NCBI GenBank assembly: GCA_903901425.1 | Contig: CAIURC010000103.1 | Location: 1 to 64,000, forward strand | Length of the DNA stretch: 64,000 nt | Reading direction: 5' to 3' | DNA from: an uncultured Spartobacteria bacterium | Lineage (GTDB): Bacteria; Verrucomicrobiota; Verrucomicrobiia; Chthoniobacterales; Chthoniobacteraceae | Shown here: positions 1-64,000 of the stretch, in pieces | Layout of the letters: every line of letters starts with the position of its first letter | Position numbering within the stretch: the first letter of the stretch is position 1 | The notes under the pieces: generated by a model | What the model was told of the DNA's origin: nothing | The model's input: the letters and a program-made list of their open reading frames with translations, nothing else | The model's database searches: none | Program-made: the position numbers and the translations under genes

Positions 1-108
1 AGCGGGCTTCTCAGCGGGCTTCTCAGCGGGCTTCTCAGCGGGCTTCTCAGCGGGCTTCTCAGCGGGCTTCTCAGCGGGCTTCTCAGCGGGCTTCTCAGCG
101 GGCTTCTC
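1..108. repeat. 12-bp minisatellite inside secG, 9 perfect copies
   Basis: The unit agcgggcttctc is repeated nine times without a mismatch from base 1, followed by decayed copies (agcggattcgcc at 109-120). On the minus strand each unit encodes Glu-Lys-Pro-Ala. The array touches the window edge, so the true copy number is unknown. Being a multiple of three, the unit can expand or contract without a frameshift. Confidence 0.97.
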
Positions 109-549
109 AGCGGATTCGCCAGTTGCTTTCTCGGCGGATGGATCCGCTGGCGCCTTAGTAGCATCGGGCTTGTTTGCCTCGGGCTTCTCCGCCCCACCTG
201 CCGGACTCTCCGAAGGCTTCACATCAGCTGGTGCCCCCGCCGGCTGAGTCGCCGGCGCGTTCTGTGTCGGAGCCGTCAACTTCTGCCTCAAAGCACCACC
301 AAACTTGGCCTGCCGCGCATAGAGGAAGGAAAGGAGAAGCGTGAGGGCAAAAAACATTCCCCCGAGCCACTTGGTGATGGTCTGCAAAACGTTGGTCGTC
401 TGGGCACCAAACAGGTTATCGGTCATGCCGCCCCCAAACGCCGCTCCCAACCCCTCATTCTTGGGCCTCTGCATGAGGGTGAAAAAAACGATCAGGATCG
501 AAACGATCACGTGGATCCCGAGAAGAATGTTAATGACAATCGGAAGCAT
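1..549 (-). CDS. secG: SecG preprotein translocase subunit, repeat-extended, truncated by window edge
   Basis: SecG is the small accessory subunit of the SecYEG inner-membrane protein channel. The protein starts MLPIVINILLGIHVIVSILI at the CAT on 547-549. It has two hydrophobic segments (about residues 1-25 and 53-75). Between them lies the family motif region around LMQRPKNEGLGAAFGGG, which is diagnostic for SecG. After the second helix comes a long Ala/Pro/Glu/Lys-rich tail that ends in tandem EKPA units and runs off the left edge with no stop codon. Ordinary SecG is about 75-120 residues; this one already has 183. The tail would lie on the side of the membrane that holds the SecG C-terminus. 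Family assignment is firm; the role of the tail is unknown. Confidence 0.93.
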   Translation of the reverse strand, partial: MLPIVINILLGIHVIVSILIVFFTLMQRPKNEGLGAAFGGGMTDNLFGAQTTNVLQTITKWLGGMFFALTLLLSFLYARQAKFGGALRQKLTAPTQNAPATQPAGAPADVKPSESPAGGAEKPEANKPDATKAPADPSAEKATGESAEKPAEKPAEKPAEKPAEKPAEKPAEKPAEKPAEKPA

Positions 550-757
550 GGGCCGCGCACTATGGGCAAAAGCTGCTCCCGTGTAAAATGGAAGTTTTTG
601 TCCCACAGCAGGCCTCCCAGCTTTGGTCTCCCCCAGCGTACCCTCCCGCCGGACAGGCATCCCCGGGAAAAAACAGCTTGGCCCTCCCCATCAGCCAAAC
701 TCAAATAGCCCGGTGATTCTGACCTCGTTTTTCCAAGGCCCGCCACCCGCGCTGGCC

Positions 758-1276
758 ATGGCAGTGCTCCAGCACCCGGCAGCGCTTCTTGCCCTCGAGC
801 CCAAATCCGAACTCGATCCCGGGCTGGTCTCCAAAGTTTGGAAAGCGGCGGATGCGGAGATTTCCGGGCATCACCCCGTCCGAAATCCATCGATGCTGGC
901 TCTTTTCCGGGGCGGCTTGCTCTACGCGCTGGATGCGCTGGATCCGGCCCACACCATCTTTCAAGACGATTCGAGTCCATACGGTTCCTACTGGCATGGG
1001 ATGATGCACCGGCGCGAAGGCGATTTTTCGAATGCCTGCTACTGGTTCAGCCATGCAGGCACACTGCCGGTCGCATCGCAAATCCACGATCTCCTTCGGT
1101 CGATCCCCCTCGATTTGGAATGGTCCCCGGAGGCTTTCACTCGCCGCTGCGAAAAAACGGCCCGTTCCCGGCCCGACATGCCTCTGGAGACTCTGCAGGT
1201 AATCCAGAAAACTGAATTTTTTGTCCTCATGCGCCACTGCTGGAACGCGGCAGTGGCCGAAGGCCGCACCTCATGA
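758..1276 (+). CDS. conserved hypothetical protein upstream of cinA
   Basis: This is a soluble protein of about 172 residues with no signal peptide or membrane segment. It contains the segment YWHGMMHRREGDFSNACYWF (about residues 84-103), a pattern I associate with an uncharacterised bacterial family of small cytoplasmic proteins. The ATG at 758 is chosen because the protein then starts MAVLQHPAALLALEPKSE; a TTG at 623 would add a low-quality 45-residue extension over the secG promoter region. Its stop overlaps the cinA start in an ATGA junction (1273-1276), which argues for real translation and co-expression with cinA. No function can be assigned. Confidence 0.75.
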   Translation: MAVLQHPAALLALEPKSELDPGLVSKVWKAADAEISGHHPVRNPSMLALFRGGLLYALDALDPAHTIFQDDSSPYGSYWHGMMHRREGDFSNACYWFSHAGTLPVASQIHDLLRSIPLDLEWSPEAFTRRCEKTARSRPDMPLETLQVIQKTEFFVLMRHCWNAAVAEGRTS

Positions 1277-2547
1277 ATCTGGAACTGATCACCACCGGCA
1301 CCGAACTCCTTCTGGGATCGGTCCTCAATACCCATGTCCGCTTTCTCGCTGAACAACTCTTCCCGCTGGGACTCCGAATCGATCGCCAGACCACCGTCCC
1401 GGACGGGCCCGCAATTGGCACGCTCCTGCGCGAATCTTTTCCCAGATGCGACATCTTAATTGTCACCGGTGGACTCGGCCCCACAACCGACGATGTGACC
1501 CGGGACGAGGTGGCCGCGTTGCTGGAACTTCCCTTGGTGCACGACGAATCGGTGATGGAGGCCATTCGCGCTCGGTTTGCCAGGCGCAACCTGACCATGA
1601 GCCCCCGCGTGGCGCTCCAGGCACTGCGCCCGAACGAAGCCCGGGTCCTGCCCAACTCGCACGGAACCGCGCCCGGCCTTTACCTGGCCCCGCGCATTGT
1701 TCCTTCCATGGGCAGACTCTCCCCACACCTTTTTCTGCTGCCAGGGCCACCGCGTGAATTGAAGCCGATGGTCGTTGAATGCGTACTTCCCATTCTCCGG
1801 GAAATCCTTCCGCCGCAGCCGGACATGGAAATCCGGACGTACCGAGTCTGCGGTCTGGGAGAGTCGATGGTCGAGGAGCGTTTGGGCGAGCCGCTTCTGA
1901 GCCTCGGCTTGGAGGTCGGATACTGCGCACGTCCGGGGGAGGTAGACCTCCGACTGATCGGATCCACCGCCCAACTAGCCGCTGCCGAGCCTCTCGTTGT
2001 GGAAGCCGTCGGGGCGTTTCTCTACTCCAAGGATGGGAACTCCCTGGAGGAAACCGTGGTGCACACCTTCTCGCAACGGGGCCTCTCGCTGGCGACTGCG
2101 GAGTCCTGCACAGGCGGCACGCTGGCCAACCGCCTCACCAACGTGCCAGGTTCCTCGAAGCCTTTCCTCTGCGGATTTGTCACCTACTCCAACGCTGCCA
2201 AGATCCGCGACCTGGAGGTACCCGAGCCACTGCTTCAAGAACACGGCGCCGTCAGCCAACACGTGGTGGAATCCATGGCGCTCGGAGCGCTCAGACGGTC
2301 CGGCGCGGACTATGCCGTTGCCACCACCGGAATCGCGGGACCAGGCGGCGGGACGGATCAAAAGCCGGTGGGCCTAGTGTACATAGGAGTCGCCTCCCGG
2401 GACGGCAAAGTGCTTTCTCAGCGGCACCTCATTCCCACGGAACGGGAAACATTCAAAGGTCTGGTGGCTCAGGCGGCCTTCCGACTCCTGCTGGACAGGC
2501 TCCGCGAGTCCTTCCCGGAAAATCCCCCATCGCCCTGCGTGGGCTAA
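1273..2547 (+). CDS. cinA: CinA family protein, nicotinamide mononucleotide deamidase / ADP-ribose pyrophosphatase type
   Basis: CinA proteins recycle pyridine nucleotides by deamidating NMN; many also carry an ADP-ribose pyrophosphatase N-domain. The N-terminal molybdopterin-binding-like (COG1058) domain spans about residues 1-170 and shows ITTGTELLLGSVLNTH and VTGGLGPTTDD. The C-terminal amidohydrolase domain (about 265-420) carries TAESCTGG, followed by YSNAAKIRDL and TGIAGPGGGT. At 424 residues it is full length. It is translationally coupled to the upstream hypothetical by a 4-bp overlap. The historical competence-induced name does not imply DNA uptake here. It converges with the ExoD-family gene across a 57-bp gap. 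Confidence 0.95.
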   Translation: MNLELITTGTELLLGSVLNTHVRFLAEQLFPLGLRIDRQTTVPDGPAIGTLLRESFPRCDILIVTGGLGPTTDDVTRDEVAALLELPLVHDESVMEAIRARFARRNLTMSPRVALQALRPNEARVLPNSHGTAPGLYLAPRIVPSMGRLSPHLFLLPGPPRELKPMVVECVLPILREILPPQPDMEIRTYRVCGLGESMVEERLGEPLLSLGLEVGYCARPGEVDLRLIGSTAQLAAAEPLVVEAVGAFLYSKDGNSLEETVVHTFSQRGLSLATAESCTGGTLANRLTNVPGSSKPFLCGFVTYSNAAKIRDLEVPEPLLQEHGAVSQHVVESMALGALRRSGADYAVATTGIAGPGGGTDQKPVGLVYIGVASRDGKVLSQRHLIPTERETFKGLVAQAAFRLLLDRLRESFPENPPSPCVG

Positions 2548-2604
2548 TCCGAGCCCGCCTCTGCCCGCACGCGCCTCCTAGCGGGACTCAGACCGGAGAT
2601 TTGC

Positions 2605-3297
2605 CTACCCCCCCCCCCAACCCATCCAGTGGACAAGCCGGTGGAGGACATCGCCCACGAGCCACACCATCCAAGCCAGATACACCCACGCGACAAGACT
2701 GACCACCCCTCCTACAAGCACCAGAAGACCGTCCGCCTCCAGTAAACCCGCCGCCACAAGGATCACGCCCAGCGCGGGAACCGTGTTGGAAAAAGGAATC
2801 ACGGGCGGAAACGGGAGACAGAGCAGAAACCCACCTGAAGCCAGACACGCCCCGACCGCAGCCCTTCCCAGCTTACCGCGAAACACCCAGGAGCACCGTT
2901 TGCGCACCACGGCTTCAAATCGCCGGCTGAGTCCGCCTCCCAGCGCCACCAGAGTCCGCAGAACCGCATGGCTGACCATCCGGCCTTTGACAAACGCCGG
3001 AATTGTCGGGGGTTTTCCCAAAGCAAACCGGGCACTCATCCAAAGGATCACAATCCCAAACGGCACAGACAGCCCTGGGATTGTCACCGGCGAACTGAAC
3101 GGCAGCGCCAGCACGAACACCATGAGCCCAAATCCACGCGGCCCCAATATTTCCTGAATGGCTCCGATGGAAAGAGGCTGACCCGCAGCGCGCTCCAGCA
3201 AGCGATCCAGGTCGGCAGAAAGCCGGTTCACCTCCGGCCCGGGACGTCCATCCCCCCCGCCCGATCCTATCGGTTCCTCTTCCATCGCGTGCGACAC
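2605..3297 (-). CDS. ExoD family (exopolysaccharide synthesis) membrane protein
   Basis: The 230-residue protein has a soluble N-terminus followed by several hydrophobic helices. The conserved opening of the ExoD family is visible: helical segment LSADLDRLLERAAGQPLSIG, then a Gly/Pro-rich stretch PFSSPVTIPGLSVPFGIVI. A cytoplasmic segment SRRFEAVVRKRCSWVF separates the first helices from the C-terminal ones. ExoD was named in Sinorhizobium for effects on exopolysaccharide and alkali tolerance; its biochemical activity is unknown. It starts 5 bp after the metal ABC permease stop and is probably the last gene of that transcript. Met5 is an alternative start. Confidence 0.8.
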   Translation of the reverse strand: MSHAMEEEPIGSGGGDGRPGPEVNRLSADLDRLLERAAGQPLSIGAIQEILGPRGFGLMVFVLALPFSSPVTIPGLSVPFGIVILWMSARFALGKPPTIPAFVKGRMVSHAVLRTLVALGGGLSRRFEAVVRKRCSWVFRGKLGRAAVGACLASGGFLLCLPFPPVIPFSNTVPALGVILVAAGLLEADGLLVLVGGVVSLVAWVYLAWMVWLVGDVLHRLVHWMGWGGG

Positions 3298-3302
3298 ATC
3301 CC

Positions 3303-4211
3303 TCAGTCACGCTTCCAGCGCGCAAGGGACTCCTCGTGGAAATGGCGTCCGGGCCTCAAAAGGCGCCAGAGCCCGTACCGCGGACTGAAGAGGTAGGCCA
3401 AAAGAAAAAGCCCGCCCAAAACCAGGACAATTGCCGCCCCGGAAGGCAGCCCGGAAAAATGATAGGAGATCAGGAGTCCGGCGATGGACCCCAAAGCTCC
3501 CAGCGCTGCCCCCCCCCAGAGCATGGCGCCGAACGAGTCACAAAGCAGGTAAACGGTTGCGGCAGGGGCAATCAGCAGCCCCAGCATGAGAATCACGCCC
3601 ACCGCATGGAGCGACGAAATCATGGTCACCACCAAAACCACGGAAAGGACCACATTCAACACCCCGGCCCGCACCCCCTGACTCCGTGCCACGTCTGGCT
3701 CAAACAAAAGAAGCAGATACGGCCTTTGCAACAGCGCCAACAACGGCACCACCACCAGAGCCACGCCGTATCCCAGCCACAAATCGGTGTCTGAAACCCC
3801 GAGGATGTTGCCAAACAGGTAGTGCAACAGCGAAACCCGGACCTTCACGAAGCTCAGGAGGACGAGACCGACCGAGAATGCGACCGTATAGAGCACGGCC
3901 AATGCCGTGTCCTCCTTCAACCGACTGCTGCGCGCCACCAACTGCGCGCCCAAGGCAACGAACAGCGCGGCCGCAAGCCCACCGGCAAACAACCCCCAGG
4001 GAGCCAGGCCAAAACACATCACCCCCACCGCCAAACCCGGCAGGAGCGAGTGCGACAACGAGTCCGCCATCAATGCCATCCGCCGCAACACCACAAACGT
4101 CCCCACAAAACCGTTGGTCAACCCCACCAATGCTCCACTCAAAAGCGCCCGCTGCATGAACTCATGCTGAAACGGTTCCAAAATCACGGCCACCAGCCCC
4201 CCCTCACCCAT
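3303..4211 (-). CDS. znuB: metal ABC transporter permease (ABC-3 / ZnuB-MntB family)
   Basis: This is the integral membrane subunit of a high-affinity zinc or manganese importer, 302 residues with about eight or nine hydrophobic helices. Family marks are MQRALLSGALVGLTNGFVGTF-type opening residues, the loop RRMALMADSLSHSLLPG that contacts the ATPase, and VRVSLLHYLFGNILGV. The Met at 4211 gives the family-typical N-terminus and an 8-bp overlap with the ATPase gene; a longer frame to 4307 would run deep into the ATPase and is rejected. Metal specificity cannot be read from the permease, so the symbol is provisional. Confidence 0.9.
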   Translation of the reverse strand: MGEGGLVAVILEPFQHEFMQRALLSGALVGLTNGFVGTFVVLRRMALMADSLSHSLLPGLAVGVMCFGLAPWGLFAGGLAAALFVALGAQLVARSSRLKEDTALAVLYTVAFSVGLVLLSFVKVRVSLLHYLFGNILGVSDTDLWLGYGVALVVVPLLALLQRPYLLLLFEPDVARSQGVRAGVLNVVLSVVLVVTMISSLHAVGVILMLGLLIAPAATVYLLCDSFGAMLWGGAALGALGSIAGLLISYHFSGLPSGAAIVLVLGGLFLLAYLFSPRYGLWRLLRPGRHFHEESLARWKRD

Positions 4212-4953
4212 GCCGGTGCCCCTCCTCCGGGCCCGAGAATGCCCGGCGGCTGTAGGTGCGCTCAATCCATTCCGGTTTGAACACCTCCCGGACTGGCCCC
4301 CAAGCAATCAATTCCCCGTTCAGAAAAAGCACGTCGTCAAAAAGCTGCTCCACCGTAGCCAAATCGTGATGCGAAACCATCACCAATTTGCCCGCCTCCC
4401 GCAACTGCCTCAGCATCCCGCGCAGTTTGTCCTGACTGGGCTGGTCCAAACCCGAAAACGGCTCGTCCAAAAGAAACACATGCGCCTCCTGAGCCAGCGA
4501 CCGCGCAAGAAAAGCCCGCTGCTGTTGCCCCCCGGAAAGCGCGCTGATCTGGCGCTCCTCCAACCCCTCCAACTCCATCGCCACCATCGCATTTTGAACC
4601 GCTCGCTCGTCCTCCCTCCCAAATCGCCGCCACCACCCCACCCGCACATACCGGCCCATCTCCACCAATCCCCGCACGGTCGCAGGAAAATCCCAGTCCA
4701 CATTTTCACGTTGCGGCAGGTACGCAAAATCCTCCGGCACACCCCGGACCTCCCGTCCATGGAACCGGACGGTCCCAGTTTCGCGCCGGAGCAATCCGGC
4801 CAGCGCCTTGAGCAAAGTGGATTTTCCCGCGCCGTTCGGCCCCATCAACGCCACGCATCTGCCACAACCCACCTCAAACGAGAGATGATGGAGCGCAGGC
4901 ACCCGGTTGTAGCTCACCGTCAAATCTCGAACCACCAACCCGTGCTCGTTCAT
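4204..4953 (-). CDS. znuC: metal ABC transporter ATP-binding protein (ZnuC/MntA type)
   Basis: This is the ATPase driving the zinc/manganese importer, 249 residues. Walker A GPNGAGKST is at about 38-46. The Q-loop region is YLPQRENVDWDFP, where the VDWDFP signature is typical of the Zn/Mn/Fe ABC-3 ATPases. The signature motif is SGGQQQR, Walker B is VFLLDEPFSGLD, and the switch histidine lies in VSHHDLATV. The C-terminus ends in a His-containing tail (GPEEGHRHG). It overlaps the upstream secreted-protein gene by 4 bp (ATGA) and the permease by 8 bp, so the operon is tightly coupled. Confidence 0.94.
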   Translation of the reverse strand: MNEHGLVVRDLTVSYNRVPALHHLSFEVGCGRCVALMGPNGAGKSTLLKALAGLLRRETGTVRFHGREVRGVPEDFAYLPQRENVDWDFPATVRGLVEMGRYVRVGWWRRFGREDERAVQNAMVAMELEGLEERQISALSGGQQQRAFLARSLAQEAHVFLLDEPFSGLDQPSQDKLRGMLRQLREAGKLVMVSHHDLATVEQLFDDVLFLNGELIAWGPVREVFKPEWIERTYSRRAFSGPEEGHRHG

Positions 4954-5426
4954 TTCCCTTTTCCTCCAAAACTGAGGACTTCCTCCATCTTACCCGTTCC
5001 CCACACCGTCCGCTCCTCCATCCGATCGCCCGGTGTCCACAACCGGATCCGGGCCGCATTCTCACCGGATCCCGGCGCCTCCTCCTTGTTTCCCGCCCAT
5101 TCCCAACCCACCACCAAATCCACGCCTTCCTCCGGAAACTCGAGGTCCAACTCCCGTTCCAGTCGCCCCTCCACGCGGTCGGCCTGCAGGATTTGACTCC
5201 CGAGATGCAGCACCTCAAACCCGCGGCAAACACCGGTCACCGTCAACTCCAACCGGCAACGCACCCGCACATTGCCTGCCGGAGGGGTATTCTGAGGCTC
5301 CGTGACAGGACCACGAACCGACTCCGCAGCCCCCTCGCCCTGAGCCGTCACCTTCCGGACCACAGGCCAAAGCCCCAAAAGCAGGCAAAAACAGACCAAG
5401 GCCCGCAGCAAGGGCGATCCCCTCAT
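4950..5426 (-). CDS. small secreted protein embedded in the metal-uptake operon, unknown function
   Basis: The protein has 158 residues with an N-terminal signal-like segment (RALVCFCLLLGLWPVV) and cleavage plausibly after KVTAQG. The mature part looks beta-rich: VRVRCRLELTVTGVCRGFEVLHLG, then an acidic stretch ERELDLEFPEEGVDLVV. I recognise no family. Its start overlaps the binding-protein stop (5423-5426) and its stop overlaps the ATPase start (4950-4953), both as ATGA junctions, which strongly supports translation. The position between binding protein and ATPase suggests a periplasmic accessory role in metal delivery, but this is inference. Only two cysteines and no His cluster are seen. 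Confidence 0.72.
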   Translation of the reverse strand: MRGSPLLRALVCFCLLLGLWPVVRKVTAQGEGAAESVRGPVTEPQNTPPAGNVRVRCRLELTVTGVCRGFEVLHLGSQILQADRVEGRLERELDLEFPEEGVDLVVGWEWAGNKEEAPGSGENAARIRLWTPGDRMEERTVWGTGKMEEVLSFGGKGK

Positions 5427-6313
5427 TTCAATGCCTCCACCAACGCCTTCACATTCTCCCGGTACATCCCCTCGTAGGTCGCGGCCGACCCGGTTCCCAA
5501 CCCGTCCGCATACAGAACACCTCCCACCCGCGCCCCGGATTCCCGCGAAATCTGTTCAAGCACCTTCGGATTGTCCAAACTCTCGGGGAAAATCGCCCGC
5601 ACCTTTTTCTGGCGTATCCGGCCAATAATCTCCGCGATTTTTTTCGAGGAAGGCTGTCCACCTCCCGAGAACCCTTCGAGCGCAATCAACTCAAGCCCGT
5701 TTTCCCTCGCCAACCACCCGAATGCATCATGCGCAGTCACAAAAGCACGGCGGTCCTTGGGAATCTTCGCGACCTCCGTACGAGCCCACCTCTGGAGAGA
5801 CTGCAAACGCTCCCGGTATGCGGCAGCCCGCTGTTCGAATCCGGGACGCGCCTCCGGCCGAAGCGCTGCGAGGGCATCCCTGACCAGCGCTGCCGCCTCT
5901 TTCATACACTCAATGGAATGCCACCAATGGGGGTCATCCAATGCGCGGGCGGCCTTCAAACGGTCACCCACGGCCAGCAACACCCGCTTGTCCACCACGC
6001 CGCGCTCCAAACGCCCCACGTATCCCTCCAAGTTCCGGGCGGAAACCAGCACCAGATCCGCCGTCCCCACCACCTTCAAATCACCAGGAGTCGGCTCGTA
6101 ATCGTGGGGATCCGTGTCCGGCCGCACATGGCCAGTGACTCGCACTTGATCCCCGCCCACTTCCCTTGCCAATTCCGTCAGAATCGTCGAAAAACTCGAG
6201 ACCCGCACCGGCTGCACACGCTCTGCGGCGCACAATTTTGGCGCTCCAACTCCCGCGAGAAACACAAAACAGGAGAGCAGGAAAAAAAAGCGGATTGGAA
6301 ACCAAGCAGGCAT
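5423..6313 (-). CDS. znuA: periplasmic metal-binding protein of a Zn/Mn ABC importer (cluster A-I, ZnuA/TroA family)
   Basis: This binding protein captures Zn2+ or Mn2+ in the periplasm and delivers it to the permease. It has 296 residues with signal peptide FFFLLSCFVFLAGVGA. Family features are SSFSTILTELAREVGGDQVRV, the first-ligand region DTDPHDYEPTPGD (His), the ligand region DDPHWWHSIECM (His), FVTAHDAFGWLA (His), and an acidic C-lobe ligand region IFPESLDNPKVLEQIS. There is no long His-rich loop of the kind common in ZnuA, so Mn or a mixed specificity is possible. It is the first gene of the operon; the 53-bp gap upstream holds the divergent promoter region. Confidence 0.9.
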   Translation of the reverse strand: MPAWFPIRFFFLLSCFVFLAGVGAPKLCAAERVQPVRVSSFSTILTELAREVGGDQVRVTGHVRPDTDPHDYEPTPGDLKVVGTADLVLVSARNLEGYVGRLERGVVDKRVLLAVGDRLKAARALDDPHWWHSIECMKEAAALVRDALAALRPEARPGFEQRAAAYRERLQSLQRWARTEVAKIPKDRRAFVTAHDAFGWLARENGLELIALEGFSGGGQPSSKKIAEIIGRIRQKKVRAIFPESLDNPKVLEQISRESGARVGGVLYADGLGTGSAATYEGMYRENVKALVEALK

Positions 6314-6366
6314 CTGGCCAGATTAAAGGCGGCATCCTATATTGCAAACAGATTGCATGAAGCCCC
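6314..6366. promoter_or_regulatory. divergent promoter region with a candidate metalloregulator site
   Basis: This 53-bp gap separates the metal operon (minus) from the rhodanese gene (plus). It contains ATTGCA at 6341-6346 and again at 6352-6357, a direct repeat with an 11-bp period (one helical turn) in an AT-rich patch within GC-rich DNA. A Zur/MntR-type operator is a reasonable guess from position only; the site does not match a classical Zur palindrome. Confidence 0.35.
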
Positions 6367-6771
6367 ATGGCCCGGATTTTTTTCCAACTCCTTTTTCTTC
6401 TTTCTGTCCCCGCTCTCCCCGCGTACCTCTGCGCGCTCCCTCAACTGACCCCAGCCCCCACCACGCCCCTGCTTCCGGGGGAAATTCGACCCGCCACCGC
6501 AAAACTCTGGAAGGAACGGGTGCTCTGGGTGGATTACCGTCCCAACCCTCATTTTTCAAAACAGCGTATTCCCGGGGCGGTGTCATGTCCGCCCGAGGAG
6601 TTTTCTCAGCGCCACCCAGAGGTTTTGGCCCGTTGGAGCCACGAGAAAGCCGTGGTGCTTTATGGGGATTCAGAGGCGGTCGGACACGCGTTGGCAGAAC
6701 GGTTCCGCCAAGAGTTGAATCTTGAGACCGTCTACGTCCTCAAGGGAAACTGGAGGGAATGGAACCGGTGA
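6367..6771 (+). CDS. exported rhodanese-fold protein lacking the catalytic cysteine
   Basis: The protein has 134 residues with signal peptide (FFQLLFLLSVPALPAYLCAL). A single rhodanese domain follows: VLWVDYRPNPHFSKQRIPGA is the typical first half (D-x-R...H-x-x-x-x-I-P-G-A). At the place of the active-site loop (about residues 95-105) the sequence is KAVVLYGDSEAVG, with Gly100 where sulfurtransferases have the persulfide-forming Cys. It is therefore probably not a sulfurtransferase and may be a binding or scaffold version of the fold. It overlaps the MauE-like gene by 13 bp and is presumably co-translated with it, suggesting a joint periplasmic/membrane redox role. Confidence 0.8.
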   Translation: MARIFFQLLFLLSVPALPAYLCALPQLTPAPTTPLLPGEIRPATAKLWKERVLWVDYRPNPHFSKQRIPGAVSCPPEEFSQRHPEVLARWSHEKAVVLYGDSEAVGHALAERFRQELNLETVYVLKGNWREWNR

Positions 6772-7223
6772 GACACTTTTTTAATGCCGGTCCGGAGGAC
6801 AGTTTTGCGTGGAAAATCGTCCGAATCTCCATCGCGCTGGTGTTTCTGTACGCAGGCACGGCGAAGGTGGCAGATCCCCAGGAATTCACCCTGGCGATCG
6901 ATCACTACCGGCTCACCCCATGGCCAGTCACCGTGGGCCTCGCATTTTATCTCCCCTGGTTGGAGATCGGTCTGGGCGGATGCCTTTTGACCCGGCGGAT
7001 GCTTCCGGGCGCTTCTGTGCTCAGTTTTGCAGCAAGCGGGGTCTTTCTGGGGGTGATTCTGAGCGCATGGAGCCGGAATCTGGACATTAGCTGCGGCTGT
7101 TTTGGCCCGGCCATCAACCACACCCATTACCCCTCACATGTGGCATTCAATCTTTTGCTGCTAGCCTCCACCGGAGCCCGGGCAGGCTACGACCTTTTCC
7201 GGAAATCGAATCCAGAAACCTGA
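6759..7223 (+). CDS. MauE/DoxX-like redox membrane protein
   Basis: The protein has 154 residues and four hydrophobic helices (about 22-40, 57-75, 84-103, 125-142). VRISIALVFLYAGTAKVADP is the signature opening of the MauE/DoxX-like superfamily. SCGCFGP before the last helix is the paired-cysteine motif seen in MauE and related proteins. MauE family proteins take part in disulfide handling for periplasmic proteins. Translation is coupled to the upstream rhodanese-like gene. No methylamine dehydrogenase genes are nearby, so a general thiol-redox function is more likely than methylamine metabolism. Confidence 0.85.
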   Translation: MEPVRHFFNAGPEDSFAWKIVRISIALVFLYAGTAKVADPQEFTLAIDHYRLTPWPVTVGLAFYLPWLEIGLGGCLLTRRMLPGASVLSFAASGVFLGVILSAWSRNLDISCGCFGPAINHTHYPSHVAFNLLLLASTGARAGYDLFRKSNPET

Positions 7224-7622
7224 GTGGGCGGCGTGACCCCACCTCAATCCAGAGAGCAACGGATTTTGCGGGCACTGGAGCGGGACGGATCGGCCTGCAT
7301 CTGGTGCGGGTACCGCCTCCACCCGGCGCATCCCGACCTGTACACGGACCACCTCATCCCAAGGCTCAAGGGGGGACCGGCATGGGTCGAGAACGAAGTC
7401 CCCGCGTGCCGGCCATGCAACCGGACGCGCGGGCATTCCTCTCCAACCGACTGGATAGCACAGTGCGAAAAGCGGGGATGGCGTCCCGACAGAAACCATG
7501 TTTTGAAGTTGCTGGTCCATCTCGGAGAAACCATTCGAAAACGCGGGGGGCAGAGGCGGGCGCGCCCGTATCTGGACGCGCAGATCCGGCGGCTTGCCCC
7601 GGACCACAGACCCGGCACCTAG
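7224..7622 (+). CDS. HNH endonuclease domain protein
   Basis: The protein has 132 residues. A Cys4 zinc knuckle frames the HNH active site: CIWCGYRL, then TDHLIPRLKGGPAWVENEVP, then ACRPCNRTRG. The DH of DHLIP supplies the metal-binding Asp and general-base His, and N of ENEVP is the middle residue of HNH. The GTG at 7224 directly follows the MauE-like stop; a second in-frame GTG at 7233 is an alternative. Such stand-alone HNH proteins are common on chromosomes and their substrates are mostly unknown. It converges with cimA. Confidence 0.82.
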   Translation: MGGVTPPQSREQRILRALERDGSACIWCGYRLHPAHPDLYTDHLIPRLKGGPAWVENEVPACRPCNRTRGHSSPTDWIAQCEKRGWRPDRNHVLKLLVHLGETIRKRGGQRRARPYLDAQIRRLAPDHRPGT

Positions 7623-7645
7623 CCCTGCCGCAGACATTCACGTTT

Positions 7646-7661
7646 CGCGCCCTGAGGCGCG
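7646..7661. terminator. stem-loop between convergent HNH and cimA genes
   Basis: The 6-bp perfect GC stem CGCGCC/GGCGCG with a CTGA loop sits between the two stop codons. There is no T-run on either strand, so it is only a candidate bidirectional transcription stop or mRNA 3' end structure. Confidence 0.3.
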
Positions 7662-7664
7662 CAG

Positions 7665-9227
7665 TCACAGACCGCGGAGTTTGAATTCGAAACTGTCCAC
7701 CAGCGCCAGCCAGCTGGCCTCGATGATGTTGTCAGAAACACCCACGGTACCCCAACTCTCGCGGCCGTCGGTGGAATCAATGAGAACACGCGTTTTGGCC
7801 GCGGTTCCCTGCTGGCCGTTGATGATGCGCACCTTGTAGTCGTTCAACGAAACCGAATCAATTTCGGGATAGAAAGGCCGCAACGCTTTGCGCAATGCCC
7901 CGTCCAAGGCATTGACGGGACCGTCCCCCTCCGCAACCACATATTCGCAGTTCTCGCCCACCCGGAGTTTGACCGTCGCCTCGCATTTGTTCCAAGCACC
8001 GGCGCACGCCCGTCGGAATGAACAATGGTACTCCTCCGGCGTAAAATGGGGCTCCAAGCGCCCAAGCAACCGCCGTATCAGGAGTTCAAAAGAACCTTCC
8101 GCGGCCTCAAATTCGTACCCGAGGCTTTCCAATCGTTTGACCTCGGCCAAAATCTTGCCCAGTTCCGGGTCACCCTTTTTGAAGGCGTAGCCCAAACGCT
8201 CTGCGATCATGAGAACGTTGCTCTGGCCGCTCAACTCGGAGATGACAATGTGCTGCTGGTTGCCGACCCGGCCCGGTGGGATGTGTTCATAGGTCCGGGC
8301 CAGTTTTTGAACCGCGTTCACATGCATTCCGCCTTTGTGCGTGAAGGCAGCGGCCCCGACGTAGGGAGCCCGGATGTCTGGAGACACATTGGCGACCTCG
8401 TCCACAAAAAGCGAGAGCTCGCGCAACCGTTCCAGACGGCCCACCAGCGGGCGGCCCCATTTGAGCTGGAGGTTGGGGATCAGGGTGGTCAGGTTGCAGT
8501 TTCCGACCCTCTCCCCGTACCCGTTGACTGTCCCCTGAACCTGAACGGCTCCGTTGGCGACCGCAGCCATGGCATTGGCGACACCCACCCCGCAATCGTT
8601 GTGGGTGTGGATCCCCACAGGCACCCCCAACTCGGCAATCACACGGCGCGTCATTTCACCGGCCTCTTCCGGCATGGTGCCCCCATTGGTGTCGCACAGG
8701 ACCACCAAGTCCGCGCCGCCGTCTCTCGCGGCCTGAAGCGTTTGGAGAGCATAGCCCCAGTCGTCCTTCGCCCCGTCGAAGAAATGTTCGGCGTCGTAAA
8801 TCACCTCGCGACCGTTCGACTTCAAATGAGCCACCGTCTCACGAATCATCGCCAGATTTTCCTCTGGAGTCACCCCCAGCACCTCGGTCACCTGCAAAAG
8901 CCAAGTCTTGCCAAAGATGGTGATGGTTGGAGTCCGGGCATCGAGCAGCAGCTGCACCTGGGGATCCTTGTCGACCGCAAGATTTGCACGGCGCGTACTC
9001 CCAAACGCGGCAATGCGGGCGTGCCGCCAGGTCCGTTTGGCTGCTTCTTCAAAAAATGCGATGTCTTTCGGGTTCGACCCAGGCCAGCCGCCCTCGATGT
9101 AGTGCACTCCAAAATCGTCCAGCTTTTCAGCTACCCGGATCTTGTCCGCCACGCTGAATGCAATGCCCGTTCCCTGTGTGCCGTCGCGCAGGGTGGTGTC
9201 GTAAAGGGTTACTTGGGGCTCGCTCAT
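7665..9227 (-). CDS. cimA: citramalate synthase (CimA type, 2-isopropylmalate/homocitrate synthase family)
   Basis: CimA condenses acetyl-CoA with pyruvate to (R)-citramalate, the first step of the threonine-independent isoleucine route. The protein has 520 residues. The HMGL-like TIM barrel opens with LYDTTLRDGTQGTGIAFSV and IEGGWPGSNPKD, which separates CimA from LeuA. Metal and catalytic regions include LCDTNGGTMPEE and GIHTHNDCGVGVANAMAA, followed by QVQGTVNGYGERVGNCNL. The C-terminal LeuA-like allosteric dimer domain (about 390-520) is present, so isoleucine feedback control is expected. Met at 9227 matches the family N-terminus; upstream in-frame residues are rejected. No other ilv genes are nearby. 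Confidence 0.93.
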   Translation of the reverse strand: MSEPQVTLYDTTLRDGTQGTGIAFSVADKIRVAEKLDDFGVHYIEGGWPGSNPKDIAFFEEAAKRTWRHARIAAFGSTRRANLAVDKDPQVQLLLDARTPTITIFGKTWLLQVTEVLGVTPEENLAMIRETVAHLKSNGREVIYDAEHFFDGAKDDWGYALQTLQAARDGGADLVVLCDTNGGTMPEEAGEMTRRVIAELGVPVGIHTHNDCGVGVANAMAAVANGAVQVQGTVNGYGERVGNCNLTTLIPNLQLKWGRPLVGRLERLRELSLFVDEVANVSPDIRAPYVGAAAFTHKGGMHVNAVQKLARTYEHIPPGRVGNQQHIVISELSGQSNVLMIAERLGYAFKKGDPELGKILAEVKRLESLGYEFEAAEGSFELLIRRLLGRLEPHFTPEEYHCSFRRACAGAWNKCEATVKLRVGENCEYVVAEGDGPVNALDGALRKALRPFYPEIDSVSLNDYKVRIINGQQGTAAKTRVLIDSTDGRESWGTVGVSDNIIEASWLALVDSFEFKLRGL

Positions 9228-9338
9228 AGGGAAAAGGGGGGGAGTGGTAGCCCAGTTTCCCATGCAAATCAAGGCAACCCGGGCGAAGCCGCACGGTCCA
9301 GAGCCGGCGCAGCCGAAAAACAACAGCCACTGTCCCGT

Positions 9339-11162
9339 TCAAAAGACGGATCGGTCCGGCTCGCCTTCCACAGGCTTCAGAGCGATGGATCGGAACCGGA
9401 TCCCCTCCCCGCCGTCCCCGAGCAAAATCCGCACATGAACCATCTCCCCAGTGACTGGTAGAGTCACCTCCTGCTCCGAGGCGCCCGCTGCAACCGGGAC
9501 GCAGAGCACGTTTTCCTTGTCAAAATCGGCCTGCCCCTGAGTCCTCCAAGTGACCGTCAATGAGGAATCGTTGGCCGATGCAAGTTGGACTTTCATGCTC
9601 ACTGGCCCCTTGAGGGAAAGATCGCTCTTCGCAAAAAAAGGCTTCGCTTTCTTCGTCACACCCGGATCGGGCGTGACCGTCAAAAAACCGTCTTTCACGA
9701 CCGCCGTACCATTCCTGCAGATCCAGCCATGCGCAGGATCGGCGGTCTTTCCACGACCTTTTCTTGGCAGACTGGCAATGACTTCATGTTCGGCAAAGAG
9801 TTCCTCGTGGTGGGGGTCAAATGAAACCGGAAGCCCGGGAGGCTGGAGAGTGTCGCTCCACGCTTTGAGCGACTCGTTGAGGCGCGCCGCGACGTCAGGC
9901 TTTGAGGAGAAAAGATTCTTCGCCGCACTTTCTCCTCCCGGCTCTGAAACGTCAAAAAGCAGCTGTTCGCGGTCACCGAGCCGGATCAACTTCATCGGAT
10001 ACTCCAGTACCGCTGCCTGCGAGCCCCACCGCCAGAAGAGCCTTTGATGCGGAGCGCCCGAGGATTTCCCATCCAGAAAAGGGATCAGGTTGGTACCATC
10101 CAAAACCGGATCGGCTGGCAAGCCTGCCAAGCTGACCGCAGTCGCAGCCACGTCCAAGCTGAGCACGGGCTTTTCATACACCGATCCTGCCTTCAAACGG
10201 CCCGGCCATGCGGCAAGAAAGGGGGTTCGAAGCCCCCCCTCCGTGAGCATTCCTTTCTGACCATTCAACGGAAGGTTCACCGATCCGTTCCACGCGGTTC
10301 CCAGCGGTGCTCCGTTGTCTCCGATGAAAAACAGGAGCGTGTTTTTCTCCTGCCCCATCGACCGGAGCTTTTCTCTGAGCCGACCGAGTCCGTTGTCCAT
10401 CGCGGCGATCATGGCAAGCGCCTGCCGGCGTTCTTTCGGGAGACTTTCCGGGGTTTTGGAAAACCACGGTTCCGGAGACTCCAGCGGCACATGTGGTGCG
10501 TACCAAGCAAGGTACAGGAAAAAGGGCTGTTCTGGCTGGGCCGCTCTGCGTTCAAGAAATGAAAGGGCCGCCTCTGTTTGCACCTCGACCCTGAACCGGT
10601 CATCGATCAGGAGATGCGGTGCGTCCGCGAAGGGTTTGCCTTGAAGATCATGCGAAGCGTAGAACTGCCGGAGTTCTCCCCGGAAATATTCGTCGAAGCC
10701 CTGCGCGTGAGGCATGTGCTCTTTGGAAACACGCATCGCTTTGGGACTTTTTTTGCTCCCAGTGACGTCCAGATGCCATTTCCCCACCTGACCGGTGACA
10801 TAGCCAGCCGCCTTGAGTCGTTCCGCGATGGTTTTCTCACCGAGAGGCAGCGGCCCTTTGTTGTTATCCTCCACACCGAAGCGCTGCTGGTATCGCCCGG
10901 TCAACACCCCTGCCCTTGAGGGGACGCACTGGGGCGCACTCACATACCCGCGGACAAAGCGAACACCGTCCCGCGCGAGTGCATCCAAATGCGGCGTCCG
11001 GACATCGGCATCGGCGCCTTGGGCGCCCAGATCGGCCCAGCCATGGTCGTCGGAATAAATGAGGATGATGTTCGGCCTGTCCTCCGCACGGGCTGCAACC
11101 GCCGGAGCGCTCAGGGAAAAAACACAGAAAACAACGCGAAGATCTCGAGCCGAAAAGGTCAT
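9339..11162 (-). CDS. secreted sulfatase (S1 family) with C-terminal beta domain
   Basis: Type I sulfatases hydrolyse sulfate esters using a formylglycine made from the Cys of C-x-[PA]-S-R. The protein has 607 residues with signal peptide VFCVFSLSAPAVAARA. RPNIILIYSDDHGWADLG holds the metal-binding Asp pair. The formylglycine motif is CVPSRAGVLTGR with Cys79. TGQVGKWHLD and LFFIGDNGAP are further active-site segments. After about residue 430 an extra region (to 607) resembles a beta-sandwich appended to sulfated-polysaccharide or mucin-active enzymes. The maturase is not encoded nearby. The substrate cannot be deduced. Confidence 0.93.
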   Translation of the reverse strand: MTFSARDLRVVFCVFSLSAPAVAARAEDRPNIILIYSDDHGWADLGAQGADADVRTPHLDALARDGVRFVRGYVSAPQCVPSRAGVLTGRYQQRFGVEDNNKGPLPLGEKTIAERLKAAGYVTGQVGKWHLDVTGSKKSPKAMRVSKEHMPHAQGFDEYFRGELRQFYASHDLQGKPFADAPHLLIDDRFRVEVQTEAALSFLERRAAQPEQPFFLYLAWYAPHVPLESPEPWFSKTPESLPKERRQALAMIAAMDNGLGRLREKLRSMGQEKNTLLFFIGDNGAPLGTAWNGSVNLPLNGQKGMLTEGGLRTPFLAAWPGRLKAGSVYEKPVLSLDVAATAVSLAGLPADPVLDGTNLIPFLDGKSSGAPHQRLFWRWGSQAAVLEYPMKLIRLGDREQLLFDVSEPGGESAAKNLFSSKPDVAARLNESLKAWSDTLQPPGLPVSFDPHHEELFAEHEVIASLPRKGRGKTADPAHGWICRNGTAVVKDGFLTVTPDPGVTKKAKPFFAKSDLSLKGPVSMKVQLASANDSSLTVTWRTQGQADFDKENVLCVPVAAGASEQEVTLPVTGEMVHVRILLGDGGEGIRFRSIALKPVEGEPDRSVF

Positions 11163-11286
11163 TTGAGTTCAAACTCGCAACCCCCGGTGAAGTTGCGCTG
11201 GGTTCCCAAAAACCGCGCTCTGCCACGACCGCTGCCACACGGCGGACCCCGCACCTCCCCGGAGGTCTATCTCACCCCGGAGTTCT

Positions 11287-13461
11287 TCACCTCCGCCCGG
11301 CAGGTTCACTTCCAAAAAAGCTCTTCAACAAACTAGAAAATCCCCGCCCATTTTCTCCGCCTGACCGTTTTTCCTCCAGCACCCGTCCCCCGTGTACTGG
11401 GCAAGGCTTTGAAGCCAGACCGGCACTGGGAACCCTTGCCGTGTAACTGGTGCCTGCTTTTTCACAAGCTTCCGTGGCGCGCCCGCCTCCATGGCGGCAG
11501 AGTGCCACCTCCCGTTCCCCACCCGGAGCCGGAAAGTCTGCCGTGGGATACCGTTTCTGGGGCGCGGCATTGAGAATATTGACCCAGATGGGCAGCGCCA
11601 GCGTGGCCCCGTACCCCTTTGAAATAATGGTCTGCGGCCTGTCCAACCCCACCCAGACCGCACAGGTCAATGAACTGGTGTATCCTGCAAACCATGCGTC
11701 TCTGTAATCGTTGGTGGTACCCGTTTTTCCGGCCGCCACCCGGTCAAACCCCAGTTCCCTGGCAGAGGCCGCAGTGCCCCTCTGGAGCACCTGCCTGAGT
11801 CCAGAAGTCACCATCCAAGCCACTCCGGGATCCATGACCCTCTTCTCCGATGCACGCTGTTTATAAATCACCTCCCCGGAATCGTCCTCGACACGCTCAA
11901 TCAGGTAAGGCTTGCGGTACACCCCCCCATTGGCAAGAGCCCCGTAAGCCCCCGCCACCTCCAACGCGGTTCCCTCCAGCGCACCCAGATAGGCGACCGG
12001 CTTCCGCGGCACCTTGCGAAACCCTACGCTCTCCCCCAGTTTTGCCACCGACTCAATCCCGGCCATGTTGCCCACCCGCACACTGACCGTGTTGCGCGAC
12101 TCCACAAGCCCCTCCTCTGCCGGAACCGCACCGCGATAGGTGCCGTCAGAATTCTGCGGGTTCCATCCCGCCGCACCTGGAATCTCAGACCGGCCCAGCG
12201 GCGCGTCCTGAACCCAGTTTCCTGGAAACACCCCCCGCCCATACGCAGCCGCGTACACAAAAGGCTTGAAAGTCGACCCCACCTGCCGCGCGGCCTGCGG
12301 CAGAATTGCCCGGTTGTATTTGCTCTCCGAAAAGTCACGCCCCCCCACCACCGCGCGCACCCCGCCTGTCCCGTTTTCAAGCACCACCACCGCTCCCTGA
12401 AGGTAGGGCGTGTCCAGCTCCTCCCGCTTTGCCTGCGCCGTGAATCCCGACCGTTTCGGATGGCCGTACCCAGGACGCGCCTCCACTTTTTTCAACTCCG
12501 CGTCCACTGCCTTCTCCGCAGCCTGCTGAAGCAACGGGTCGAGCGTGGTGTACACCTTCAACCCGCCATCCCCCCTCCGCTCCTCGGAAAGGATCCAGTC
12601 CAGTTCCCGGCGCACGGCGTCCATCGCATAATTCTCCTGGGCTCCCCACACCCCCTTGCGCACCACCAACCCGGTCTGCCGAACCTCGTCCGCCTGATTC
12701 CGCGTGATCTTGCCCACCGTCACCATCCGCTCCAGCACCGTGTCCCGCTCCCTCCGGGCTCCCTTGGGATTGTTCAATGGCGAAAACCGGCTCGGACTCC
12801 GGATAATGCCCGCAATCGTGGCCGCCTCCCCCAGATTGAGCCCCGCGGCCGGCTTTCCAAAGTACACCTGGCTGGCCCCCTCCAAACCATAGACACCCGA
12901 CCCGAAATAAATCCGGTTCAAATAACTCTCCAAAATCTCGTCCTTGGAAAACCTCTGTTCAATCCGCAGAGCCAGACAGGCCTCCAAAAGCTTCCGGTGC
13001 AAACTTTTGCGTTGCCCAACCCGCTCGGGAAAACTGTTCCGGGCCAACTGCTGGGTCAGCGTGCTCGCCCCCTGCGCCGCCCCGCGCCGAATCACGTTCC
13101 TCACCACCGCCCTTGCAATCCCAATCGGATCCAGCCCGCAGTGGGAGTAGAAACGGGAATCCTCCCGCGCAATCAGCGCATCCACAAAATGCCGGGAAAC
13201 CCGGCTCAAAGGCACCACCACCCGGTTCTCCCCCTGCAACCTGCTGTAGAACTTCCCATCCCGGTCATAGACGGCAGACCGCTGCGGCATCTCCCGGACC
13301 TGCTCCAGATGAAAAGTCCCGGACCACAGCCAGTACACCACCCCCACCCCAAGCCCCAGCCACACCCCCACCCAGAACAGCCGCCAGCCCCAGCGCCACA
13401 CAAGGCCGCGCCTGCTCGTCCGTCCCTTCTGGTTTTTGGGGCTCCTTCTGCTTCGACTCAA
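11287..13461 (-). CDS. class A penicillin-binding protein (PBP1A type): transglycosylase/transpeptidase
   Basis: This enzyme polymerises and cross-links peptidoglycan at the outer face of the inner membrane. The protein has 724 residues: a basic cytoplasmic tail, one Trp-rich transmembrane helix (about 28-46), a GT51 domain and a transpeptidase domain. GT51 marks are AREDSRFYSHCGLDP (catalytic Glu100), GASTLTQQLARN and SYLNRIYFG. Transpeptidase marks are GSTFKPFVYA (nucleophile Ser of SxxK), SRNTVSVRV (SxN) and AGKTGTTNDYRDAWF (KTG). The C-terminal tail is Cys- and Lys/Gly-rich. A 144-bp gap separates it from the sigma-factor gene upstream; shared transcription is possible. Confidence 0.95.
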   Translation of the reverse strand: MSRSRRSPKNQKGRTSRRGLVWRWGWRLFWVGVWLGLGVGVVYWLWSGTFHLEQVREMPQRSAVYDRDGKFYSRLQGENRVVVPLSRVSRHFVDALIAREDSRFYSHCGLDPIGIARAVVRNVIRRGAAQGASTLTQQLARNSFPERVGQRKSLHRKLLEACLALRIEQRFSKDEILESYLNRIYFGSGVYGLEGASQVYFGKPAAGLNLGEAATIAGIIRSPSRFSPLNNPKGARRERDTVLERMVTVGKITRNQADEVRQTGLVVRKGVWGAQENYAMDAVRRELDWILSEERRGDGGLKVYTTLDPLLQQAAEKAVDAELKKVEARPGYGHPKRSGFTAQAKREELDTPYLQGAVVVLENGTGGVRAVVGGRDFSESKYNRAILPQAARQVGSTFKPFVYAAAYGRGVFPGNWVQDAPLGRSEIPGAAGWNPQNSDGTYRGAVPAEEGLVESRNTVSVRVGNMAGIESVAKLGESVGFRKVPRKPVAYLGALEGTALEVAGAYGALANGGVYRKPYLIERVEDDSGEVIYKQRASEKRVMDPGVAWMVTSGLRQVLQRGTAASARELGFDRVAAGKTGTTNDYRDAWFAGYTSSLTCAVWVGLDRPQTIISKGYGATLALPIWVNILNAAPQKRYPTADFPAPGGEREVALCRHGGGRATEACEKAGTSYTARVPSAGLASKPCPVHGGRVLEEKRSGGENGRGFSSLLKSFFGSEPAGRR

Positions 13462-13605
13462 ATGGCTTTCCTCCGCTCGCGCCCATCATAGAGAGGCTGC
13501 TGCCCGCGTCATTCCTTTTCCCCCTTCCTTTTTTTCAAAGCCGCCTAGCGGTTCAGGACGGAGAATCGCCCTCCGGAAACCCGCCCGCTTTCCGCTCCGG
13601 GGTTC

Positions 13606-14811
13606 TTACCCGCACAACTCCCCATGAATCTCCCGGAGTGCCTCACACAGCTTGCGCCGCCCTAGTTCAATCCGCGTTTTGACCGTCCCAAGAGGCACGC
13701 CCGTACTCCGTGCAATTTCCCGCTGACTCATCCCGCCCAAGTACGCAAGTTCCAAGGCCTCCCGCTGCCCGCCAGGCAGAACCGCCAGTTGCTCCCGCAG
13801 AATCCGCCGCACCTCCTCCTGCTCCACTCCCGCGGTTCCTGCTCCGCCCCCCCCGCCGCTGAAAACCCAGTGACACGCTGGGATTGGGTCGAGCCGCCTC
13901 GCCCCTCCCTGCCCATCGGGCCAATCCCCGCCCCCCCCGCCCCCCCCGAATCCCCGAGGCCCCAGGCCCGCATGGGACACCCCATGAACCTGAGCGTGGG
14001 TCTCCGCGTGGGTCCCGGCGTCTCCCTCCCCTGCGTCCGCACCTGCCCGCTCTAAGACCGCTCCGTTCCCGTCGATCGGCTCCTCCCCGCCCCGAAAATA
14101 GCCGGATCTCCGCCCCCATCCGCCTGGTCCCCACCCCCCTTCGGCCCGAACGGTGTCCCCCGAACTCCGCACCCGTTCAAGCACCCGTTCCAGACAGCGC
14201 TTTCTCCGCAACTGGTCGATGGCCTTCCTCCGGGCCAGAGTGATCAGCCAGCCCAGCGGCCGCCCCCGCGCAGGCGAATACTGCCCGGCATGACGCCAGA
14301 CCTCCAGATAGACATCCTGCACCACGTCCTCGGCTTCGGGATGGTTCCTGAGGATCCGGAAGGCCAGGACCCGAAGCACCACCCCGTACCGCCCGTACAA
14401 CCCCTCCAAGGCCCGACCGTCCCGGGCGGCAACCCTCGCCATCAAGTCCTCATCGCTCGGACCTGAACCGGCCCCGGGAACGGTTGGGCTCGTAGTGCGA
14501 CTCGTCGTTGGGTTTTGGGTTGGGTTTTGGGTTGGGTTTTCGGCTGCAGACCAGTCGCTGGGCACCTTCTTGGCCCGGCAGCCGTTTCTTATGCTCAGCC
14601 CAATTCCACCCCCAGTTCCACCCCCAGTTCCACCCCCAGTTCCACCCCCAGTTCCACCCCCAGTTCCACCCCCAGTTCCCAAGGACCCCACGGCTTCACC
14701 CATGGACTCTATGGACTCTATGGACCCTGTGGACACCATAGATACCGTGGACACCAAGGCATCCCCCAAGGGTTCACCGCCTCCCCGCATTTCTGTTTGA
14801 TGCATCTCCAT
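13606..14811 (-). CDS. ECF-type sigma factor with low-complexity N-terminus and ~120-residue inter-domain linker
   Basis: Region 2 (about residues 119-206) is clear: MARVAARDGRALEGLYGRYG, HPEAEDVVQDVYLEVWRHA and RPLGWLITLARRKAIDQLRR. Region 4 (about 329-392) is also clear: EVRRILREQLAVLPGGQREA, LAYLGGMSQREIARSTGVPL and GTVKTRIELGRRKL. Between them lie about 120 Gly/Trp/Arg/His-rich residues, including THAETHAQVHGVSHAG and poly-Gly; typical ECF linkers are a few dozen residues. The first 118 residues consist of VST/ESM, GTGG and NPTQ repeats encoded by minisatellites, so the true start may lie well downstream of 14811. No anti-sigma factor gene is adjacent. The target regulon is unknown; cell-envelope neighbours suggest but do not prove an envelope-stress role. 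Confidence 0.85.
   Translation of the reverse strand: MEMHQTEMRGGGEPLGDALVSTVSMVSTGSIESIESMGEAVGSLGTGGGTGGGTGGGTGGGTGGGTGGGIGLSIRNGCRAKKVPSDWSAAENPTQNPTQNPTTSRTTSPTVPGAGSGPSDEDLMARVAARDGRALEGLYGRYGVVLRVLAFRILRNHPEAEDVVQDVYLEVWRHAGQYSPARGRPLGWLITLARRKAIDQLRRKRCLERVLERVRSSGDTVRAEGGWGPGGWGRRSGYFRGGEEPIDGNGAVLERAGADAGEGDAGTHAETHAQVHGVSHAGLGPRGFGGGGGGGDWPDGQGGARRLDPIPACHWVFSGGGGGAGTAGVEQEEVRRILREQLAVLPGGQREALELAYLGGMSQREIARSTGVPLGTVKTRIELGRRKLCEALREIHGELCG
14507..14542. repeat. 12-bp minisatellite (3 copies) in sigma-factor gene
   Basis: The unit gttgggttttgg is present twice perfectly and once with a changed end. On the minus strand it encodes the NPTQ repeats just before sigma region 2. Confidence 0.9.
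14599..14679. repeat. 12-bp minisatellite (about 6.8 copies) in sigma-factor gene
   Basis: The unit cccagttccacc occurs five times perfectly from 14611 to 14670, with a degenerate copy before (14599) and a partial copy after. On the minus strand it encodes Gly-Thr-Gly-Gly units. The multiple-of-three length preserves frame under copy-number change. Confidence 0.95.
14702..14755. repeat. 9-bp degenerate minisatellite (6 copies) in sigma-factor gene
   Basis: The unit atggactct is repeated twice exactly, followed by four diverged copies (atggaccct, gtggacacc, atagatacc, gtggacacc). On the minus strand it gives the VST/VSM/GSI/ESI/ESM segment near the annotated N-terminus. Confidence 0.88.
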
Positions 14812-14937
14812 ACACCCTAAAAATCGAACCCCGTGTCCGGAATGGACGCTGGGGTGGGCGAAGACCCCATGCCCGCAGCGGAGGACTCATTCCCGGATTG
14901 CCCAGTTCACCCGCCCGCCGCTACCTTCCCCCGGCCC

Positions 14938-16110
14938 ATGAGCTCCCTAAACAAAAAATTCCCGCAACTCCTGCCCGATCCGATCCGGAAAAACAGCCGC
15001 GTCGCGGACCTCATCGACACCGCATTCAAAGCCTACAACGGGGGACGCCTCGCCGAGGCCTGCCGTCTTTTCAGCCAGAAAATGATTGCCGGCAATGGCG
15101 TGGTGGGGATGTCCCTCACCGGTGCCCTAACCCCGGCCGGATTAGGCCGCTCGGCCATTGTTCCCCTGATGAAAGCCGGTTTCGTGGACTGGATCATTTC
15201 CACAGGAGCCAACCTCTACCATGACCTCCATTTCGGACTGGGCATGGAACTGTACTCAGGCTCGCCGTTTTTGGACGATGTCAAACTCAGGCATGAAGGC
15301 GTGATCCGCATCTACGACGTCCTTTTTGATTACGACGTGCTTTTGGACACCGATGCTTTTGTGCGGGAGGTCATCCAAGGCCCCGAGTTCCAGCGGCCCA
15401 TGGCCAGCGACGAGTTCCATCACCTTCTGGGTCGCTACGTATACCAGCGGGAACGCAAGTTGGGCATCCGGGACACCAGCGTTCTGAGCGCTGCCTACCA
15501 ATGCGGGGTCCCCATTTTCACCTCCTCCCCCGGGGACAGTTCCATCGGGATGAACGTGGCCGCCATGGCCCTCCGCGACTCCAAGCTGCTGATTGATGTC
15601 AACCGTGATGTAAACCAGACCGCCGCGATTGTTTATGCGGCAAAATCCAGCGGCGCCACCTCCAGCGTGTTCATTCTGGGCGGAGGTTCCCCGAAAAACT
15701 TCATGCTCCAAACCGAACCGCAGATTCAGGAGGTGATGGGCATTGAGGAACGCGGACACGACTATTTTCTCCAGTGTACCGACGCGCGCCCGGACACGGG
15801 GGGGCTCAGCGGAGCCACCCCCGGGGAGGCAGTCAGTTGGGGCAAGATTGATCCCGACAACCTGCCGGACTGTGTGGTCTGTTACACGGATTCCACGATC
15901 TCACTCCCGCTGATCACTGGGTACGCCCTGAGCCGGGTGGCCCCACGGAAGCTGAAACGGCTTTACGACCAGCGCGACACCCAATACGAAGCGCTGCGGA
16001 AGGCGTATCTCAAACACGGGCAGGTCTCCAAAATCGAACACCGGACAGACCTTTCCAAACCGAAACGCGGGCGTTCCGGCCGTTCTGTGACCGGCACAAA
16101 ACGCAAGTAA
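14938..16110 (+). CDS. deoxyhypusine-synthase-like protein (DHS family; possible homospermidine/polyamine synthase)
   Basis: DHS-fold enzymes transfer the aminobutyl group of spermidine using NAD. Eukaryotic and archaeal DHS modifies eIF5A/aIF5A, which bacteria lack, so bacterial members are thought to make or rearrange polyamines. The protein has 390 residues. DHS landmarks are [44 protein letters not shown], and [14 protein letters not shown], where the SWGKI lysine (Lys303) aligns with the catalytic lysine of human DHS. ATG at 14938 is chosen since the preceding 35 in-frame residues are unlike the family. It is divergent from the sigma-factor gene and 20 bp upstream of a sulfatase. Confidence 0.88.
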
Positions 16111-16130
16111 CCAAACGCTGCCCCCCACCC

Positions 16131-17561
16131 ATGACCCGGATTCAATCGCTTTTTCGGATTGCAGGACTTGCCATCGCCGCTTGGGTAAACGCCCCTGTCT
16201 GTGCCGTTGAAAGCCGGCCCAACATCGTGCTGATTGTAGCCGATGACCTTGGGTACGGCGACTTGGGCTGTTACGGGGCAAAGGGGTACCAGACCCCGAA
16301 TCTGGATGGTCTGGCCGCCTCTGGCCGACGGTTCACCAACTTCCATGTGGCTCAGGCGGTCTGCACGGCATCTCGAGTCGCGATTTTGACGGGATGCTAC
16401 CCGAACCGTCTCGGCTTGAGCGGCGCTTTGGGGCCGGGTTCGAAAATCGGGCTGCATCCGGAGGAGACCACGATTGCCGAGGTTCTCCAACAGCGCGGCT
16501 ATGCAACGGCTGCGGTGGGCAAATGGCATCTTGGGGACGCCCCGCAGTTCCTTCCAACGGCTCAGGGGTTCGGATCGTACTTTGGTCTCCCATATTCGAA
16601 CGATATGTGGCCCCGGCATCCCGAGGCGCGGCCCGGCACGTATCCGCCCCTACCGCTCATGGAAGATTCCAGGGTGCTCAAGGCAGACCTTCAACCCGCC
16701 GACCAGGAACAACTCACCACGGAATACACCGAGCGGTCCGTCCGCTTCATTGAATCCCACCGGTCTGAGCCGTTCTTCCTCTACTTGGCGTACAGCATGC
16801 CCCATGTCCCGCTCTATGTGAGCAGCAAGTTTAAGGGCAAGACGGAGCGCGGCTTGTTTGGAGATGTTTTGGAGGAACTCGACTGGTCCGTGGGGCAGAT
16901 TGTTGAGACGCTCCGCCGCCTTCATCTTGAGGAAAACACCTTGATTTTGTTCACCTCCGACAACGGTCCTTGGCTGTCTTATGGGGACCATGCGGGATCT
17001 GCCGGTGCAATGCGGGAGGGGAAGGGAACCTCGTGGGAAGGTGGCACCCGGGTTCCCTGCATTGTCTCGTGGCCGGGCCACATTCCGGCTGACAGCACCA
17101 GTGACACTCTGCTGATGAGCATCGACCTGCTGCCTTCGATTGCACACATCGCAAACGCTCCCCTGCCCCCCAAAAAAATCGATGGAATGAACGTGTGGCC
17201 GCTCCTCACCGGCACGGACGCCGCCCACCCACATCCAGCCTACTTTGTCTACTACGGAAGGAATGAACTTCAATCCGTCCTCACCCCGGAATGGAAGCTG
17301 GTGCTCCCCCACACGTACCGGACATTGGGAGGCACCCCAGGTGGCAGGGACGGGCTTCCGGCCCGCTATTCTCAGGTGAAAATGAGTGGTCCGGAGCTTT
17401 ACAATCTGCGCAACGACCCCTCTGAAACCCGAAATGTCGCGGAACAGTTTCCCGCACCTCTGCAGGAACTCCTCGAACTCGCGGAAAAGGCACGCGCCGA
17501 TCTAGGAGATGATCTGACCGGAAAAAAAGGCTCTGGGGTCCGCGAACCGGGACGCCTCTGA
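16131..17561 (+). CDS. secreted sulfatase (S1 family, CTASR type)
   Basis: The protein has 476 residues with signal peptide IAGLAIAAWVNAPVCA. RPNIVLIVADDLGYGDLGCY holds the metal-binding Asp pair. The formylglycine motif is CTASRVAILTG with Cys78, the C-x-A-S-R variant. Other active-site segments are AAVGKWHLGD and LFTSDNGPWL. The C-terminal ELYNLRNDPSETRNVAE region is the standard end of arylsulfatase A-like enzymes. It starts 20 bp after the DHS-like stop, so co-transcription is possible, though no biochemical link is obvious. It is the second sulfatase within 7 kb and differs from the first in motif type and in lacking the extra C-terminal domain. Confidence 0.93.
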   Translation: MTRIQSLFRIAGLAIAAWVNAPVCAVESRPNIVLIVADDLGYGDLGCYGAKGYQTPNLDGLAASGRRFTNFHVAQAVCTASRVAILTGCYPNRLGLSGALGPGSKIGLHPEETTIAEVLQQRGYATAAVGKWHLGDAPQFLPTAQGFGSYFGLPYSNDMWPRHPEARPGTYPPLPLMEDSRVLKADLQPADQEQLTTEYTERSVRFIESHRSEPFFLYLAYSMPHVPLYVSSKFKGKTERGLFGDVLEELDWSVGQIVETLRRLHLEENTLILFTSDNGPWLSYGDHAGSAGAMREGKGTSWEGGTRVPCIVSWPGHIPADSTSDTLLMSIDLLPSIAHIANAPLPPKKIDGMNVWPLLTGTDAAHPHPAYFVYYGRNELQSVLTPEWKLVLPHTYRTLGGTPGGRDGLPARYSQVKMSGPELYNLRNDPSETRNVAEQFPAPLQELLELAEKARADLGDDLTGKKGSGVREPGRL

Positions 17562-17724
17562 ATCTGAAAGAGAGCTTGAGCGTTCCCGTCGCCTAGGCGG
17601 AACCACCGGGCTTCCCAGAGGGAAGAACCAAAGCGAAGAGCGTACAAATTCCCGCCCCGTGGACTGGTTGCCCCTTGTCTGGGAACCGCGATCCCCTTCC
17701 GCGCCCCCCTACGCAAAGCGAGCA

Positions 17725-18381
17725 TTACCGGGTAAAAATCCGGACTACCGCTTCCATCACAGCGCGCCCGAGTTTTCCATGTTCATCCGCTGACAGATGG
17801 AGACCATCCAGCGGGCTGGGGCGCACCACTTTTTGGGTGTCCAAAAAATGCACGCCCGCCTGAAGTGCAGCCCTCTCCAGGAATCCCGGCAACTGCTTGG
17901 ACTTTAGGGTGGCGTCCTTGAACTTCTCGGCCAACTCGGGCATTCCTTCCAGATCCCCCACCGGCGGTGGAGCTAGGAGCAGAATTTTTGGAGTGGAACG
18001 GTCTGGACCGGTCTCGCTCCTCTGGATCATTCGGAGGAGCTTGGATGCACCGTCAGCAATGTCCCCAGGGGGCAGAGAGAACCGGGTTTTCAGGTCATTG
18101 GTCCCGAGCATCACCACCACAAGATCCAGAGGCATGTGTGACCACAGACACGGCTCCAGATAGGTGCCCCCATTTCTGCCCGCCTCGATAGGGTCCTCAA
18201 AAACGGTTGTCCTTCCGTTCAATCCTTCCTCGATCACCCTGAAACCGCTCCCGAGGGCGGCTTGAAGAACGCCTGTCCACCGGATCCCGACTCCGTGCCG
18301 AACCGGGAAACCGGCGAGGGCTGTTGCCTCTGGATCCCAACCCCAGGTATTCGAGTCGCCAAAACAGAGCACATGCTTCAT
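17725..18381 (-). CDS. SGNH/GDSL-family hydrolase (arylesterase-like)
   Basis: This is a serine hydrolase of the lipase/esterase SGNH fold, 218 residues with no signal peptide. Block I is LCFGDSNTWGWDP with nucleophile Ser10. Block II Gly lies in GLNGRTTVFEDP, block III Asn in MLGTNDLK, and block V is DGLHLSADEH with the catalytic Asp-x-x-His. The arrangement matches the arylesterase/acyl-CoA-thioesterase-like subgroup that includes acetylesterases acting on sugars. Met at 18381 immediately precedes block I and is preferred over the longer frame to 18417. It is divergent from the gmhB-like gene by 63 bp. Confidence 0.88.
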   Translation of the reverse strand: MKHVLCFGDSNTWGWDPEATALAGFPVRHGVGIRWTGVLQAALGSGFRVIEEGLNGRTTVFEDPIEAGRNGGTYLEPCLWSHMPLDLVVVMLGTNDLKTRFSLPPGDIADGASKLLRMIQRSETGPDRSTPKILLLAPPPVGDLEGMPELAEKFKDATLKSKQLPGFLERAALQAGVHFLDTQKVVRPSPLDGLHLSADEHGKLGRAVMEAVVRIFTR

Positions 18382-18444
18382 GCGGACTCTCTTGTCAGAG
18401 TTGGGACGCGGGGGCAATCATGCAAAGCCCCTCTCACCACTGCC

Positions 18445-18993
18445 ATGTCCTGCGTATCTCAAAAACCGGCCGCTATTTTCCTAGATCGAGACGGGACTCT
18501 GATGGAAGAGGTACATTACTGCCGGGATCCCGAGAAAGTGAAGATCCTCCCCGGCGTCGTGGAAGGCCTTGAAAACCTCCGAATTGCGGGATACGCGCTG
18601 ATTTTGGTGACCAACCAGAGCGGAATCGGTCGCGGCTTGTTTTCGGAGGCAGAATACCGGGCCGTGCATGCCCGGTTGCTCGAACTTCTGCCTCCGGGCA
18701 TTCTGCGAGGAGCCTATTTTTGTCCGGACGCCCCGGACCAACCCAGTCAGCGCCGGAAACCCGCTCCGGGGATGATTCTTGAGGCGGCATCGGAACTGGG
18801 TTTGGACCTCACCCGGAGTTGGATGGTGGGCGACAAAGATGTGGACTGCAGGTGTGGGAGGAGCGCCGGCGTCCGCACCGTTCTGGTCAGAACTGGGCAC
18901 GGGAAAGAAGCTAGGGGGACGGAAGCCGACTGGGTGGCGAAAGACTTTGCATCCGCTGTCGCCCACATTCTAAACGAAAAGGGTGTCCGCTAA
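18445..18993 (+). CDS. gmhB: HAD hydrolase, D-glycero-D-manno-heptose-1,7-bisphosphate phosphatase-like
   Basis: GmhB removes a phosphate from heptose bisphosphate during LPS inner-core synthesis. The protein has 182 residues. HAD motif I is FLDRDGTLMEE, motif II is VTNQSGIGRG, and the Lys/Asp pair lies in RRKPAPGM and MVGDKDVDCRCG. Classical GmhB binds zinc through a C-x-H-x(n)-C-x-C loop before RKP. Here the loop is CPDAPDQPSQRRKP, so only the first Cys remains and the zinc site is lost. The overlap of 11 bp with kdsB supports an LPS-core/lipid A sugar role, but another phosphosugar substrate is possible. Confidence 0.8.
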   Translation: MSCVSQKPAAIFLDRDGTLMEEVHYCRDPEKVKILPGVVEGLENLRIAGYALILVTNQSGIGRGLFSEAEYRAVHARLLELLPPGILRGAYFCPDAPDQPSQRRKPAPGMILEAASELGLDLTRSWMVGDKDVDCRCGRSAGVRTVLVRTGHGKEARGTEADWVAKDFASAVAHILNEKGVR

Positions 18994-19717
18994 AATTGCA
19001 GTCGTGATCCCCGCCCGCTATGGGTCGACCCGGTTTCCGGGAAAACCGCTCCATGCCATTGCAGGAAAACCCCTTCTCCAGCATGTATGGGAGCGGTGTA
19101 TGCGGGCGCGTGGGGTGCACCAAGTGATTGTGGCGACTGACGACTCGCGGATTCAGGAGGCAGCGACCGGGTTTGGGGCCCATGTGGAAATGACGTCAGC
19201 TGCGCACCCCAGCGGAACCGACCGTTGTGCGGAAGTGGCGAAAAAACACCCGGAAACCACCCACTTCATCAACGTCCAAGGCGACGAACCCCTGATTGAT
19301 CCGAAATTGATCTCTCGGCTCGCGCGTCACCTTACAGCGGAACCAAGCCTGGAGATGATTACCGCTGCCACCCCGTTTTCCGGGGATGAACCGGTTGAAA
19401 ACCCGAATGCTGTCAAAGTGGTTCTCAACCGGTTTAAAGACGCCCTTTACTTCTCGCGCTCGCCGATGCCATTCGTTCGCGACACCGGAAAACGGGCCGG
19501 TTATCTAAGGCATCTGGGCATCTACGGCTATTCACGCACCTTCCTTCTCCGGTTTGTGCGGTGGAAACCAGGCACCTTGGAAACGTTGGAATGCCTTGAA
19601 CAACTGCGCGCTCTGGAAAACGGGACAAAGATCCGGGTTTTGGAGACTCAGTCCGCTTCGATTGGAGTCGACACCCCTTCAGACGCAGTTCTGGCCGAAA
19701 AACTCCTCCAAAAGTGA
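18983..19717 (+). CDS. kdsB: 3-deoxy-manno-octulosonate cytidylyltransferase (CMP-Kdo synthetase)
   Basis: KdsB activates Kdo with CTP for attachment to lipid A, so the organism makes Kdo-containing LPS. The protein has 244 residues. The nucleotide-binding opening is VVIPARYGSTRFPGKPL. FINVQGDEPLID carries the metal-binding Asp, and RHLGIYGYSRTFL and ETQSASIGVDTPSD are family signatures. The GTG at 18983 gives the family-length N-terminus and overlaps gmhB by 11 bp. pyrG, which supplies the CTP substrate, follows 85 bp downstream: a common arrangement in Gram-negative bacteria. Confidence 0.96.
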   Translation: MSAKIAVVIPARYGSTRFPGKPLHAIAGKPLLQHVWERCMRARGVHQVIVATDDSRIQEAATGFGAHVEMTSAAHPSGTDRCAEVAKKHPETTHFINVQGDEPLIDPKLISRLARHLTAEPSLEMITAATPFSGDEPVENPNAVKVVLNRFKDALYFSRSPMPFVRDTGKRAGYLRHLGIYGYSRTFLLRFVRWKPGTLETLECLEQLRALENGTKIRVLETQSASIGVDTPSDAVLAEKLLQK

Positions 19718-19763
19718 GGAAACACTTGGCGTCCGGCCCCGGAATCCGTTTTTTTGGAAGGCT

Positions 19764-19791
19764 TCGAATAGAACAGGTCTGTTCTGTTCGA
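19764..19791 (+). promoter_or_regulatory. near-perfect palindrome / RNA hairpin in the pyrG leader
   Basis: Left arm TCGAATAGAACAG (19764-19776) and right arm CTGTTCTGTTCGA (19779-19791) match at 12 of 13 positions around a GT centre. The single mismatch would be a U-G pair in RNA, giving an uninterrupted 12-bp stem with a GGTC tetraloop. It ends 11 nt before the pyrG ATG and there is no clear Shine-Dalgarno sequence after it. It could be a dimeric repressor operator or a translational/attenuation control element. Confidence 0.6.
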
Positions 19792-19802
19792 GCAAAAATC
19801 TC

Positions 19803-21410
19803 ATGAGCACCAAATTCATCTTCGTGACGGGCGGCGTTGTGAGCTCCCTTGGCAAGGGCTTGGCGGCGGCATCCTTGGGGACACTCTTGGAATGCCGGGG
19901 CCTGAAGGTGGGACTACAAAAACTGGATCCCTACCTGAACGTGGATCCGGGGACAATGAACCCGTTCCAGCATGGGGAGGTTTACGTTCTCAATGACGGT
20001 GCAGAGACGGACCTCGACCTGGGTCACTACGAGCGCTTTACCCACACGGTCCTTTCCCGGTCCAACTCCACTTCGAGCGGCCAAGTGTATGAGACTGTGC
20101 TCGCCCGGGAACGACGCGGGGATTACCTCGGAAAAACCGTTCAGGTCATCCCGCACGTCACCGACGAGATCAAAGCGCGGATCCGGAAAGTGGTGGCTGA
20201 ACAGCCCTGCGACATCCTGATTTCGGAAATCGGGGGGACCACCGGTGATATTGAGGGGCTCCCCTTCCTGGAGGCGATCCGGCAGTTTGTGCTCGAGGTC
20301 GGCCCCCAGAACGTGGTCATCGTCCACGTCACGCTCGTTCCCTACATCCGGGCCGCAGGTGAACTCAAAACCAAGCCCTCTCAGCAATCGATTGCCAAGC
20401 TCCGGGAGATTGGGCTTCATCCTCAGGTTCTGATCTGCCGGACGGAACTGCCTCTGGGCGACGATGTCCGTCAGAAGCTCTCCGTGTTCTGCAACGTCCC
20501 TCTTGATGCCGTCATCGAGGCCAGAGATGTGGACCATTCCATCTACGAAATGCCGTTGATGCTGAAACGGGAAAAACTGGATGAGACCGTCTGCCGACTC
20601 CTCCAGATCCAAACCAAGCCTGCTGACACCACAGACTGGAGCCGTTTCGTTGAACGGGTTGTAAAACCCAAGAAACGCGTGAAGATTGCCGTCGTTGGCA
20701 AGTACATCGAGCTCCAAGACGCGTACAAATCCATCTACGAGTCCCTCACTCATGCCGCCGCAAGCCTCGATTGCGGCACCGACCTGCTCCTGGTTGATGC
20801 AGAAGAACTCGAGGAAAAGGATCCCGCCCCCGTCCTCAGGGACGTAGCAGGCATTCTGGTTCCAGGAGGATTTGGTGACCGCGGCGTAGAGGGCAAAATC
20901 CGTGCCACCCAGTACGCCCGGGAACAGCACGTGCCGTTTCTTGGTCTCTGCCTGGGAATGCAGGTGGCCAGCATCGAGTTCGCACGGAATGTCTGCGGTC
21001 TGGCGGGAGCCAACAGCACCGAGTTCGATCCCCATCCCCCGTACGCGATCATTGACCTTCTGGAAACCCAGAAAGAAATCACCGGAAAAGGGGCATCCAT
21101 GCGTCTGGGAACCTGGCCCACGAAGATTCAGGCCGGCACACTGGCCCATGCGGTCTACCAGTCCTCAGAAATCACCGAGCGCCATCGGCACAGATACGAG
21201 TTCAACCAAAAGTATCGGCAGCAGATGGAGGACAACGGGTTCGTGATCAGTGGCACATCTCCGGATGGCACCTTGGTTGAACTGATCGAACTCCGGGACC
21301 ATCCCTGGTTTCTCGCCTGCCAGTATCACCCCGAGTTTCAGTCCAAGCCAAACAGCCCCCACCCCCTCTTCAAAGGCTTCGTCGGTGCCTGTCTGGCCCA
21401 CGGCATCTAA
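19803..21410 (+). CDS. pyrG: CTP synthase
   Basis: PyrG aminates UTP to CTP with ATP and glutamine. The protein has 535 residues. The amidoligase domain opens with [16 protein letters not shown] (P-loop) and [20 protein letters not shown]. The C-terminal class I glutaminase domain carries [21 protein letters not shown] (nucleophile Cys) and the His/Glu pair in CQYHPEF. Met at 19803 is the family start; the in-frame residues back to 19554 lie inside kdsB. It probably shares a transcript with gmhB-kdsB, with the leader palindrome as an added control point. Confidence 0.97.
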
Positions 21411-21439
21411 ATCTTCCCTCGGAGCAGGAACGGCAACCT

Positions 21440-22744
21440 GTGAAGTACGCAAAGCGAGAGCGCCATTTTTTCGGCCTCCTTTTGCGACTGCGTCTCCTTC
21501 TCATATTTGGACTCCCCGTTGCAAACCCGGCGCAATCCCCCGTTTCCCTCCGCTCCACCTACACCGGAGAGATTTCCTCGGTCCTGTCAGGCCCCGGCCG
21601 GAACCATTCGGTCTACAACGGCCTCTTCAGCCTGTTTCTCGATTCACAACTGCCCTTCTCGGACACCCCGCCCGCTCTTCATCTCCATGCCTATTATCCG
21701 CATGGCCAAAGCGGGACTCTGTCGTATGTCAATGACCTAAACACATTCAGCAACATCGATTTTTACGACAGTCCGCGCCTCTACGAGCTCTGGATCCAGT
21801 CAGACCTCCCCTTTGCCTCCCTCAGGATCGGATTGCTGGCCCTCGACACGGAATTCGGCGTTGGAGGAACCGACCTCTCCAACCTCTTTATCAACTCCAC
21901 CTTCGGGGCCGATGCCACAGTATCACTCAACTTCCCTGCACCCATCTTCGCAGTTGGCGCCCTCGGTGCGCGGCTGGAATGGAATCCCGCAAAAAACTGG
22001 TCTATCCGCGCCGCTGCCTACGATGGAAATCCTGCAACAGGCCTTCTCCCGGACCCCTCCCCCCATGCAGCGCCGTCGACCGAACTGAACCGTCACGGGG
22101 TTGACCTTGCACTCCGGAGCCAAGAGGGGGCCCTTTTTGCCTTTGAGGTAGGGCATGCGTTTTCCAAAATCTCCCCAATTCCACGGGAAGCGGCTCAAGC
22201 CCGCTCCCACGAGGAAGTTTCCTCCGGAGGCTGGAGGGCGGGTTTCCTTTACCACACAGACACATTCTCCCATTCCTACGACCGCTTTTCGCCGGGCGGC
22301 GGAAACGACCGGAGCCGTTCCGGACTCCCACTGGTTTATGTTGCCTTGGACCATGACCTGTGGACGGATTCTAGAGGACGGGGACTGCGCGGTTTTGCCC
22401 GGATTTGTCAGTGCCCCGAGGACCGCGGTTTGATTGATTTTTCAATCAATAGCGGCGTGGTTCTTCAGGGGGTTCTGCCTCGGCGCTCCCGTGACTTGTT
22501 CGGGGCAGCCTTCGCATACACTCACCTCAGCAACCCGGTGGCCGCCGCCCGCCAGCGTTACCCCGAAAACCAGGCGGCCGGTTTTGCGCCGCACTCAGAA
22601 TCTATCCTTGAACTAACCTATTTCGCACCACTCACGGACCACTGGGAAGTGCAGCCCAACCTGCAGGTCATCTTCCACCCAGGTGCCAATGCCGAGGTGG
22701 ACAGTGCCATTGTATTCAGCCTCCGAACCGTTCTGCGTTTCTAA
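21440..22744 (+). CDS. OprB-family carbohydrate-selective porin
   Basis: This outer-membrane beta-barrel, 434 residues, has a signal-type N-terminus (LLLRLRLLLIFGLPVANPAQS). OprB family features include a long run of alternating hydrophobic strands, the segment YELWIQSDLPFASLRIGLLALDTEFG, and a C-terminus ending in an aromatic residue (RTVLRF) as required for BAM-dependent insertion. The GTG start at 21440 has GGAGCAGG about 12 bp upstream. OprB porins admit glucose and other sugars; with sulfatases and esterases in the window it fits a glycan-degrading lifestyle. It follows pyrG by 29 bp but is probably functionally unrelated. Confidence 0.85.
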   Translation: MKYAKRERHFFGLLLRLRLLLIFGLPVANPAQSPVSLRSTYTGEISSVLSGPGRNHSVYNGLFSLFLDSQLPFSDTPPALHLHAYYPHGQSGTLSYVNDLNTFSNIDFYDSPRLYELWIQSDLPFASLRIGLLALDTEFGVGGTDLSNLFINSTFGADATVSLNFPAPIFAVGALGARLEWNPAKNWSIRAAAYDGNPATGLLPDPSPHAAPSTELNRHGVDLALRSQEGALFAFEVGHAFSKISPIPREAAQARSHEEVSSGGWRAGFLYHTDTFSHSYDRFSPGGGNDRSRSGLPLVYVALDHDLWTDSRGRGLRGFARICQCPEDRGLIDFSINSGVVLQGVLPRRSRDLFGAAFAYTHLSNPVAAARQRYPENQAAGFAPHSESILELTYFAPLTDHWEVQPNLQVIFHPGANAEVDSAIVFSLRTVLRF

Positions 22745-22801
22745 AACGTTTACCAAACCCGTGGGCGAACCTCTTAGGCCGGGGCCTCCTGGGCGGAACG
22801 C

Positions 22802-23332
22802 TTAGTCCTCGCCGGCCATCTCCGCATCCGCGTTGACGCTGTCCTCAGCGATCTCCGTCAGCCGTTCATCCGCCTCGATTCCCTCGTCCAAACTCAGCTG
22901 AAGGAGCCGGGCATCCTCGTCCTCGGACAGCATCTCGGCAAAAGTCCGCGCCGTGCCGTAAGCCGCAATCTCGTAGTGCTCAATGCGCTGGGCCACCGCC
23001 ACCAGGGCGGCATCCAGCACCTCGGGACCGGCATCCGCCTCGAGGCAGGCCTCGCACTCGGCCACCAGGCCAGCCATTCCTAGACACCGGGAGCCACCAG
23101 AGGGAACGGTCTGCCTTCCGAGATGGCGCCCGAGGATTTTGCCGACCCTCTCGAGTTGCTCCTCGGACTGCACCCTGTGCTCTTCCAAAGCCGCCACCAA
23201 ATCCTCATGGCTGGCAGCCCGAACCATTCTGGGATAGGCACGCAACAGCAACCGGCCTGCGGCCTCCAACTCACGCAACGCCTGAACATACAAATCTCGT
23301 AGGGAATGAAGTCTCATATTCATCCCATTCAT
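22802..23332 (-). CDS. DUF892 (YciF-like) ferritin-like protein
   Basis: The protein has 176 residues and four amphipathic helices rich in Glu/His. The family opening is LHSLRDLYVQALRELEAAGR. The metal-binding glutamates are suggested by LEEHRVQSEEQLERVGKIL and AQRIEHYEIAAYGTAR (E-x-x-H pattern plus the conserved HYEIAxYG of DUF892), with LLQLSLDEGIEADERLTEIA in the last helix. Members are ferritin-like diiron proteins often induced by stress; the exact activity is not established. Met codons at 23332, 23323 and 23317 are all possible starts. It is divergent from cls. Confidence 0.87.
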   Translation of the reverse strand: MNGMNMRLHSLRDLYVQALRELEAAGRLLLRAYPRMVRAASHEDLVAALEEHRVQSEEQLERVGKILGRHLGRQTVPSGGSRCLGMAGLVAECEACLEADAGPEVLDAALVAVAQRIEHYEIAAYGTARTFAEMLSEDEDARLLQLSLDEGIEADERLTEIAEDSVNADAEMAGED

Positions 23333-23466
23333 CGGGCGCCGCGTCCGGTTTGGACTTAAATGCTGGGAAGGAAATCCCCCCGGGAAGGGCCTCCCCGGAA
23401 ACCCCGGAGGGCGGGTTCTATGCGCGGGTGACCCCGCCGGTTCCCATGCGGACCCCGATTTGAGGG

Positions 23467-24984
23467 ATGGACGCCATGTATGACTCGCTCCAGACCCTTG
23501 ACTCGGCAGAATTCCTGGCCGGAATCGCCCAAATGGCATGGCCCCCTGCGGATCTGGAGCCTGTTTCAACGGGATTCAGCCCGCAGTCCATGCACATCCC
23601 GGCTGGTTTGAAGGCATTCGCAGATTTTCTGCGGTCTTTCCCCCCACAGTTCCTGCTTCTGGCGCTGGTTCCGCGCATTCTGCTGGCCCGGAAAAAACCA
23701 TCGGCAACCCTCGCGTGGGTCTGGTTTGCCTTGTTGTTCCCGTACGCGGGCTGCTTTGCCTATTTGTTGTTGGGGAACATTCCAAAGAGCCACGCCTCCA
23801 AACTCCCCTTAGCCCTCTCGTTGAGATCCCGCCGTCGCTCAACCAACCGGCTTCAAGTGATTCTAGAGCGCCTGACGGGCAACCCGCCCTCCCGCGCAAC
23901 GCGCTTCACACTCCACGAGGGAGCCGATTCGTTTTACGACACGCTGTCGGAACGGGTGGAAAACTCCCGCTCTGAAGTGCTTTTCCAAACCTTTGTCTGG
24001 CGGCCTGACCCCGTTGGAACGGCCTTTCTGAAGGTTCTTTCAAAGGCGGCGAAACGCGGGGTCTGCGTGCGGCTGCTGCTGGACCCGATTGGTTCCCTTC
24101 AATTGAAGGAGAATTTCCTGGAACCGCTCCACGAAGCCGGCGGTCGGTTTGCATGGTTCCGGCCCACAGGAATTCTGGCCCGGATGCGGCATCTCAACCT
24201 GCGCAATCACCGCAAACTTCAAATCATCGACGGGCGCGTGGCTTTTGTGGGAGGCATGAACGTAGGCGCGGAGCACCTTACCCAGAAGCCCGGGGAGACA
24301 GTCTGGCGGGATCTTCAGGCAGAGGTGGAAGGCCCCGTGGTGGCTGAGCTCAGAAACCGTTTTGCGGCCGACTGGGTCTTTGCCACCCAAGAGAACCTTG
24401 CCAAGGGGGTGCCCGCCCTGAGGCGGGAAAAGACAGGATCGCCCTGCCACGTTCTGGAGGGGTGTCCCGACCCCGCCACGCACGGACTCCACGGCCCGCT
24501 GATTGCGCTCCTGAACCATGCAAAACACCGGGTTTGGATTGCCACCGGCTATTTTGCACCCAGCGAGCCTTTGCTCTGCGCGCTGGAGATCTGCGCAGCC
24601 CGGGGAGTGGATGTCCGTCTTCTCATTTCGGAGAAGTCCGACCACCCCTACTTGGTCATCGCTGGCCGTTCCTACTACGACGAACTCTTATACATGGGCA
24701 TCCGGGTGTACGAGTATTCGAAGGCTATCCACCACACCAAAGCCCTGCTGATGGACAGTTCTTGGGTGCTCATCGGATCCGCCAACTGCGACCACCGCTC
24801 CCTGTACCACAACTTTGAACTCGGACTGCTTCAACGCTGCCGCAAAACGGCGCGAGAGCTGGAGGCGATTTTCACTCATGACTTTGCCGCGAGCCGAGAA
24901 ATTGCATCGCCGGAGTTTGCCAAGCGTCCACTCCGGGCGCGTCTTCTGGAGGCTCTTCTGCGTCCGTTGACTCCACTCTTCTAG
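23467..24984 (+). CDS. cls: cardiolipin synthase (phospholipase D superfamily)
   Basis: Cls condenses two phosphatidylglycerols (or PG and another donor) into cardiolipin at the inner membrane. The protein has 505 residues with two N-terminal membrane segments (about 58-75 and 82-100). Two HKD catalytic motifs are present: NHRKLQIIDGRVAFVGGMN (about 250-268) and HHTKALLMDSSWVLIGSAN (about 418-436). The roughly 45 residues before the first helix are atypical, so a start at an internal Met or Leu codon is possible. It converges with the EEP-family gene. Confidence 0.92.
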   Translation: MDAMYDSLQTLDSAEFLAGIAQMAWPPADLEPVSTGFSPQSMHIPAGLKAFADFLRSFPPQFLLLALVPRILLARKKPSATLAWVWFALLFPYAGCFAYLLLGNIPKSHASKLPLALSLRSRRRSTNRLQVILERLTGNPPSRATRFTLHEGADSFYDTLSERVENSRSEVLFQTFVWRPDPVGTAFLKVLSKAAKRGVCVRLLLDPIGSLQLKENFLEPLHEAGGRFAWFRPTGILARMRHLNLRNHRKLQIIDGRVAFVGGMNVGAEHLTQKPGETVWRDLQAEVEGPVVAELRNRFAADWVFATQENLAKGVPALRREKTGSPCHVLEGCPDPATHGLHGPLIALLNHAKHRVWIATGYFAPSEPLLCALEICAARGVDVRLLISEKSDHPYLVIAGRSYYDELLYMGIRVYEYSKAIHHTKALLMDSSWVLIGSANCDHRSLYHNFELGLLQRCRKTARELEAIFTHDFAASREIASPEFAKRPLRARLLEALLRPLTPLF

Positions 24985-25018
24985 CCCGGCCAGCCCACGG
25001 AACCGTCCCCAACAATTT

Positions 25019-25792
25019 TCAAGGGCCGGGTGCGGGTGCGAATTCCGCAACCAAGGGCAAATGATCCGAGGCAACCCGGGACAATGCACTTTGGTGGACG
25101 TGCGCTCCCCGCAATTCGATCCTGCCCCGCGCAAAAAAATGATCCAACCGAACCAGCGGGTATCTGGAGGGAAATGTTTTCCCGGCATCCACTGGCACCA
25201 CCTCCCTCCAGCGTGCTGAAAGATAGCCGTGAACAACGCCACCTGGAGGCGAGTTGAAATCCCCGCAGATCACCGTGGGCGACTCTGGGGTGGTGCGCCC
25301 CACCCAGTCGGGTCCGGCGAGAGCCTTGGCCTGCACCTGGCGTTCGGAGCGTCCCAGTCCGAAATGGGTATTAAAAACCTGCCAGAGCGCACCCTCCGCC
25401 TGAATCTCAACCCAGAGCGCGCCGCGCCGTTCACCGGGCGGCCAACACGATCTACCGGGAAGAGCGCCCGCACGCACCAACCGCATCGGATGCCGGCTCA
25501 GAATGGCGTCCCCAAACTTTTCCGTTCTGAACTCGTAGGCCGGATGAAAATGGCTCTCCATTTCCAGCCATGCGGCAATGCACGCGGCCTGATCGACTCC
25601 CTTTGATCTCCGGCGAGCGCAATCCAGTTCTTGAAGAGCCACAACATCCGGGGCGCACTCCGCAAGCACCTCCGCCACTCTTTGCTCGGAACGCATCCCG
25701 TCAATCCCAACGGCGGCATGCACGTTATAGCTGACAATCCTCACAACCCCCTCCTTTTCAACCCGACTGATTTCCGAAACTGCCCCCCACAT
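25019..25792 (-). CDS. endonuclease/exonuclease/phosphatase (EEP) family phosphodiesterase
   Basis: The protein has 257 residues. EEP motifs run in order: RIVSYNVHAAVG (Asn), VVALQELDCARRR (metal-binding Glu), FNTHFGLGRSERQVQA (His), VICGDFNSPPGG (Asp/Asn) and SDHLPLVAEF (Asp/His). The fold includes exonuclease III-like nucleases and sphingomyelinase-type or inositol phosphatases, and the substrate is not defined by sequence. There is no signal peptide. The start is uncertain: Met at 25792 is chosen, and a GTG closer to RIVSYN is also possible. It lies in the same direction as ftsH, 98 bp downstream of it. Confidence 0.87.
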   Translation of the reverse strand: MWGAVSEISRVEKEGVVRIVSYNVHAAVGIDGMRSEQRVAEVLAECAPDVVALQELDCARRRSKGVDQAACIAAWLEMESHFHPAYEFRTEKFGDAILSRHPMRLVRAGALPGRSCWPPGERRGALWVEIQAEGALWQVFNTHFGLGRSERQVQAKALAGPDWVGRTTPESPTVICGDFNSPPGGVVHGYLSARWREVVPVDAGKTFPSRYPLVRLDHFFARGRIELRGAHVHQSALSRVASDHLPLVAEFAPAPGP

Positions 25793-25890
25793 CGGAAGCG
25801 GATCGGGAGATTGGGTAATCGTCTCGGAAACCCCTCCCCCCCATACGCCCCATACGCCCCTCACCCTTGCTCGCCCACCCGGGCTGAAAC

Positions 25891-27888
25891 CTAGGCGGGT
25901 GCCTCAGTCAGTCCGTGTGGAAAACCCGAATCGGCCGCAGTGTCTCTCGGAATCAGCGGGGGTGGCGTTCCACGGGGCCGCGGAGCACTCGGCGGGTTCC
26001 GCATCGATCCGTGCTCCAAAATGTCCCGGATCTGTGATCCGTCCAAAGTCTCGTACTCCAACAACGCTTTGGCGATCGCCTCCAAGGCTTCTCTCTTCTC
26101 GAGCAGAATTTTCCGCGCCCGTTCGTAGGCATCGTCACAGAGTTTCCGCACCTCGCGGTCGATTTCCTGCGCGGTGGCCTCGCTGTAATCCCGCTGACGG
26201 CTCAATTCGCGCCCCAGAAACACGTAGTCATCATGGTCCCCGTATTCCACCATGCCCAAGCCTTCGCTCATCCCCCATTCGCACACCATGCGACGGGCCA
26301 TGCCTGTGGCCTGCTTGATGTCCCCCCGTGCGCCGCTGGTCACGTCCCCAAAAACGATCTCCTCAGCCACCCGTCCCCCCATCGTCACACAGAGACTGTC
26401 CACGAGTTCCCGGCGACGCATGTTGTATTTGTCCTCCTGCGGAAGCCACATGGTGGACCCCAGAGACGGCCCCCGGGGAATGATGGTGACCTTGTGCAGG
26501 GGTTCGGTGTTTTCCAGCAACTCCAGAAGCAGGGCATGACCCGCCTCGTGGTAGGCCGTGTTTTCCTTCTCCTTCTCGCTAATGGCGAGGCTGCGCCGTT
26601 CCCGGCCCCAGCGCACCTTGTCACGCGCCTCTTCCAACTCGGTGATTCCGATGGATTTCAGCCCCTTCCGGGCGGCCAGAAGAGCGCTCTCGTTGATCAC
26701 ATTGGCCAGTTCCGCACCGCTGTATCCCGGAGTCCCCCGGGCCACGACGCCCAGATCCGTCCCCTCCGAGAGTTTCACACGGCGCGAGTGGACCTTGAGA
26801 ATTTCCTCCCGCCCCTTGACGTCGGGCAGGTTCACCGTGATCTGGCGGTCAAATCTTCCAGGGCGGAGCAGGGCCGGATCCAGAACATCAGGCCGGTTGG
26901 TGGCTGCAATGATGATCACGCCCTCCTGGGTGTCGAACCCGTCCATTTCCACCAGAAGCGCATTGAGGGTCTGCTCCCGTTCATCGTGCCCGCCTCCCAG
27001 ACCGTGGCCCCGGTGCCGGCCCACCGCGTCGATCTCATCGATGAAAATAATGCAGGGCGCCGATTTTTTCCCCTGCTCAAACATGTCTCTCACGCGGCTG
27101 GCCCCGACGCCCACGAACATTTCCACAAAATCCGAACCACTGATGGAGAAGAAAGGCACGTCGGCCTCCCCAGCAATTGCCCGGGCCAGCAGTGTCTTGC
27201 CCGTCCCCGGGGGGCCGATCAGGAGCACCCCCTTCGGAATCCTGCCTCCAAGCTTCTGGAACTTTTTCGGGTCCCTGAGGAAATCGACGATCTCCTCGAC
27301 CTCCTCGCGGGCCTCCTCCACTCCGGCCACATCCTTAAACGTGATCCGGTTCTTGTCCCGTGAGAGCATTCTGGCCTTGCTCTTCCCGAAATTGAGAGCC
27401 CCCTTGCCTGCCATCCGGATCTGTTGCCGGAAGATGAAATAGAGGACCAGCACGAAGAGGCAGAAGGGCAGCAGGGAGAGCAACACCGAACCGACCTGGT
27501 TGGAGTCCGTCACCTCTCTGGGGCGGATGCCACGCTCCAACAATTCCGCCTTCAGGTCGCGGTTGAAATCCAAGTTCACCGAGGTCCGGAACGGCTCGGA
27601 GCCAGCCCCTTCCGGGCTCTTTTTCAAAACCCCCTTCAAATAGACCGTGGCGCTGGAGGGCTCCGTCACGAGGTCCACCTTGTCCACGAGCCCCTTCTCC
27701 GCCTCTTGGAGGAGCTGAGGGTAGGCCAGTTCCTTCACCCCACCATACGGCCCCTTGAACAGAAATGAACCGCCCAGAAGCAGCAAGGCCACCAGCAGCA
27801 GCGTCAGAGGGCCGCGCCAACCGTTGGAAGGTTCCTGGCCCGGTGGCTGGCGGTTGCCCCCTGGAGTGCGGTTTTCATGGTTCGACAT
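25891..27888 (-). CDS. ftsH: ATP-dependent zinc metalloprotease FtsH
   Basis: This membrane-anchored AAA+ protease does quality control of membrane proteins and turnover of short-lived regulators. The protein has 665 residues. Two transmembrane helices (about 27-45 and 135-153) flank a periplasmic domain. The AAA domain carries Walker A GPPGTGKT (225-232), Walker [12 protein letters not shown] and the second-region-of-homology arginines in [11 protein letters not shown]. The zinc site is HEAGH (447-451), with the third Asp ligand expected downstream. The N-terminus is unusually Gly/Asn/Pro-rich, and the C-terminus has a Pro-rich disordered tail. The 5' leader contains the 11-bp repeats described separately. 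Confidence 0.96.
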
Positions 27889-28250
27889 AGGCGTGCTTTG
27901 AAAGGTTGGGAAGGTCGGTTGAAAGGCTCTGGTTGAGTTTGGAACGTCTTTGAAAGTTTTTTGAAGGTGTCCGAGCGCCTTGTGAAATCTCAGCGAAATC
28001 TCAGCGAAATCTCAGCGAAATATCAGCGAAAATCTAAGCGAAATCTGAGCCGGTTTTCATCCGACCCGCTCCGTCCACAACTCATCGGACAGCCCTTCAG
28101 ACAGGCTGGAGCGACCAAGTGTTCAAATCAGGCGCAAGTGTTTTAAGCTAGCACAAAACCGGGCCGTTGCAATGCCCCCGAAGCCGAATCCGGGCGACCC
28201 CCCGGGGCTTCCCTTGAATCCTCCCCGGTTCCCCCCTAGGTTTTGGAGCC
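27889..28250. other. 362-bp intergenic region between divergent ftsH and ABC fusion gene
   Basis: This is the longest gene-free stretch in the window. The ftsH-proximal part is T/G-rich on the plus strand with repeated TTGAAAG-like words, followed by an array of 11-bp repeats, then about 200 bp of mixed sequence. A short frame at 27961-28146 is a by-product of the repeat and is not considered a gene. Promoters for both genes must lie here; no convincing -35/-10 pair was picked. Confidence 0.6.
27984..28050. repeat. 11-bp tandem repeat upstream of ftsH, 6 copies
   Basis: The unit gaaatctcagc occurs three times perfectly (27984-28016), followed by gaaatatcagc, gaaaatctaagc and gaaatctgagc. The 11-bp period is about one helical turn and, unlike the coding minisatellites in this window, is not a multiple of three. 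Copies are AT-richer than the surroundings and face the same side of the helix. Confidence 0.92.
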
Positions 28251-31200
28251 ATGTCCACCCCGCCCCAGCCGTCGCAGATCCCGCCCTCATCCGGTCCAGG
28301 CGGCACCCCGCCCCGGTCCCTGCGGGAAAAACTGCTCGGCCACCGGCTCCTGCACAGGGCGCGGCGGATGGCCACGCATGTGGCGCGGAGACTCCTCCGC
28401 AGGCCCCGAACCGTGACGGAGGCGCCGAACCTGCTTCCGCTGCTCATCCAGGTGTTGGCCGCATTCTCAAAAAACAGCGGCGAAGAAGTGCTGGGCGAGG
28501 AGATTGATTCCTCCCTGGGATTCCTCCGGTACGACTACCCGGAGGCCGTGTACTCCGAGTTGCGCAAACTGTTCCGCCAAGCGCTCAATGAGCAGCATGA
28601 CCTGTCGGCGATGGCGTCGAAGCTGAGCACCCAGCTGAGCACGGAGCGAAAAATCATGCTGGGCGTCCAGCTGTACGACCTGATTTCGAGGGCAGGCCTC
28701 CACCAGCAGCAGGTGGTTGCGTACTACGGGTTCATGGCGCAACTGGGCATGGCAGCTCAAGCCATCGACATTGTCTACCAACTCAACTCGGGCGAGGAAT
28801 CCGACAAATCGGTCTACCAGCATGGTCAGTCCCCCTTGGAAAGCCTGAGCTTTGGAAGCGACCAGACCGCCGACGTCAGTCTGCGCGGCCTCGCTCCGAA
28901 GGAAAAACTGGTGGCTTTCCGCTACCACGACCTGATCCTCCTCAAAAACCAGAGCTCCAAAGGAATCGTGGTCCGAGGCAGGCCCTTGGGGCCCGGGGCG
29001 TTCTGCCGGATCTATTCGGGCCAGCGCATCGTGCTTGGGGAGCAAGTGCTCACCTATCAAGACCTCGCCTACTATTTCAACGCCAAGAAAAACGTCTCCC
29101 TTACTCAAGTCTATCTCTCCATCGATAATGATGACGAGGTCCATTTGGAGAGGGTTCGCAGCCGGGAATCCGTGCTCGAAGTCAAATTCGGTCTTAAAGT
29201 CCGGGTGCGCGCGCTGAAAAACGTGGATGCGCTCCTCAACGGGGTGGCGCTGCGGTCCGGCACATTGGTGGAGGCAAATCTGGAGGACAAAATCCTTTTC
29301 CACAACGCCTCGGAGCTGCCCCTGGACGATCTCCGCCGCAGGGCCCGCGCCTTGGGCGGCCGGTTCCAGCTCAAGGCGTACAAGTCAAGCTACCTGGTGT
29401 CCAACAACCCTTCGCTCCTGGATGTGGACGACATCCTGCTCTCGCCCGGCACCAGTGGCGAGGTGCTGCTGAAGATCCTCTGCAATTACGAAACCCGGGA
29501 GGGCCGGCTGGAAGTGCTCCAGGCGGACCGCCCGATTCTGGTGGGCGAACTGCCCGTGCGCAACAGCCACGAACTCAAGAACGGCGACACCATCCGGATC
29601 GACACAGGGCAGGTGCTCCGGTGCAATTTTGCCGAACGGATCATTGAGGAGGAACGCAACCTCATCACGCATCTGGAGCTGAGGGACGTCACCCACCGGT
29701 TCCGGCGGGGTGAGCCCAGTCTGGACGGGGTTTCATTCAGTGTGACGCGCGGCGAGGTGGTGTGTGTGATGGGGGCCAGCGGAAGCGGAAAATCGACCCT
29801 TCTGCGTGCGATTGCGGGACAACTCCAACCTTCCTCCGGGGAGATCCTGCTCAACGGTCAGTCGCTCTATGAGCACGTGGACTCGCTCAAACGCTTCATT
29901 TCTTACATCCCGCAGGACGATGCCTTTGATGAGCAGCTCACCATCGAGGAGAACCTGCTTTTTGCCGCAGCGATTCGGGCCCCGCACCTCTCCGGCCGCG
30001 AACGGGCCCGCCGGATCGAGGGCAAACTGGTGGAACTCGGGTTGAGCGAACGGCGGGACTCGATCGTGGGCAGTCCCGGAAAAAAACGGCTATCCGGCGG
30101 GGAACGCAAGCGGCTGAACATCGGCCTGGACATGATCAGCTCCGCGGACGTGTTCCTGTTTGACGAACCCACCAGTGGACTGAGTTCCAAGGACAGCGAG
30201 CACGTCATCGAAATCATCCGCTCGATGGCGCACAACAAGATAGTGCTGGTAACCATTCACCAGCCCAACTCGAAGCTCTTCCAGATGTTCTCCAAGGCGC
30301 TGCTCCTAGACAAGGGCGGCAAACTGGTGTTCTACGGCACCCCGAGCGAAATGCTCAACTACTTTGCCCAGGCTGAACATGAACAGCATTTTGGAACTGA
30401 ACTGGGCGGCTGCCCCTCCTGCGGAACCACCCGCCCGGAGTTCATCTTTGACGTTCTCGAAACCCCGCTCCGGGACCTGAGCGGGGACGTGATCTACGAG
30501 GAAAACTCCCGGGGCCAGTTTGTGCCGGCCCGCCGGTTTTCGCCAGATTACTGGCGCGACAAGTATGAGAGTTTCCGGCTCCTGCAGGACATGCGCCAGA
30601 TCAGCCTGCGCAAACCGCCGGCGCCGCAGCCTGCCACGCCGCTTCAGGCCCCGGCGTTCCGGATCCGCTGGCAGGACGAGTGGAACCAGCTCCGGACCCT
30701 TCTGCGCCGGACATTTGTGTCCAAGCTGCGCAACCGGGCAAACCTGGTGTTGACGCTCTTGGTTCCTCCCGGCTTGGCGCTTCTGGTGGCATGGGCCCTG
30801 TTTTTTACGGACGACTCCTCTGGGAAATACAATTTCGCCAGCGCGTTCCACATCCCGACCTACTGTTTCATTGCGCTTCTGGTAGCCCTTTTTCTGGCCC
30901 TCATGAACAGCGTGGACGACATCATCCGGGACCGGGTCCTGCTCAACCGGGAACGCAACCTGGACGTACGGCTCCCCTACTACCTTTTTGCCAAGTTCTC
31001 CACCCTGACCCTCTTCTCGGCGGTGCAATGCGCGCTTTTTGTGCTCATCGGCAACCCGATCCTCGAGATCCGCGGAATGTTCTGGCCGTACTTCTGGTTT
31101 ATGCTGCTCACCGCCGTGAGCGGCACCTCGCTGGGGCTGCTCATCAGCTCGGTGGTCAATGACTCCAAAACAGCCGCAAATTTCGTTCCCCTCGTGCTCA

Positions 31201-31895
31201 TCCCGCAGCTCATCTTCGGAGGGGCCCTGATCAAGTACGAGGAGATGAACCGGGACCTGGACCTCCAGTACACCATCCGGAGCTGGTTCCAGCGCCATCC
31301 AGAGATCCCTTCCCAGAGCCGGGACGACTCCGAACTGACGGTTCCTCTGATTAGCCGGCTAGTCGCCACCCATTACACCTACGAGGCGCTCATCGTGGCC
31401 CAGGCCAAACTCAACCCCCTTGCAAGCCGTCAGGACAGGCTCCAAAGCCAGATGGATGCACTGGTCGCCAAAACCTCGCACACCGAGGAGGAACTCGCAC
31501 GACTTGAAGATCTCAAGGACACCCTAGCCCTGTTGAGCGGCCTTGAGGCCAGCTCAATTGCCGACATTGAAAAACGCCTCCGCCGCGTGGACAGCATCCT
31601 GGAGGGCCGCAGCCTCAGTGCGCACAGCCTCAAGAGCCGGACCCAGGGGATCACTGCCGAACAGCTCTACACCAACCAGAAAGTTTCCGACCTTCTTTCC
31701 AAGGCTGAAACCGAACAAAACGATTACCGTCGGCAGGGGCGCCCCAACGTGTTTTTCGGACCGGTTAAACACCTGTTTGGAACCAGCCTCAGCGTGTTTG
31801 TATTCAACTCCTCGGTCCTGATTGTTTCGAGCCTCCTCACCCTGGTTGTGCTCTACCTGATCCTCAAGCGGCAGCTCCGCCCGCACGGACTCTGA
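28251..31895 (+). CDS. multidomain ABC transporter: TerB-like / FHA-like / ABCG-type ATPase / ABC-2 membrane domain
   Basis: The protein has 1,214 residues. A basic N-terminus is followed by an all-helical TerB-like domain (about 60-180, LLPLLIQVLAAFSKNSGEEV). Beta-rich FHA-like segments follow (about 195-460), e.g. SFGSDQTADVSLRG. An ABCG-type ATPase (about 470-720) has Walker A GASGSGKST (508-516), signature LSGGERKR (614-621), Walker B VFLFDEPTSGL and switch TIHQP. A CPSC pair lies after the ATPase. Six or so membrane helices start near 780; between the fifth and sixth lies a long soluble, partly coiled-coil insert (about 1010-1170). It belongs to the half-transporter architecture seen with FHA domains in actinobacterial Rv1747 and in other phyla. 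Substrate unknown; FHA-like domains suggest control by Ser/Thr phosphorylation. Confidence 0.88.
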   Translation: MSTPPQPSQIPPSSGPGGTPPRSLREKLLGHRLLHRARRMATHVARRLLRRPRTVTEAPNLLPLLIQVLAAFSKNSGEEVLGEEIDSSLGFLRYDYPEAVYSELRKLFRQALNEQHDLSAMASKLSTQLSTERKIMLGVQLYDLISRAGLHQQQVVAYYGFMAQLGMAAQAIDIVYQLNSGEESDKSVYQHGQSPLESLSFGSDQTADVSLRGLAPKEKLVAFRYHDLILLKNQSSKGIVVRGRPLGPGAFCRIYSGQRIVLGEQVLTYQDLAYYFNAKKNVSLTQVYLSIDNDDEVHLERVRSRESVLEVKFGLKVRVRALKNVDALLNGVALRSGTLVEANLEDKILFHNASELPLDDLRRRARALGGRFQLKAYKSSYLVSNNPSLLDVDDILLSPGTSGEVLLKILCNYETREGRLEVLQADRPILVGELPVRNSHELKNGDTIRIDTGQVLRCNFAERIIEEERNLITHLELRDVTHRFRRGEPSLDGVSFSVTRGEVVCVMGASGSGKSTLLRAIAGQLQPSSGEILLNGQSLYEHVDSLKRFISYIPQDDAFDEQLTIEENLLFAAAIRAPHLSGRERARRIEGKLVELGLSERRDSIVGSPGKKRLSGGERKRLNIGLDMISSADVFLFDEPTSGLSSKDSEHVIEIIRSMAHNKIVLVTIHQPNSKLFQMFSKALLLDKGGKLVFYGTPSEMLNYFAQAEHEQHFGTELGGCPSCGTTRPEFIFDVLETPLRDLSGDVIYEENSRGQFVPARRFSPDYWRDKYESFRLLQDMRQISLRKPPAPQPATPLQAPAFRIRWQDEWNQLRTLLRRTFVSKLRNRANLVLTLLVPPGLALLVAWALFFTDDSSGKYNFASAFHIPTYCFIALLVALFLALMNSVDDIIRDRVLLNRERNLDVRLPYYLFAKFSTLTLFSAVQCALFVLIGNPILEIRGMFWPYFWFMLLTAVSGTSLGLLISSVVNDSKTAANFVPLVLIPQLIFGGALIKYEEMNRDLDLQYTIRSWFQRHPEIPSQSRDDSELTVPLISRLVATHYTYEALIVAQAKLNPLASRQDRLQSQMDALVAKTSHTEEELARLEDLKDTLALLSGLEASSIADIEKRLRRVDSILEGRSLSAHSLKSRTQGITAEQLYTNQKVSDLLSKAETEQNDYRRQGRPNVFFGPVKHLFGTSLSVFVFNSSVLIVSSLLTLVVLYLILKRQLRPHGL

Positions 31896-31909
31896 ACCCC
31901 CAAACCTGG

Positions 31910-32833
31910 TCAGGCGCTTTCCGGCAGGAACGTCGGAAAACCGAGGCCCGCCTCCGGAAACTCAGTTCCCAGCACCTGCGCCACATGGAGTTCAATGTTT
32001 CTGCCTCCCCAACCGTAAAACCGCCGCACCAAGTCCGTCTCCCGCGCGGGCGCCAGGAGTACACTGCTCCGCCCGCGACGCCCGTCCAAAGCGCGCCAAA
32101 CCAGCGCAGCGGCCGATTCCGGATCCCGGGCGCAACCAGGACCGAGCATGCCCCAGTCTGGGTGTTCGCCCGAAACAAGCACCCCGGACAACGCGCCGGA
32201 GGGATCTTCCACGATCCAAACCCGCCATCCAAGAACTCTGTCTGTGAGAAAAAAGACCCAGTCTTTTTCTCTGAGAATCCCACGGAGCCCCTGCTCAAAC
32301 ACAGCGATCCGCCTGGCATCGTCAACACCCGCGAGCCGGACCCGCTTCGCAGACTCGGGCACAGGAACGGCCAAGCCGCCCTGCGGCACCTCGAACTGCA
32401 GGTCTTGGTAAATCGCACCCGGCCTGAAACCCATCCGGGTGTACAGGGAATAAGAGTCCAAACTGAACAAACTGGAAACCAGACGCACGGGTTTGCCCTC
32501 CCGGGCAGCTCGCTCCAGAACCGGCGCAAGAAGGGACCGGGCTACACCGCGCCCGGCTGCCGCAGGAGCCGTGGCCACAATCCCCACCGAAACATGGGTA
32601 GGCCTCGGATGGACGAAACAAACCCCCAGGAGTTCCCCGTCTCCGCCAAAGGCGCCCAGCGCCTCCCCGGGATCCAGCTCCCGATAAACTCTCGGAAACA
32701 GGAGGAAGGGCTCGGAACGGTCGCCAAAACGGGCGCCTTGGCCGAGATTTTTTCCGTACCAATCCACCAGAGATCGGTGGATGAGTTCCGCCACACGCTG
32801 GTCCTCGGAATCTGCAAGGGAACAAATTTTCAC
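31910..32833 (-). CDS. GNAT-family N-acetyltransferase, probable double domain
   Basis: The protein has 307 residues. The N-terminal half has the acetyl-CoA site: VGIVATAPAAAGRGVARSLL (the R/Q-x-x-G-x-G/A loop) preceded by LLGVCFVHPRP, and YSLYTRMGFRPG is the typical GNAT strand 6 region. The C-terminal half (about 180-307) is likely a second, degenerate GNAT-like domain. The GTG at 32833 is chosen because AGGAAGG lies 5-6 bp upstream; the ATG at 32944 would force overlap with the divergent ABC gene's start. It converges with the TerB-ABC fusion gene across 14 bp. Substrate unknown. Confidence 0.78.
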   Translation of the reverse strand: MKICSLADSEDQRVAELIHRSLVDWYGKNLGQGARFGDRSEPFLLFPRVYRELDPGEALGAFGGDGELLGVCFVHPRPTHVSVGIVATAPAAAGRGVARSLLAPVLERAAREGKPVRLVSSLFSLDSYSLYTRMGFRPGAIYQDLQFEVPQGGLAVPVPESAKRVRLAGVDDARRIAVFEQGLRGILREKDWVFFLTDRVLGWRVWIVEDPSGALSGVLVSGEHPDWGMLGPGCARDPESAAALVWRALDGRRGRSSVLLAPARETDLVRRFYGWGGRNIELHVAQVLGTEFPEAGLGFPTFLPESA

Positions 32834-32942
32834 GGCCCCTTCCTGACCCGGGAACCCGCGGAGTTCAATCTCGGGGTGAAAATGGTAGAAACCGGATTGA
32901 GATCTTCTTGGCGCACTGTCAATGTACAAGGCCCTTTTTTTC

Positions 32943-33692
32943 ATGCACCCCGCCCCCGTTCTCACTGTTTCCGAGTTGCGCAAGGAATTCGATGGCGTCA
33001 CGGCGGTAGACGGCATCTCGTTCCAGGTGGGATCTGGAGAAATCCTAGGTTTGCTGGGTGCAAATGGCGCGGGGAAGTCCACCACGCTCCAGATTTTGCT
33101 GGGATTGACAACGCCGACCTCGGGCAAAGTGGAGGTATTCGGGATGGACCTGAACCAACACCGTGTGGAGATCCTACAGCGCTGCAATTTTTCTTCGGCC
33201 TACACCGGACTTCCCGCAAATCTGAAAGTTTGGGAGAACCTGCTGGTCTTTGCGACACTCTACCAAGTCCGGCAGGCCAGGAAAAAAATCGATTCCCTTC
33301 TTGAACTGCTCGAAATTGGGCATCTGAGGAACCACGTGACCGGCCACCTATCCTCCGGTGAAAGCACGCGGGTGCATCTGGCCAAGGCACTGCTCAACGA
33401 CCCGGCGTTGCTTCTCCTGGATGAACCCACAGCCAGTCTGGATCCGGACATCGCGGACAAGGTGCGCAAACTTCTCAGGCGGATACAGCGGGAGCAGGGA
33501 ATCTCAATGGTCTATACCTCGCACAACATGCGGGATGTGGAGGAAGTCTGCGATCGGATCGTTTTTTTGCACCGGGGCAAGATCTTAGCCACGGGTTCTC
33601 CGGCAGAAATCACGGCGCATTTTGAACGCAGTTCGTTGGAGGACGTTTTCATCCGGGTGGCCAGAGAGGGCGACCAGCTTTTGAAACCATGA
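32943..33692 (+). CDS. ABC transporter ATP-binding protein (ABC-2 exporter)
   Basis: The protein has 249 residues. Walker A GANGAGKST is at 39-47, Walker B is LLLLDEPTASLDPD, and the switch His lies in YTSHNMRDVEEV. The signature reads LSSGESTR instead of LSGGQ, a conservative change that keeps the Ser-x-Gly core. YTGLPANLKVWENLLVFATL is the Q-loop/structurally diverse region of DRA/Nod-type exporters. The start could be the Met at 32922 (seven residues longer). The permease gene overlaps its stop by 4 bp, so the two form one exporter. Cargo unknown; NodIJ/DrrAB-like exporters move hydrophobic or lipid-linked compounds. Confidence 0.9.
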   Translation: MHPAPVLTVSELRKEFDGVTAVDGISFQVGSGEILGLLGANGAGKSTTLQILLGLTTPTSGKVEVFGMDLNQHRVEILQRCNFSSAYTGLPANLKVWENLLVFATLYQVRQARKKIDSLLELLEIGHLRNHVTGHLSSGESTRVHLAKALLNDPALLLLDEPTASLDPDIADKVRKLLRRIQREQGISMVYTSHNMRDVEEVCDRIVFLHRGKILATGSPAEITAHFERSSLEDVFIRVAREGDQLLKP

Positions 33693-34483
33693 ACCTGCAC
33701 CGAGTCGGCGGCTTAATCCTGCGGTACACGTTCCTTTACACCCGGAGCGTGCCCCGGGTTCTGGAGATGTTTTTCTGGCCCGTGATGGACCTGCTGGTGT
33801 GGGGAATGCTGACCCAGTACCTGCAGACTGGCCCGTACCATCTCCCGGCATTCATCCGGTTTTTGCTGGGCGGAATGATCCTCTGGGACGTGCTTTACCG
33901 GGCGCAGCAGGCCACCACCATCTCCTTTCTTGAGGATGTCTGGGCCCGGAACCTGATGAACGTCTTTGTGGCTCCGGTGCGGCTCCGGGAATTTTTTGCG
34001 GCCACGTTCTGCGTGGGCACGCTGAAGATTGTTGTCACCGTTGCGGTCCTGGCAGTGCTGTCCGCAACCTTTTACGATTTCCACCTGCTGTCACTCGGGT
34101 CCGCCCTGGCCCCGCTGTTTGTGAACCTGTTGATCATGGGCTGGTCTGTGGGAATTCTCACCACAGGAATGATCCTGCGCTGGGGACAGGCCTCTGAAGC
34201 CTTGGCGTGGGGAATCCCCTTTCTACTCCAACCCGTCTGCGCCGCGTTCTATCCGGTGTCCACACTGCCCGGGTGGCTCCAACCCGTCAGCCTGGCCATC
34301 CCTGCCACCCATGTTTTTGAGGGAATGCGCGAAGTGCTGGCCGGCCAGGGTCTGTCTCCAGCCCGGCTGGCGTGGGCCTTCTCGCTGAACTTGGTCTACC
34401 TGAGCGCCGCATCCCTCCTATTTCGACGCCTGTTTCATCAGGCACGCTCCAAAGGGCTCCTCGCCAAACTGGGCACGCAGTAG
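33689..34483 (+). CDS. ABC-2 type transporter permease
   Basis: The protein has 264 residues and six hydrophobic helices. It opens with a basic cytoplasmic segment then LEMFFWPVMDLLVWGMLTQYL, matching ABC-2 permeases of the NodJ/DrrB group. The IPATHVFEGMREVL segment near the C-terminus is a well-conserved ABC-2 family motif. The start overlaps the ATPase stop in an ATGA junction. It converges with bioA, with only 8 bp between the stops. It is the membrane half of a small two-gene exporter of unknown substrate. Confidence 0.9.
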   Translation: MNLHRVGGLILRYTFLYTRSVPRVLEMFFWPVMDLLVWGMLTQYLQTGPYHLPAFIRFLLGGMILWDVLYRAQQATTISFLEDVWARNLMNVFVAPVRLREFFAATFCVGTLKIVVTVAVLAVLSATFYDFHLLSLGSALAPLFVNLLIMGWSVGILTTGMILRWGQASEALAWGIPFLLQPVCAAFYPVSTLPGWLQPVSLAIPATHVFEGMREVLAGQGLSPARLAWAFSLNLVYLSAASLLFRRLFHQARSKGLLAKLGTQ

Positions 34484-34491
34484 AGGCCCCT

Positions 34492-35808
34492 TCAGCCGCG
34501 CCCCGCACGAGCAAACTGCTCGAGCCAGTCTTCCAAGATCCCGAAAACGCGCTCCACCTCCCCGGCTGTCACGCAGTACGGGGGAATCAAATACACCGTG
34601 GATCCCAGTGGCCGGATCAGGACTCCGCGTTCCTGGGCAAACTGAGCGAGACTGCGTCCCTCGGCCGCCCCGTATCCGGACTGCCCTCCCCCGATTTCAA
34701 ATGCGCACACACCGCCCCGGACCCGGGGCCGTTCAATCCGTCCCCTGTCCATCAACCGGTCCAACCCGTCTCGGAACGCCCGTTCCAACCGGGCAACCCG
34801 CTCCCCGAACCCAGGTGCTTCGAGCAACTGGAGGTTCGCGAGGGCTGCGGCACACACCACCGGGTTGGCGGTATAACTGTGTCCATGGGCCAGTGCCTGC
34901 GAAAAATCCGGCCCCAAGAACGCCTCGAAGACCGGGCGCCTGAACACGGTGGCACCCAAGGGCAGAACGCCCCCGGTGATTCCCTTCGAAAGGCAAACCA
35001 CATCGGGCCGGACCCGGGTTCCCTGAAACGCAAACAGGGTGCCCAGACGGTAAAATCCGGTCATCACCTCATCCGCGATCACAGGAATGCCGCTGGCCTG
35101 GACGGCCCCGCATACCCCCTCCAAAAAACCCTCGGAGTGGAACCGCATTCCGGAAGCGCCCTGGACCAAAGGCTCCACCACCAGTGCCGAGATTTCGTCC
35201 CCGCGCTCCACCAGAGTGCGGTCGAGTCCCGCCAGAACCGCCCGTTCCTCTTCCTCCGCACCGTGTCCTATCCAGACTTGCGGCACCGGAATTCGCTCCA
35301 CATCAAAAAGCAGTTCTTCGAATGCGCCAAAAAAACCTGAGGTCCGCCCCAGCGCCATGGCCCCGACGGTGTCTCCATGGTACCCCCCCTCAAAAACCAG
35401 CACCCGTTTCCGGCGCTGGCCCCGGTTTCTCCAGTACTGGTGCGCCGCCTTCAGGGCGACCTCCACGGCCGTGGACCCGTTGTCACTGAGGAAAACCCGG
35501 CCGTCCAGACCCGTCAGCGCGAGGAGTTTTTCGGAAAGTTGGACAGCGGGTTCATGGGTGACACCCGCGAAATGCACATGATCCAGACGGCGGGCCTGGT
35601 GAAAAATGGCCTCTGCAATCGCCTCTGTGCCGTGTCCGTGGAGGTTCACCCACCAGGAGGCGATCATGTCCAGATAAGCGCGCCCTTCGGTGTCATAAAG
35701 GTATGCCCCTGAGCCCGAAGCCACCGGGAGGAGGGGGCCCGCCGTCTGATGCTGGGTGTAGGGATGCCAGACCGCGTTGGCGTCCCTTTGAAGAAGCTGC
35801 TCCGACAT
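34492..35808 (-). CDS. bioA: adenosylmethionine-8-amino-7-oxononanoate aminotransferase
   Basis: BioA makes 7,8-diaminopelargonate in biotin synthesis, using SAM as amino donor and PLP as cofactor. The protein has 438 residues. Family marks are NAVWHPYTQHQT (BioA-specific opening), ASWWVNLHGHG, FEGGYHGDTVGAM, VIADEVMTGFYRLG, CLSKGITGGVLPLGAT with the PLP lysine in LSKG, and ALAHGHSYTANPVVCAAA. The Met at 35808 gives this N-terminus; the frame remains open to 37500 but that part is antisense to the esterase gene. No other bio genes are present in the window. Confidence 0.95.
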   Translation of the reverse strand: MSEQLLQRDANAVWHPYTQHQTAGPLLPVASGSGAYLYDTEGRAYLDMIASWWVNLHGHGTEAIAEAIFHQARRLDHVHFAGVTHEPAVQLSEKLLALTGLDGRVFLSDNGSTAVEVALKAAHQYWRNRGQRRKRVLVFEGGYHGDTVGAMALGRTSGFFGAFEELLFDVERIPVPQVWIGHGAEEEERAVLAGLDRTLVERGDEISALVVEPLVQGASGMRFHSEGFLEGVCGAVQASGIPVIADEVMTGFYRLGTLFAFQGTRVRPDVVCLSKGITGGVLPLGATVFRRPVFEAFLGPDFSQALAHGHSYTANPVVCAAALANLQLLEAPGFGERVARLERAFRDGLDRLMDRGRIERPRVRGGVCAFEIGGGQSGYGAAEGRSLAQFAQERGVLIRPLGSTVYLIPPYCVTAGEVERVFGILEDWLEQFARAGRG

Positions 35809-35904
35809 GGCGCGAAACCCTACCGGACAGCGCTGTGGCGTCAAACCCTCCGCCCTGTTTTGCCTCGCCGAGTTCACGCTCTCTCCGCTAAGGATCGCAA
35901 CGCT

Positions 35905-37482
35905 ATGCCCCCCTCCTCCAAGGCGAACGCCGCCAAAAAAACCCAGTTCCTCATTCTGGCCAGCGCGGCATGGGCAGTTTTTGGTGGAACAACCCTCGCT
36001 GATGTCCGGTTGCCCGCCCTGATTTCCGACCACATGGTGCTCCAACAGTCCACCGAGGCCCAAATCTGGGGCTGGGCGGATCCGGGGGAGGTCGTGGAAG
36101 CCCGTCTCGGCAGCATTTCGGCCAAAACAGTCACTCTCCAAGATGGCCGTTGGAGTCTGCGGCTTCCTGAACTGCAGGCCGGCACCTCCGGCGACCTGCT
36201 CATCCGGGGGAAGAACAGTCTTCTGGTGCGGGACGTTTTGGTCGGGGAAGTCTGGGTGTGCTCGGGACAGAGCAACATGGAATGGCCTCTTGGAAAGGCT
36301 CTCAATGCCGAACAGGAGGTCCTTTCCGCCCAGTTTCCGCAAATGCGCCATTTCACGGTGGCCCGCTCGGCACACGCTGAACCGCAGGAGGATTGCTCTG
36401 GAAAATGGGAGGTGTGCACTCCGGAAACCGCAGCGCGGTTCACGGCCGTGGGCTATTTTTTCGGGCGCGATCTCCATCGGGAATTCAAGTTCCCGGTCGG
36501 TCTCATCCACAGTTCCTGGGGAGGCACACCCGCCGAAGTATGGACGCCCCGCACCGTGCTTGAGGCCATTCCGGAGTTTACCCCGCTGTTTGAAGCTTGG
36601 GAAAAAACGCGCCTCAACTATCCCAAGGCGAAAGCGGCCTATGACAAGGCGGTTGGGGACTGGAAGGTTCAGTCCGAGGCAGCCCGTTTGGCGGGCACAC
36701 CGCCTCCGCCGGAGCCACGCCCGCCGCGGGGCGGGGATGCGTTTGGAAGCCCTGGCTGTCTGTTTCATGGCATGATCGCCCCGTTGTTGCCCTACTCCAT
36801 CCAAGGGGTGCTCTGGTACCAGGGGGAAGCCAATGCGGGCCGGGCTTCGGAGTACCGGCAGCTGTTTTCCACTCTGATCCATTCCTGGCGCCGCGCATGG
36901 CAGAAGGAGGTCCCGTTCCTTTTTGTTCAACTGGCCAACTACAACGCCCGCAAAGTGCCGCCCACCGGGCAGCCCGAAACCAGCGCATGGGCCGAACTGC
37001 GCGAAGCCCAACTCCAAACCCTGGAGGTCCCGCACACGGCCATGGCCGTGACCATCGATATTGGCGAACCCGACGATATCCACCCCAAAAACAAACAGGA
37101 AGTCGGACGCCGGCTCTCGCTGGCCGCACAAGCCACCGTCTATTTTCACGATGTCCCCTACTCTGGCCCCGTCCTTAGCGAAGCCCAGCCCGAGGAGGGA
37201 AAAATCCGGCTGAGTTTCCGACACGCCGCCGGCCTCAAAGCCGCCGACTCCGGTCCGCTCCGCGGATTTTCGGTTGCCGGCGAGGACCGCGTTTTCCACT
37301 GGGCCGAAACGCAACTGGAGGGCGACCATCTTCTGGTATCCAGCCCGGCGGTGCGTGCCCCTGTGGCCGTCCGCTACAACTGGGCAGACAATCCCAACGG
37401 CAACCTGGTGAACTCGGTGGGGCTTCCAGCCTCCCCCTTCCGCACCGATGCCTGGCCCCGGGAAACCCCGTCCAAACCCTGA
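35905..37482 (+). CDS. secreted sialate O-acetylesterase (SGNH-type, DUF303)
   Basis: The enzyme removes O-acetyl groups from sialic acids or related acetylated sugars. The protein has 525 residues with signal peptide FLILASAAWAVFGGTTLA. Family marks are LPALISDHMVLQQ, the nucleophile block EVWVCSGQSNMEWPL, GLIHSSWGGTPAEVWTP and VLWYQGEANAG, with DIHPKNKQEVGRRL supplying the Asp-x-x-His pair. The Met at 35905 precedes the signal peptide; in-frame residues back to 35749 overlap bioA and are rejected. It is divergent from bioA and 4 bp upstream of the FIST gene. Together with the sulfatases it suggests use of host or algal decorated glycans. Confidence 0.92.
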   Translation: MPPSSKANAAKKTQFLILASAAWAVFGGTTLADVRLPALISDHMVLQQSTEAQIWGWADPGEVVEARLGSISAKTVTLQDGRWSLRLPELQAGTSGDLLIRGKNSLLVRDVLVGEVWVCSGQSNMEWPLGKALNAEQEVLSAQFPQMRHFTVARSAHAEPQEDCSGKWEVCTPETAARFTAVGYFFGRDLHREFKFPVGLIHSSWGGTPAEVWTPRTVLEAIPEFTPLFEAWEKTRLNYPKAKAAYDKAVGDWKVQSEAARLAGTPPPPEPRPPRGGDAFGSPGCLFHGMIAPLLPYSIQGVLWYQGEANAGRASEYRQLFSTLIHSWRRAWQKEVPFLFVQLANYNARKVPPTGQPETSAWAELREAQLQTLEVPHTAMAVTIDIGEPDDIHPKNKQEVGRRLSLAAQATVYFHDVPYSGPVLSEAQPEEGKIRLSFRHAAGLKAADSGPLRGFSVAGEDRVFHWAETQLEGDHLLVSSPAVRAPVAVRYNWADNPNGNLVNSVGLPASPFRTDAWPRETPSKP

Positions 37483-37486
37483 TCCA

Positions 37487-38653
37487 ATGAGCGTAAACAC
37501 TGCAGCCTCCCGGTTTGTCCTCGCTCCGTTCTCTGAGGAACGGGTCCGATTGGAAGCCCGCGCGTGTCTGGAGGCCTGCGGCGGAAAGGTCAGCTGCGCC
37601 TTGGTGTTTGTGTCCTCCGATTATCTGCCGCATTTGGAGGATTTCCTTGAACTGGTCCAACTCCACGGACACGTCCCAGTCCTTGCGGGCTGCAGCGGCT
37701 CAGGCCTTGCAGGTCGCAACTGTGAGGTGGAAAGCGGCACCGGATTTTCCCTCCTGTTCCTAAACCTGCCCGAAACCCGAATCCATGCCTGCCACATCTC
37801 CCAGCAGGACTTTGAAAGGGCGGAAGAAAAGCCGGAGTACTGGCACCGGACCACCCAGGTTCAGCCCGGGGAAGTGGACACCTGGATCGCCCTGGCCGAC
37901 CCCCTTTCGTTCCCCGTGGAAACCTGGCTGCGGTCTTGGAACGCCGCCTATAAGGGGGTCCCCACCATCGGGGGCGCTGCGAGCGGTGCTCCCAGAGGCA
38001 ACGAAATCTTTCTGTTCCAGAACCGAACTCGGGTTGAAGGAGCGGTACTTCTGGGATTCTCCGGGGGAGTCCAGATCCAGACCGTGGTCAGTCAGGGCTG
38101 CAGGCCCATCGGGGAACCGTTCACCATTACCGGGACCGAGGGTAACTTGGTGACCTCGCTCAGCTCCAAGTCCGCCTACTCCCAGCTACAAACCACATTT
38201 GACGCGCTGCCTGAATCGGACCGGATCCTGGCCCGGGGCAACCTGATGGTTGGAATCGCCATGACCGAGTACGTGGAGGAATTCAAGACCGGGGATTTTC
38301 TGATCCGAAACCTCCTGGGAGGGGATCCGGAACGCGGTGCGCTTCTGTTGGCCGCCCGGCCCCGGGTGGGCCAGACCCTTCAGTTCCATCTCCGGGACCG
38401 CTCGGTGGCCCACGACCAACTCGTGGCGCTCGCCACACCAGCCGCACAGCACCCCCCAATCGCCTCGCTCCTTTTCCCGTGCAACGGCAGGGGCGCAGAC
38501 CTTTTTGGCGAACCCGGGCACGACGCACAACTCCTTCAGGCCGTCTGGGGGCCGCATCCGAGTGCCGGCGTGTTCTGCAACGGCGAGATCGGGCCCTCGG
38601 GCGAAAAGAACTTCATCCACGGCTACACGGCCTGTGTGGCCGCCTTTTTCTGA
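37487..38653 (+). CDS. FIST-domain protein (FIST N + FIST C)
   Basis: FIST (F-box and intracellular signal transduction) domains are predicted small-ligand sensors. The protein has 388 residues, soluble, no signal peptide. The FIST N half shows ALVFVSSDYLPHLEDFLELV and the nucleotide-like loop VLAGCSGSGLAG. The FIST C half shows NLMVGIAMTEYVEEFKTGDF, ASLLFPCNGRGADLFGEPGH and the family-typical ending GVFCNGEIGPSGEKNFIHGY. Unlike many FIST proteins no kinase, cyclase or chemotaxis domain is fused or adjacent. It is sandwiched between a sialate esterase (4-bp gap) and dsbD (11-bp gap). Confidence 0.9.
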   Translation: MSVNTAASRFVLAPFSEERVRLEARACLEACGGKVSCALVFVSSDYLPHLEDFLELVQLHGHVPVLAGCSGSGLAGRNCEVESGTGFSLLFLNLPETRIHACHISQQDFERAEEKPEYWHRTTQVQPGEVDTWIALADPLSFPVETWLRSWNAAYKGVPTIGGAASGAPRGNEIFLFQNRTRVEGAVLLGFSGGVQIQTVVSQGCRPIGEPFTITGTEGNLVTSLSSKSAYSQLQTTFDALPESDRILARGNLMVGIAMTEYVEEFKTGDFLIRNLLGGDPERGALLLAARPRVGQTLQFHLRDRSVAHDQLVALATPAAQHPPIASLLFPCNGRGADLFGEPGHDAQLLQAVWGPHPSAGVFCNGEIGPSGEKNFIHGYTACVAAFF

Positions 38654-38664
38654 TACCCTACCCC

Positions 38665-40776
38665 ATGCAAACCCTGATTCGAGTTGTCCGCTGGATTCTC
38701 CCCACGCTTCTTCTGGCTTTTCTGGTGGCACCGGCCTGCGGCCAAGGTTTTCTTCAGGACGAACCCAGCCACGTTCAGGCAAGCCTTCACCTAGATCCAC
38801 CCGCGCCGAAGGCAGGACAACCTTTCACGGCCATTCTCCGGCTCCGGATGGAGCCGGGATGGCACACGTACTGGCAGTTTGGCGGGGACTCTGGACTCCC
38901 CACCTCCATTCAATGGACATTGCCGGAGGGTTACAAAACCGGCCCGATCCAGTGGCCCCTGCCTTTGGCTCACCCCTCGGATGGCGACCAACTCACGTAC
39001 GTCTATGAAAAGGAAGTTCTTCTTTTCACCGAGATCATTCCGGCCCCGGGTTCCACTCTGGAGACGCTGAAAGCCTCAGTCCGTTGGCTGGCCTGCAACG
39101 AGACCTGCATTCCAGGAAACGCTGAGGTCTCCGCGAAATCTGGATCCCCCGAGCCCCCCCTTCCCGCTGACGTGATTGAAACCTGGCGCAGCCAGTTGCC
39201 GCTCTCCACCCCGCCCCCCTTTTCTGCGGCATGGAGCAGAACCGCGCAGTCCATCACCGTGGCGCTGCAGAACGTTCCAGACGGAGCGAAACTTGAGCTG
39301 TTCCCGATCCCGCCCAAGGGCACTCCTGCGGGGCATCCGGCGCTGGACCCCGCTTCGGGCGTTGTGCGCACGATCCGGATTCCGCTTGAGAATCCACCTG
39401 GCGAATCGCCCTGGTCGGCTCTGGTGACGCTTCAGGCGCCGGGAGCGCCCCGGCAGGGGTGGGTGATTTCCGAGTCCCCGTCCGTTCCCGGCCCCAAGGC
39501 GGAAACCGGTGCCCCGGGCGCGGCTGTTGCGCCGGGACCTGTGAACTTCTCTGGAACCGCCCAGAGTTTGCCGGGGATGCTTCTGGCAGCGTTCCTTGGC
39601 GGACTCGTGTTGAACCTGATGCCCTGCGTGCTGCCGGTTATTGCCCTGAAGATCTTTGGATTTGTGCAACAGGCAGGGGAATCCCCCAAGCAGGTGTTCC
39701 GGCTCGGGATTGCGTTCGTGGCCGGTGTATTTTGCTTTTTCCTGCTTCTGGCGGGGTTGGTGGTCGGGTTTCAGGCGGCAGGCCATGGGTTGACTTGGGG
39801 GTTCCAGTTCCAAGACTCCCGGATTCTGGCGGGGCTGGTGGCTTTGGTGTTGTTGTTCGGGCTCTCTCTGTTTGGCGTGTTTGAGATCACGCTGGACAGC
39901 GGAACTGCCACCTCTTTGGACCGGCTCACGCGCCGTGAGGGAGTTTCCGGAGCGTTCTTTCACGGGCTTTTCACCACATTGCTGGGCACCTCCTGCACGG
40001 CACCGCTGCTCGGCTCCGTCCTTGGCTATGCGTTCACGCAGAAGGCGCCGGTGGTGTTTGCCGTGTTCGGCACGATCGCCGCTGGAATGAGCCTCCCTTA
40101 CTTTCTCCTGACGTGGAAACCGGCTTGGATGCGTTTCCTGCCCAAGCCAGGTGCATGGATGGAACGACTTAAGCAGTTCATGGGGTTTGTCATGCTTGCC
40201 GTGGTGGTCTGGCTTCTGGGCGTGTTCGGGCAGTCGCATGGTGCAGACGGCGCAAACCTGCTTCTGGGATTCCTGCTGGTTCTCGCTCTTTGCGCATGGT
40301 GTTTTGGTTCCACCCGATCCCTGCTGACCCGACTCGGGCTGGCCCTAGTGCTCGCCGTTGGATGGAAAACCCTTCTGATGCCCGCGCTCACGTCCAAGTC
40401 TGAACCTGCCCCGCTCACAGTCTCCGGGGGAATTCCCTGGCAGGCTTTCTCCACCGAAACCCTCCAGAAAGCGCGTGCCGAAGGGCGAGCTGTGTTTGTG
40501 GATTTCACCGCAGACTGGTGCCTGAACTGCAAATATAACGAGAAGTTTGTACTTGAAACGGACGTCGTCCGAGCCGCCCTCAAAAACAAAAACGTGCTGC
40601 CGCTCAAAGCGGACTGGACACACAAGGACCCGGAGATCACCGCTCAACTTAAAAGCTTTGGGCGGGTGGGTGTACCGGCCTATGTGCTTTATCGATCCAA
40701 AAAAGATACCCCGCCCCAACTTCTTCCCGAAATTCTGACTCAGGCCATTCTGCTCGATGCACTGGGCAAACTCTGA
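38665..40776 (+). CDS. dsbD: ScsB/DsbD-like protein-disulfide reductase
   Basis: It transfers electrons from cytoplasmic thioredoxin to periplasmic thiol proteins. The protein has 703 residues with signal peptide LPTLLLAFLVAPACG. The N-terminal periplasmic domain carries EPGWHTYWQFGGDSGLP and WLACNETCIPG, a pattern closer to ScsB (copper-tolerance) proteins than to E. coli DsbD alpha. The eight-helix beta domain has NLMPCVLPV and LLGTSCTAPLLGSVLG, whose two Cys form the transmembrane relay. The C-terminal thioredoxin domain has FTADWCLNCKYNEKFV. A stand-alone thioredoxin-fold protein lies 1.5 kb downstream and may be a partner. Confidence 0.93.
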   Translation: MQTLIRVVRWILPTLLLAFLVAPACGQGFLQDEPSHVQASLHLDPPAPKAGQPFTAILRLRMEPGWHTYWQFGGDSGLPTSIQWTLPEGYKTGPIQWPLPLAHPSDGDQLTYVYEKEVLLFTEIIPAPGSTLETLKASVRWLACNETCIPGNAEVSAKSGSPEPPLPADVIETWRSQLPLSTPPPFSAAWSRTAQSITVALQNVPDGAKLELFPIPPKGTPAGHPALDPASGVVRTIRIPLENPPGESPWSALVTLQAPGAPRQGWVISESPSVPGPKAETGAPGAAVAPGPVNFSGTAQSLPGMLLAAFLGGLVLNLMPCVLPVIALKIFGFVQQAGESPKQVFRLGIAFVAGVFCFFLLLAGLVVGFQAAGHGLTWGFQFQDSRILAGLVALVLLFGLSLFGVFEITLDSGTATSLDRLTRREGVSGAFFHGLFTTLLGTSCTAPLLGSVLGYAFTQKAPVVFAVFGTIAAGMSLPYFLLTWKPAWMRFLPKPGAWMERLKQFMGFVMLAVVVWLLGVFGQSHGADGANLLLGFLLVLALCAWCFGSTRSLLTRLGLALVLAVGWKTLLMPALTSKSEPAPLTVSGGIPWQAFSTETLQKARAEGRAVFVDFTADWCLNCKYNEKFVLETDVVRAALKNKNVLPLKADWTHKDPEITAQLKSFGRVGVPAYVLYRSKKDTPPQLLPEILTQAILLDALGKL

Positions 40777-40950
40777 GCCCGCCGTGCCCCCCTCGGCCCG
40801 GCTTATTCCCTGAGAACCCCCTGCCCATTCGCTCCAGAGCGCCCGTCCAATTCTGGGAGCCGAACCCATTTCAGCCATTCCGGGACACTCTCACCCCGGG
40901 CTTTTCTTTGCCCCGCCAGCGCATAGACTTCGGGTCTTTCCCCTATCCCC

Positions 40951-42261
40951 ATGAGTACACTCCTCGGTCTTGACGTAGGTTCCTCCTCAGTGATTGCCGG
41001 CATTCTGAAAGGCCGCAAAGTCTTGGCTGAATCCCCCCGGATTTTCTTCCGAACCCAGCATTCAGGTCCGCGCGTGGAGGTGGACGCCACCGACCTGCTT
41101 CAGGCAGTTGAAAAAGCCTTCGAAGGCTTGGGCGAAGCGGCCCGGCGCGTGGATGCCATCGCAATGGCTGTGATGTGCCCCGCATGGGTGGCCATGGATC
41201 GGGAAGGAAAACCTCTGACCCCGATTGTCACCCATCAGGACCGCCGTTCGGTCCAGATCGCCCATCAAATCGAGGAGCGGATCGGGCAGGACCAGCATCT
41301 GGCCCTCACGGGATGCCGGCCATTTCCGGGCGGCATCAGTTCCACAACATGGTCCTGGTACCGCAAACACGAACCGGCCCGGCTCAAGTCCGCCGATCTG
41401 GTGGGCCATTTGAACACGTTCCTGCACCGGCACCTCACCGGCGCTCGCGTAGTGGACCCGTCCAACGCCTCGTTCACCGGCCTCTTCAATACTCTCTCGC
41501 TCAAGGGGTGGAACACCGATCTGTGTAAAAACATCGGGGCCAGCCCAGCCCTTCTCCCTGACATCCTCGATGCGGACCGCGTGGCAGGCCGGATCACTGC
41601 AGCGGCAGCGCGCAGATTTCATCTCCGGGAAGGCACCCCGGTCCTGACCGGCCTCGTGGACGGCAGCGCCGGAATGCTCCTCGCAGGCGCCGAAATCGGA
41701 CAACTCTTCAACGTGTGCGGGTCGACCGATGTCCTGGCGCTTTGCACGGACAAACCCCGCCCAAACCCCCAACTCCTCACACGCGCACTGGGCGTCGACA
41801 ACAAGTTCCTCATGGTCGGCACTCTCGCGGCCGTGGCCTCCGCTCTTTACTGGGCACGGCTCCAAATGTTCCCGGAAATGTCGCTCGAAGATTTCAGGAA
41901 ACAAATGTTCCGGCTTGCCAAGAAAGGCCCTTCGGCGGCGGGCACCGTCACTTTTGATCCCTACATGGCCGGGGAACGCACCAGCATCGACCAGAGACAG
42001 GGAGCGTTTCACGGGCTCACTCTGGCGTCCAACCGGGAACAGATGCTCAGCGCGATGATCGAGTCGCTGGTGGCCGCCAGCGCAGCGCGACTGCCTTTGC
42101 TCAAAGCTTCCGGCACCAAAATCCTGCCCACCGTGGCCGTGTCGGGCGGGGCCGATCATCTCGACCGGATCCTGCGCAGGGACTGGCCCGGCAAATGGAA
42201 ATTCCGCTCGGTGACCGATGCCACCATGCGCGGATTGGGCACCCTGACTCCGAAGGAATAA
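40951..42261 (+). CDS. FGGY-family carbohydrate kinase
   Basis: It phosphorylates a sugar or polyol with ATP. The protein has 436 residues, slightly short for the family (usually 480-520). The first FGGY domain opens with LGLDVGSSSVIAGIL (phosphate 1), with PIVTHQDRRSVQIA for the substrate region. The second domain has GTPVLTGLVDGSAGMLLAG (phosphate 2) and AVSGGADHLDRILRRDWPG (adenosine). The substrate-specificity residues cannot be interpreted with confidence; sedoheptulose, xylulose or a rare sugar are all possible. A 174-bp gap separates it from dsbD; the thioredoxin-like gene follows after 4 bp. Confidence 0.82.
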   Translation: MSTLLGLDVGSSSVIAGILKGRKVLAESPRIFFRTQHSGPRVEVDATDLLQAVEKAFEGLGEAARRVDAIAMAVMCPAWVAMDREGKPLTPIVTHQDRRSVQIAHQIEERIGQDQHLALTGCRPFPGGISSTTWSWYRKHEPARLKSADLVGHLNTFLHRHLTGARVVDPSNASFTGLFNTLSLKGWNTDLCKNIGASPALLPDILDADRVAGRITAAAARRFHLREGTPVLTGLVDGSAGMLLAGAEIGQLFNVCGSTDVLALCTDKPRPNPQLLTRALGVDNKFLMVGTLAAVASALYWARLQMFPEMSLEDFRKQMFRLAKKGPSAAGTVTFDPYMAGERTSIDQRQGAFHGLTLASNREQMLSAMIESLVAASAARLPLLKASGTKILPTVAVSGGADHLDRILRRDWPGKWKFRSVTDATMRGLGTLTPKE

Positions 42262-42265
42262 TCTC

Positions 42266-42679
42266 ATGCGAGCACTCATCCCCTATCTCGCCCCGGTCTT
42301 TCTGGCTGTCCAAGCGTTTGCAGACGCGCCGGCACCGGTCCACTCGCTCCCCGAGGCGATCGCAAAGGCCAAGGCTGAAAACAAACTGCTCTTTGTGCAG
42401 TTCGGCCGGGTCGCCTGCGGGAATTGCCAAACCCTCAAAGGCTACCTCAAATCCGGCACTGTGAAACTCGACGAGTGCATCTATGTCGATCTGAATTGCG
42501 ACGACCCGGCCACCAACTCCGCCTTTGCTCGCCAGTTCACCGTCACGGGCAACGTCCTGCCATTTGTGGTGGTCGCCTCCCCGGAAGGACGGCAACTCGC
42601 CGAGCGCACCGGCTTTGGAAAGCCCGGTGATTTCAACGCGCTCATTCAAAAAGCGGGTAAGTCCCTCGAAAAACGCTGA
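42266..42679 (+). CDS. periplasmic thioredoxin-fold protein with CGNC motif
   Basis: The protein has 137 residues with signal peptide LIPYLAPVFLAVQAFADA. The thioredoxin fold is recognisable: AIAKAKAENKLLFVQFGRVACGNCQTL carries the redox pair CGNC, and VTGNVLPFVVVASPEG supplies the cis-Pro region (VLPF). It resembles DUF255/thioredoxin_7-type proteins rather than DsbA or TlpA. It is 4 bp downstream of the FGGY kinase and 7 bp upstream of a methyltransferase, with the ScsB/DsbD-like reductase in the same run, so it may be kept reduced by that protein. Confidence 0.83.
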   Translation: MRALIPYLAPVFLAVQAFADAPAPVHSLPEAIAKAKAENKLLFVQFGRVACGNCQTLKGYLKSGTVKLDECIYVDLNCDDPATNSAFARQFTVTGNVLPFVVVASPEGRQLAERTGFGKPGDFNALIQKAGKSLEKR

Positions 42680-42686
42680 CCCGACT

Positions 42687-43526
42687 GTGTCCACTGCCAC
42701 GGCATCCCCGCTTCATGCGGCTTTTCTGGCCAGAAAACCCAGCTTGGAACAGGAAGCCGGGTTCCAGGTTTTCATCAGCGGCTTGGTGGGACCCCTGCGT
42801 ATTTTTCAGAGGGAGGGCGGGCACAGGCATTCCATCGACGACGCCGCCACCGCCTGGTACGCGCTCCAGCACGCACCGGGAGCGTCCTGCTGCCTCGATC
42901 TGGGGACGGGCGTGGGAAGCGTCGGGCTTGCGGTTCTCCACGGACTCCCCCGGGATGCCCATCTGACCTGCATTGAGGCGCAGGAGGTCAGCCACCAACT
43001 GCTTGTGGCCAACATCGCCTGCAACGGGCTCCAAGACCGGGTCACCCCACTCTTCGGCGACCTTCGAAACCTCGATTTGCCCCAGAAATTCCCGCTCATC
43101 ACCGGGAGTCCCCCCTATTTTCCTGCCGGAAACGGCACGATTCCCTCCGACACTCAAAAAGCGCATGCCCGCTTTGAACTCCGGGGCCATGTCGGGGACT
43201 ACGCCGCAACGGCCAGAAAGCATCTGACCCCGCACGGGCGGTTTGTTTTCTGTTTTCCCTCCCTCCAAAAAGCCCGCTGCATCCAACTCGTTGAGGAGTC
43301 GGGCCTCCATGTTTCCCACTCGCGCGACGTGCATCCGCGGGAAAACCGGCCGTCCTTGTTCACGCTATTCTGCGCGCGCCTTGAGCCGGTGGAAAAACTG
43401 GAAACGGAACCGCCCTTTATTGTCGCCGATGCCGAGGGGCGTTACACCTCTGAGATGGTAACCTTCCAGTCCAGTCGCGGATTTGGACCGGACGGAACCA
43501 ACCACCTCGAGAGAAGGGCCTCCTGA
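42687..43526 (+). CDS. TrmN6-like SAM-dependent methyltransferase
   Basis: The protein has 279 residues. The Rossmann SAM motif is CCLDLGTGVGSVGLAV, followed by LTCIEAQEVSHQL (acidic ribose-binding residue) and the catalytic loop ITGSPPYFPAG. The (N/D/S)PPY motif marks N6-adenine methylation; here Ser replaces the Asn of TrmN6/YfiC. E. coli TrmN6 methylates A37 of tRNA-Val. The C-terminal ending (FIVADAEGRYTSEM) resembles the TrmN6 family end. The GTG at 42687 lies 7 bp after the thioredoxin-fold gene stop; the frame upstream of it overlaps that gene and is rejected. The substrate could be tRNA, rRNA or protein. Confidence 0.8.
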   Translation: MSTATASPLHAAFLARKPSLEQEAGFQVFISGLVGPLRIFQREGGHRHSIDDAATAWYALQHAPGASCCLDLGTGVGSVGLAVLHGLPRDAHLTCIEAQEVSHQLLVANIACNGLQDRVTPLFGDLRNLDLPQKFPLITGSPPYFPAGNGTIPSDTQKAHARFELRGHVGDYAATARKHLTPHGRFVFCFPSLQKARCIQLVEESGLHVSHSRDVHPRENRPSLFTLFCARLEPVEKLETEPPFIVADAEGRYTSEMVTFQSSRGFGPDGTNHLERRAS

Positions 43527-43707
43527 TCCGGAGCGACCCGGGGCAACTTGACCGGCATGGAGAGCCGGATAAAGCCCCTTCAGGTTTGTGGCAGCCAATG
43601 CCACACAGCCTGTCATTCGTCAGGCCAAAGCATCCGGGGCATGCTGAGCAGCAGTAAGCCCCGCTGTGACTCCCTTCATTCCAGTTCCAAAGACGCCTCA
43701 GGATTGC

Positions 43708-44127
43708 ATGAGTTTCCGCAACTCGTTGCTCGCGCTCCCGGATCATTACTTCGTGGCATCGATGGGGGGGAGGATTCCCACCCAGATCGAGAAACTTGCG
43801 TTGATCGAGAAGATGCTGGCCGACCAACTCCACCTTCAGACCTTTCAAAACGGACAATACACCGTGATTCTGGGGCACGTCCCTCCTTTGGTACGGATCA
43901 CCGTGATTCGCACCGACGATCAGCCTGTCCGGAGCTGGAAGGATCTTCAGGAAATCAAAAACATCTTCGTGGGTCCGGAGTGCGAGGCGGTGGAGGTATT
44001 TCCTGCGGAAAGCCGTCTGATGGATACCGCAAACGAGTACCACCTGTGGGCGCATCCAAATCCGGAGTTCCGTTTTCCTTTCGGCTTTCAGTGTGCTCGG
44101 ACGGTAATCCCAGCGAACCCAATCTGA
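43708..44127 (+). CDS. DUF7694-like small protein
   Basis: The protein has 139 residues, cytoplasmic. The C-terminal half carries SWKDLQEIKNIFVGPECEAV, VFPAESRLMDTANEYHLWAH and FRFPFGFQ. This W-x-x-(x)-Q-x-IKN-x-x-x-G-E/P block plus PAESRL-x-D-x-x-EYHLW recurs in the gene at 45837-46850. I recognise the pattern from a family of small proteins (DUF7694) of unknown role, found in phages, plasmids and bacteria. The Met at 43708 is preferred for a short AGG upstream; a GTG at 43666 is possible. It is 85 bp upstream of the histidine kinase, in the same direction. Confidence 0.75.
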   Translation: MSFRNSLLALPDHYFVASMGGRIPTQIEKLALIEKMLADQLHLQTFQNGQYTVILGHVPPLVRITVIRTDDQPVRSWKDLQEIKNIFVGPECEAVEVFPAESRLMDTANEYHLWAHPNPEFRFPFGFQCARTVIPANPI

Positions 44128-44212
44128 GGGACTGTAAAGGCCCCAGGGAGAAGCCCTTCAGAGTGGGAAGGATACTTTTCAACCCAAGCCCCAAGGAGTA
44201 GTATTCTGTGTA

Positions 44213-45226
44213 GTGTCGTCCTCTTTTGTACGCCTGATCGACTGTTTGGAGACGCCCACCGTTCTGAAGATCTCAGCGGCGTTCATGGTGCTCATTGGAT
44301 GGCTGGACTGGTGGACGTCTTGGGAAACCAGCCTCTTTGTTTTCTACGCCGGTCCCATTTCGCTCATCGCGTGGAGGGTCCACCGGCAGGCTGGAATTAC
44401 GCTTGGGGTGATTTCGGGGTTCGTATGGCTTTTTGCAAACTGGAACACCCACCCCTACCAGTCGCTGTTCGCCTACCTTTGGGCGTCTGCCAACCGAACC
44501 ATCTACTTTGTGTTTGTGGCCTTGGGTGTTGCCGCATTCCGCAGTCTTCGGCAGGAAAGCGAGGCAAAACTGGAGGCCTTACTGGCTGCGAGGAATCTGG
44601 AACGCCTGGTCACATTTTCCGGAGAAAGAGAACAAATGCGGATTGGCCGAGATCTTCACGACGGAGTCTGCCAAAGCCTTGCTGCGATTGATTGTGCAAC
44701 CGAGTACCTGCGCTCAGAACTCCGGAAAGAAGGCCTTGCTCAGGCCCATGTGGCTGAGGCGATCCAAAAAATGGTCCGGAACACCATCCATGAGGCCAAG
44801 ACACTGGCCCGCGGCCTGTTCCCGGTGAAACTCGACCAGCAGGGTCTTGAAACCGCGCTGCACGATGTGACCACCTCCATGGCGGATCTGTACGGCATTC
44901 CCGTCGATGTTCAGATCGAGGGCGATATCTCAGAACTCAGTTCCGAGAAGGCCCTCCACGTTTACCGAATTGCCCAAGAGGCTGTCAGCAACGCCCTGCG
45001 CCATGCTAACCCCTCCCAAGTCCATCTCCACCTCACGCTCCAAGAGAATTCGATGCTGGTCCTCAGAGTCACTGACGATGGAACCGGCTTTTCTTCTGCC
45101 GACCACGACTCCGCAGGGGTCGGAATCCAAAGCATGCGGCACCGCGCGCAAATTCTTGGGGGCACCCTGACTATCCGACCCGGTGCAGAAAGCGGTACCC
45201 AGATAGAATGTATTTTTCCCCTATGA
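44213..45226 (+). CDS. membrane histidine kinase, NarX/DegS-like (HisKA_3 + HATPase_c)
   Basis: The protein has 337 residues. About four N-terminal hydrophobic helices (residues 18-110) include GWLDWWTSWETSLFVFYAGP, a pattern typical of small membrane input domains in PVC bacteria. A short linker precedes the phosphoacceptor REQMRIGRDLHDGVCQSLAA with His149. HATPase_c boxes are EAVSNALRHANPS (N), DDGTGFSSAD (G1) and GVGIQSMRHRAQILGG (G2). There is no extracytoplasmic sensor domain, so it probably senses within the membrane. The GTG start at 44213 is accepted. It is translationally coupled to the response regulator by an ATGA overlap. Confidence 0.93.
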   Translation: MSSSFVRLIDCLETPTVLKISAAFMVLIGWLDWWTSWETSLFVFYAGPISLIAWRVHRQAGITLGVISGFVWLFANWNTHPYQSLFAYLWASANRTIYFVFVALGVAAFRSLRQESEAKLEALLAARNLERLVTFSGEREQMRIGRDLHDGVCQSLAAIDCATEYLRSELRKEGLAQAHVAEAIQKMVRNTIHEAKTLARGLFPVKLDQQGLETALHDVTTSMADLYGIPVDVQIEGDISELSSEKALHVYRIAQEAVSNALRHANPSQVHLHLTLQENSMLVLRVTDDGTGFSSADHDSAGVGIQSMRHRAQILGGTLTIRPGAESGTQIECIFPL

Positions 45227-45879
45227 CAGCCTCCCCTGCACGCGTTCTTCTTGTTGAAGACCACCGGATGTTTCGCGAGTGGCTAGGCACCATGCTCATG
45301 GCCACAGGGCGGTTCAAAGTGGTTGCTGAAACCGACAACGGCGCTGAGGCCATCCAACTCGCACTCACCCACAAACCCGACGCTCTGCTGGTCGATCTCG
45401 GCCTCCGGGGTTCCGGGGGACTTGAACTGGTGAAAAGTCTTCGAAGCCTTCAGATCCTTGCGCCGATCCTCATTCTTTCGATGCACGAAGACGCACTTTA
45501 TGCACAGCGCGCCATCGCCGCCGGCGCGAACGGCTACATCAGCAAGAGCGAGGCTTCATCCACCCTTTTTTCCGCGCTCGACCAAATCATCCACGGCAAC
45601 TTTCACCTCAGTCCCGCCGCTCAAACCCAAATCCTCCACTCCCTTGCGTCTGGAAAACGTCACCAAGGTTCTCCCATCGATTCGCTGGCCGACCGGGAGC
45701 TTGAAGTCTTCCAACTGATTGGAAAAGGCTACAACATTCCGAAAATCGCCGAATTGCTGAATCTCGGAGAAACCACCGTTGGCACCTATCGGGCACGGAT
45801 CAAGGAAAAGCTCCAGATTCGCAGCGCCGCCGAGCTCTACGCGCTCGCCGCACGCTGGCTTTCGGAGAACCAAGCCTGA
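45223..45879 (+). CDS. NarL/FixJ-type response regulator
   Basis: The protein has 218 residues. The receiver domain (7-125) has acidic pocket VEDHRM, phosphoacceptor Asp58 in ALLVDLGLRGSGG, Ser/Thr switch in LILSMHEDA and Lys in GYISKSEASS. The LuxR-type HTH domain (about 155-215) shows SLADRELEVFQLIGKGYNIP and NLGETTVGTYRARIKEKL. The Met at 45223 gives an ATGA overlap with the kinase; Met at 45208 is five residues longer. The 3' end overlaps the convergent DUF7694-like gene by 43 bp. It is the likely regulator of neighbouring genes, but no operator can be pointed to. Confidence 0.94.
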   Translation: MTASPARVLLVEDHRMFREWLGTMLMATGRFKVVAETDNGAEAIQLALTHKPDALLVDLGLRGSGGLELVKSLRSLQILAPILILSMHEDALYAQRAIAAGANGYISKSEASSTLFSALDQIIHGNFHLSPAAQTQILHSLASGKRHQGSPIDSLADRELEVFQLIGKGYNIPKIAELLNLGETTVGTYRARIKEKLQIRSAAELYALAARWLSENQA

Positions 45880-46850
45880 CCTGGAAAAACCGGCGAAAGC
45901 CCGGCACCGTTCACCCAACGCTTTTCATAGCCCAAGGGCAGGCGAATCTCCGAATCCGCACTGACCCAGACCTCCACTGGCCTCGCCATCCCTTGCCAGT
46001 CATGCCCATTCGAGGCGCCGAAGACCTCCACTCCCTCGTGTTCAGAGCCAATCAAGTCGTTTTTGATTCTCTGAACTTCTGCCCAACCAGCACGCAATCC
46101 TTCCTCCAGACTCCAAATCCAGAGCCTGAACCAATCACCGATCTGGCAAGCCCAAACCACGCCCCCCACCACCACAAACCCCGCCCCCTGCCCGACCCAA
46201 AAACCCTTTCCCCCAAACGCCCCCTCAAAGGGCGGCTCCCATCGAATCGAGAATTCCTCAAGCAGATCGCTGAGACTCCCGTCCCGGGCGGTACAAAGCC
46301 CGCCTCTGTGGAGCCGCTTTGGAACCTCAGAACACGCGGTACTTTTCCCCAGACCGATGTTCCAATCCGGGCAAGTTGGAATCCAAAGGTGATATTCATC
46401 GCCTGAATCCACCAGCCGGCTTTCCGCCGGATAAAGCTCGTAAGCAGCCGCATCAGCAAATTCGCTCACCAAACTCTCAAGCTCGCCGACTCTGCGCCGT
46501 TTTTCTCCGCAAACAGGCCAGAAATTGATGACTTGGAAACCCCGCTCTTGGAAAAGCCGCACGCTCCAGTCCCCGTTGGTGTAGTTCCAAGACGTGGTCA
46601 TCCTGGCCACCGACACCTCAATCCACTGCAGCCACTCAGCCATACATGGCACCCGGCCTCCGAACAGAGAGGCGCAGTACACCGGGCCCTGCTGCAAAAG
46701 AGTCTCCCTCAGGATCATCGCATCCCCCTCCCACGCTTCAACCCTCTGGAATGAGGCAAACTGCTGAGCTCCCACCGAACGCCTGTGGCCGCTGCGCTCT
46801 TGTACACTCGAGAGACTCATGGGCGGGGCGAACTGTTTCATGGGCATCAC
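45837..46850 (-). CDS. DUF7694-like protein with two diverged domain copies
   Basis: The protein has 337 residues, no signal peptide. The first copy (about 115-165) reads ESLVSEFADAAAYELYPAES then RLVDSGDEYHLWIPTC. The second copy (about 253-305) reads AEVQRIKNDLIGSEHEGVEV followed by ARPVEVWVSADSEIRLPLGY. Each matches one half best of the single-copy protein at 43708-44127, so this gene looks like an internal duplication of that family with the motifs decayed differently. The N-terminus carries FGGRVPCMAEWLQWIEVSVARM, comparable to the N-terminal half of the small paralogue. Its 3' end overlaps the response regulator by 43 bp in antisense. Function unknown. Confidence 0.75.
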   Translation of the reverse strand: MMPMKQFAPPMSLSSVQERSGHRRSVGAQQFASFQRVEAWEGDAMILRETLLQQGPVYCASLFGGRVPCMAEWLQWIEVSVARMTTSWNYTNGDWSVRLFQERGFQVINFWPVCGEKRRRVGELESLVSEFADAAAYELYPAESRLVDSGDEYHLWIPTCPDWNIGLGKSTACSEVPKRLHRGGLCTARDGSLSDLLEEFSIRWEPPFEGAFGGKGFWVGQGAGFVVVGGVVWACQIGDWFRLWIWSLEEGLRAGWAEVQRIKNDLIGSEHEGVEVFGASNGHDWQGMARPVEVWVSADSEIRLPLGYEKRWVNGAGLSPVFPGQAWFSESQRAASA

Positions 46851-47003
46851 CCTCCCATGCAGTCCCCCTCCCTGAAAAATGTCTCAGCCAGTCGCCATTT
46901 CTCCACTTCCGCCGTGGCATTTCCAGCCACACGGATTTTTTACGCCAGAGACACTGCGGATGAACCTCGAAGGCGATCCCCGAATTTCCGGAGCGACTCC
47001 TTG

Positions 47004-47032
47004 AAAAATCAGGGGAATAGGGAATCCCCTGA
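47004..47032 (-). terminator. intrinsic-terminator-like hairpin in the leader of the DUF7694-like gene
   Basis: On the minus strand an 8-bp perfect stem TCAGGGGA/TCCCCTGA with an 8-nt loop is followed at once by TTTTT. It lies 153 bp upstream of the minus-strand gene that starts at 46850 and 78 bp upstream of the divergent P-type ATPase start. It may attenuate transcription into the DUF7694-like gene or stop antisense transcripts from the ATPase region. Confidence 0.4.
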
Positions 47033-47110
47033 ACACCAAACCCGGACCACCCCGCCCCCTCCACAGATCGCCAACACCACCGTGCCCGGATAGGCTCCAC
47101 AACGCACTGT

Positions 47111-49747
47111 TTGCCACACAAGTTGTGCATGCTTCCGAACCCCGATTCTTTGTCCGGACTCTCCTCTGCGGAGGCAGAGAAACTCCTCGCGCTGCACGGC
47201 CCCAACGCGCTGCCTGAAACGCCCGCCAAAAGCAGGCTATCCATTCTCGTCCACCAGTTTCAAAGCCCTCTGGTCGGTGTCCTTGCCGCTGCCGCGCTCC
47301 TCGCGTTTGCGATTGGGAAACCGGGCGATTCCAGCGTCATTCTGATTGTCCTTTTTGCGAACGCACTTCTCGGAGCGTTTCAGGAAGGACGGGCGGAGAG
47401 ATCGATGGCTGCTTTGCGGTCCCTGGCCCCACTCAAGGCACGGGTCCGGAGGGACGGCCAGGACGTCTTTGTCGATGCACGACTCCTTGTTCCCGGCGAC
47501 CTTCTTCTGGTCGCCCAAGGAGACGCAATTGCCGCAGATGCCCAGCTGATCTCCTGCGCCTCCCTCCACACACAGGAATCGGCGCTGACTGGGGAATCCC
47601 TTCCCGTTCTGAAAAATCCGGCGCCGCTTCCGGAATCGACGCCGCTCGCAGATCGGGCGGACCGGCTTCATGCAGGAACCCATGTCGCTTCGGGACGCGG
47701 CATTGCCCAGGTAGACGCCACCGGGACAAGCACACATCTGGGAAGGGTTGCGACTCTGGCAAGCTCGGCCAAAGAACCTGCGACGCCGCTGGAGATCCGA
47801 ATGAACCGTTTGAGTTCCCAACTGGGCGCTGCGGCATTTCTGGTTGCTCTCGGAGTGGTGCTGCTGGGGTCCCTGCGGAAGATGCCCATGACGGACCTCC
47901 TCATGGTCGCGATGAGCCAGATGGTGTCTTTGGTCCCGGAGGGTCTGCCGGTGGCACTGACCATCGCGCTGGCCGTCGGGATGCAGCGCCTGGCCGCTCA
48001 TGGGGCGATGGTCCGCAGGCTTTCCGCCATCGAAACCTTGGGGGCGGTCAGCGTGATTTGCAGCGACAAAACAGGTACCCTGACCCAGAACGCGATGACC
48101 GTCACGCGCGCCTGGCTTCCCGATGGGAGTCTCTTTCACACCACAGGCACTGGGTTCACGCCCGAGGGCACAATCGAACCGGCCCCCACCCCGCCCCTCA
48201 AGCAACTGGCACTGGCAGGGGCACTCTGCAGCGATGCCAGGCTGATCCCGCCCGCACGAAAAGACGCGCTCTGGTCCGCCGCGGGCGATCCGACGGAGGC
48301 GGCCTTGGTCGCATTTGCAGAGAAGGCAGGAGCCGACACCTCAGGCTACTGCCGTGTGCAGGAACTCCCGTTTGATTCAGAGGCGCAACTCATGGCCACT
48401 GAACATTGGCGCCCGGATGGAGAGATTCTTTGCGCACTGAAAGGTTCCCCGGAGGCCATTCTGGAACTGTGTTCCATCGATGCTGAAAAGGCGGAAAATG
48501 CACACCATCAGGCGCAAAAATTTGCCTCGGAGTCCCTCCGTGTCCTCGCCGTTGCTCAGGCGGAGGGACCACTCTTGCCCCATGCGGGATTCCGCCAGTT
48601 TCGAGGCCGCGTGACTCTTCTTGGGCTGGTCGCCCAATGGGACCCTCCCCGGGAAGATGCGCGCTGGGCCGTTGCCGAATGCCGCTCGGCTGGAATCCGG
48701 CCCGTGATGATTACAGGCGACCACAAATCCACGGGGCTTGCAGTCGCCCAACGACTCGACATTGCGCGTGCGGATGACCTTGCACTGGATGGCACCGAAC
48801 TTGAAGAAATGCCGGAACCCGAGCTTCAGGCCAAACTCCCACGGATTGCGGTTTTTGCCCGGGTGCATCCGGCCCAAAAACTCCGGATAGTTTCCGCCCT
48901 TCAAGATGCCGGGCACGTGGTGGCGATGACCGGAGACGGCGTCAATGACGCGCCTGCTTTGGCGCGTGCGGATGTGGGGGTAGCCATGGGTATTTCGGGA
49001 ACGGAAGTGGCCAAGGCGGCCGCCTGCGTGGTGCTTTCCGACGACCGGTTCGCCACTCTGGTGGAAGCCGTCCGACAGGGACGCGTGGTCCACTCCAACC
49101 TTCAGAAACTCCTTCTTTTCCTTCTGGCGACTTCACTGGATGAAGCCATGCTGCTTTTGCTGGCCCTTGGGTTTGGACTTCCGCTCCCGCTGGCACCGGT
49201 TCAGATCCTCTGGATCAATCTCGTCACCGAGGGCGCCCTCACGGTGAACCTCGTACTCGAACGGGCAGAAGGCGATGAGATGCACAGGCGGCCCCCTGCG
49301 AAAAACGCCCCTTTCTTCTCGAAAGAACTCCAGCGCAGAATCGGGTGGATGGTGGCGGCCTCCGTGCTGGTCACGTTCGGCTTCTATTTCTGGCAACTCC
49401 ACACCGGAACCCCGTTCCCCTCGGTACAGACTCAGACGTTCACCCTTCTGGCCATGTGCCAGTGGTTCAACGTTCTCAACTGCGAAAGTGCCACGCGCTC
49501 GGTGTTCAGACTTGGCATCCTGAAAAACCGATGGCTCGCCGGTGGACTCGTGGTGGCCATCTCCCTTCAAGTCGCCGTGCTAAATCTGCCAGCGCTCCAA
49601 AATGCGATTCACACCGTGCCATTGCCCCCCTCAGAACTCTTCCGGCTTGCAGCAATCGCCAGCACCGTCCTGTTTACTGAAGAGATCCGCAAAACGGCGC
49701 TCCGGAGAAAATTCCGGTCGAGTCGACCGAAAAAAAATGGGGAGTGA
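47111..49747 (+). CDS. P-type cation-transporting ATPase (P2-like)
   Basis: This ATP-driven cation pump of the inner membrane has 878 residues and about ten helices. The actuator motif is ALTGES (159-163), TM4 carries LVPEGLPVALT, and the phosphorylation site is CSDKTGTLTQ with Asp319. The nucleotide-binding region includes LKGSPEAIL, and the hinge motif is MTGDGVNDAPALARADVGVA. TM6 contains LWINLVTEGALTVNLVLE, comparable to the Asn/Thr/Asp set of Ca2+ pumps but with Glu for Asp. This places it near Ca2+/Na+/K+-type P2 pumps rather than heavy-metal P1B pumps (no CPC motif). The ion is undetermined. Met7 is an alternative start. Confidence 0.92.
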   Translation: MPHKLCMLPNPDSLSGLSSAEAEKLLALHGPNALPETPAKSRLSILVHQFQSPLVGVLAAAALLAFAIGKPGDSSVILIVLFANALLGAFQEGRAERSMAALRSLAPLKARVRRDGQDVFVDARLLVPGDLLLVAQGDAIAADAQLISCASLHTQESALTGESLPVLKNPAPLPESTPLADRADRLHAGTHVASGRGIAQVDATGTSTHLGRVATLASSAKEPATPLEIRMNRLSSQLGAAAFLVALGVVLLGSLRKMPMTDLLMVAMSQMVSLVPEGLPVALTIALAVGMQRLAAHGAMVRRLSAIETLGAVSVICSDKTGTLTQNAMTVTRAWLPDGSLFHTTGTGFTPEGTIEPAPTPPLKQLALAGALCSDARLIPPARKDALWSAAGDPTEAALVAFAEKAGADTSGYCRVQELPFDSEAQLMATEHWRPDGEILCALKGSPEAILELCSIDAEKAENAHHQAQKFASESLRVLAVAQAEGPLLPHAGFRQFRGRVTLLGLVAQWDPPREDARWAVAECRSAGIRPVMITGDHKSTGLAVAQRLDIARADDLALDGTELEEMPEPELQAKLPRIAVFARVHPAQKLRIVSALQDAGHVVAMTGDGVNDAPALARADVGVAMGISGTEVAKAAACVVLSDDRFATLVEAVRQGRVVHSNLQKLLLFLLATSLDEAMLLLLALGFGLPLPLAPVQILWINLVTEGALTVNLVLERAEGDEMHRRPPAKNAPFFSKELQRRIGWMVAASVLVTFGFYFWQLHTGTPFPSVQTQTFTLLAMCQWFNVLNCESATRSVFRLGILKNRWLAGGLVVAISLQVAVLNLPALQNAIHTVPLPPSELFRLAAIASTVLFTEEIRKTALRRKFRSSRPKKNGE

Positions 49748-49802
49748 AAGACTTACCCGCACCGCACACAAACCACCCGATGCACTCTTAATTTGTGCCG
49801 AA

Positions 49803-49877
49803 TGGCTCCTGAGGTAGGACTCGAACCTACGACCAATCGGTTAACAGCCGATCGCTCTACCACTGAGCTACTCAGGA
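49803..49877 (-). tRNA. tRNA-Asn (anticodon GTT), CCA encoded
   Basis: Read on the minus strand, the acceptor TCCTGAG pairs with CTCAGGA and is followed by discriminator G and an encoded CCA. The D-arm is GCTC-AGTGGTA-GAGC, the anticodon arm is ATCGG-CTGTTAA-CCGAT with anticodon GTT, and the T-arm is GTAGG-TTCGAGT-CCTAC. All stems are fully paired. It lies between the P-type ATPase and the M28 peptidase gene. Confidence 0.97.
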
Positions 49878-49904
49878 ATTATCCGGCTCACCGCGGGAGT
49901 GCTT

Positions 49905-49933
49905 TATATGCAGCAGCGACTCGGGCTCGGCAA
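49905..49933 (-). promoter_or_regulatory. candidate sigma-70 promoter of tRNA-Asn
   Basis: On the minus strand TTGCCG (49928-49933) and CATATA (49905-49910) are separated by 17 bp. The -10 end is 27 bp upstream of the mature tRNA 5' end, leaving a short leader. This is a match by eye only. Confidence 0.4.
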
Positions 49934-49997
49934 CCTTTTTTTGGCGGAAAAAATGGGCAAAAACACCCGCCGGCGGTTTGCGAAAAAACGGGGCAAT

Positions 49998-51074
49998 TCA
50001 CTCTCCCTTGGCGAGAGCCCGCTCAAGATAATGCACCGTCAATGCCCCAACCTGTTCCAAACTCTTGGCGCTGAGCTTGTCGAGGGTGTCATCCGCGGTG
50101 TGCCATGACAGGTAATCAAAATCAATCAGGTCCACCGTCGGAATCCCGGCCATGTTTAAAGGCACGTGGTCGTCCAGAATCGGCCGGTCAAAATATGAAA
50201 AATGGGAGTGAAACCGGAGCGCCTCCGCTGATTCGAGAAGATTCCGGGTCAACGGCTGCGGCGAGTCCGGAGGCAAAGTCAACGTCAGGTCCCGGTCTCC
50301 AATCATGTCCCACAGGATGCCGAACCGGAACTGCTTCGAACGCCCCGTCTCCCTCAGACGCCGCGCATAAAACCGGCTGCCGTACAGACCATCCGTCTCT
50401 GAGAACTGTACAAAAGCTTCCTCGCCGTCGAAAAAAACCAGTTCCACTTTTTCAGCCAGTGCCGGCCGCAGGGCAAGCACCCGGGACAACTCCACCAGCG
50501 CGCCGGAACTTGAGGCGCCATCACAGGCCCCAAGAAACTCAATCGTGCTGAACCGCTTGGTGTCGTAGTGGGAGCACACCAAGGCCCGCTGCGTGTCTTT
50601 CCGGGCGGTTTTTCCCTGCCGGAAACGGGCCAGCAAATTCACAAAACGGACCGGGCCACGCGGCGTTTCCTCAGTAAACACCTGCTGCTCCACGTCCCAC
50701 CCGTTGTCCTCCAGCGAGGTCTGAATCTGCATCCGGCACTTTTCAAGATTCGCGGATCCTGAAGGCCGTGCTCCCAGCCGCACCTGGGCGGCCACGGCTT
50801 CAAGCGCTTTCTGGCCGGAAAAAGCCTCCCAAAGTTTTCCGGGAGGAGGCCCGGCGACTTGGGGAACACCGGGGGACACCGGAGCCGCGGTCCCGGTGCG
50901 GAAACCCGGGGGCTTTCCCGTCTGCGCAGAATCCTGCGGGGCATCGGCCCGGGCCGTCCCTGCCTCTCCTTGAGAGGCTTGGGAACCCTCCGGGCTGCGT
51001 CGGCATCCCAGCCAAACGGGAAGATTCAGCCCAAAGCAAAAAACCAGACTGCAAACCGCAAGCCGCCTCATCAC
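49998..51074 (-). CDS. M28-family peptidase / glutaminyl-cyclase-like, probable lipoprotein
   Basis: This zinc-dependent exopeptidase-fold enzyme has 358 residues. The signal segment LAVCSLVFCFGLNLPVWLGC could end in a lipidated Cys24. A Ser/Ala/Gly/Pro-rich linker follows. Metal-ligand motifs are CSHYDTK (His-x-Asp), LGACDGASSSGALVELSRVL (bridging Asp), FFDGEEAF (Glu pair), WDMIGDRD (Asp) and LSWHTADDTLDKL (His). The CDGASSSGALVEL and DDHVPLNMAGIPTVDLIDFD segments are closer to glutaminyl-peptide cyclotransferases than to aminopeptidases. It follows parB by 13 bp in the same direction, but a functional link is unlikely. Confidence 0.87.
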   Translation of the reverse strand: MMRRLAVCSLVFCFGLNLPVWLGCRRSPEGSQASQGEAGTARADAPQDSAQTGKPPGFRTGTAAPVSPGVPQVAGPPPGKLWEAFSGQKALEAVAAQVRLGARPSGSANLEKCRMQIQTSLEDNGWDVEQQVFTEETPRGPVRFVNLLARFRQGKTARKDTQRALVCSHYDTKRFSTIEFLGACDGASSSGALVELSRVLALRPALAEKVELVFFDGEEAFVQFSETDGLYGSRFYARRLRETGRSKQFRFGILWDMIGDRDLTLTLPPDSPQPLTRNLLESAEALRFHSHFSYFDRPILDDHVPLNMAGIPTVDLIDFDYLSWHTADDTLDKLSAKSLEQVGALTVHYLERALAKGE

Positions 51075-51087
51075 CCGGGTGTCCGTT

Positions 51088-51996
51088 TCAGCTTTCCTCA
51101 GGCTGGATGCCGATCACCCCAAGGAGCCGCTGCAAATCATCCAAACCGTAGTACTCAATTTCGATCCGGCCCCTTTTTTCTCCGTGATGCACCAGCACAT
51201 GCGTGGCCAGATGCTGCTGGAGGCGGTTTTGAAGATTCTGGACGGCAGGCGCCATCGCGGCCCGTTCGCGCTCGGCTTTGGACCGCGTGGGCTTGGATTC
51301 GCCCGTATTTGAGAAATGCCGGGCCACGAGCTGTTCCGCAGCGCGAACCGTCAGGTTGCGTTTGAGGATTTCCTCGGCCAGAAGGCACTGCTCATCGTGG
51401 GCCTTCACAGACAACAAAACCTTCGCGTGCCCGACACTCACGTGCCCTTGGGAAAGCCAACTCTGGATCTGGGGATGGAGCTCCAGCAACCGCATGCTGT
51501 TGGCCACTGCCGCCCGGCTCTTGCTGACCTTTGCGGCAATCTCCTCCTGTTTCAAACCGAACTCTTTGGCCAGACGGGCGAAGGCCGAGGCCTCTTCGAT
51601 CGGGTTGAGATCCTCGCGCTGGATGTTCTCAATCAGGGCCAGTTCAAGAACGTCTTGGTCTGATGCCTCCCGCACAATGACGGGTGCCTCCTCCAGACCC
51701 AGTTTCTGCGCCGCACGCCAGCGCCGTTCACCGGCGATCAACTCGAACTGGTCCCCCCTCTTGCGGGCGATCAGCGGCTGGATGATCCCATGCAGGCGGA
51801 TGGATTCCATCATCTCCTGCAGGACTTCCTCGCGGAACACGGTCCTCGGCTGCAGCGGCGTCGGCACGATCGCAGAAAGGCGAACCTGCTGGATGCGTTC
51901 CCCCTGCTCCACCACAGGCGTCGGTGAGGCAAGCGCGGTGGCGGGCCGCGCTTGGATGAGCGCGCCCAGCCCTTTTCCAAGTGCGGCTTTCGGCAT
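51088..51996 (-). CDS. parB: ParB/RepB/Spo0J chromosome-partitioning protein
   Basis: This CTP-dependent DNA clamp loads at parS and partners ParA and SMC. The protein has 302 residues. The opening LGKGLGALI is the ParA-binding type N-terminus of chromosomal ParB. The CTP/catalytic region is FELIAGERRWRAAQKLGL with the GERRxR motif, then LIENIQREDLNPIEEASAF. The HTH region is KVSKSRAAVANSMRLLELHP. The C-terminal dimer domain ends in IEIEYYGLDDLQRLLGVIG. The Met at 51996 has GAGGAAGAGG upstream; the longer frame to 52113 is antisense to the lipoate ligase gene. parA is not in the window and no consensus parS was noticed. Confidence 0.95.
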   Translation of the reverse strand: MPKAALGKGLGALIQARPATALASPTPVVEQGERIQQVRLSAIVPTPLQPRTVFREEVLQEMMESIRLHGIIQPLIARKRGDQFELIAGERRWRAAQKLGLEEAPVIVREASDQDVLELALIENIQREDLNPIEEASAFARLAKEFGLKQEEIAAKVSKSRAAVANSMRLLELHPQIQSWLSQGHVSVGHAKVLLSVKAHDEQCLLAEEILKRNLTVRAAEQLVARHFSNTGESKPTRSKAERERAAMAPAVQNLQNRLQQHLATHVLVHHGEKRGRIEIEYYGLDDLQRLLGVIGIQPEES

Positions 51997-52075
51997 AAAC
52001 AAGCCTCTTCCTCTAAACTCCCGCCGCCAGAAAGGCAACCTTGCTCCCCCACCCAGTTCCGATAAAGTTTGCGGG

Positions 52076-52729
52076 GTGCTTTTCCCGGAGCTCAGCGTGC
52101 TCGCAGACACCACCCCCCTCGACGGCTTTTACAACATGGCCCTCGATGAAGCGCTGCTCGATTCCACCGAGCGCCCAGTCCTGAGGCTCTACCGCTGGGA
52201 CGGCCCTTGGATCTCCTTTGGCTACTTTGGCCGCAACGACTCCATCGCAAAGCTTCACCCCGGCCGGCCGCGGGTCCGACGCTGGACCGGTGGCGGCATC
52301 GTCGAGCACGGCAACGACCTCACTTACAGCCTGATTGTCCCCGCCAGCCATCCGTTCGCCCTGATCCCCGCCAGCACCTCCTACCGAATGGTCCACGAAG
52401 CCATCGGACCCGCTTTCGGCCCACGCACCCAACTCGCTCCCGCCCCGAAGACTCCATCCGCGCCGGATTCCCACTGTTTCGCTGCCCCCGCGTCTGGCGA
52501 TCTGCTGGAAGGGGACGCCAAAATCGCCGGGGCCGCCCAACGCCGGACCAAGGCAGGGCTTCTCCACCAAGGCAGCATCCGCCCCTGCCCGCCCGAACTC
52601 TGGAACCGATTGCCTACCCTCCTGGCCCACTCCATTTCTCCCGAAACTCCGACTCCGGCACAGACCAATGCGGCTCGCGCTCTGGCCGCTTCCCGTTACG
52701 GATCACCCGACTGGCTTGGAAGACGCTGA
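52076..52729 (+). CDS. lipoate-protein ligase A / octanoyltransferase family (BPL_LPL domain)
   Basis: It attaches lipoate or octanoate to lipoyl domains of 2-oxoacid dehydrogenases. The protein has 217 residues. Family marks are FYNMALDEALLDS, RLYRWDGPWISFGYFG, VRRWTGGGIVEHGNDLTYSL (the RR-x-GGG-x-V-x-H lipoyl-binding loop) and GDAKIAGAAQRRTKAGLLHQG with the conserved Lys of DxKIxGxAQRR. There is no C-terminal accessory domain, so it is closer to LipM/LipL-type or small LplA. The GTG at 52076 gives the family N-terminus; frames reaching back to 51278 are antisense to parB. gltX follows after 55 bp. Confidence 0.88.
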   Translation: MLFPELSVLADTTPLDGFYNMALDEALLDSTERPVLRLYRWDGPWISFGYFGRNDSIAKLHPGRPRVRRWTGGGIVEHGNDLTYSLIVPASHPFALIPASTSYRMVHEAIGPAFGPRTQLAPAPKTPSAPDSHCFAAPASGDLLEGDAKIAGAAQRRTKAGLLHQGSIRPCPPELWNRLPTLLAHSISPETPTPAQTNAARALAASRYGSPDWLGRR

Positions 52730-52784
52730 CTTCCAAGAATTCCCGCTTTTCATGGTGCACGGGTTCACGCAGTTTGACCCTCCC

Positions 52785-54140
52785 ATGAGTTCCGAAGTCC
52801 GCGTCCGCTTTGCACCGTCTCCCACCGGCATGCTCCATGTTGGGGGAGCCAGAACCGCCCTGTTCAACTGGCTCTACGCCAGACACACGGGGGGCAAGTT
52901 CATCCTGCGCATTGAAGACACGGACCGGGCGCGGCATGTCGATGCTGCCGTCCAAGTGATCCTCGACGGCCTGCGCTGGCTGGGCTTGGACTGGGACGAA
53001 GGCCCCGAAGTCGGCGGAAACCACGGCCCCTATTTTCAGAGCGAACGCGGATCCATTTACCAGCGTTACCTGGACCGACTCTGCGCCACAAACGCGGTCT
53101 ACACGGACCCCGATGGCGCTGTGCGGTTCCGGCTTCCGCGCAAGCCTCTGATTTTTGAAGACATGGTCTGCGGCACCATCTCCGTGGACCGGAGCAAATC
53201 GATCACGCCCGGGGGCGAGCCCGAACCGGACATGACCGTGCGTCGGGCTGACGGCTCATGGATCTTCCACTTTGTGAATGTGGTGGATGACGCCGAAATG
53301 GGGATCACGCACGTGATCCGCGGGGAAGACCACCTTTCCAACACCCCCAAACATATCGAACTCTACCAGGCACTGGGCCTGACCCCGCCCCGGTTCGCCC
53401 ATATCCCGCTCATCCTCAACAAGGACGGCTCAAAAATGAGCAAACGCGACACCGGCGCAAGCGTGGGTTCCTACATGGACCTCGGATACGTTCCTGCCGC
53501 CGTTCGCAACTACCTCTGTCTGCTGGGATGGTCCCCAAAGGACGACCGGGAAAAGCTCGAGATTGCAGAGGTGGTCACCCGGTTTGATCCGGGCCACATC
53601 AACCGGAAAGCCGCCCATTTTGACTTGGAGAAATGCAACTGGCTCAACGCACAGTACATCGCGGCGATGGACCTTTCCGCGTTTACCGCTGCCAGCGTTC
53701 CTTGGATCGAAAAGGCCGGCATTGCCTACGGATCTCTGGAATCCCTCACGCTCGTGCTCGGACTCATCAAAGAGAAGATCAAGCAACTCCCTGAAGTCCC
53801 TGCATGGGTCGACTATTTTTTCACCGAGTCATTCCCGTACGACCCTGAGGCGAGAGCAAAAATCCTCTCCAAACCCGAATCCGTACACCGGTTGCAGCAG
53901 CTTGCCGAGGCCTGGAAACAGATCGCCACTTGGGACGCCGCCGGGCTTGAAAGCGCGCTCAAACAACTCGCAGCGGAGTCGGGCTGCAAACCTGCCGAGT
54001 ACATTCTGCCCGCACGGTTCGGGGTCAGCGGCAGATCCTCAGGCCCCAGCCTCTACCACATGCTCGAGGTTCTTGGGCGCGAGCGGGCACTTGCCCGCGT
54101 GGAACGGACCCTCGCTGACCTGCAAACCGCACCCCATTAA
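52785..54140 (+). CDS. gltX: glutamyl-tRNA synthetase
   Basis: It charges tRNA-Glu (or tRNA-Glu/Gln) with glutamate. The protein has 451 residues, usual range for bacterial GltX. The class I signature HIGH appears as PSPTGMLHVGGARTALFNW, and the KMSKS loop as KDGSKMSKRDTGASVGSY. RIEDTDRARHVD and RGEDHLSNTPKHIELYQ are further family marks. The Met at 52785 (MSSEVRVRFAPSPTG) is the natural start. aroE follows after 3 bp, so they are probably co-transcribed. Confidence 0.96.
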   Translation: MSSEVRVRFAPSPTGMLHVGGARTALFNWLYARHTGGKFILRIEDTDRARHVDAAVQVILDGLRWLGLDWDEGPEVGGNHGPYFQSERGSIYQRYLDRLCATNAVYTDPDGAVRFRLPRKPLIFEDMVCGTISVDRSKSITPGGEPEPDMTVRRADGSWIFHFVNVVDDAEMGITHVIRGEDHLSNTPKHIELYQALGLTPPRFAHIPLILNKDGSKMSKRDTGASVGSYMDLGYVPAAVRNYLCLLGWSPKDDREKLEIAEVVTRFDPGHINRKAAHFDLEKCNWLNAQYIAAMDLSAFTAASVPWIEKAGIAYGSLESLTLVLGLIKEKIKQLPEVPAWVDYFFTESFPYDPEARAKILSKPESVHRLQQLAEAWKQIATWDAAGLESALKQLAAESGCKPAEYILPARFGVSGRSSGPSLYHMLEVLGRERALARVERTLADLQTAPH

Positions 54141-54143
54141 TCC

Positions 54144-55067
54144 ATGAAAGCGGTGTACACCTTGGAGGATCTGCGGTGTTGGGCTTCCAGTGGAGCCGAA
54201 CCCCCCATCCGCATTGGCGTACTTGGCGACCCGGTGGCACATTCAAAGTCGCCCCAGATGCACAATGCGGCGCTGCAGGCGCTCGGTATTCCGGCGCGTT
54301 ACGGCCGAATCCATGCCACCGCAGAACAATTCCCTGAAACGCTCTCCCTGCTGCCGCAGCTCGGATTTATTGGGGTGAACTGCACCATCCCCCACAAGGC
54401 TGCGGCCATGCAACATGCGACCCGTTTGGATCCGCATGCCAAGAGCCTCGGGGTGGTCAATACACTTCGCATCGAGGGGCTCGATTTGGTGGGCTACAAC
54501 ACAGACGGCCCGGGGCTTGAACGGGCGGTTGCCTCGGAATTGGGCGCCCAACTGGGTTCACTGCGTGTTCTTGTGCTCGGCGCCGGGGGCGGCGCGGGCC
54601 GTGCCGTTGCGCTCCAGTGCCTGCTCTCGGGGTGCCCGTCCGTGATGTTGGTCAACCGGACCCTTGAGAAATCCGAGCAACTCTGCGCCGAACTCCAAAG
54701 CAGGGCTATCTCGCGGACTGATGGCCCGCCATCCCTCGGCGTCGTGGCCTGGGAGAACGATGCGCTGGGCGACGCGCTGCGCCAGTGCGACTTGGTGATC
54801 AACTGCACGTCGGTTGGGATGCGCGAGGACGATCCCTCGCCGCTTGCCTCAGGCCTGCTTCCCCGCGGCCTCCTGATTTACGACACGATTTACACCGCCC
54901 ATCGAACCGCCCTCATGCGCGCCGGGGACCAGACAGGCGCTCGGAGCGCCAATGGCCTGGCCATGCTGCTCCATCAGGGCGCACTTGCCTTTGAGATCTG
55001 GTTCGACAGGGAAGCGCCTTTGGCCGTGATGCGTGCGGCTCTTCTGGAGGCCGCTGGACGGGCCTGA
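54144..55067 (+). CDS. aroE: shikimate dehydrogenase
   Basis: It reduces 3-dehydroshikimate to shikimate with NADPH in aromatic amino acid synthesis. The protein has 307 residues. The substrate domain has GVLGDPVAHSKSPQMHNAAL, with the SxS shikimate-binding motif, and GVNCTIPHKAAAM with the catalytic Lys. The GYNTDGPGL segment supplies the Asp partner. The nucleotide-binding loop is VLGAGGGAGRAVAL and VNRTLEK selects NADPH. The C-terminus has NGLAMLLHQGALAFEIW. It lies 3 bp downstream of gltX. About 30 residues at the N-terminus precede the conserved region, so a later start is possible. Confidence 0.95.
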   Translation: MKAVYTLEDLRCWASSGAEPPIRIGVLGDPVAHSKSPQMHNAALQALGIPARYGRIHATAEQFPETLSLLPQLGFIGVNCTIPHKAAAMQHATRLDPHAKSLGVVNTLRIEGLDLVGYNTDGPGLERAVASELGAQLGSLRVLVLGAGGGAGRAVALQCLLSGCPSVMLVNRTLEKSEQLCAELQSRAISRTDGPPSLGVVAWENDALGDALRQCDLVINCTSVGMREDDPSPLASGLLPRGLLIYDTIYTAHRTALMRAGDQTGARSANGLAMLLHQGALAFEIWFDREAPLAVMRAALLEAAGRA

Positions 55068-55175
55068 AACTTTTACGCCCCTCAGAAAAGCCCTTCCCCT
55101 CTCTCTCCCCAGCAGATCCATCAGGGATCCCTGCTCGCTGGACGCTGGACACCCTGAGTGCCGCTAAAAAACGAC

Positions 55176-55207
55176 AAAAAAAAGGGGCACGGTCTCCCGT
55201 GCCCCTT
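55176..55207 (-). terminator. Rho-independent terminator of acpP
   Basis: On the minus strand an 11-bp perfect stem AAGGGGCACGG/CCGTGCCCCTT with a 4-nt loop runs into a T8 stretch. It sits 18 bp after the acpP stop. The opposite strand has no T-run after the stem, so it serves acpP rather than aroE. Confidence 0.93.
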
Positions 55208-55225
55208 GAAATCTTTTCTCCGGTG

Positions 55226-55471
55226 TTACTTCCCGGTCTTTTCTTCGATGTACTTGACGACGTCGCCGACGGTCTGAAGTTTCTCGGCGTCCTCGTCGGG
55301 CACCTCGATGGAGAACTCCTCTTCGAATGCCATCACCAACTCGACGGTATCCAAGGAATCAGCTCCGAGATCCTCAATGAAAGCTGCACTGATGGTCACC
55401 TGCTCAGGGTTGACACCCAGCTGGTCTACAATGATCTGGCGGACTTTTTCCTCAATCGAATTTTCGGACAT
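55226..55471 (-). CDS. acpP: acyl carrier protein
   Basis: ACP carries acyl chains on 4'-phosphopantetheine during fatty acid and lipid A synthesis. The protein has 81 residues, very acidic, four helices. The phosphopantetheine site is [18 protein letters not shown] with the DSL serine. It starts [20 protein letters not shown] and ends in an amphipathic helix [14 protein letters not shown]. It has its own strong terminator and is transcribed alone here, away from the usual fab cluster. It diverges from the large RG-rich hypothetical gene over 163 bp. Confidence 0.97.
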
Positions 55472-55634
55472 AGGTTTGGCTGTTCGGATGGATGATTTTT
55501 GCTTGGCCGAATGGCTTTAGTGTCCGACTCGAAGCTTGGCAACACCTTTTCCCAAAAAGTCGTTCCGGCCACCCAACCCATTCCCAGTGAAGGTCCGGTT
55601 TGATTTTCGGCCAGAAACCCCTAACAAGAACCCC

Positions 55635-57248
55635 ATGAGCGATGCGCCTTTTGAAATTGATCTGAAATTTCTTCCCGACTGGCTGAAGGAATCTTCGGAC
55701 TCCGACCGCTACTCCCAATTTGAAGGCGACTCTGGCGAGCGCCGGGGCAGACCCGGCCGCCGCGATTCAGGCCCCCGGGGGCGGCATCCCGGAGATTCCA
55801 AGGGCGGCCGTGGGCCCCGTCCAGAACGCTCAGGTCCGGAACGCTCCGGAAATGGACCCCGCTCCCAGAGCGGCCCCAGACGGGGTCCGGGCGGCAGGCC
55901 TCAGGAACGTGGCTTTCGTCCAGCCCGCACTCAGGAACCCCCGCCGAGACCGAAAATTCCAGTCAAGGTGGAGCTGCTACCCGAGCCGACTGGCATTCAG
56001 GGCATTATCCGGCAGATCAAGTCTGGAAGCCGGGCGTATCCGTTTTTTGGCACGGCCAGACTGTTTTTGGAGAAACCGGAACGCTACCGGGTTCGAATCA
56101 CATCCCTTGAGAATTCGGCGCCGCTCTTTCAAGTGGGTGAAGGCCCCGTGGGATTTGACCGCGCGCAACTCTGCAGGGACGCATTTGAGCGACTGCGCAC
56201 GGAGTACTACGCCGAAAACGTCGTTGAGGGTGAACCGATCAAGGGAGCCTTCAAGAGCGTAGCGAGATGCAGGTCGACCGGGACGGTGCTGGGGCCCACG
56301 AGTTTTCACGGGTATCAACCGGCTCTCCGGAAACTCTACGAAGAGCGTTTCAGCAGACGCATGTCATTCAGAGAGTTCCAGTCTGAGGAGATTGAAATGC
56401 TCAATGACGAGCAGGCCGTGAACGACTGGAAAGAGCAGGCCCGCCGGTCCACTTCATACACCACCCAAAAGGAGAGTGAACCGGTCACTTTCAAGACCCG
56501 GGCTGAGATGGAGGACCACTTCAAGCAGACCTATCTGCCGGGGCTCCTGAAATCCGCAGCTTGCATCGATCTCAACGGTGCCATTGCGGGGCGTTCCCAT
56601 GACCGCGACATCCTCGCCGGCATCCGGGATGCATGGGAACGCGAACGGAATTTTCCCGCTTCTTTGATTTACCATTTGCGGCCCCGGTTGCTCGAGGCTG
56701 GTCTCCAGATATTTAAACACAAAAAGCGCGTCTTCTTTGTCTCGCCAGTTCGCCCGCAGAGACATGCGCAAGGCCAACTCTTCTCGGATGGCATTGCTGC
56801 GATTCTCGCCGTCCTCGAAAAACATCCCCGCCTGAACCGGCCACAACTGGCTTCACATGTTTTGGGCGCCTCGGCCCAGGCGGATTCGCCCGAAACAGTG
56901 GCTCGCAAGGAGTCGCTGGCCTCTGACCTCCATTACCTGGTTCACGCGGGCCATGTCATTGAGTTCCATGATGGCACTCTGGATCTCCCCCTCTCGCCCA
57001 AGGCTGAGCAGAGCCAGGAAAACTCCGAACCCTCTGCCGCATCCGGTCCAGAAACGGCGCCGACGAACGCTGTTCCAGCCCATCCGGAACCCCACGGCGA
57101 TTCCGCTTTAAGTCCCTCGATTCCGGCGCAGGAACCCGTGGTATCGTCACTTGAAGAGAATCCCCCCGGGGAAATGGCTTCCGCAGACCCTGCGGAACCG
57201 TCAGATCCCGCCACGGGAGCGCCAGCGGTTGACACCCCGGTGTCCTGA
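55635..57248 (+). CDS. large conserved hypothetical protein with RG-rich N-terminal region
   Basis: The protein has 537 residues. Three parts are visible. An opening FEIDLKFLPDWLKESSDSDR is followed by a roughly 75-residue Arg/Gly/Pro-rich disordered tract (about 35-110). A folded core (about 115-435) includes IPVKVELLPEPTGIQGIIRQ and FHGYQPALRKLYEERFSRRM, and a second segment DHFKQTYLPGLLKSAA. A Pro/Ala/Glu-rich tail follows from about 460. RG-rich tracts often bind RNA, so an RNA-associated role is conceivable. I do not recognise the family, but the core looks like a real, conserved fold. Met at 55635 is preferred to the frame back to 55536. Confidence 0.75.
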   Translation: MSDAPFEIDLKFLPDWLKESSDSDRYSQFEGDSGERRGRPGRRDSGPRGRHPGDSKGGRGPRPERSGPERSGNGPRSQSGPRRGPGGRPQERGFRPARTQEPPPRPKIPVKVELLPEPTGIQGIIRQIKSGSRAYPFFGTARLFLEKPERYRVRITSLENSAPLFQVGEGPVGFDRAQLCRDAFERLRTEYYAENVVEGEPIKGAFKSVARCRSTGTVLGPTSFHGYQPALRKLYEERFSRRMSFREFQSEEIEMLNDEQAVNDWKEQARRSTSYTTQKESEPVTFKTRAEMEDHFKQTYLPGLLKSAACIDLNGAIAGRSHDRDILAGIRDAWERERNFPASLIYHLRPRLLEAGLQIFKHKKRVFFVSPVRPQRHAQGQLFSDGIAAILAVLEKHPRLNRPQLASHVLGASAQADSPETVARKESLASDLHYLVHAGHVIEFHDGTLDLPLSPKAEQSQENSEPSAASGPETAPTNAVPAHPEPHGDSALSPSIPAQEPVVSSLEENPPGEMASADPAEPSDPATGAPAVDTPVS

Positions 57249-57293
57249 TTTTCCGAGGCAGAGACAAAAAGGGATTTCCCGCAGAGAGTTTTT

Positions 57294-57319
57294 GAGTTCC
57301 GGGGTGTTGCCCCGGACTC
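57294..57319. terminator. stem-loop at convergent 3' ends
   Basis: GAGTTCCGGGG and CCCCGGACTC form a 10-bp stem with one bulged T and a TGTTG loop. It covers the stop codon of the minus-strand acyltransferase and follows the plus-strand hypothetical gene. Only A/T-poor sequence follows it on either strand, so termination activity is unproven. Confidence 0.35.
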
Positions 57320-58451
57320 ATCCTGCTGCGCTGTGCGCCCTGACTCCGGACTTGCCTGGGCGGCTAAAAAATGGCCGCTCAAACAGGTGGAAAAGAACCG
57401 AACAAATCAGGGCGGTTGCCACCACCGTGGTTGCGCCCAAGACCGGCGCGGCAAACACGGGCGGGACCCTTTGCAGCACGGGCGCCATCAGGCGCCCAAC
57501 GAATGAGAGAATGGGATAGTGGTAAAGGTAGACGGTGTAACTCATCGCACCAGCCACCCAAAGGGCCGGAAGGGAGAGGAGTCCCCGCCAGAGCCGGCCA
57601 AAAAACGCTGCCGCAACCAAGACTCCGGACCATCCCAGCAAAAGCCATTGATTTCCTGACGCATCCGCGGGAATCCAGCGGATCCCCAGAAGAAAACAAA
57701 GAGCAGCGGCATCCCAGAGTGCCGGCGCACAGTACCCGCGCGTTTCCCGTTTCATCCCGAGAACCGACAACAACCAGCCTCCGGCAAAAAAGTGGAGGTT
57801 GCCCAAAAGCGTCTTGTCGGTGAATCCGGCTCCATCCCGAAGCCAAAGGCCTAAAACTCCGACTCCGGAGAGGCACCAAGGCCGGATCCGGGCGGGCAGC
57901 CTTGCCAAGGCAATCGCCAGCCACGGCGCGACGAGATAAAACTGCAGCTCCACTTCCAGTGACCACGCCACGCCATTGATCCGGCTCGGCTGCCCGTTGA
58001 ACCAGTAGGAAACCCCCGCCAGACTCGACCCCAAATCACGCCATCCGTTCTTTCCAACGTTCTGCAGGAGACCGCAGAGCCAGAGAGTGCAGATGTTCAC
58101 GGCGTACGCCGGATACAACCGCCGCAAACGCGCCCTGTAGAAAATGGGAACCTGCGCTCCTCCCTCCAACCGACCAGACCCTGCACCGAACAGGTATCCG
58201 CTCATCAAAAAAAACAGGGGCACGCCAAAGGCTCCCCGCGCCATCCACTCGGCCAGCCACCCCGTTTCCGCCCAACCGGATCCGGGCACGCCTTTTCCCA
58301 ACAAATACGTCTGGAGATGAAACAGAAAAACCATGCCGCAAGCCAGCCCACGTAAACCTTCCAAAGCTGGTTCCCAGCGCATCGTCCCTGGGCGGCGAAC
58401 CCAGGCAGCCAGCCCACCACCCTTTCCCGTTTTGGACTCAGCGCCCGGCAT
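57318..58451 (-). CDS. acyltransferase 3 family membrane protein (OafA/YrhL-like)
   Basis: These enzymes O-acetylate or otherwise acylate surface polysaccharides. The protein has 377 residues and about ten helices. The family opening is LEGLRGLACGMVFLFHL with the conserved Arg and His. The segments GVPLFFLMSGYLFGAG, FYRARLRRLYPAYAVNI and GVAWSLEVELQFYLVAPW, containing the W-S-L-x-x-E motif, are classic. There is no C-terminal SGNH domain. Met at 58451 overlaps the upstream glycosyltransferase by 14 bp; Met at 58382 is an alternative. As last gene of the glycan locus it probably modifies the polymer made by its neighbours. Confidence 0.9.
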   Translation of the reverse strand: MPGAESKTGKGGGLAAWVRRPGTMRWEPALEGLRGLACGMVFLFHLQTYLLGKGVPGSGWAETGWLAEWMARGAFGVPLFFLMSGYLFGAGSGRLEGGAQVPIFYRARLRRLYPAYAVNICTLWLCGLLQNVGKNGWRDLGSSLAGVSYWFNGQPSRINGVAWSLEVELQFYLVAPWLAIALARLPARIRPWCLSGVGVLGLWLRDGAGFTDKTLLGNLHFFAGGWLLSVLGMKRETRGYCAPALWDAAALCFLLGIRWIPADASGNQWLLLGWSGVLVAAAFFGRLWRGLLSLPALWVAGAMSYTVYLYHYPILSFVGRLMAPVLQRVPPVFAAPVLGATTVVATALICSVLFHLFERPFFSRPGKSGVRAHSAAG

Positions 58452-59643
58452 GCATGGACCCTTGGACCGCATCGGCAAGCACCTGGGCGTAGACACTGCG
58501 GGTCCGGCGGCACATCAAGGGCAGAGAGAACCGTTCCCTGACCCGCGCCGCCCCCGTCTCACCAAAAAGCCTCCGTACCTGAGGGTCAGCGAGCTGCAGC
58601 AGCGCTTTTGAAACTCCTTCCGGATCGCCTACGGGAACCAAAAGGCCGGTCTTTCCATCGTCCACCACCTCCGGGATGGCACTGACCCGGCTGGCGAGAA
58701 CGGGTCTCCGGGCGGCCATCGCCTCTAAGAGAACCAGGCCAAATCCCTCGTATCGGGAACACAACGCCAAGACATCCATGGCACTCAAGATTTCGGGGAT
58801 GTCCTCGCGAAAACCGGCCCAGATTACCCGGTCTTCCATTCCAGACATTTGCACAATCCTTCTCAGACGCTTCTCCTCCTCGCCGGTTCCGACAATCAAC
58901 AACCGGCCCGAGAGATGGGTCCGACAGAACAACTGCACCCCGCGGATCAGACAGGGCAGATCCTTCTGCGGCACAAGGCGCCCAATAAATCCCACAACAA
59001 AGTCGGTCTCGGAAAGTCCAAGCCCGCTCCTGACCGAAATCCGGACCGCATCCGATACCCCTTCAAATGGACGGGGATCAATTCCGTACGGGATCACCTC
59101 CACTTTCTCAGGAGCCAACCCGAGTGCGGGGCCCGTGATGTACGCACGAACCGCCTCTGAAATGGCGATCACCCTCGCTGCTCTTCCAGCCACCCAACGC
59201 CCCAGGAATCTTTCCCCAACACAACCGCAGAACGGTTCGTCATTGTGTTTGGTGATCACCAGCGGCACTCCGCCCACACCCATCAACGCCAACCGCAGGT
59301 AGAGCTCCGCAGGAGGCAGATGGGCGTGAACAATGTCCGGCTGGAAATCCCGAATAAAATGCCGCAACCGGATCCAGGGACCCACCTGTCCGTACCGTTC
59401 GAGCCCAAGATGCAGAACACGCACTCCCAGTTGCTCAAGTTCCCCGGCCCAGTACGTGGGCGGCTTCAAAAATGCCACTGCAACCTGGTCTCCGCCAGCA
59501 ACCTGGTCCCGGATCAAGGACAGGAGATGATTCTCCGCACCTCCACGGCCAATCGCGGTAATCCCGTGCAGGATGCGCAATCCCTCCAGAGATGGAAAAG
59601 CTGGCCCGCCCATCTCCTCCAAGTTCCTCAACCGTTCTGTCAT
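58438..59643 (-). CDS. GT4-family glycosyltransferase
   Basis: This retaining GT-B glycosyltransferase uses a nucleotide-sugar donor. The protein has 401 residues. The N-terminal acceptor domain has ITAIGRGGAENHLLSLIRD, a common GT4 opening. In the C-terminal donor domain VVGFIGRLVPQKDLPCLIRG and WAGFREDIPEILSAMDVLAL lead to the E-x7-E motif SRYEGFGLVLLEAMAARRPV. Its start overlaps the upstream membrane-protein stop by ATGA (59640-59643), and its stop region overlaps the acyltransferase start. It belongs to the surface-polysaccharide locus; sugar specificity is unknown. Confidence 0.93.
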   Translation of the reverse strand: MTERLRNLEEMGGPAFPSLEGLRILHGITAIGRGGAENHLLSLIRDQVAGGDQVAVAFLKPPTYWAGELEQLGVRVLHLGLERYGQVGPWIRLRHFIRDFQPDIVHAHLPPAELYLRLALMGVGGVPLVITKHNDEPFCGCVGERFLGRWVAGRAARVIAISEAVRAYITGPALGLAPEKVEVIPYGIDPRPFEGVSDAVRISVRSGLGLSETDFVVGFIGRLVPQKDLPCLIRGVQLFCRTHLSGRLLIVGTGEEEKRLRRIVQMSGMEDRVIWAGFREDIPEILSAMDVLALCSRYEGFGLVLLEAMAARRPVLASRVSAIPEVVDDGKTGLLVPVGDPEGVSKALLQLADPQVRRLFGETGAARVRERFSLPLMCRRTRSVYAQVLADAVQGSMHAGR

Positions 59644-60815
59644 AAGAGCGTCCCCCCGTTTTTTGTTGTTTCACCCACCCGCTGCTCCCGCCCACCCCCT
59701 GGAGCCACAATTCCCGCGGCAACAATCAGGACTGCGACAAAAGGCGCGAAGTACCGGTCCTTCACCCCCGGTCCTCCGAGGAAAAGGTAGCCAATCACCA
59801 GACTTGCCGTGAGAAGCCCATTCACCATTCTGCGCGCAGTTTCGGTCTGCTGCACAAGCCGCCAGGAGGCCAGAAGCCGCCACCCCAGCCAGTGGTAGGC
59901 GCACCCGTACACGGCGGTAAATACGCCCCAAGCCCCCACGGCACCAAACTGCAGCACCCCCTGAAGCGGGAGCGGCAGAAGCAGCCCCAAAAGCGGCAAT
60001 GCCAGCTTTCGTCCCCACTCGGAGCCGGCAAGCCGCCCGAAGAGGCCGGCGCCCATGTCACCGTCCGGACCTTCCGCACCCGCAGGATTCAAATCTGGCA
60101 ACCCCAGCATCACAGGAACTGCAACGCAGCCCACCCAAACCGTCCGCCAACCGCCGATCCCAAACAGTTCGACCACCAAAATTGCCCCAAGCACCGCCGC
60201 GTAACTGAGGCGAAAAAAGCCCACTGCGGCGCACCATGCCAGCGCCTGCCAGAGGACGCGGCGCCCGTAGAGCGCACTGGCAAAAGCAAGCACCAGACTT
60301 TCGGTGATCGACTCCTTGAAATGGGTGGCTGCAAAAAAAAGGGAGACCGGGTTCCAGACCAGCCCCCGTCGGACGGCAACACCCGCCTCGAATGAAACCG
60401 AAGCCAGCCCAACCGCGCCGGCGGAAACCACGGCATTCAACAGCGGAAAGGCAAGGGCCTCGTCCCAGATCCGGTACAACACACCATGCAAAAAAACAAC
60501 CGGCATGACCGTGTTCAGATACTGGCCCCAAGATTCCGGCTCTGAAAACCGGTCCACGTTGTCCCGGTGCATCGCATACATGGGTTCCAGCCTCTCGAGG
60601 CCGGATTCCATGAGCACCTTCTGAAGGTCGGCGTGAAGCGGGTCCTCCCATGTCCGGGCCAGATACCGCCCCAGCACATGGTACGCCTCAGGATCGCCAC
60701 CGGGCCCGAGGAAATCCATGCACCAGAAAATCCAGGCCAGGAGGATTCGGGGGACCAACGCCTGAAAAAACGCGCCCCTAAACCCATCAAGCCTCGTTTT
60801 CACAGCGGAACCCAC
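59640..60815 (-). CDS. polytopic membrane protein in glycan locus, possible Wzy-type polymerase
   Basis: The protein has 391 residues and about ten hydrophobic helices. One large soluble loop follows the first helix (about residues 40-95, DPEAYHVLGRYLARTWEDPL), which would be periplasmic. No family motif is recognised with certainty. Position between a Wzx-type flippase and a GT4 transferase, size and topology fit a Wzy O-unit polymerase or another lipid-linked-sugar processing membrane protein, by context only. GTG at 60815 is chosen because AGGAGG lies 5 bp upstream; the frame is open to 60866. It overlaps the flippase gene's 3' end by 29 bp. Confidence 0.7.
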   Translation of the reverse strand: MGSAVKTRLDGFRGAFFQALVPRILLAWIFWCMDFLGPGGDPEAYHVLGRYLARTWEDPLHADLQKVLMESGLERLEPMYAMHRDNVDRFSEPESWGQYLNTVMPVVFLHGVLYRIWDEALAFPLLNAVVSAGAVGLASVSFEAGVAVRRGLVWNPVSLFFAATHFKESITESLVLAFASALYGRRVLWQALAWCAAVGFFRLSYAAVLGAILVVELFGIGGWRTVWVGCVAVPVMLGLPDLNPAGAEGPDGDMGAGLFGRLAGSEWGRKLALPLLGLLLPLPLQGVLQFGAVGAWGVFTAVYGCAYHWLGWRLLASWRLVQQTETARRMVNGLLTASLVIGYLFLGGPGVKDRYFAPFVAVLIVAAGIVAPGGGREQRVGETTKNGGTLL

Positions 60816-62343
60816 CTCTGCCTCCTCCCTTTTTCCAGCCACTCCACCCGCCTCGGACGCCCGCAACGCCGCGGCACAGGCGCACCACCAACTCCCTCAA
60901 CTCTGAGTCCAGAGCAAGCAACAGCCCGAGCCCGCCAAGGAAAAGCCCGGCGAAGACCAGCGCCCCCCCCCACTGGGCGAGGATGTTTGTTCGGCGCACC
61001 CATTCCGCCGCCACTGCCGCAAGAGTTGTCCCCCCGGCAATCCAGCCCACGCGCCCGAGGGTTCCCACCGCCAGATGCCTGCGCAACCAGATCAACCCGC
61101 AGAGCGCCGCTCCTCCCCGGACCGTTCCAATCCACAGAACCGCATCCTCCAGCACTGCGCCCCAGGTCAACCACACGCTTCCCACCGTGGCGAGAAACTG
61201 TCCGGTGTTGAGCCGGAAAAGCGTGTCAGGATCGCCGTTCCGGAGCAGAACCGGCGAGACCACCCCGCGGGCCCATGCTTCCACCGCCATCGGGACCAAA
61301 ATGAGACGAACCAAGGCCGAAGCTGGCTCCATCCGGTGTCCGTAAAGCAACGGCACTAAGAGAGGGGTGAGCACAAACGCAGCCCCAATGCTCAGCGCAT
61401 AGAGAAGGGCAGATAGGCTGCAGACGCCCCCCCCGGCACGGGCGGTCTGAACGGGGTCCGCCGCGACCCGGCTCAGGTAGGGCGTCACCATGTTAGCCAT
61501 CGGCATCACCGTGAGTCCGAGAATTTTCCCGGTCACCTCGTACCCCAATGCCACATAGGCAAGGTCAGCCGCACGGGTCCCCGCTCCGTACCGGGCTGCA
61601 AAGAAAAGCACCAGCACGCCCCCGCCTCCGAGCATGGCACAGGCCTTGTCCAGTGAGCTGTGGAGTCCATACCGCACGGCCTCTCTCAGAAACCCGGGTG
61701 CGGGTGCTGCGTCATCCCTCGGAAGCCGGGCCGTGAACCGCCAGTGAAAGCACCATGCCTCACAGAGGGCCACTCCCAGCCAGATTCCCAAAACCCCAGT
61801 CACGCCGGCACCAGCCGCACCTGCCACCCCTGAGAAGACCGAACGCAGCACCATGAACCCGTGCTGCAAACCAAGGGCACTTCCCGGTTCAAGCATCGCC
61901 ATCAACCCATAGTGCGGAAGCCATTTCCCGAGCGTGGTGCCGCACAGCGCACCCACCCCGGCAAACAACCACGGATTCCCCCGCAACTCCGGAAACGCCG
62001 TCCACTGCGCATACCATGGGCCCAGACACGCCACCAAAAGCCCGGCCAGAAAACCCGCACGAAGCCTCCGGCGCAGCATCCCGGAATAGAATCCAGAGGC
62101 GAATCCCCGGGACTCGGCTTCCCGGTAGAACCGCGAAAAACCCGCATTACCGCCGGCCTCCGCAACAAACCCCACCACCCCCACCATTGCGGAAACCACG
62201 CCCAGCTGGGCGTAGGTGCCCGGATCCAGGCTCCGCACCATCCATGCGGACGCCAGGAAGCTTGCCCCCAGCCCGACCAGATTCAGAAAGCCATTTGAAC
62301 GCAAAGCCCGCGCCATGCCGGGATCCATGGAAGACTGTTTCAT
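60787..62343 (-). CDS. Wzx-type polysaccharide flippase (MOP superfamily)
   Basis: It moves lipid-linked oligosaccharides across the inner membrane. The protein has 518 residues and 12-14 helices. The opening RALRSNGFLNLVGLGASFLA and SAWMVRSLDPGTYAQLGVVS match the polysaccharide_synt/MATE-like family, and VAEAGGNAGFSRFYRE is comparable to the conserved helix 3 segment. The mid part KILGLTVMPMANMVTPYLSR is typical of Wzx helix 7-8. The C-terminus is Gly/Trp/Arg-rich. The Met at 62343 overlaps the upstream glycosyltransferase stop by ATGA and has GGGAGG about 10 bp upstream. Polymer identity unknown. Confidence 0.88.
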   Translation of the reverse strand: MKQSSMDPGMARALRSNGFLNLVGLGASFLASAWMVRSLDPGTYAQLGVVSAMVGVVGFVAEAGGNAGFSRFYREAESRGFASGFYSGMLRRRLRAGFLAGLLVACLGPWYAQWTAFPELRGNPWLFAGVGALCGTTLGKWLPHYGLMAMLEPGSALGLQHGFMVLRSVFSGVAGAAGAGVTGVLGIWLGVALCEAWCFHWRFTARLPRDDAAPAPGFLREAVRYGLHSSLDKACAMLGGGGVLVLFFAARYGAGTRAADLAYVALGYEVTGKILGLTVMPMANMVTPYLSRVAADPVQTARAGGGVCSLSALLYALSIGAAFVLTPLLVPLLYGHRMEPASALVRLILVPMAVEAWARGVVSPVLLRNGDPDTLFRLNTGQFLATVGSVWLTWGAVLEDAVLWIGTVRGGAALCGLIWLRRHLAVGTLGRVGWIAGGTTLAAVAAEWVRRTNILAQWGGALVFAGLFLGGLGLLLALDSELRELVVRLCRGVAGVRGGWSGWKKGGGRGGFRCENEA

Positions 62344-64000
62344 GGCAACCGCGCCTCCCGCAGGTCCACCAGTTCCGCAGCGATTCTCCGGGCCAGACCG
62401 TGGAGAGAATGATTTTCCTCCACCCAAATCCGGAGCGGTTCTGCCGCCTTCCGCCGTCGCTGCGGACTCCATGCCAGCACTTCCCCAAGCACCTGTATGA
62501 GTGCTGGAACCGACCCCGGCTCAAAGTAAAAGGAGCGCCCCGGATCTCCGAGACCTGCCAGAAAGTCGGTATTCGCAAAAAGACAGGGCCGACCGCAACT
62601 CATGGCCTCAATGGCTGTCTTATCGCCAAAACCTGCCGGTGTCAGGTTCACGTGCACCGCACACTGGCGGAAGTGGTGGGGTAGCTGGTCTGGGGGTACG
62701 GCCGGCTCGAACCGGACCCTGCTCTCGATCCCCAGACTCGCCGCCTCCGCCTCCAGCCTTGCCCGGTAACGGACATCCCCTTCCCCGGGACAGGCTCCCA
62801 CGATCACCAAGTGCCAGTCTCCGGCCAAACCGGCACAGGCGCGCACCAGGGTCAGCAGATCCTTGGACGGGGATATCCGCCCCACGCACAAAATCCGGCC
62901 GGACACCTCAGCCTCGCCGGGCCCGGGCGAAAACAACTCGGTGTCAATCCCCTGGCCGATCACCCGCACCTTCCGACCGGGGATTGGATAGGAATGGGCA
63001 AAACTGGTGACCACGCGGTCCGACACCCAGTGTGCAGCGCGCAAGGTCGGGTTGAGGCTGGGATGCGCGTACCACGTGACCAGCGGCACATGGCGGCTCC
63101 GGAGTTGCACCGCTCCCAGCACGGAAAACTCAATGTTCATGTGGGAAAAACACCCATCCACCGGCCCCTCTCCCAGAATCCGGCCAAGCATTTGAATGAA
63201 GCGCCCTGCCCGCCTCATCCGGCCCAACCCAAGCTCCCGGCCCGCACTGTGCACCCGGACGTTTTTAGGAAGATCCAGCCTTCCCGACCACATGGTCAGC
63301 ACCTCGACCCGTTCAGCCCACTGCGCCAGTTCCCGGAGCCAGAGCGTGGTGAAGCCCAGAACCGGATGCTCCGAGTCCGTGGCGAGGTTAAATACCAGAA
63401 CCCGCCCCAGAACCGGTTCCGACGTCTTCAAGACCGTCGAGGGATCCCACCGGGAACCATCCCCATCTTTGGACCTGGCCGCAGATCCGGACTCGGCGCG
63501 CCCCCCAGCCTTCTCCGCCAGTGTATGCCAGATCGACAACTGCCGGTTCCGTGCGGCAACCGGGTCCAGCCATCCGCGCACCCGCCTCCGGAGAACACGC
63601 CCGAGAACCGTGCGGACAGCTGAATCTCCGCAAAGTTCCTCCAAACGGTCCGCAAGAGCCTGCGGGTCCCCCACCGGCACACCCCCCGGATGAACCAGCG
63701 TCTTTGGGGCCCCTGACCGGCCGTTTGCAGCCAGAATCGCTGCGACCTGCTCGCCTGTCCCCCCGAGCAACTCGCGCACCCCACTCACCTCCGTTGCCGC
63801 ACAGGGAAGTCCTGCTGCGGCGGCTTCCATCAATACCCGGGCAAACCCCTCATACCGGGAAGACAGCACAAACACATCCGCGGATGCCATCCGCGCCGGC
63901 ATCTCATCCCGGCTCACCTTCGCCACCCACTCCACCCGATCGGAGGTGCCGTCCCGAACCGTTTGCCGGACAAGCTCCGATTTCTGGTCTCCCTCCCCGA
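62340..64000 (-). CDS. tandem GT4-GT4 glycosyltransferase, 5' end beyond window
   Basis: At least 552 residues are encoded, with the frame still open at the right edge. The first part is the donor half of a GT-B enzyme: FVLSSRYEGFARVLMEAAAA with the E-x7-E motif, then GVRELLGG. After about 110 residues of linker a second enzyme starts (RVLVFNLATDSEHPVLGFTT) and is complete: WYAHPSLNPTLRAAHWVSD, RILCVGRISPSKDLLTLVRA, VRFEPAVPPDQLPHHFRQCA and the motif TPAGFGDKTAIEAMSCGRPC. No stop separates them, so two GT4 modules are fused and could add two sugars in succession. The gene is coupled to the flippase by ATGA. Confidence 0.88.
   Translation of the reverse strand, partial: GEGDQKSELVRQTVRDGTSDRVEWVAKVSRDEMPARMASADVFVLSSRYEGFARVLMEAAAAGLPCAATEVSGVRELLGGTGEQVAAILAANGRSGAPKTLVHPGGVPVGDPQALADRLEELCGDSAVRTVLGRVLRRRVRGWLDPVAARNRQLSIWHTLAEKAGGRAESGSAARSKDGDGSRWDPSTVLKTSEPVLGRVLVFNLATDSEHPVLGFTTLWLRELAQWAERVEVLTMWSGRLDLPKNVRVHSAGRELGLGRMRRAGRFIQMLGRILGEGPVDGCFSHMNIEFSVLGAVQLRSRHVPLVTWYAHPSLNPTLRAAHWVSDRVVTSFAHSYPIPGRKVRVIGQGIDTELFSPGPGEAEVSGRILCVGRISPSKDLLTLVRACAGLAGDWHLVIVGACPGEGDVRYRARLEAEAASLGIESRVRFEPAVPPDQLPHHFRQCAVHVNLTPAGFGDKTAIEAMSCGRPCLFANTDFLAGLGDPGRSFYFEPGSVPALIQVLGEVLAWSPQRRRKAAEPLRIWVEENHSLHGLARRIAAELVDLREARLP

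Follow-up and report, generated by a model that had tools for sequence, protein, structure and literature searches.

Two-component systems of the NarL/FixJ type, among them NarX-NarL, UhpB-UhpA and DesK-DesR, combine a HisKA_3 histidine kinase with a regulator built from a receiver and a GerE domain, and the two genes are adjacent and overlapping. DUF7694 (PF24746, phrog_7839) is mainly a phage family. In a 64,000-nucleotide stretch of DNA from an uncultured Spartobacteria bacterium (contig CAIURC010000103.1; the window, the whole stretch that was analysed), a kinase/regulator pair of this construction lies between two DUF7694 genes. Like phage or prophage genes that chromosomes have taken over, these belong to a mostly viral family and have host-type neighbours; unlike them, DUF7694 is linked here to a single signalling system, next to which it has been duplicated several times. 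The linked genes fall outside any described NarL/FixJ system that we found. Judged from sequence, the locus probably represents a NarL-type system with the phage-related DUF7694 as its target family, present in a small number of soil bacteria that belong to the Chthoniobacter family. We lean, with modest confidence, towards a private regulon around this two-component system, of which DUF7694 would be the main output.

The kinase/regulator pair and its flanking genes

The small DUF7694 gene (43666-44127, plus strand) encodes a protein of 153 aa with a GTG start and, as the earlier note had proposed, a single domain, which is intact and scores 53.5 bits (E 2.1e-14) against PF24746, where the gathering cut-off, a whole-protein score, is 27 bits. 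The start that the note had given, 43708, is probably 42 nt too late: the most likely start is the GTG at 43666, because the conserved N-terminus of the relatives, MxPF, falls there, and in two relatives the MxPF start codon is preceded by a good ribosome-binding site. Alignment indicates that the small protein retains the conserved positions of the wider DUF7694 family, K98, P113, E115, D120 and H126 being invariant, and the retention of conserved polar residues suggests that intact copies are functional. Just 5′ of the gene, a long ORF (42525-43526) has a weak small-methyltransferase match; the relatives that were inspected do not have it next to DUF7694.

Downstream on the same strand are a membrane sensor histidine kinase (44213-45226), with HisKA_3 and HATPase_c over the Pfam cut-offs and no recognised sensor domain, and a NarL/FixJ-type response regulator (45208-45879), with Response_reg and GerE likewise over the cut-offs, which overlaps the end of the kinase gene. 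The complete pair described earlier between the two DUF7694 genes is thus confirmed by Pfam, and the adjoining HisKA_3-HATPase_c kinase and receiver-GerE regulator place it among NarL/FixJ two-component systems. None of the NCBIfam equivalog cut-offs (NarXL, UhpBA, LiaSR and others) was reached, the best scores being 119 of 408 bits for the kinase and 124 of 242 for the regulator. The four best kinase matches within the family come one from each of the four genomes with this DUF7694 type, the three relatives matching at 41-46%.

The large gene (45837-46850, minus strand; 337 aa), whose true start may be an ATG at about 46841, encodes two decayed DUF7694 repeats. The whole protein reaches 35.4 bits (E 9.7e-9) against PF24746, while the repeats taken singly score 25.2 and 15.7 bits in the genome search, each below the cut-off. 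With both flanking proteins above the Pfam cut-off and a mutual BLASTP match of 30% over 135 aa (E 7e-17; a second stretch E 4e-9), the assignment of both genes to DUF7694 holds. The two conserved blocks said to be shared are both present in the large protein but split between its repeats, PAESRLVD..EYHLW in repeat 1 and W..VQRIKN..IG in repeat 2, so that neither repeat has both. The branch lengths of the repeats are very long (4.6 and 5.4 changes per column), and the two-repeat copy is either decaying or changed in role. Its 43-bp overlap with the regulator gene (45837-45879) is real, though an ordinary tail-to-tail one. The search of the window genome returned no further DUF7694 gene over the cut-off. 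A P-type cation-transporting ATPase gene (47111-49747) diverges from the large gene, and the second of the dyads described below is in the intergenic stretch between them.

Recurrence and ancestry of the arrangement

A profile built from seven proteins found the two-component-linked DUF7694 type in four of the 213 genomes of the order, and no such protein besides the window's own among 387 genomes sampled across the phylum. In all four carriers at least one DUF7694 copy adjoins a regulator of one clade, in varying gene order. The window genome has DUF7694, kinase and regulator in that order, followed by the large gene in antisense orientation; a Chthoniobacter flavus MAG (G003) has the same three genes in the same order; a Verrucomicrobia MAG (G039) has kinase, DUF7694, regulator, DUF7694; and C. 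flavus Ellin428 (G016) has DUF7694, regulator, DUF7694, together with a third DUF7694 gene that stands alone and a separate kinase-regulator pair elsewhere. Seven of the eight DUF7694 genes flank two-component genes, the lone Ellin428 copy being the exception, and the linkage persists despite changes of order and strand. Recurrence of the neighbourhood, which had been set as a check, is therefore seen in three further genomes; the arrangement is real and recurrent, and probably functional.

The linked regulators form one clade (98/96) drawn exclusively from these four genomes, and it takes in an Ellin428 regulator that has lost its linkage to DUF7694. Ellin428 carries two regulators of this clade, at loci L084 (G016:C59) and L025 (G016:C57): one has a kinase and no DUF7694 gene, the other sits amid two DUF7694 genes without a kinase, as if a system had been split.

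In the DUF7694 tree, the seven intact genes group with repeat 1 of the large gene in one clade (100/100), and 76 phage and other bacterial relatives all fall outside it; repeat 2 is too divergent to be placed. Copies from the same genome are each other's nearest kin, which implies separate duplications in the lineages of the window genome, G016 and G039, with gene conversion as an alternative. The DUF7694 and regulator trees show the same split, the window genome and G003 against G016 and G039, a match that is consistent with shared inheritance.

Upstream elements and the proposed regulon

The DUF7694 genes of the window genus are preceded by a dyad with the consensus TGTRGCR-N5-YGCYACA. A perfect 7-5-7 copy, TGTGGCA-GCCAA-TGCCACA (43587-43605; 14/14), is found 79 nt upstream of the small gene as a putative operator; a dyad-like element, TGTGGCT-GGAAA-TGCCACG in its minus-strand reading (46913-46931; 12/14), lies 81 nt upstream of the large gene; and TGTAGCG-TCCGG-CGCTACA (14/14) stands before the G003 gene. 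Dyad scores before these three genes (14, 12 and 14 of 14) compare with 9-10 before the kinases, whose upstream regions do not match it, and exact copies of TGTRGCRNNNNNYGCYACA number one in the window genome (5.1 Mb) and one in G003, both before DUF7694 genes; because the pattern was written after these sites had been seen, its scores there are no independent test. When a model was trained on the small-gene site alone, the large-gene site scored higher than any of the 1187 control windows (p 0.0008), while the G003 site gave p 0.02. Outside the window genus the dyad loses strength, a point against the regulon: held-out p values were 0.01-0.02 in G039 and 0.07, 0.70 and 0.17 for the three Ellin428 genes. 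At 12 related two-component loci without DUF7694, no dyad copy scored above 12/14. One-mismatch copies were rejected as extra regulon members, as the checked sites lay in ORFs and their numbers were below those of the reversed-pattern control.

The arms of the dyad differ between the window and G003 yet remain complementary, as those of a stem would, and the element could accordingly be read as a hairpin of the 5′ leader RNA (an attenuator or binding site) rather than a DNA operator. We consider this very doubtful, given that G016 and G039 have imperfect arms, that an Rfam scan of 42000-48000 gave no family match and that a symmetric 7-5-7 site equally suits a dimer of the LuxR type.

A second element, the 14-nt motif YCAWGWSTTTTGYG, occurs upstream of all five DUF7694 genes of G016 and G039, which represent two genera. 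The pattern required by the three G016 sites also fits both G039 sites unaltered, and the only other copies in the two genomes together (13.7 Mb) are three, all within reading frames. The motif may be an operator or part of a promoter. It is absent from the window genome, which leaves two lineages without one clear common operator and speaks against the regulon; an upstream element specific to DUF7694 genes is present, a separate one in each lineage, with the dyad weak in G016.

It is conceivable, but improbable, that the linkage has no function: a phage gene would have landed beside the system in an ancestor, been inherited and been duplicated in place, and the upstream likeness would be a remnant of duplication. 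Such a history would suit the restriction of carriers to four genomes and one DUF7694 clade, the close kinship of same-genome duplicates and the decay of the large copy. It sits poorly with a linkage that was retained while order and strand were reshuffled, with conserved positions retained in seven intact proteins of 41-56% identity to the window protein, and with a 14-nt motif common to two genera.

Under the private-regulon reading, the membrane kinase would detect a signal and phosphorylate the regulator, a dimer of which would bind the short dyad that precedes the DUF7694 genes by about 80 nt, switching them on. DUF7694 is probably switched on by the kinase/regulator pair because its genes have upstream DNA signals of their own. 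The same site would also drive the two-component system itself in the window and G003, a feedback suggested by the small DUF7694 gene being followed by kinase and regulator on the same strand. Gene content, recurrence, the single DUF7694 clade, the single regulator clade and the DUF7694-specific upstream elements are seen in the sequences; operon transcription, binding of the regulator to the elements and the direction of regulation are what we infer. The earlier suggestion that the DUF7694 proteins are controlled by this system gains support, at the level of sequence, from elements confined to their genes; they may also report to it, the other alternative that had been put forward. Against the regulon, duplicated genes could have carried their upstream DNA along, and in G016 the kinase-regulator pair has no DUF7694 gene beside it and one DUF7694 copy stands by itself.

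Phage relatives and possible function of DUF7694

The viral-contig scan gave 461 relatives of DUF7694, and five sequenced phage records contain the family. With the domain mainly viral elsewhere, a phage ancestry of the chromosomal genes is likely, transfer having presumably run from phage to bacterium. The two-component-linked proteins share the domain, over the cut-off, with the phage family and differ from it in forming their own clade, in a common conserved N-terminal region, in chromosomal gene surroundings and in missing the C-terminal QRP tail of most phage members. The phage neighbours are a mixture of DNA-replication, nucleotide-metabolism and packaging genes, among which no constant partner was found, and they at most hint at nucleic-acid or nucleotide chemistry.

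For the small DUF7694 protein, an AF2 model was obtained with a mean pLDDT of 92.6. A PDB fold search with it gave no match at E < 0.001 (best 0.058), a BFVD search returned other DUF7694 phage proteins, and a sequence search of solved structures returned none. A VIA-align comparison with HINT proteins gave Z 4-5, inside the chance range, and DUF7694 alignments show a single conserved histidine instead of the H-x-H-x-H motif of the HIT (histidine triad) superfamily. PADLOC defence models matched neither DUF7694 nor the kinase, with only a weak HTH-region match for the regulator (E 0.0029); NCBIfam had no match for DUF7694; and the open-literature search found no paper naming it, broader searches giving nothing relevant.

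DUF7694 might instead act on the system, as an accessory or connector that binds kinase or regulator, tunes signalling and is kept adjacent for that reason. We rate this as unlikely. In its favour, the linkage is tight in differing orders, with DUF7694 between kinase and regulator in G039, and the two trees split alike. The protein has no known interaction domain and no significant PDB fold match, however; DUF7694 copies outnumber linked kinases in G016 and G039, G016 having its lone copy; and among 160 viral loci with scanned flanks none is near a convincing NarL-type system, the one weak kinase-domain match having E 5e-6. Somewhat more doubtful still is the fuller proposal that the phage family was taken over as a dedicated two-component part, a new type of connector acting on kinase or regulator and duplicated independently in three lineages.

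DUF7694 is common in phages. Its chromosomal version, tied to one sensor system, comes with candidate operators and has a relative in culture, C. flavus Ellin428; it offers a concrete route to the inducer and to the role of the family. The locus further provides a clear-cut example of repeated duplication of a phage-related gene beside one signalling system.

DUF7694-like genes are abundant in Ktedonobacter chromosomes, some with unrelated N-termini; K. racemifer has six or more loci (L038, L040, L042, L047, L049 and L050 among them), and loci L041 and L045 are in K. robiniae; no matching two-component genes lie near them. In another genome of the same family as the window's (G037), a canonical phage-type DUF7694 gene (L028:2034-2393), distinct from the two-component-linked type, adjoins phage genes of the transposition type.
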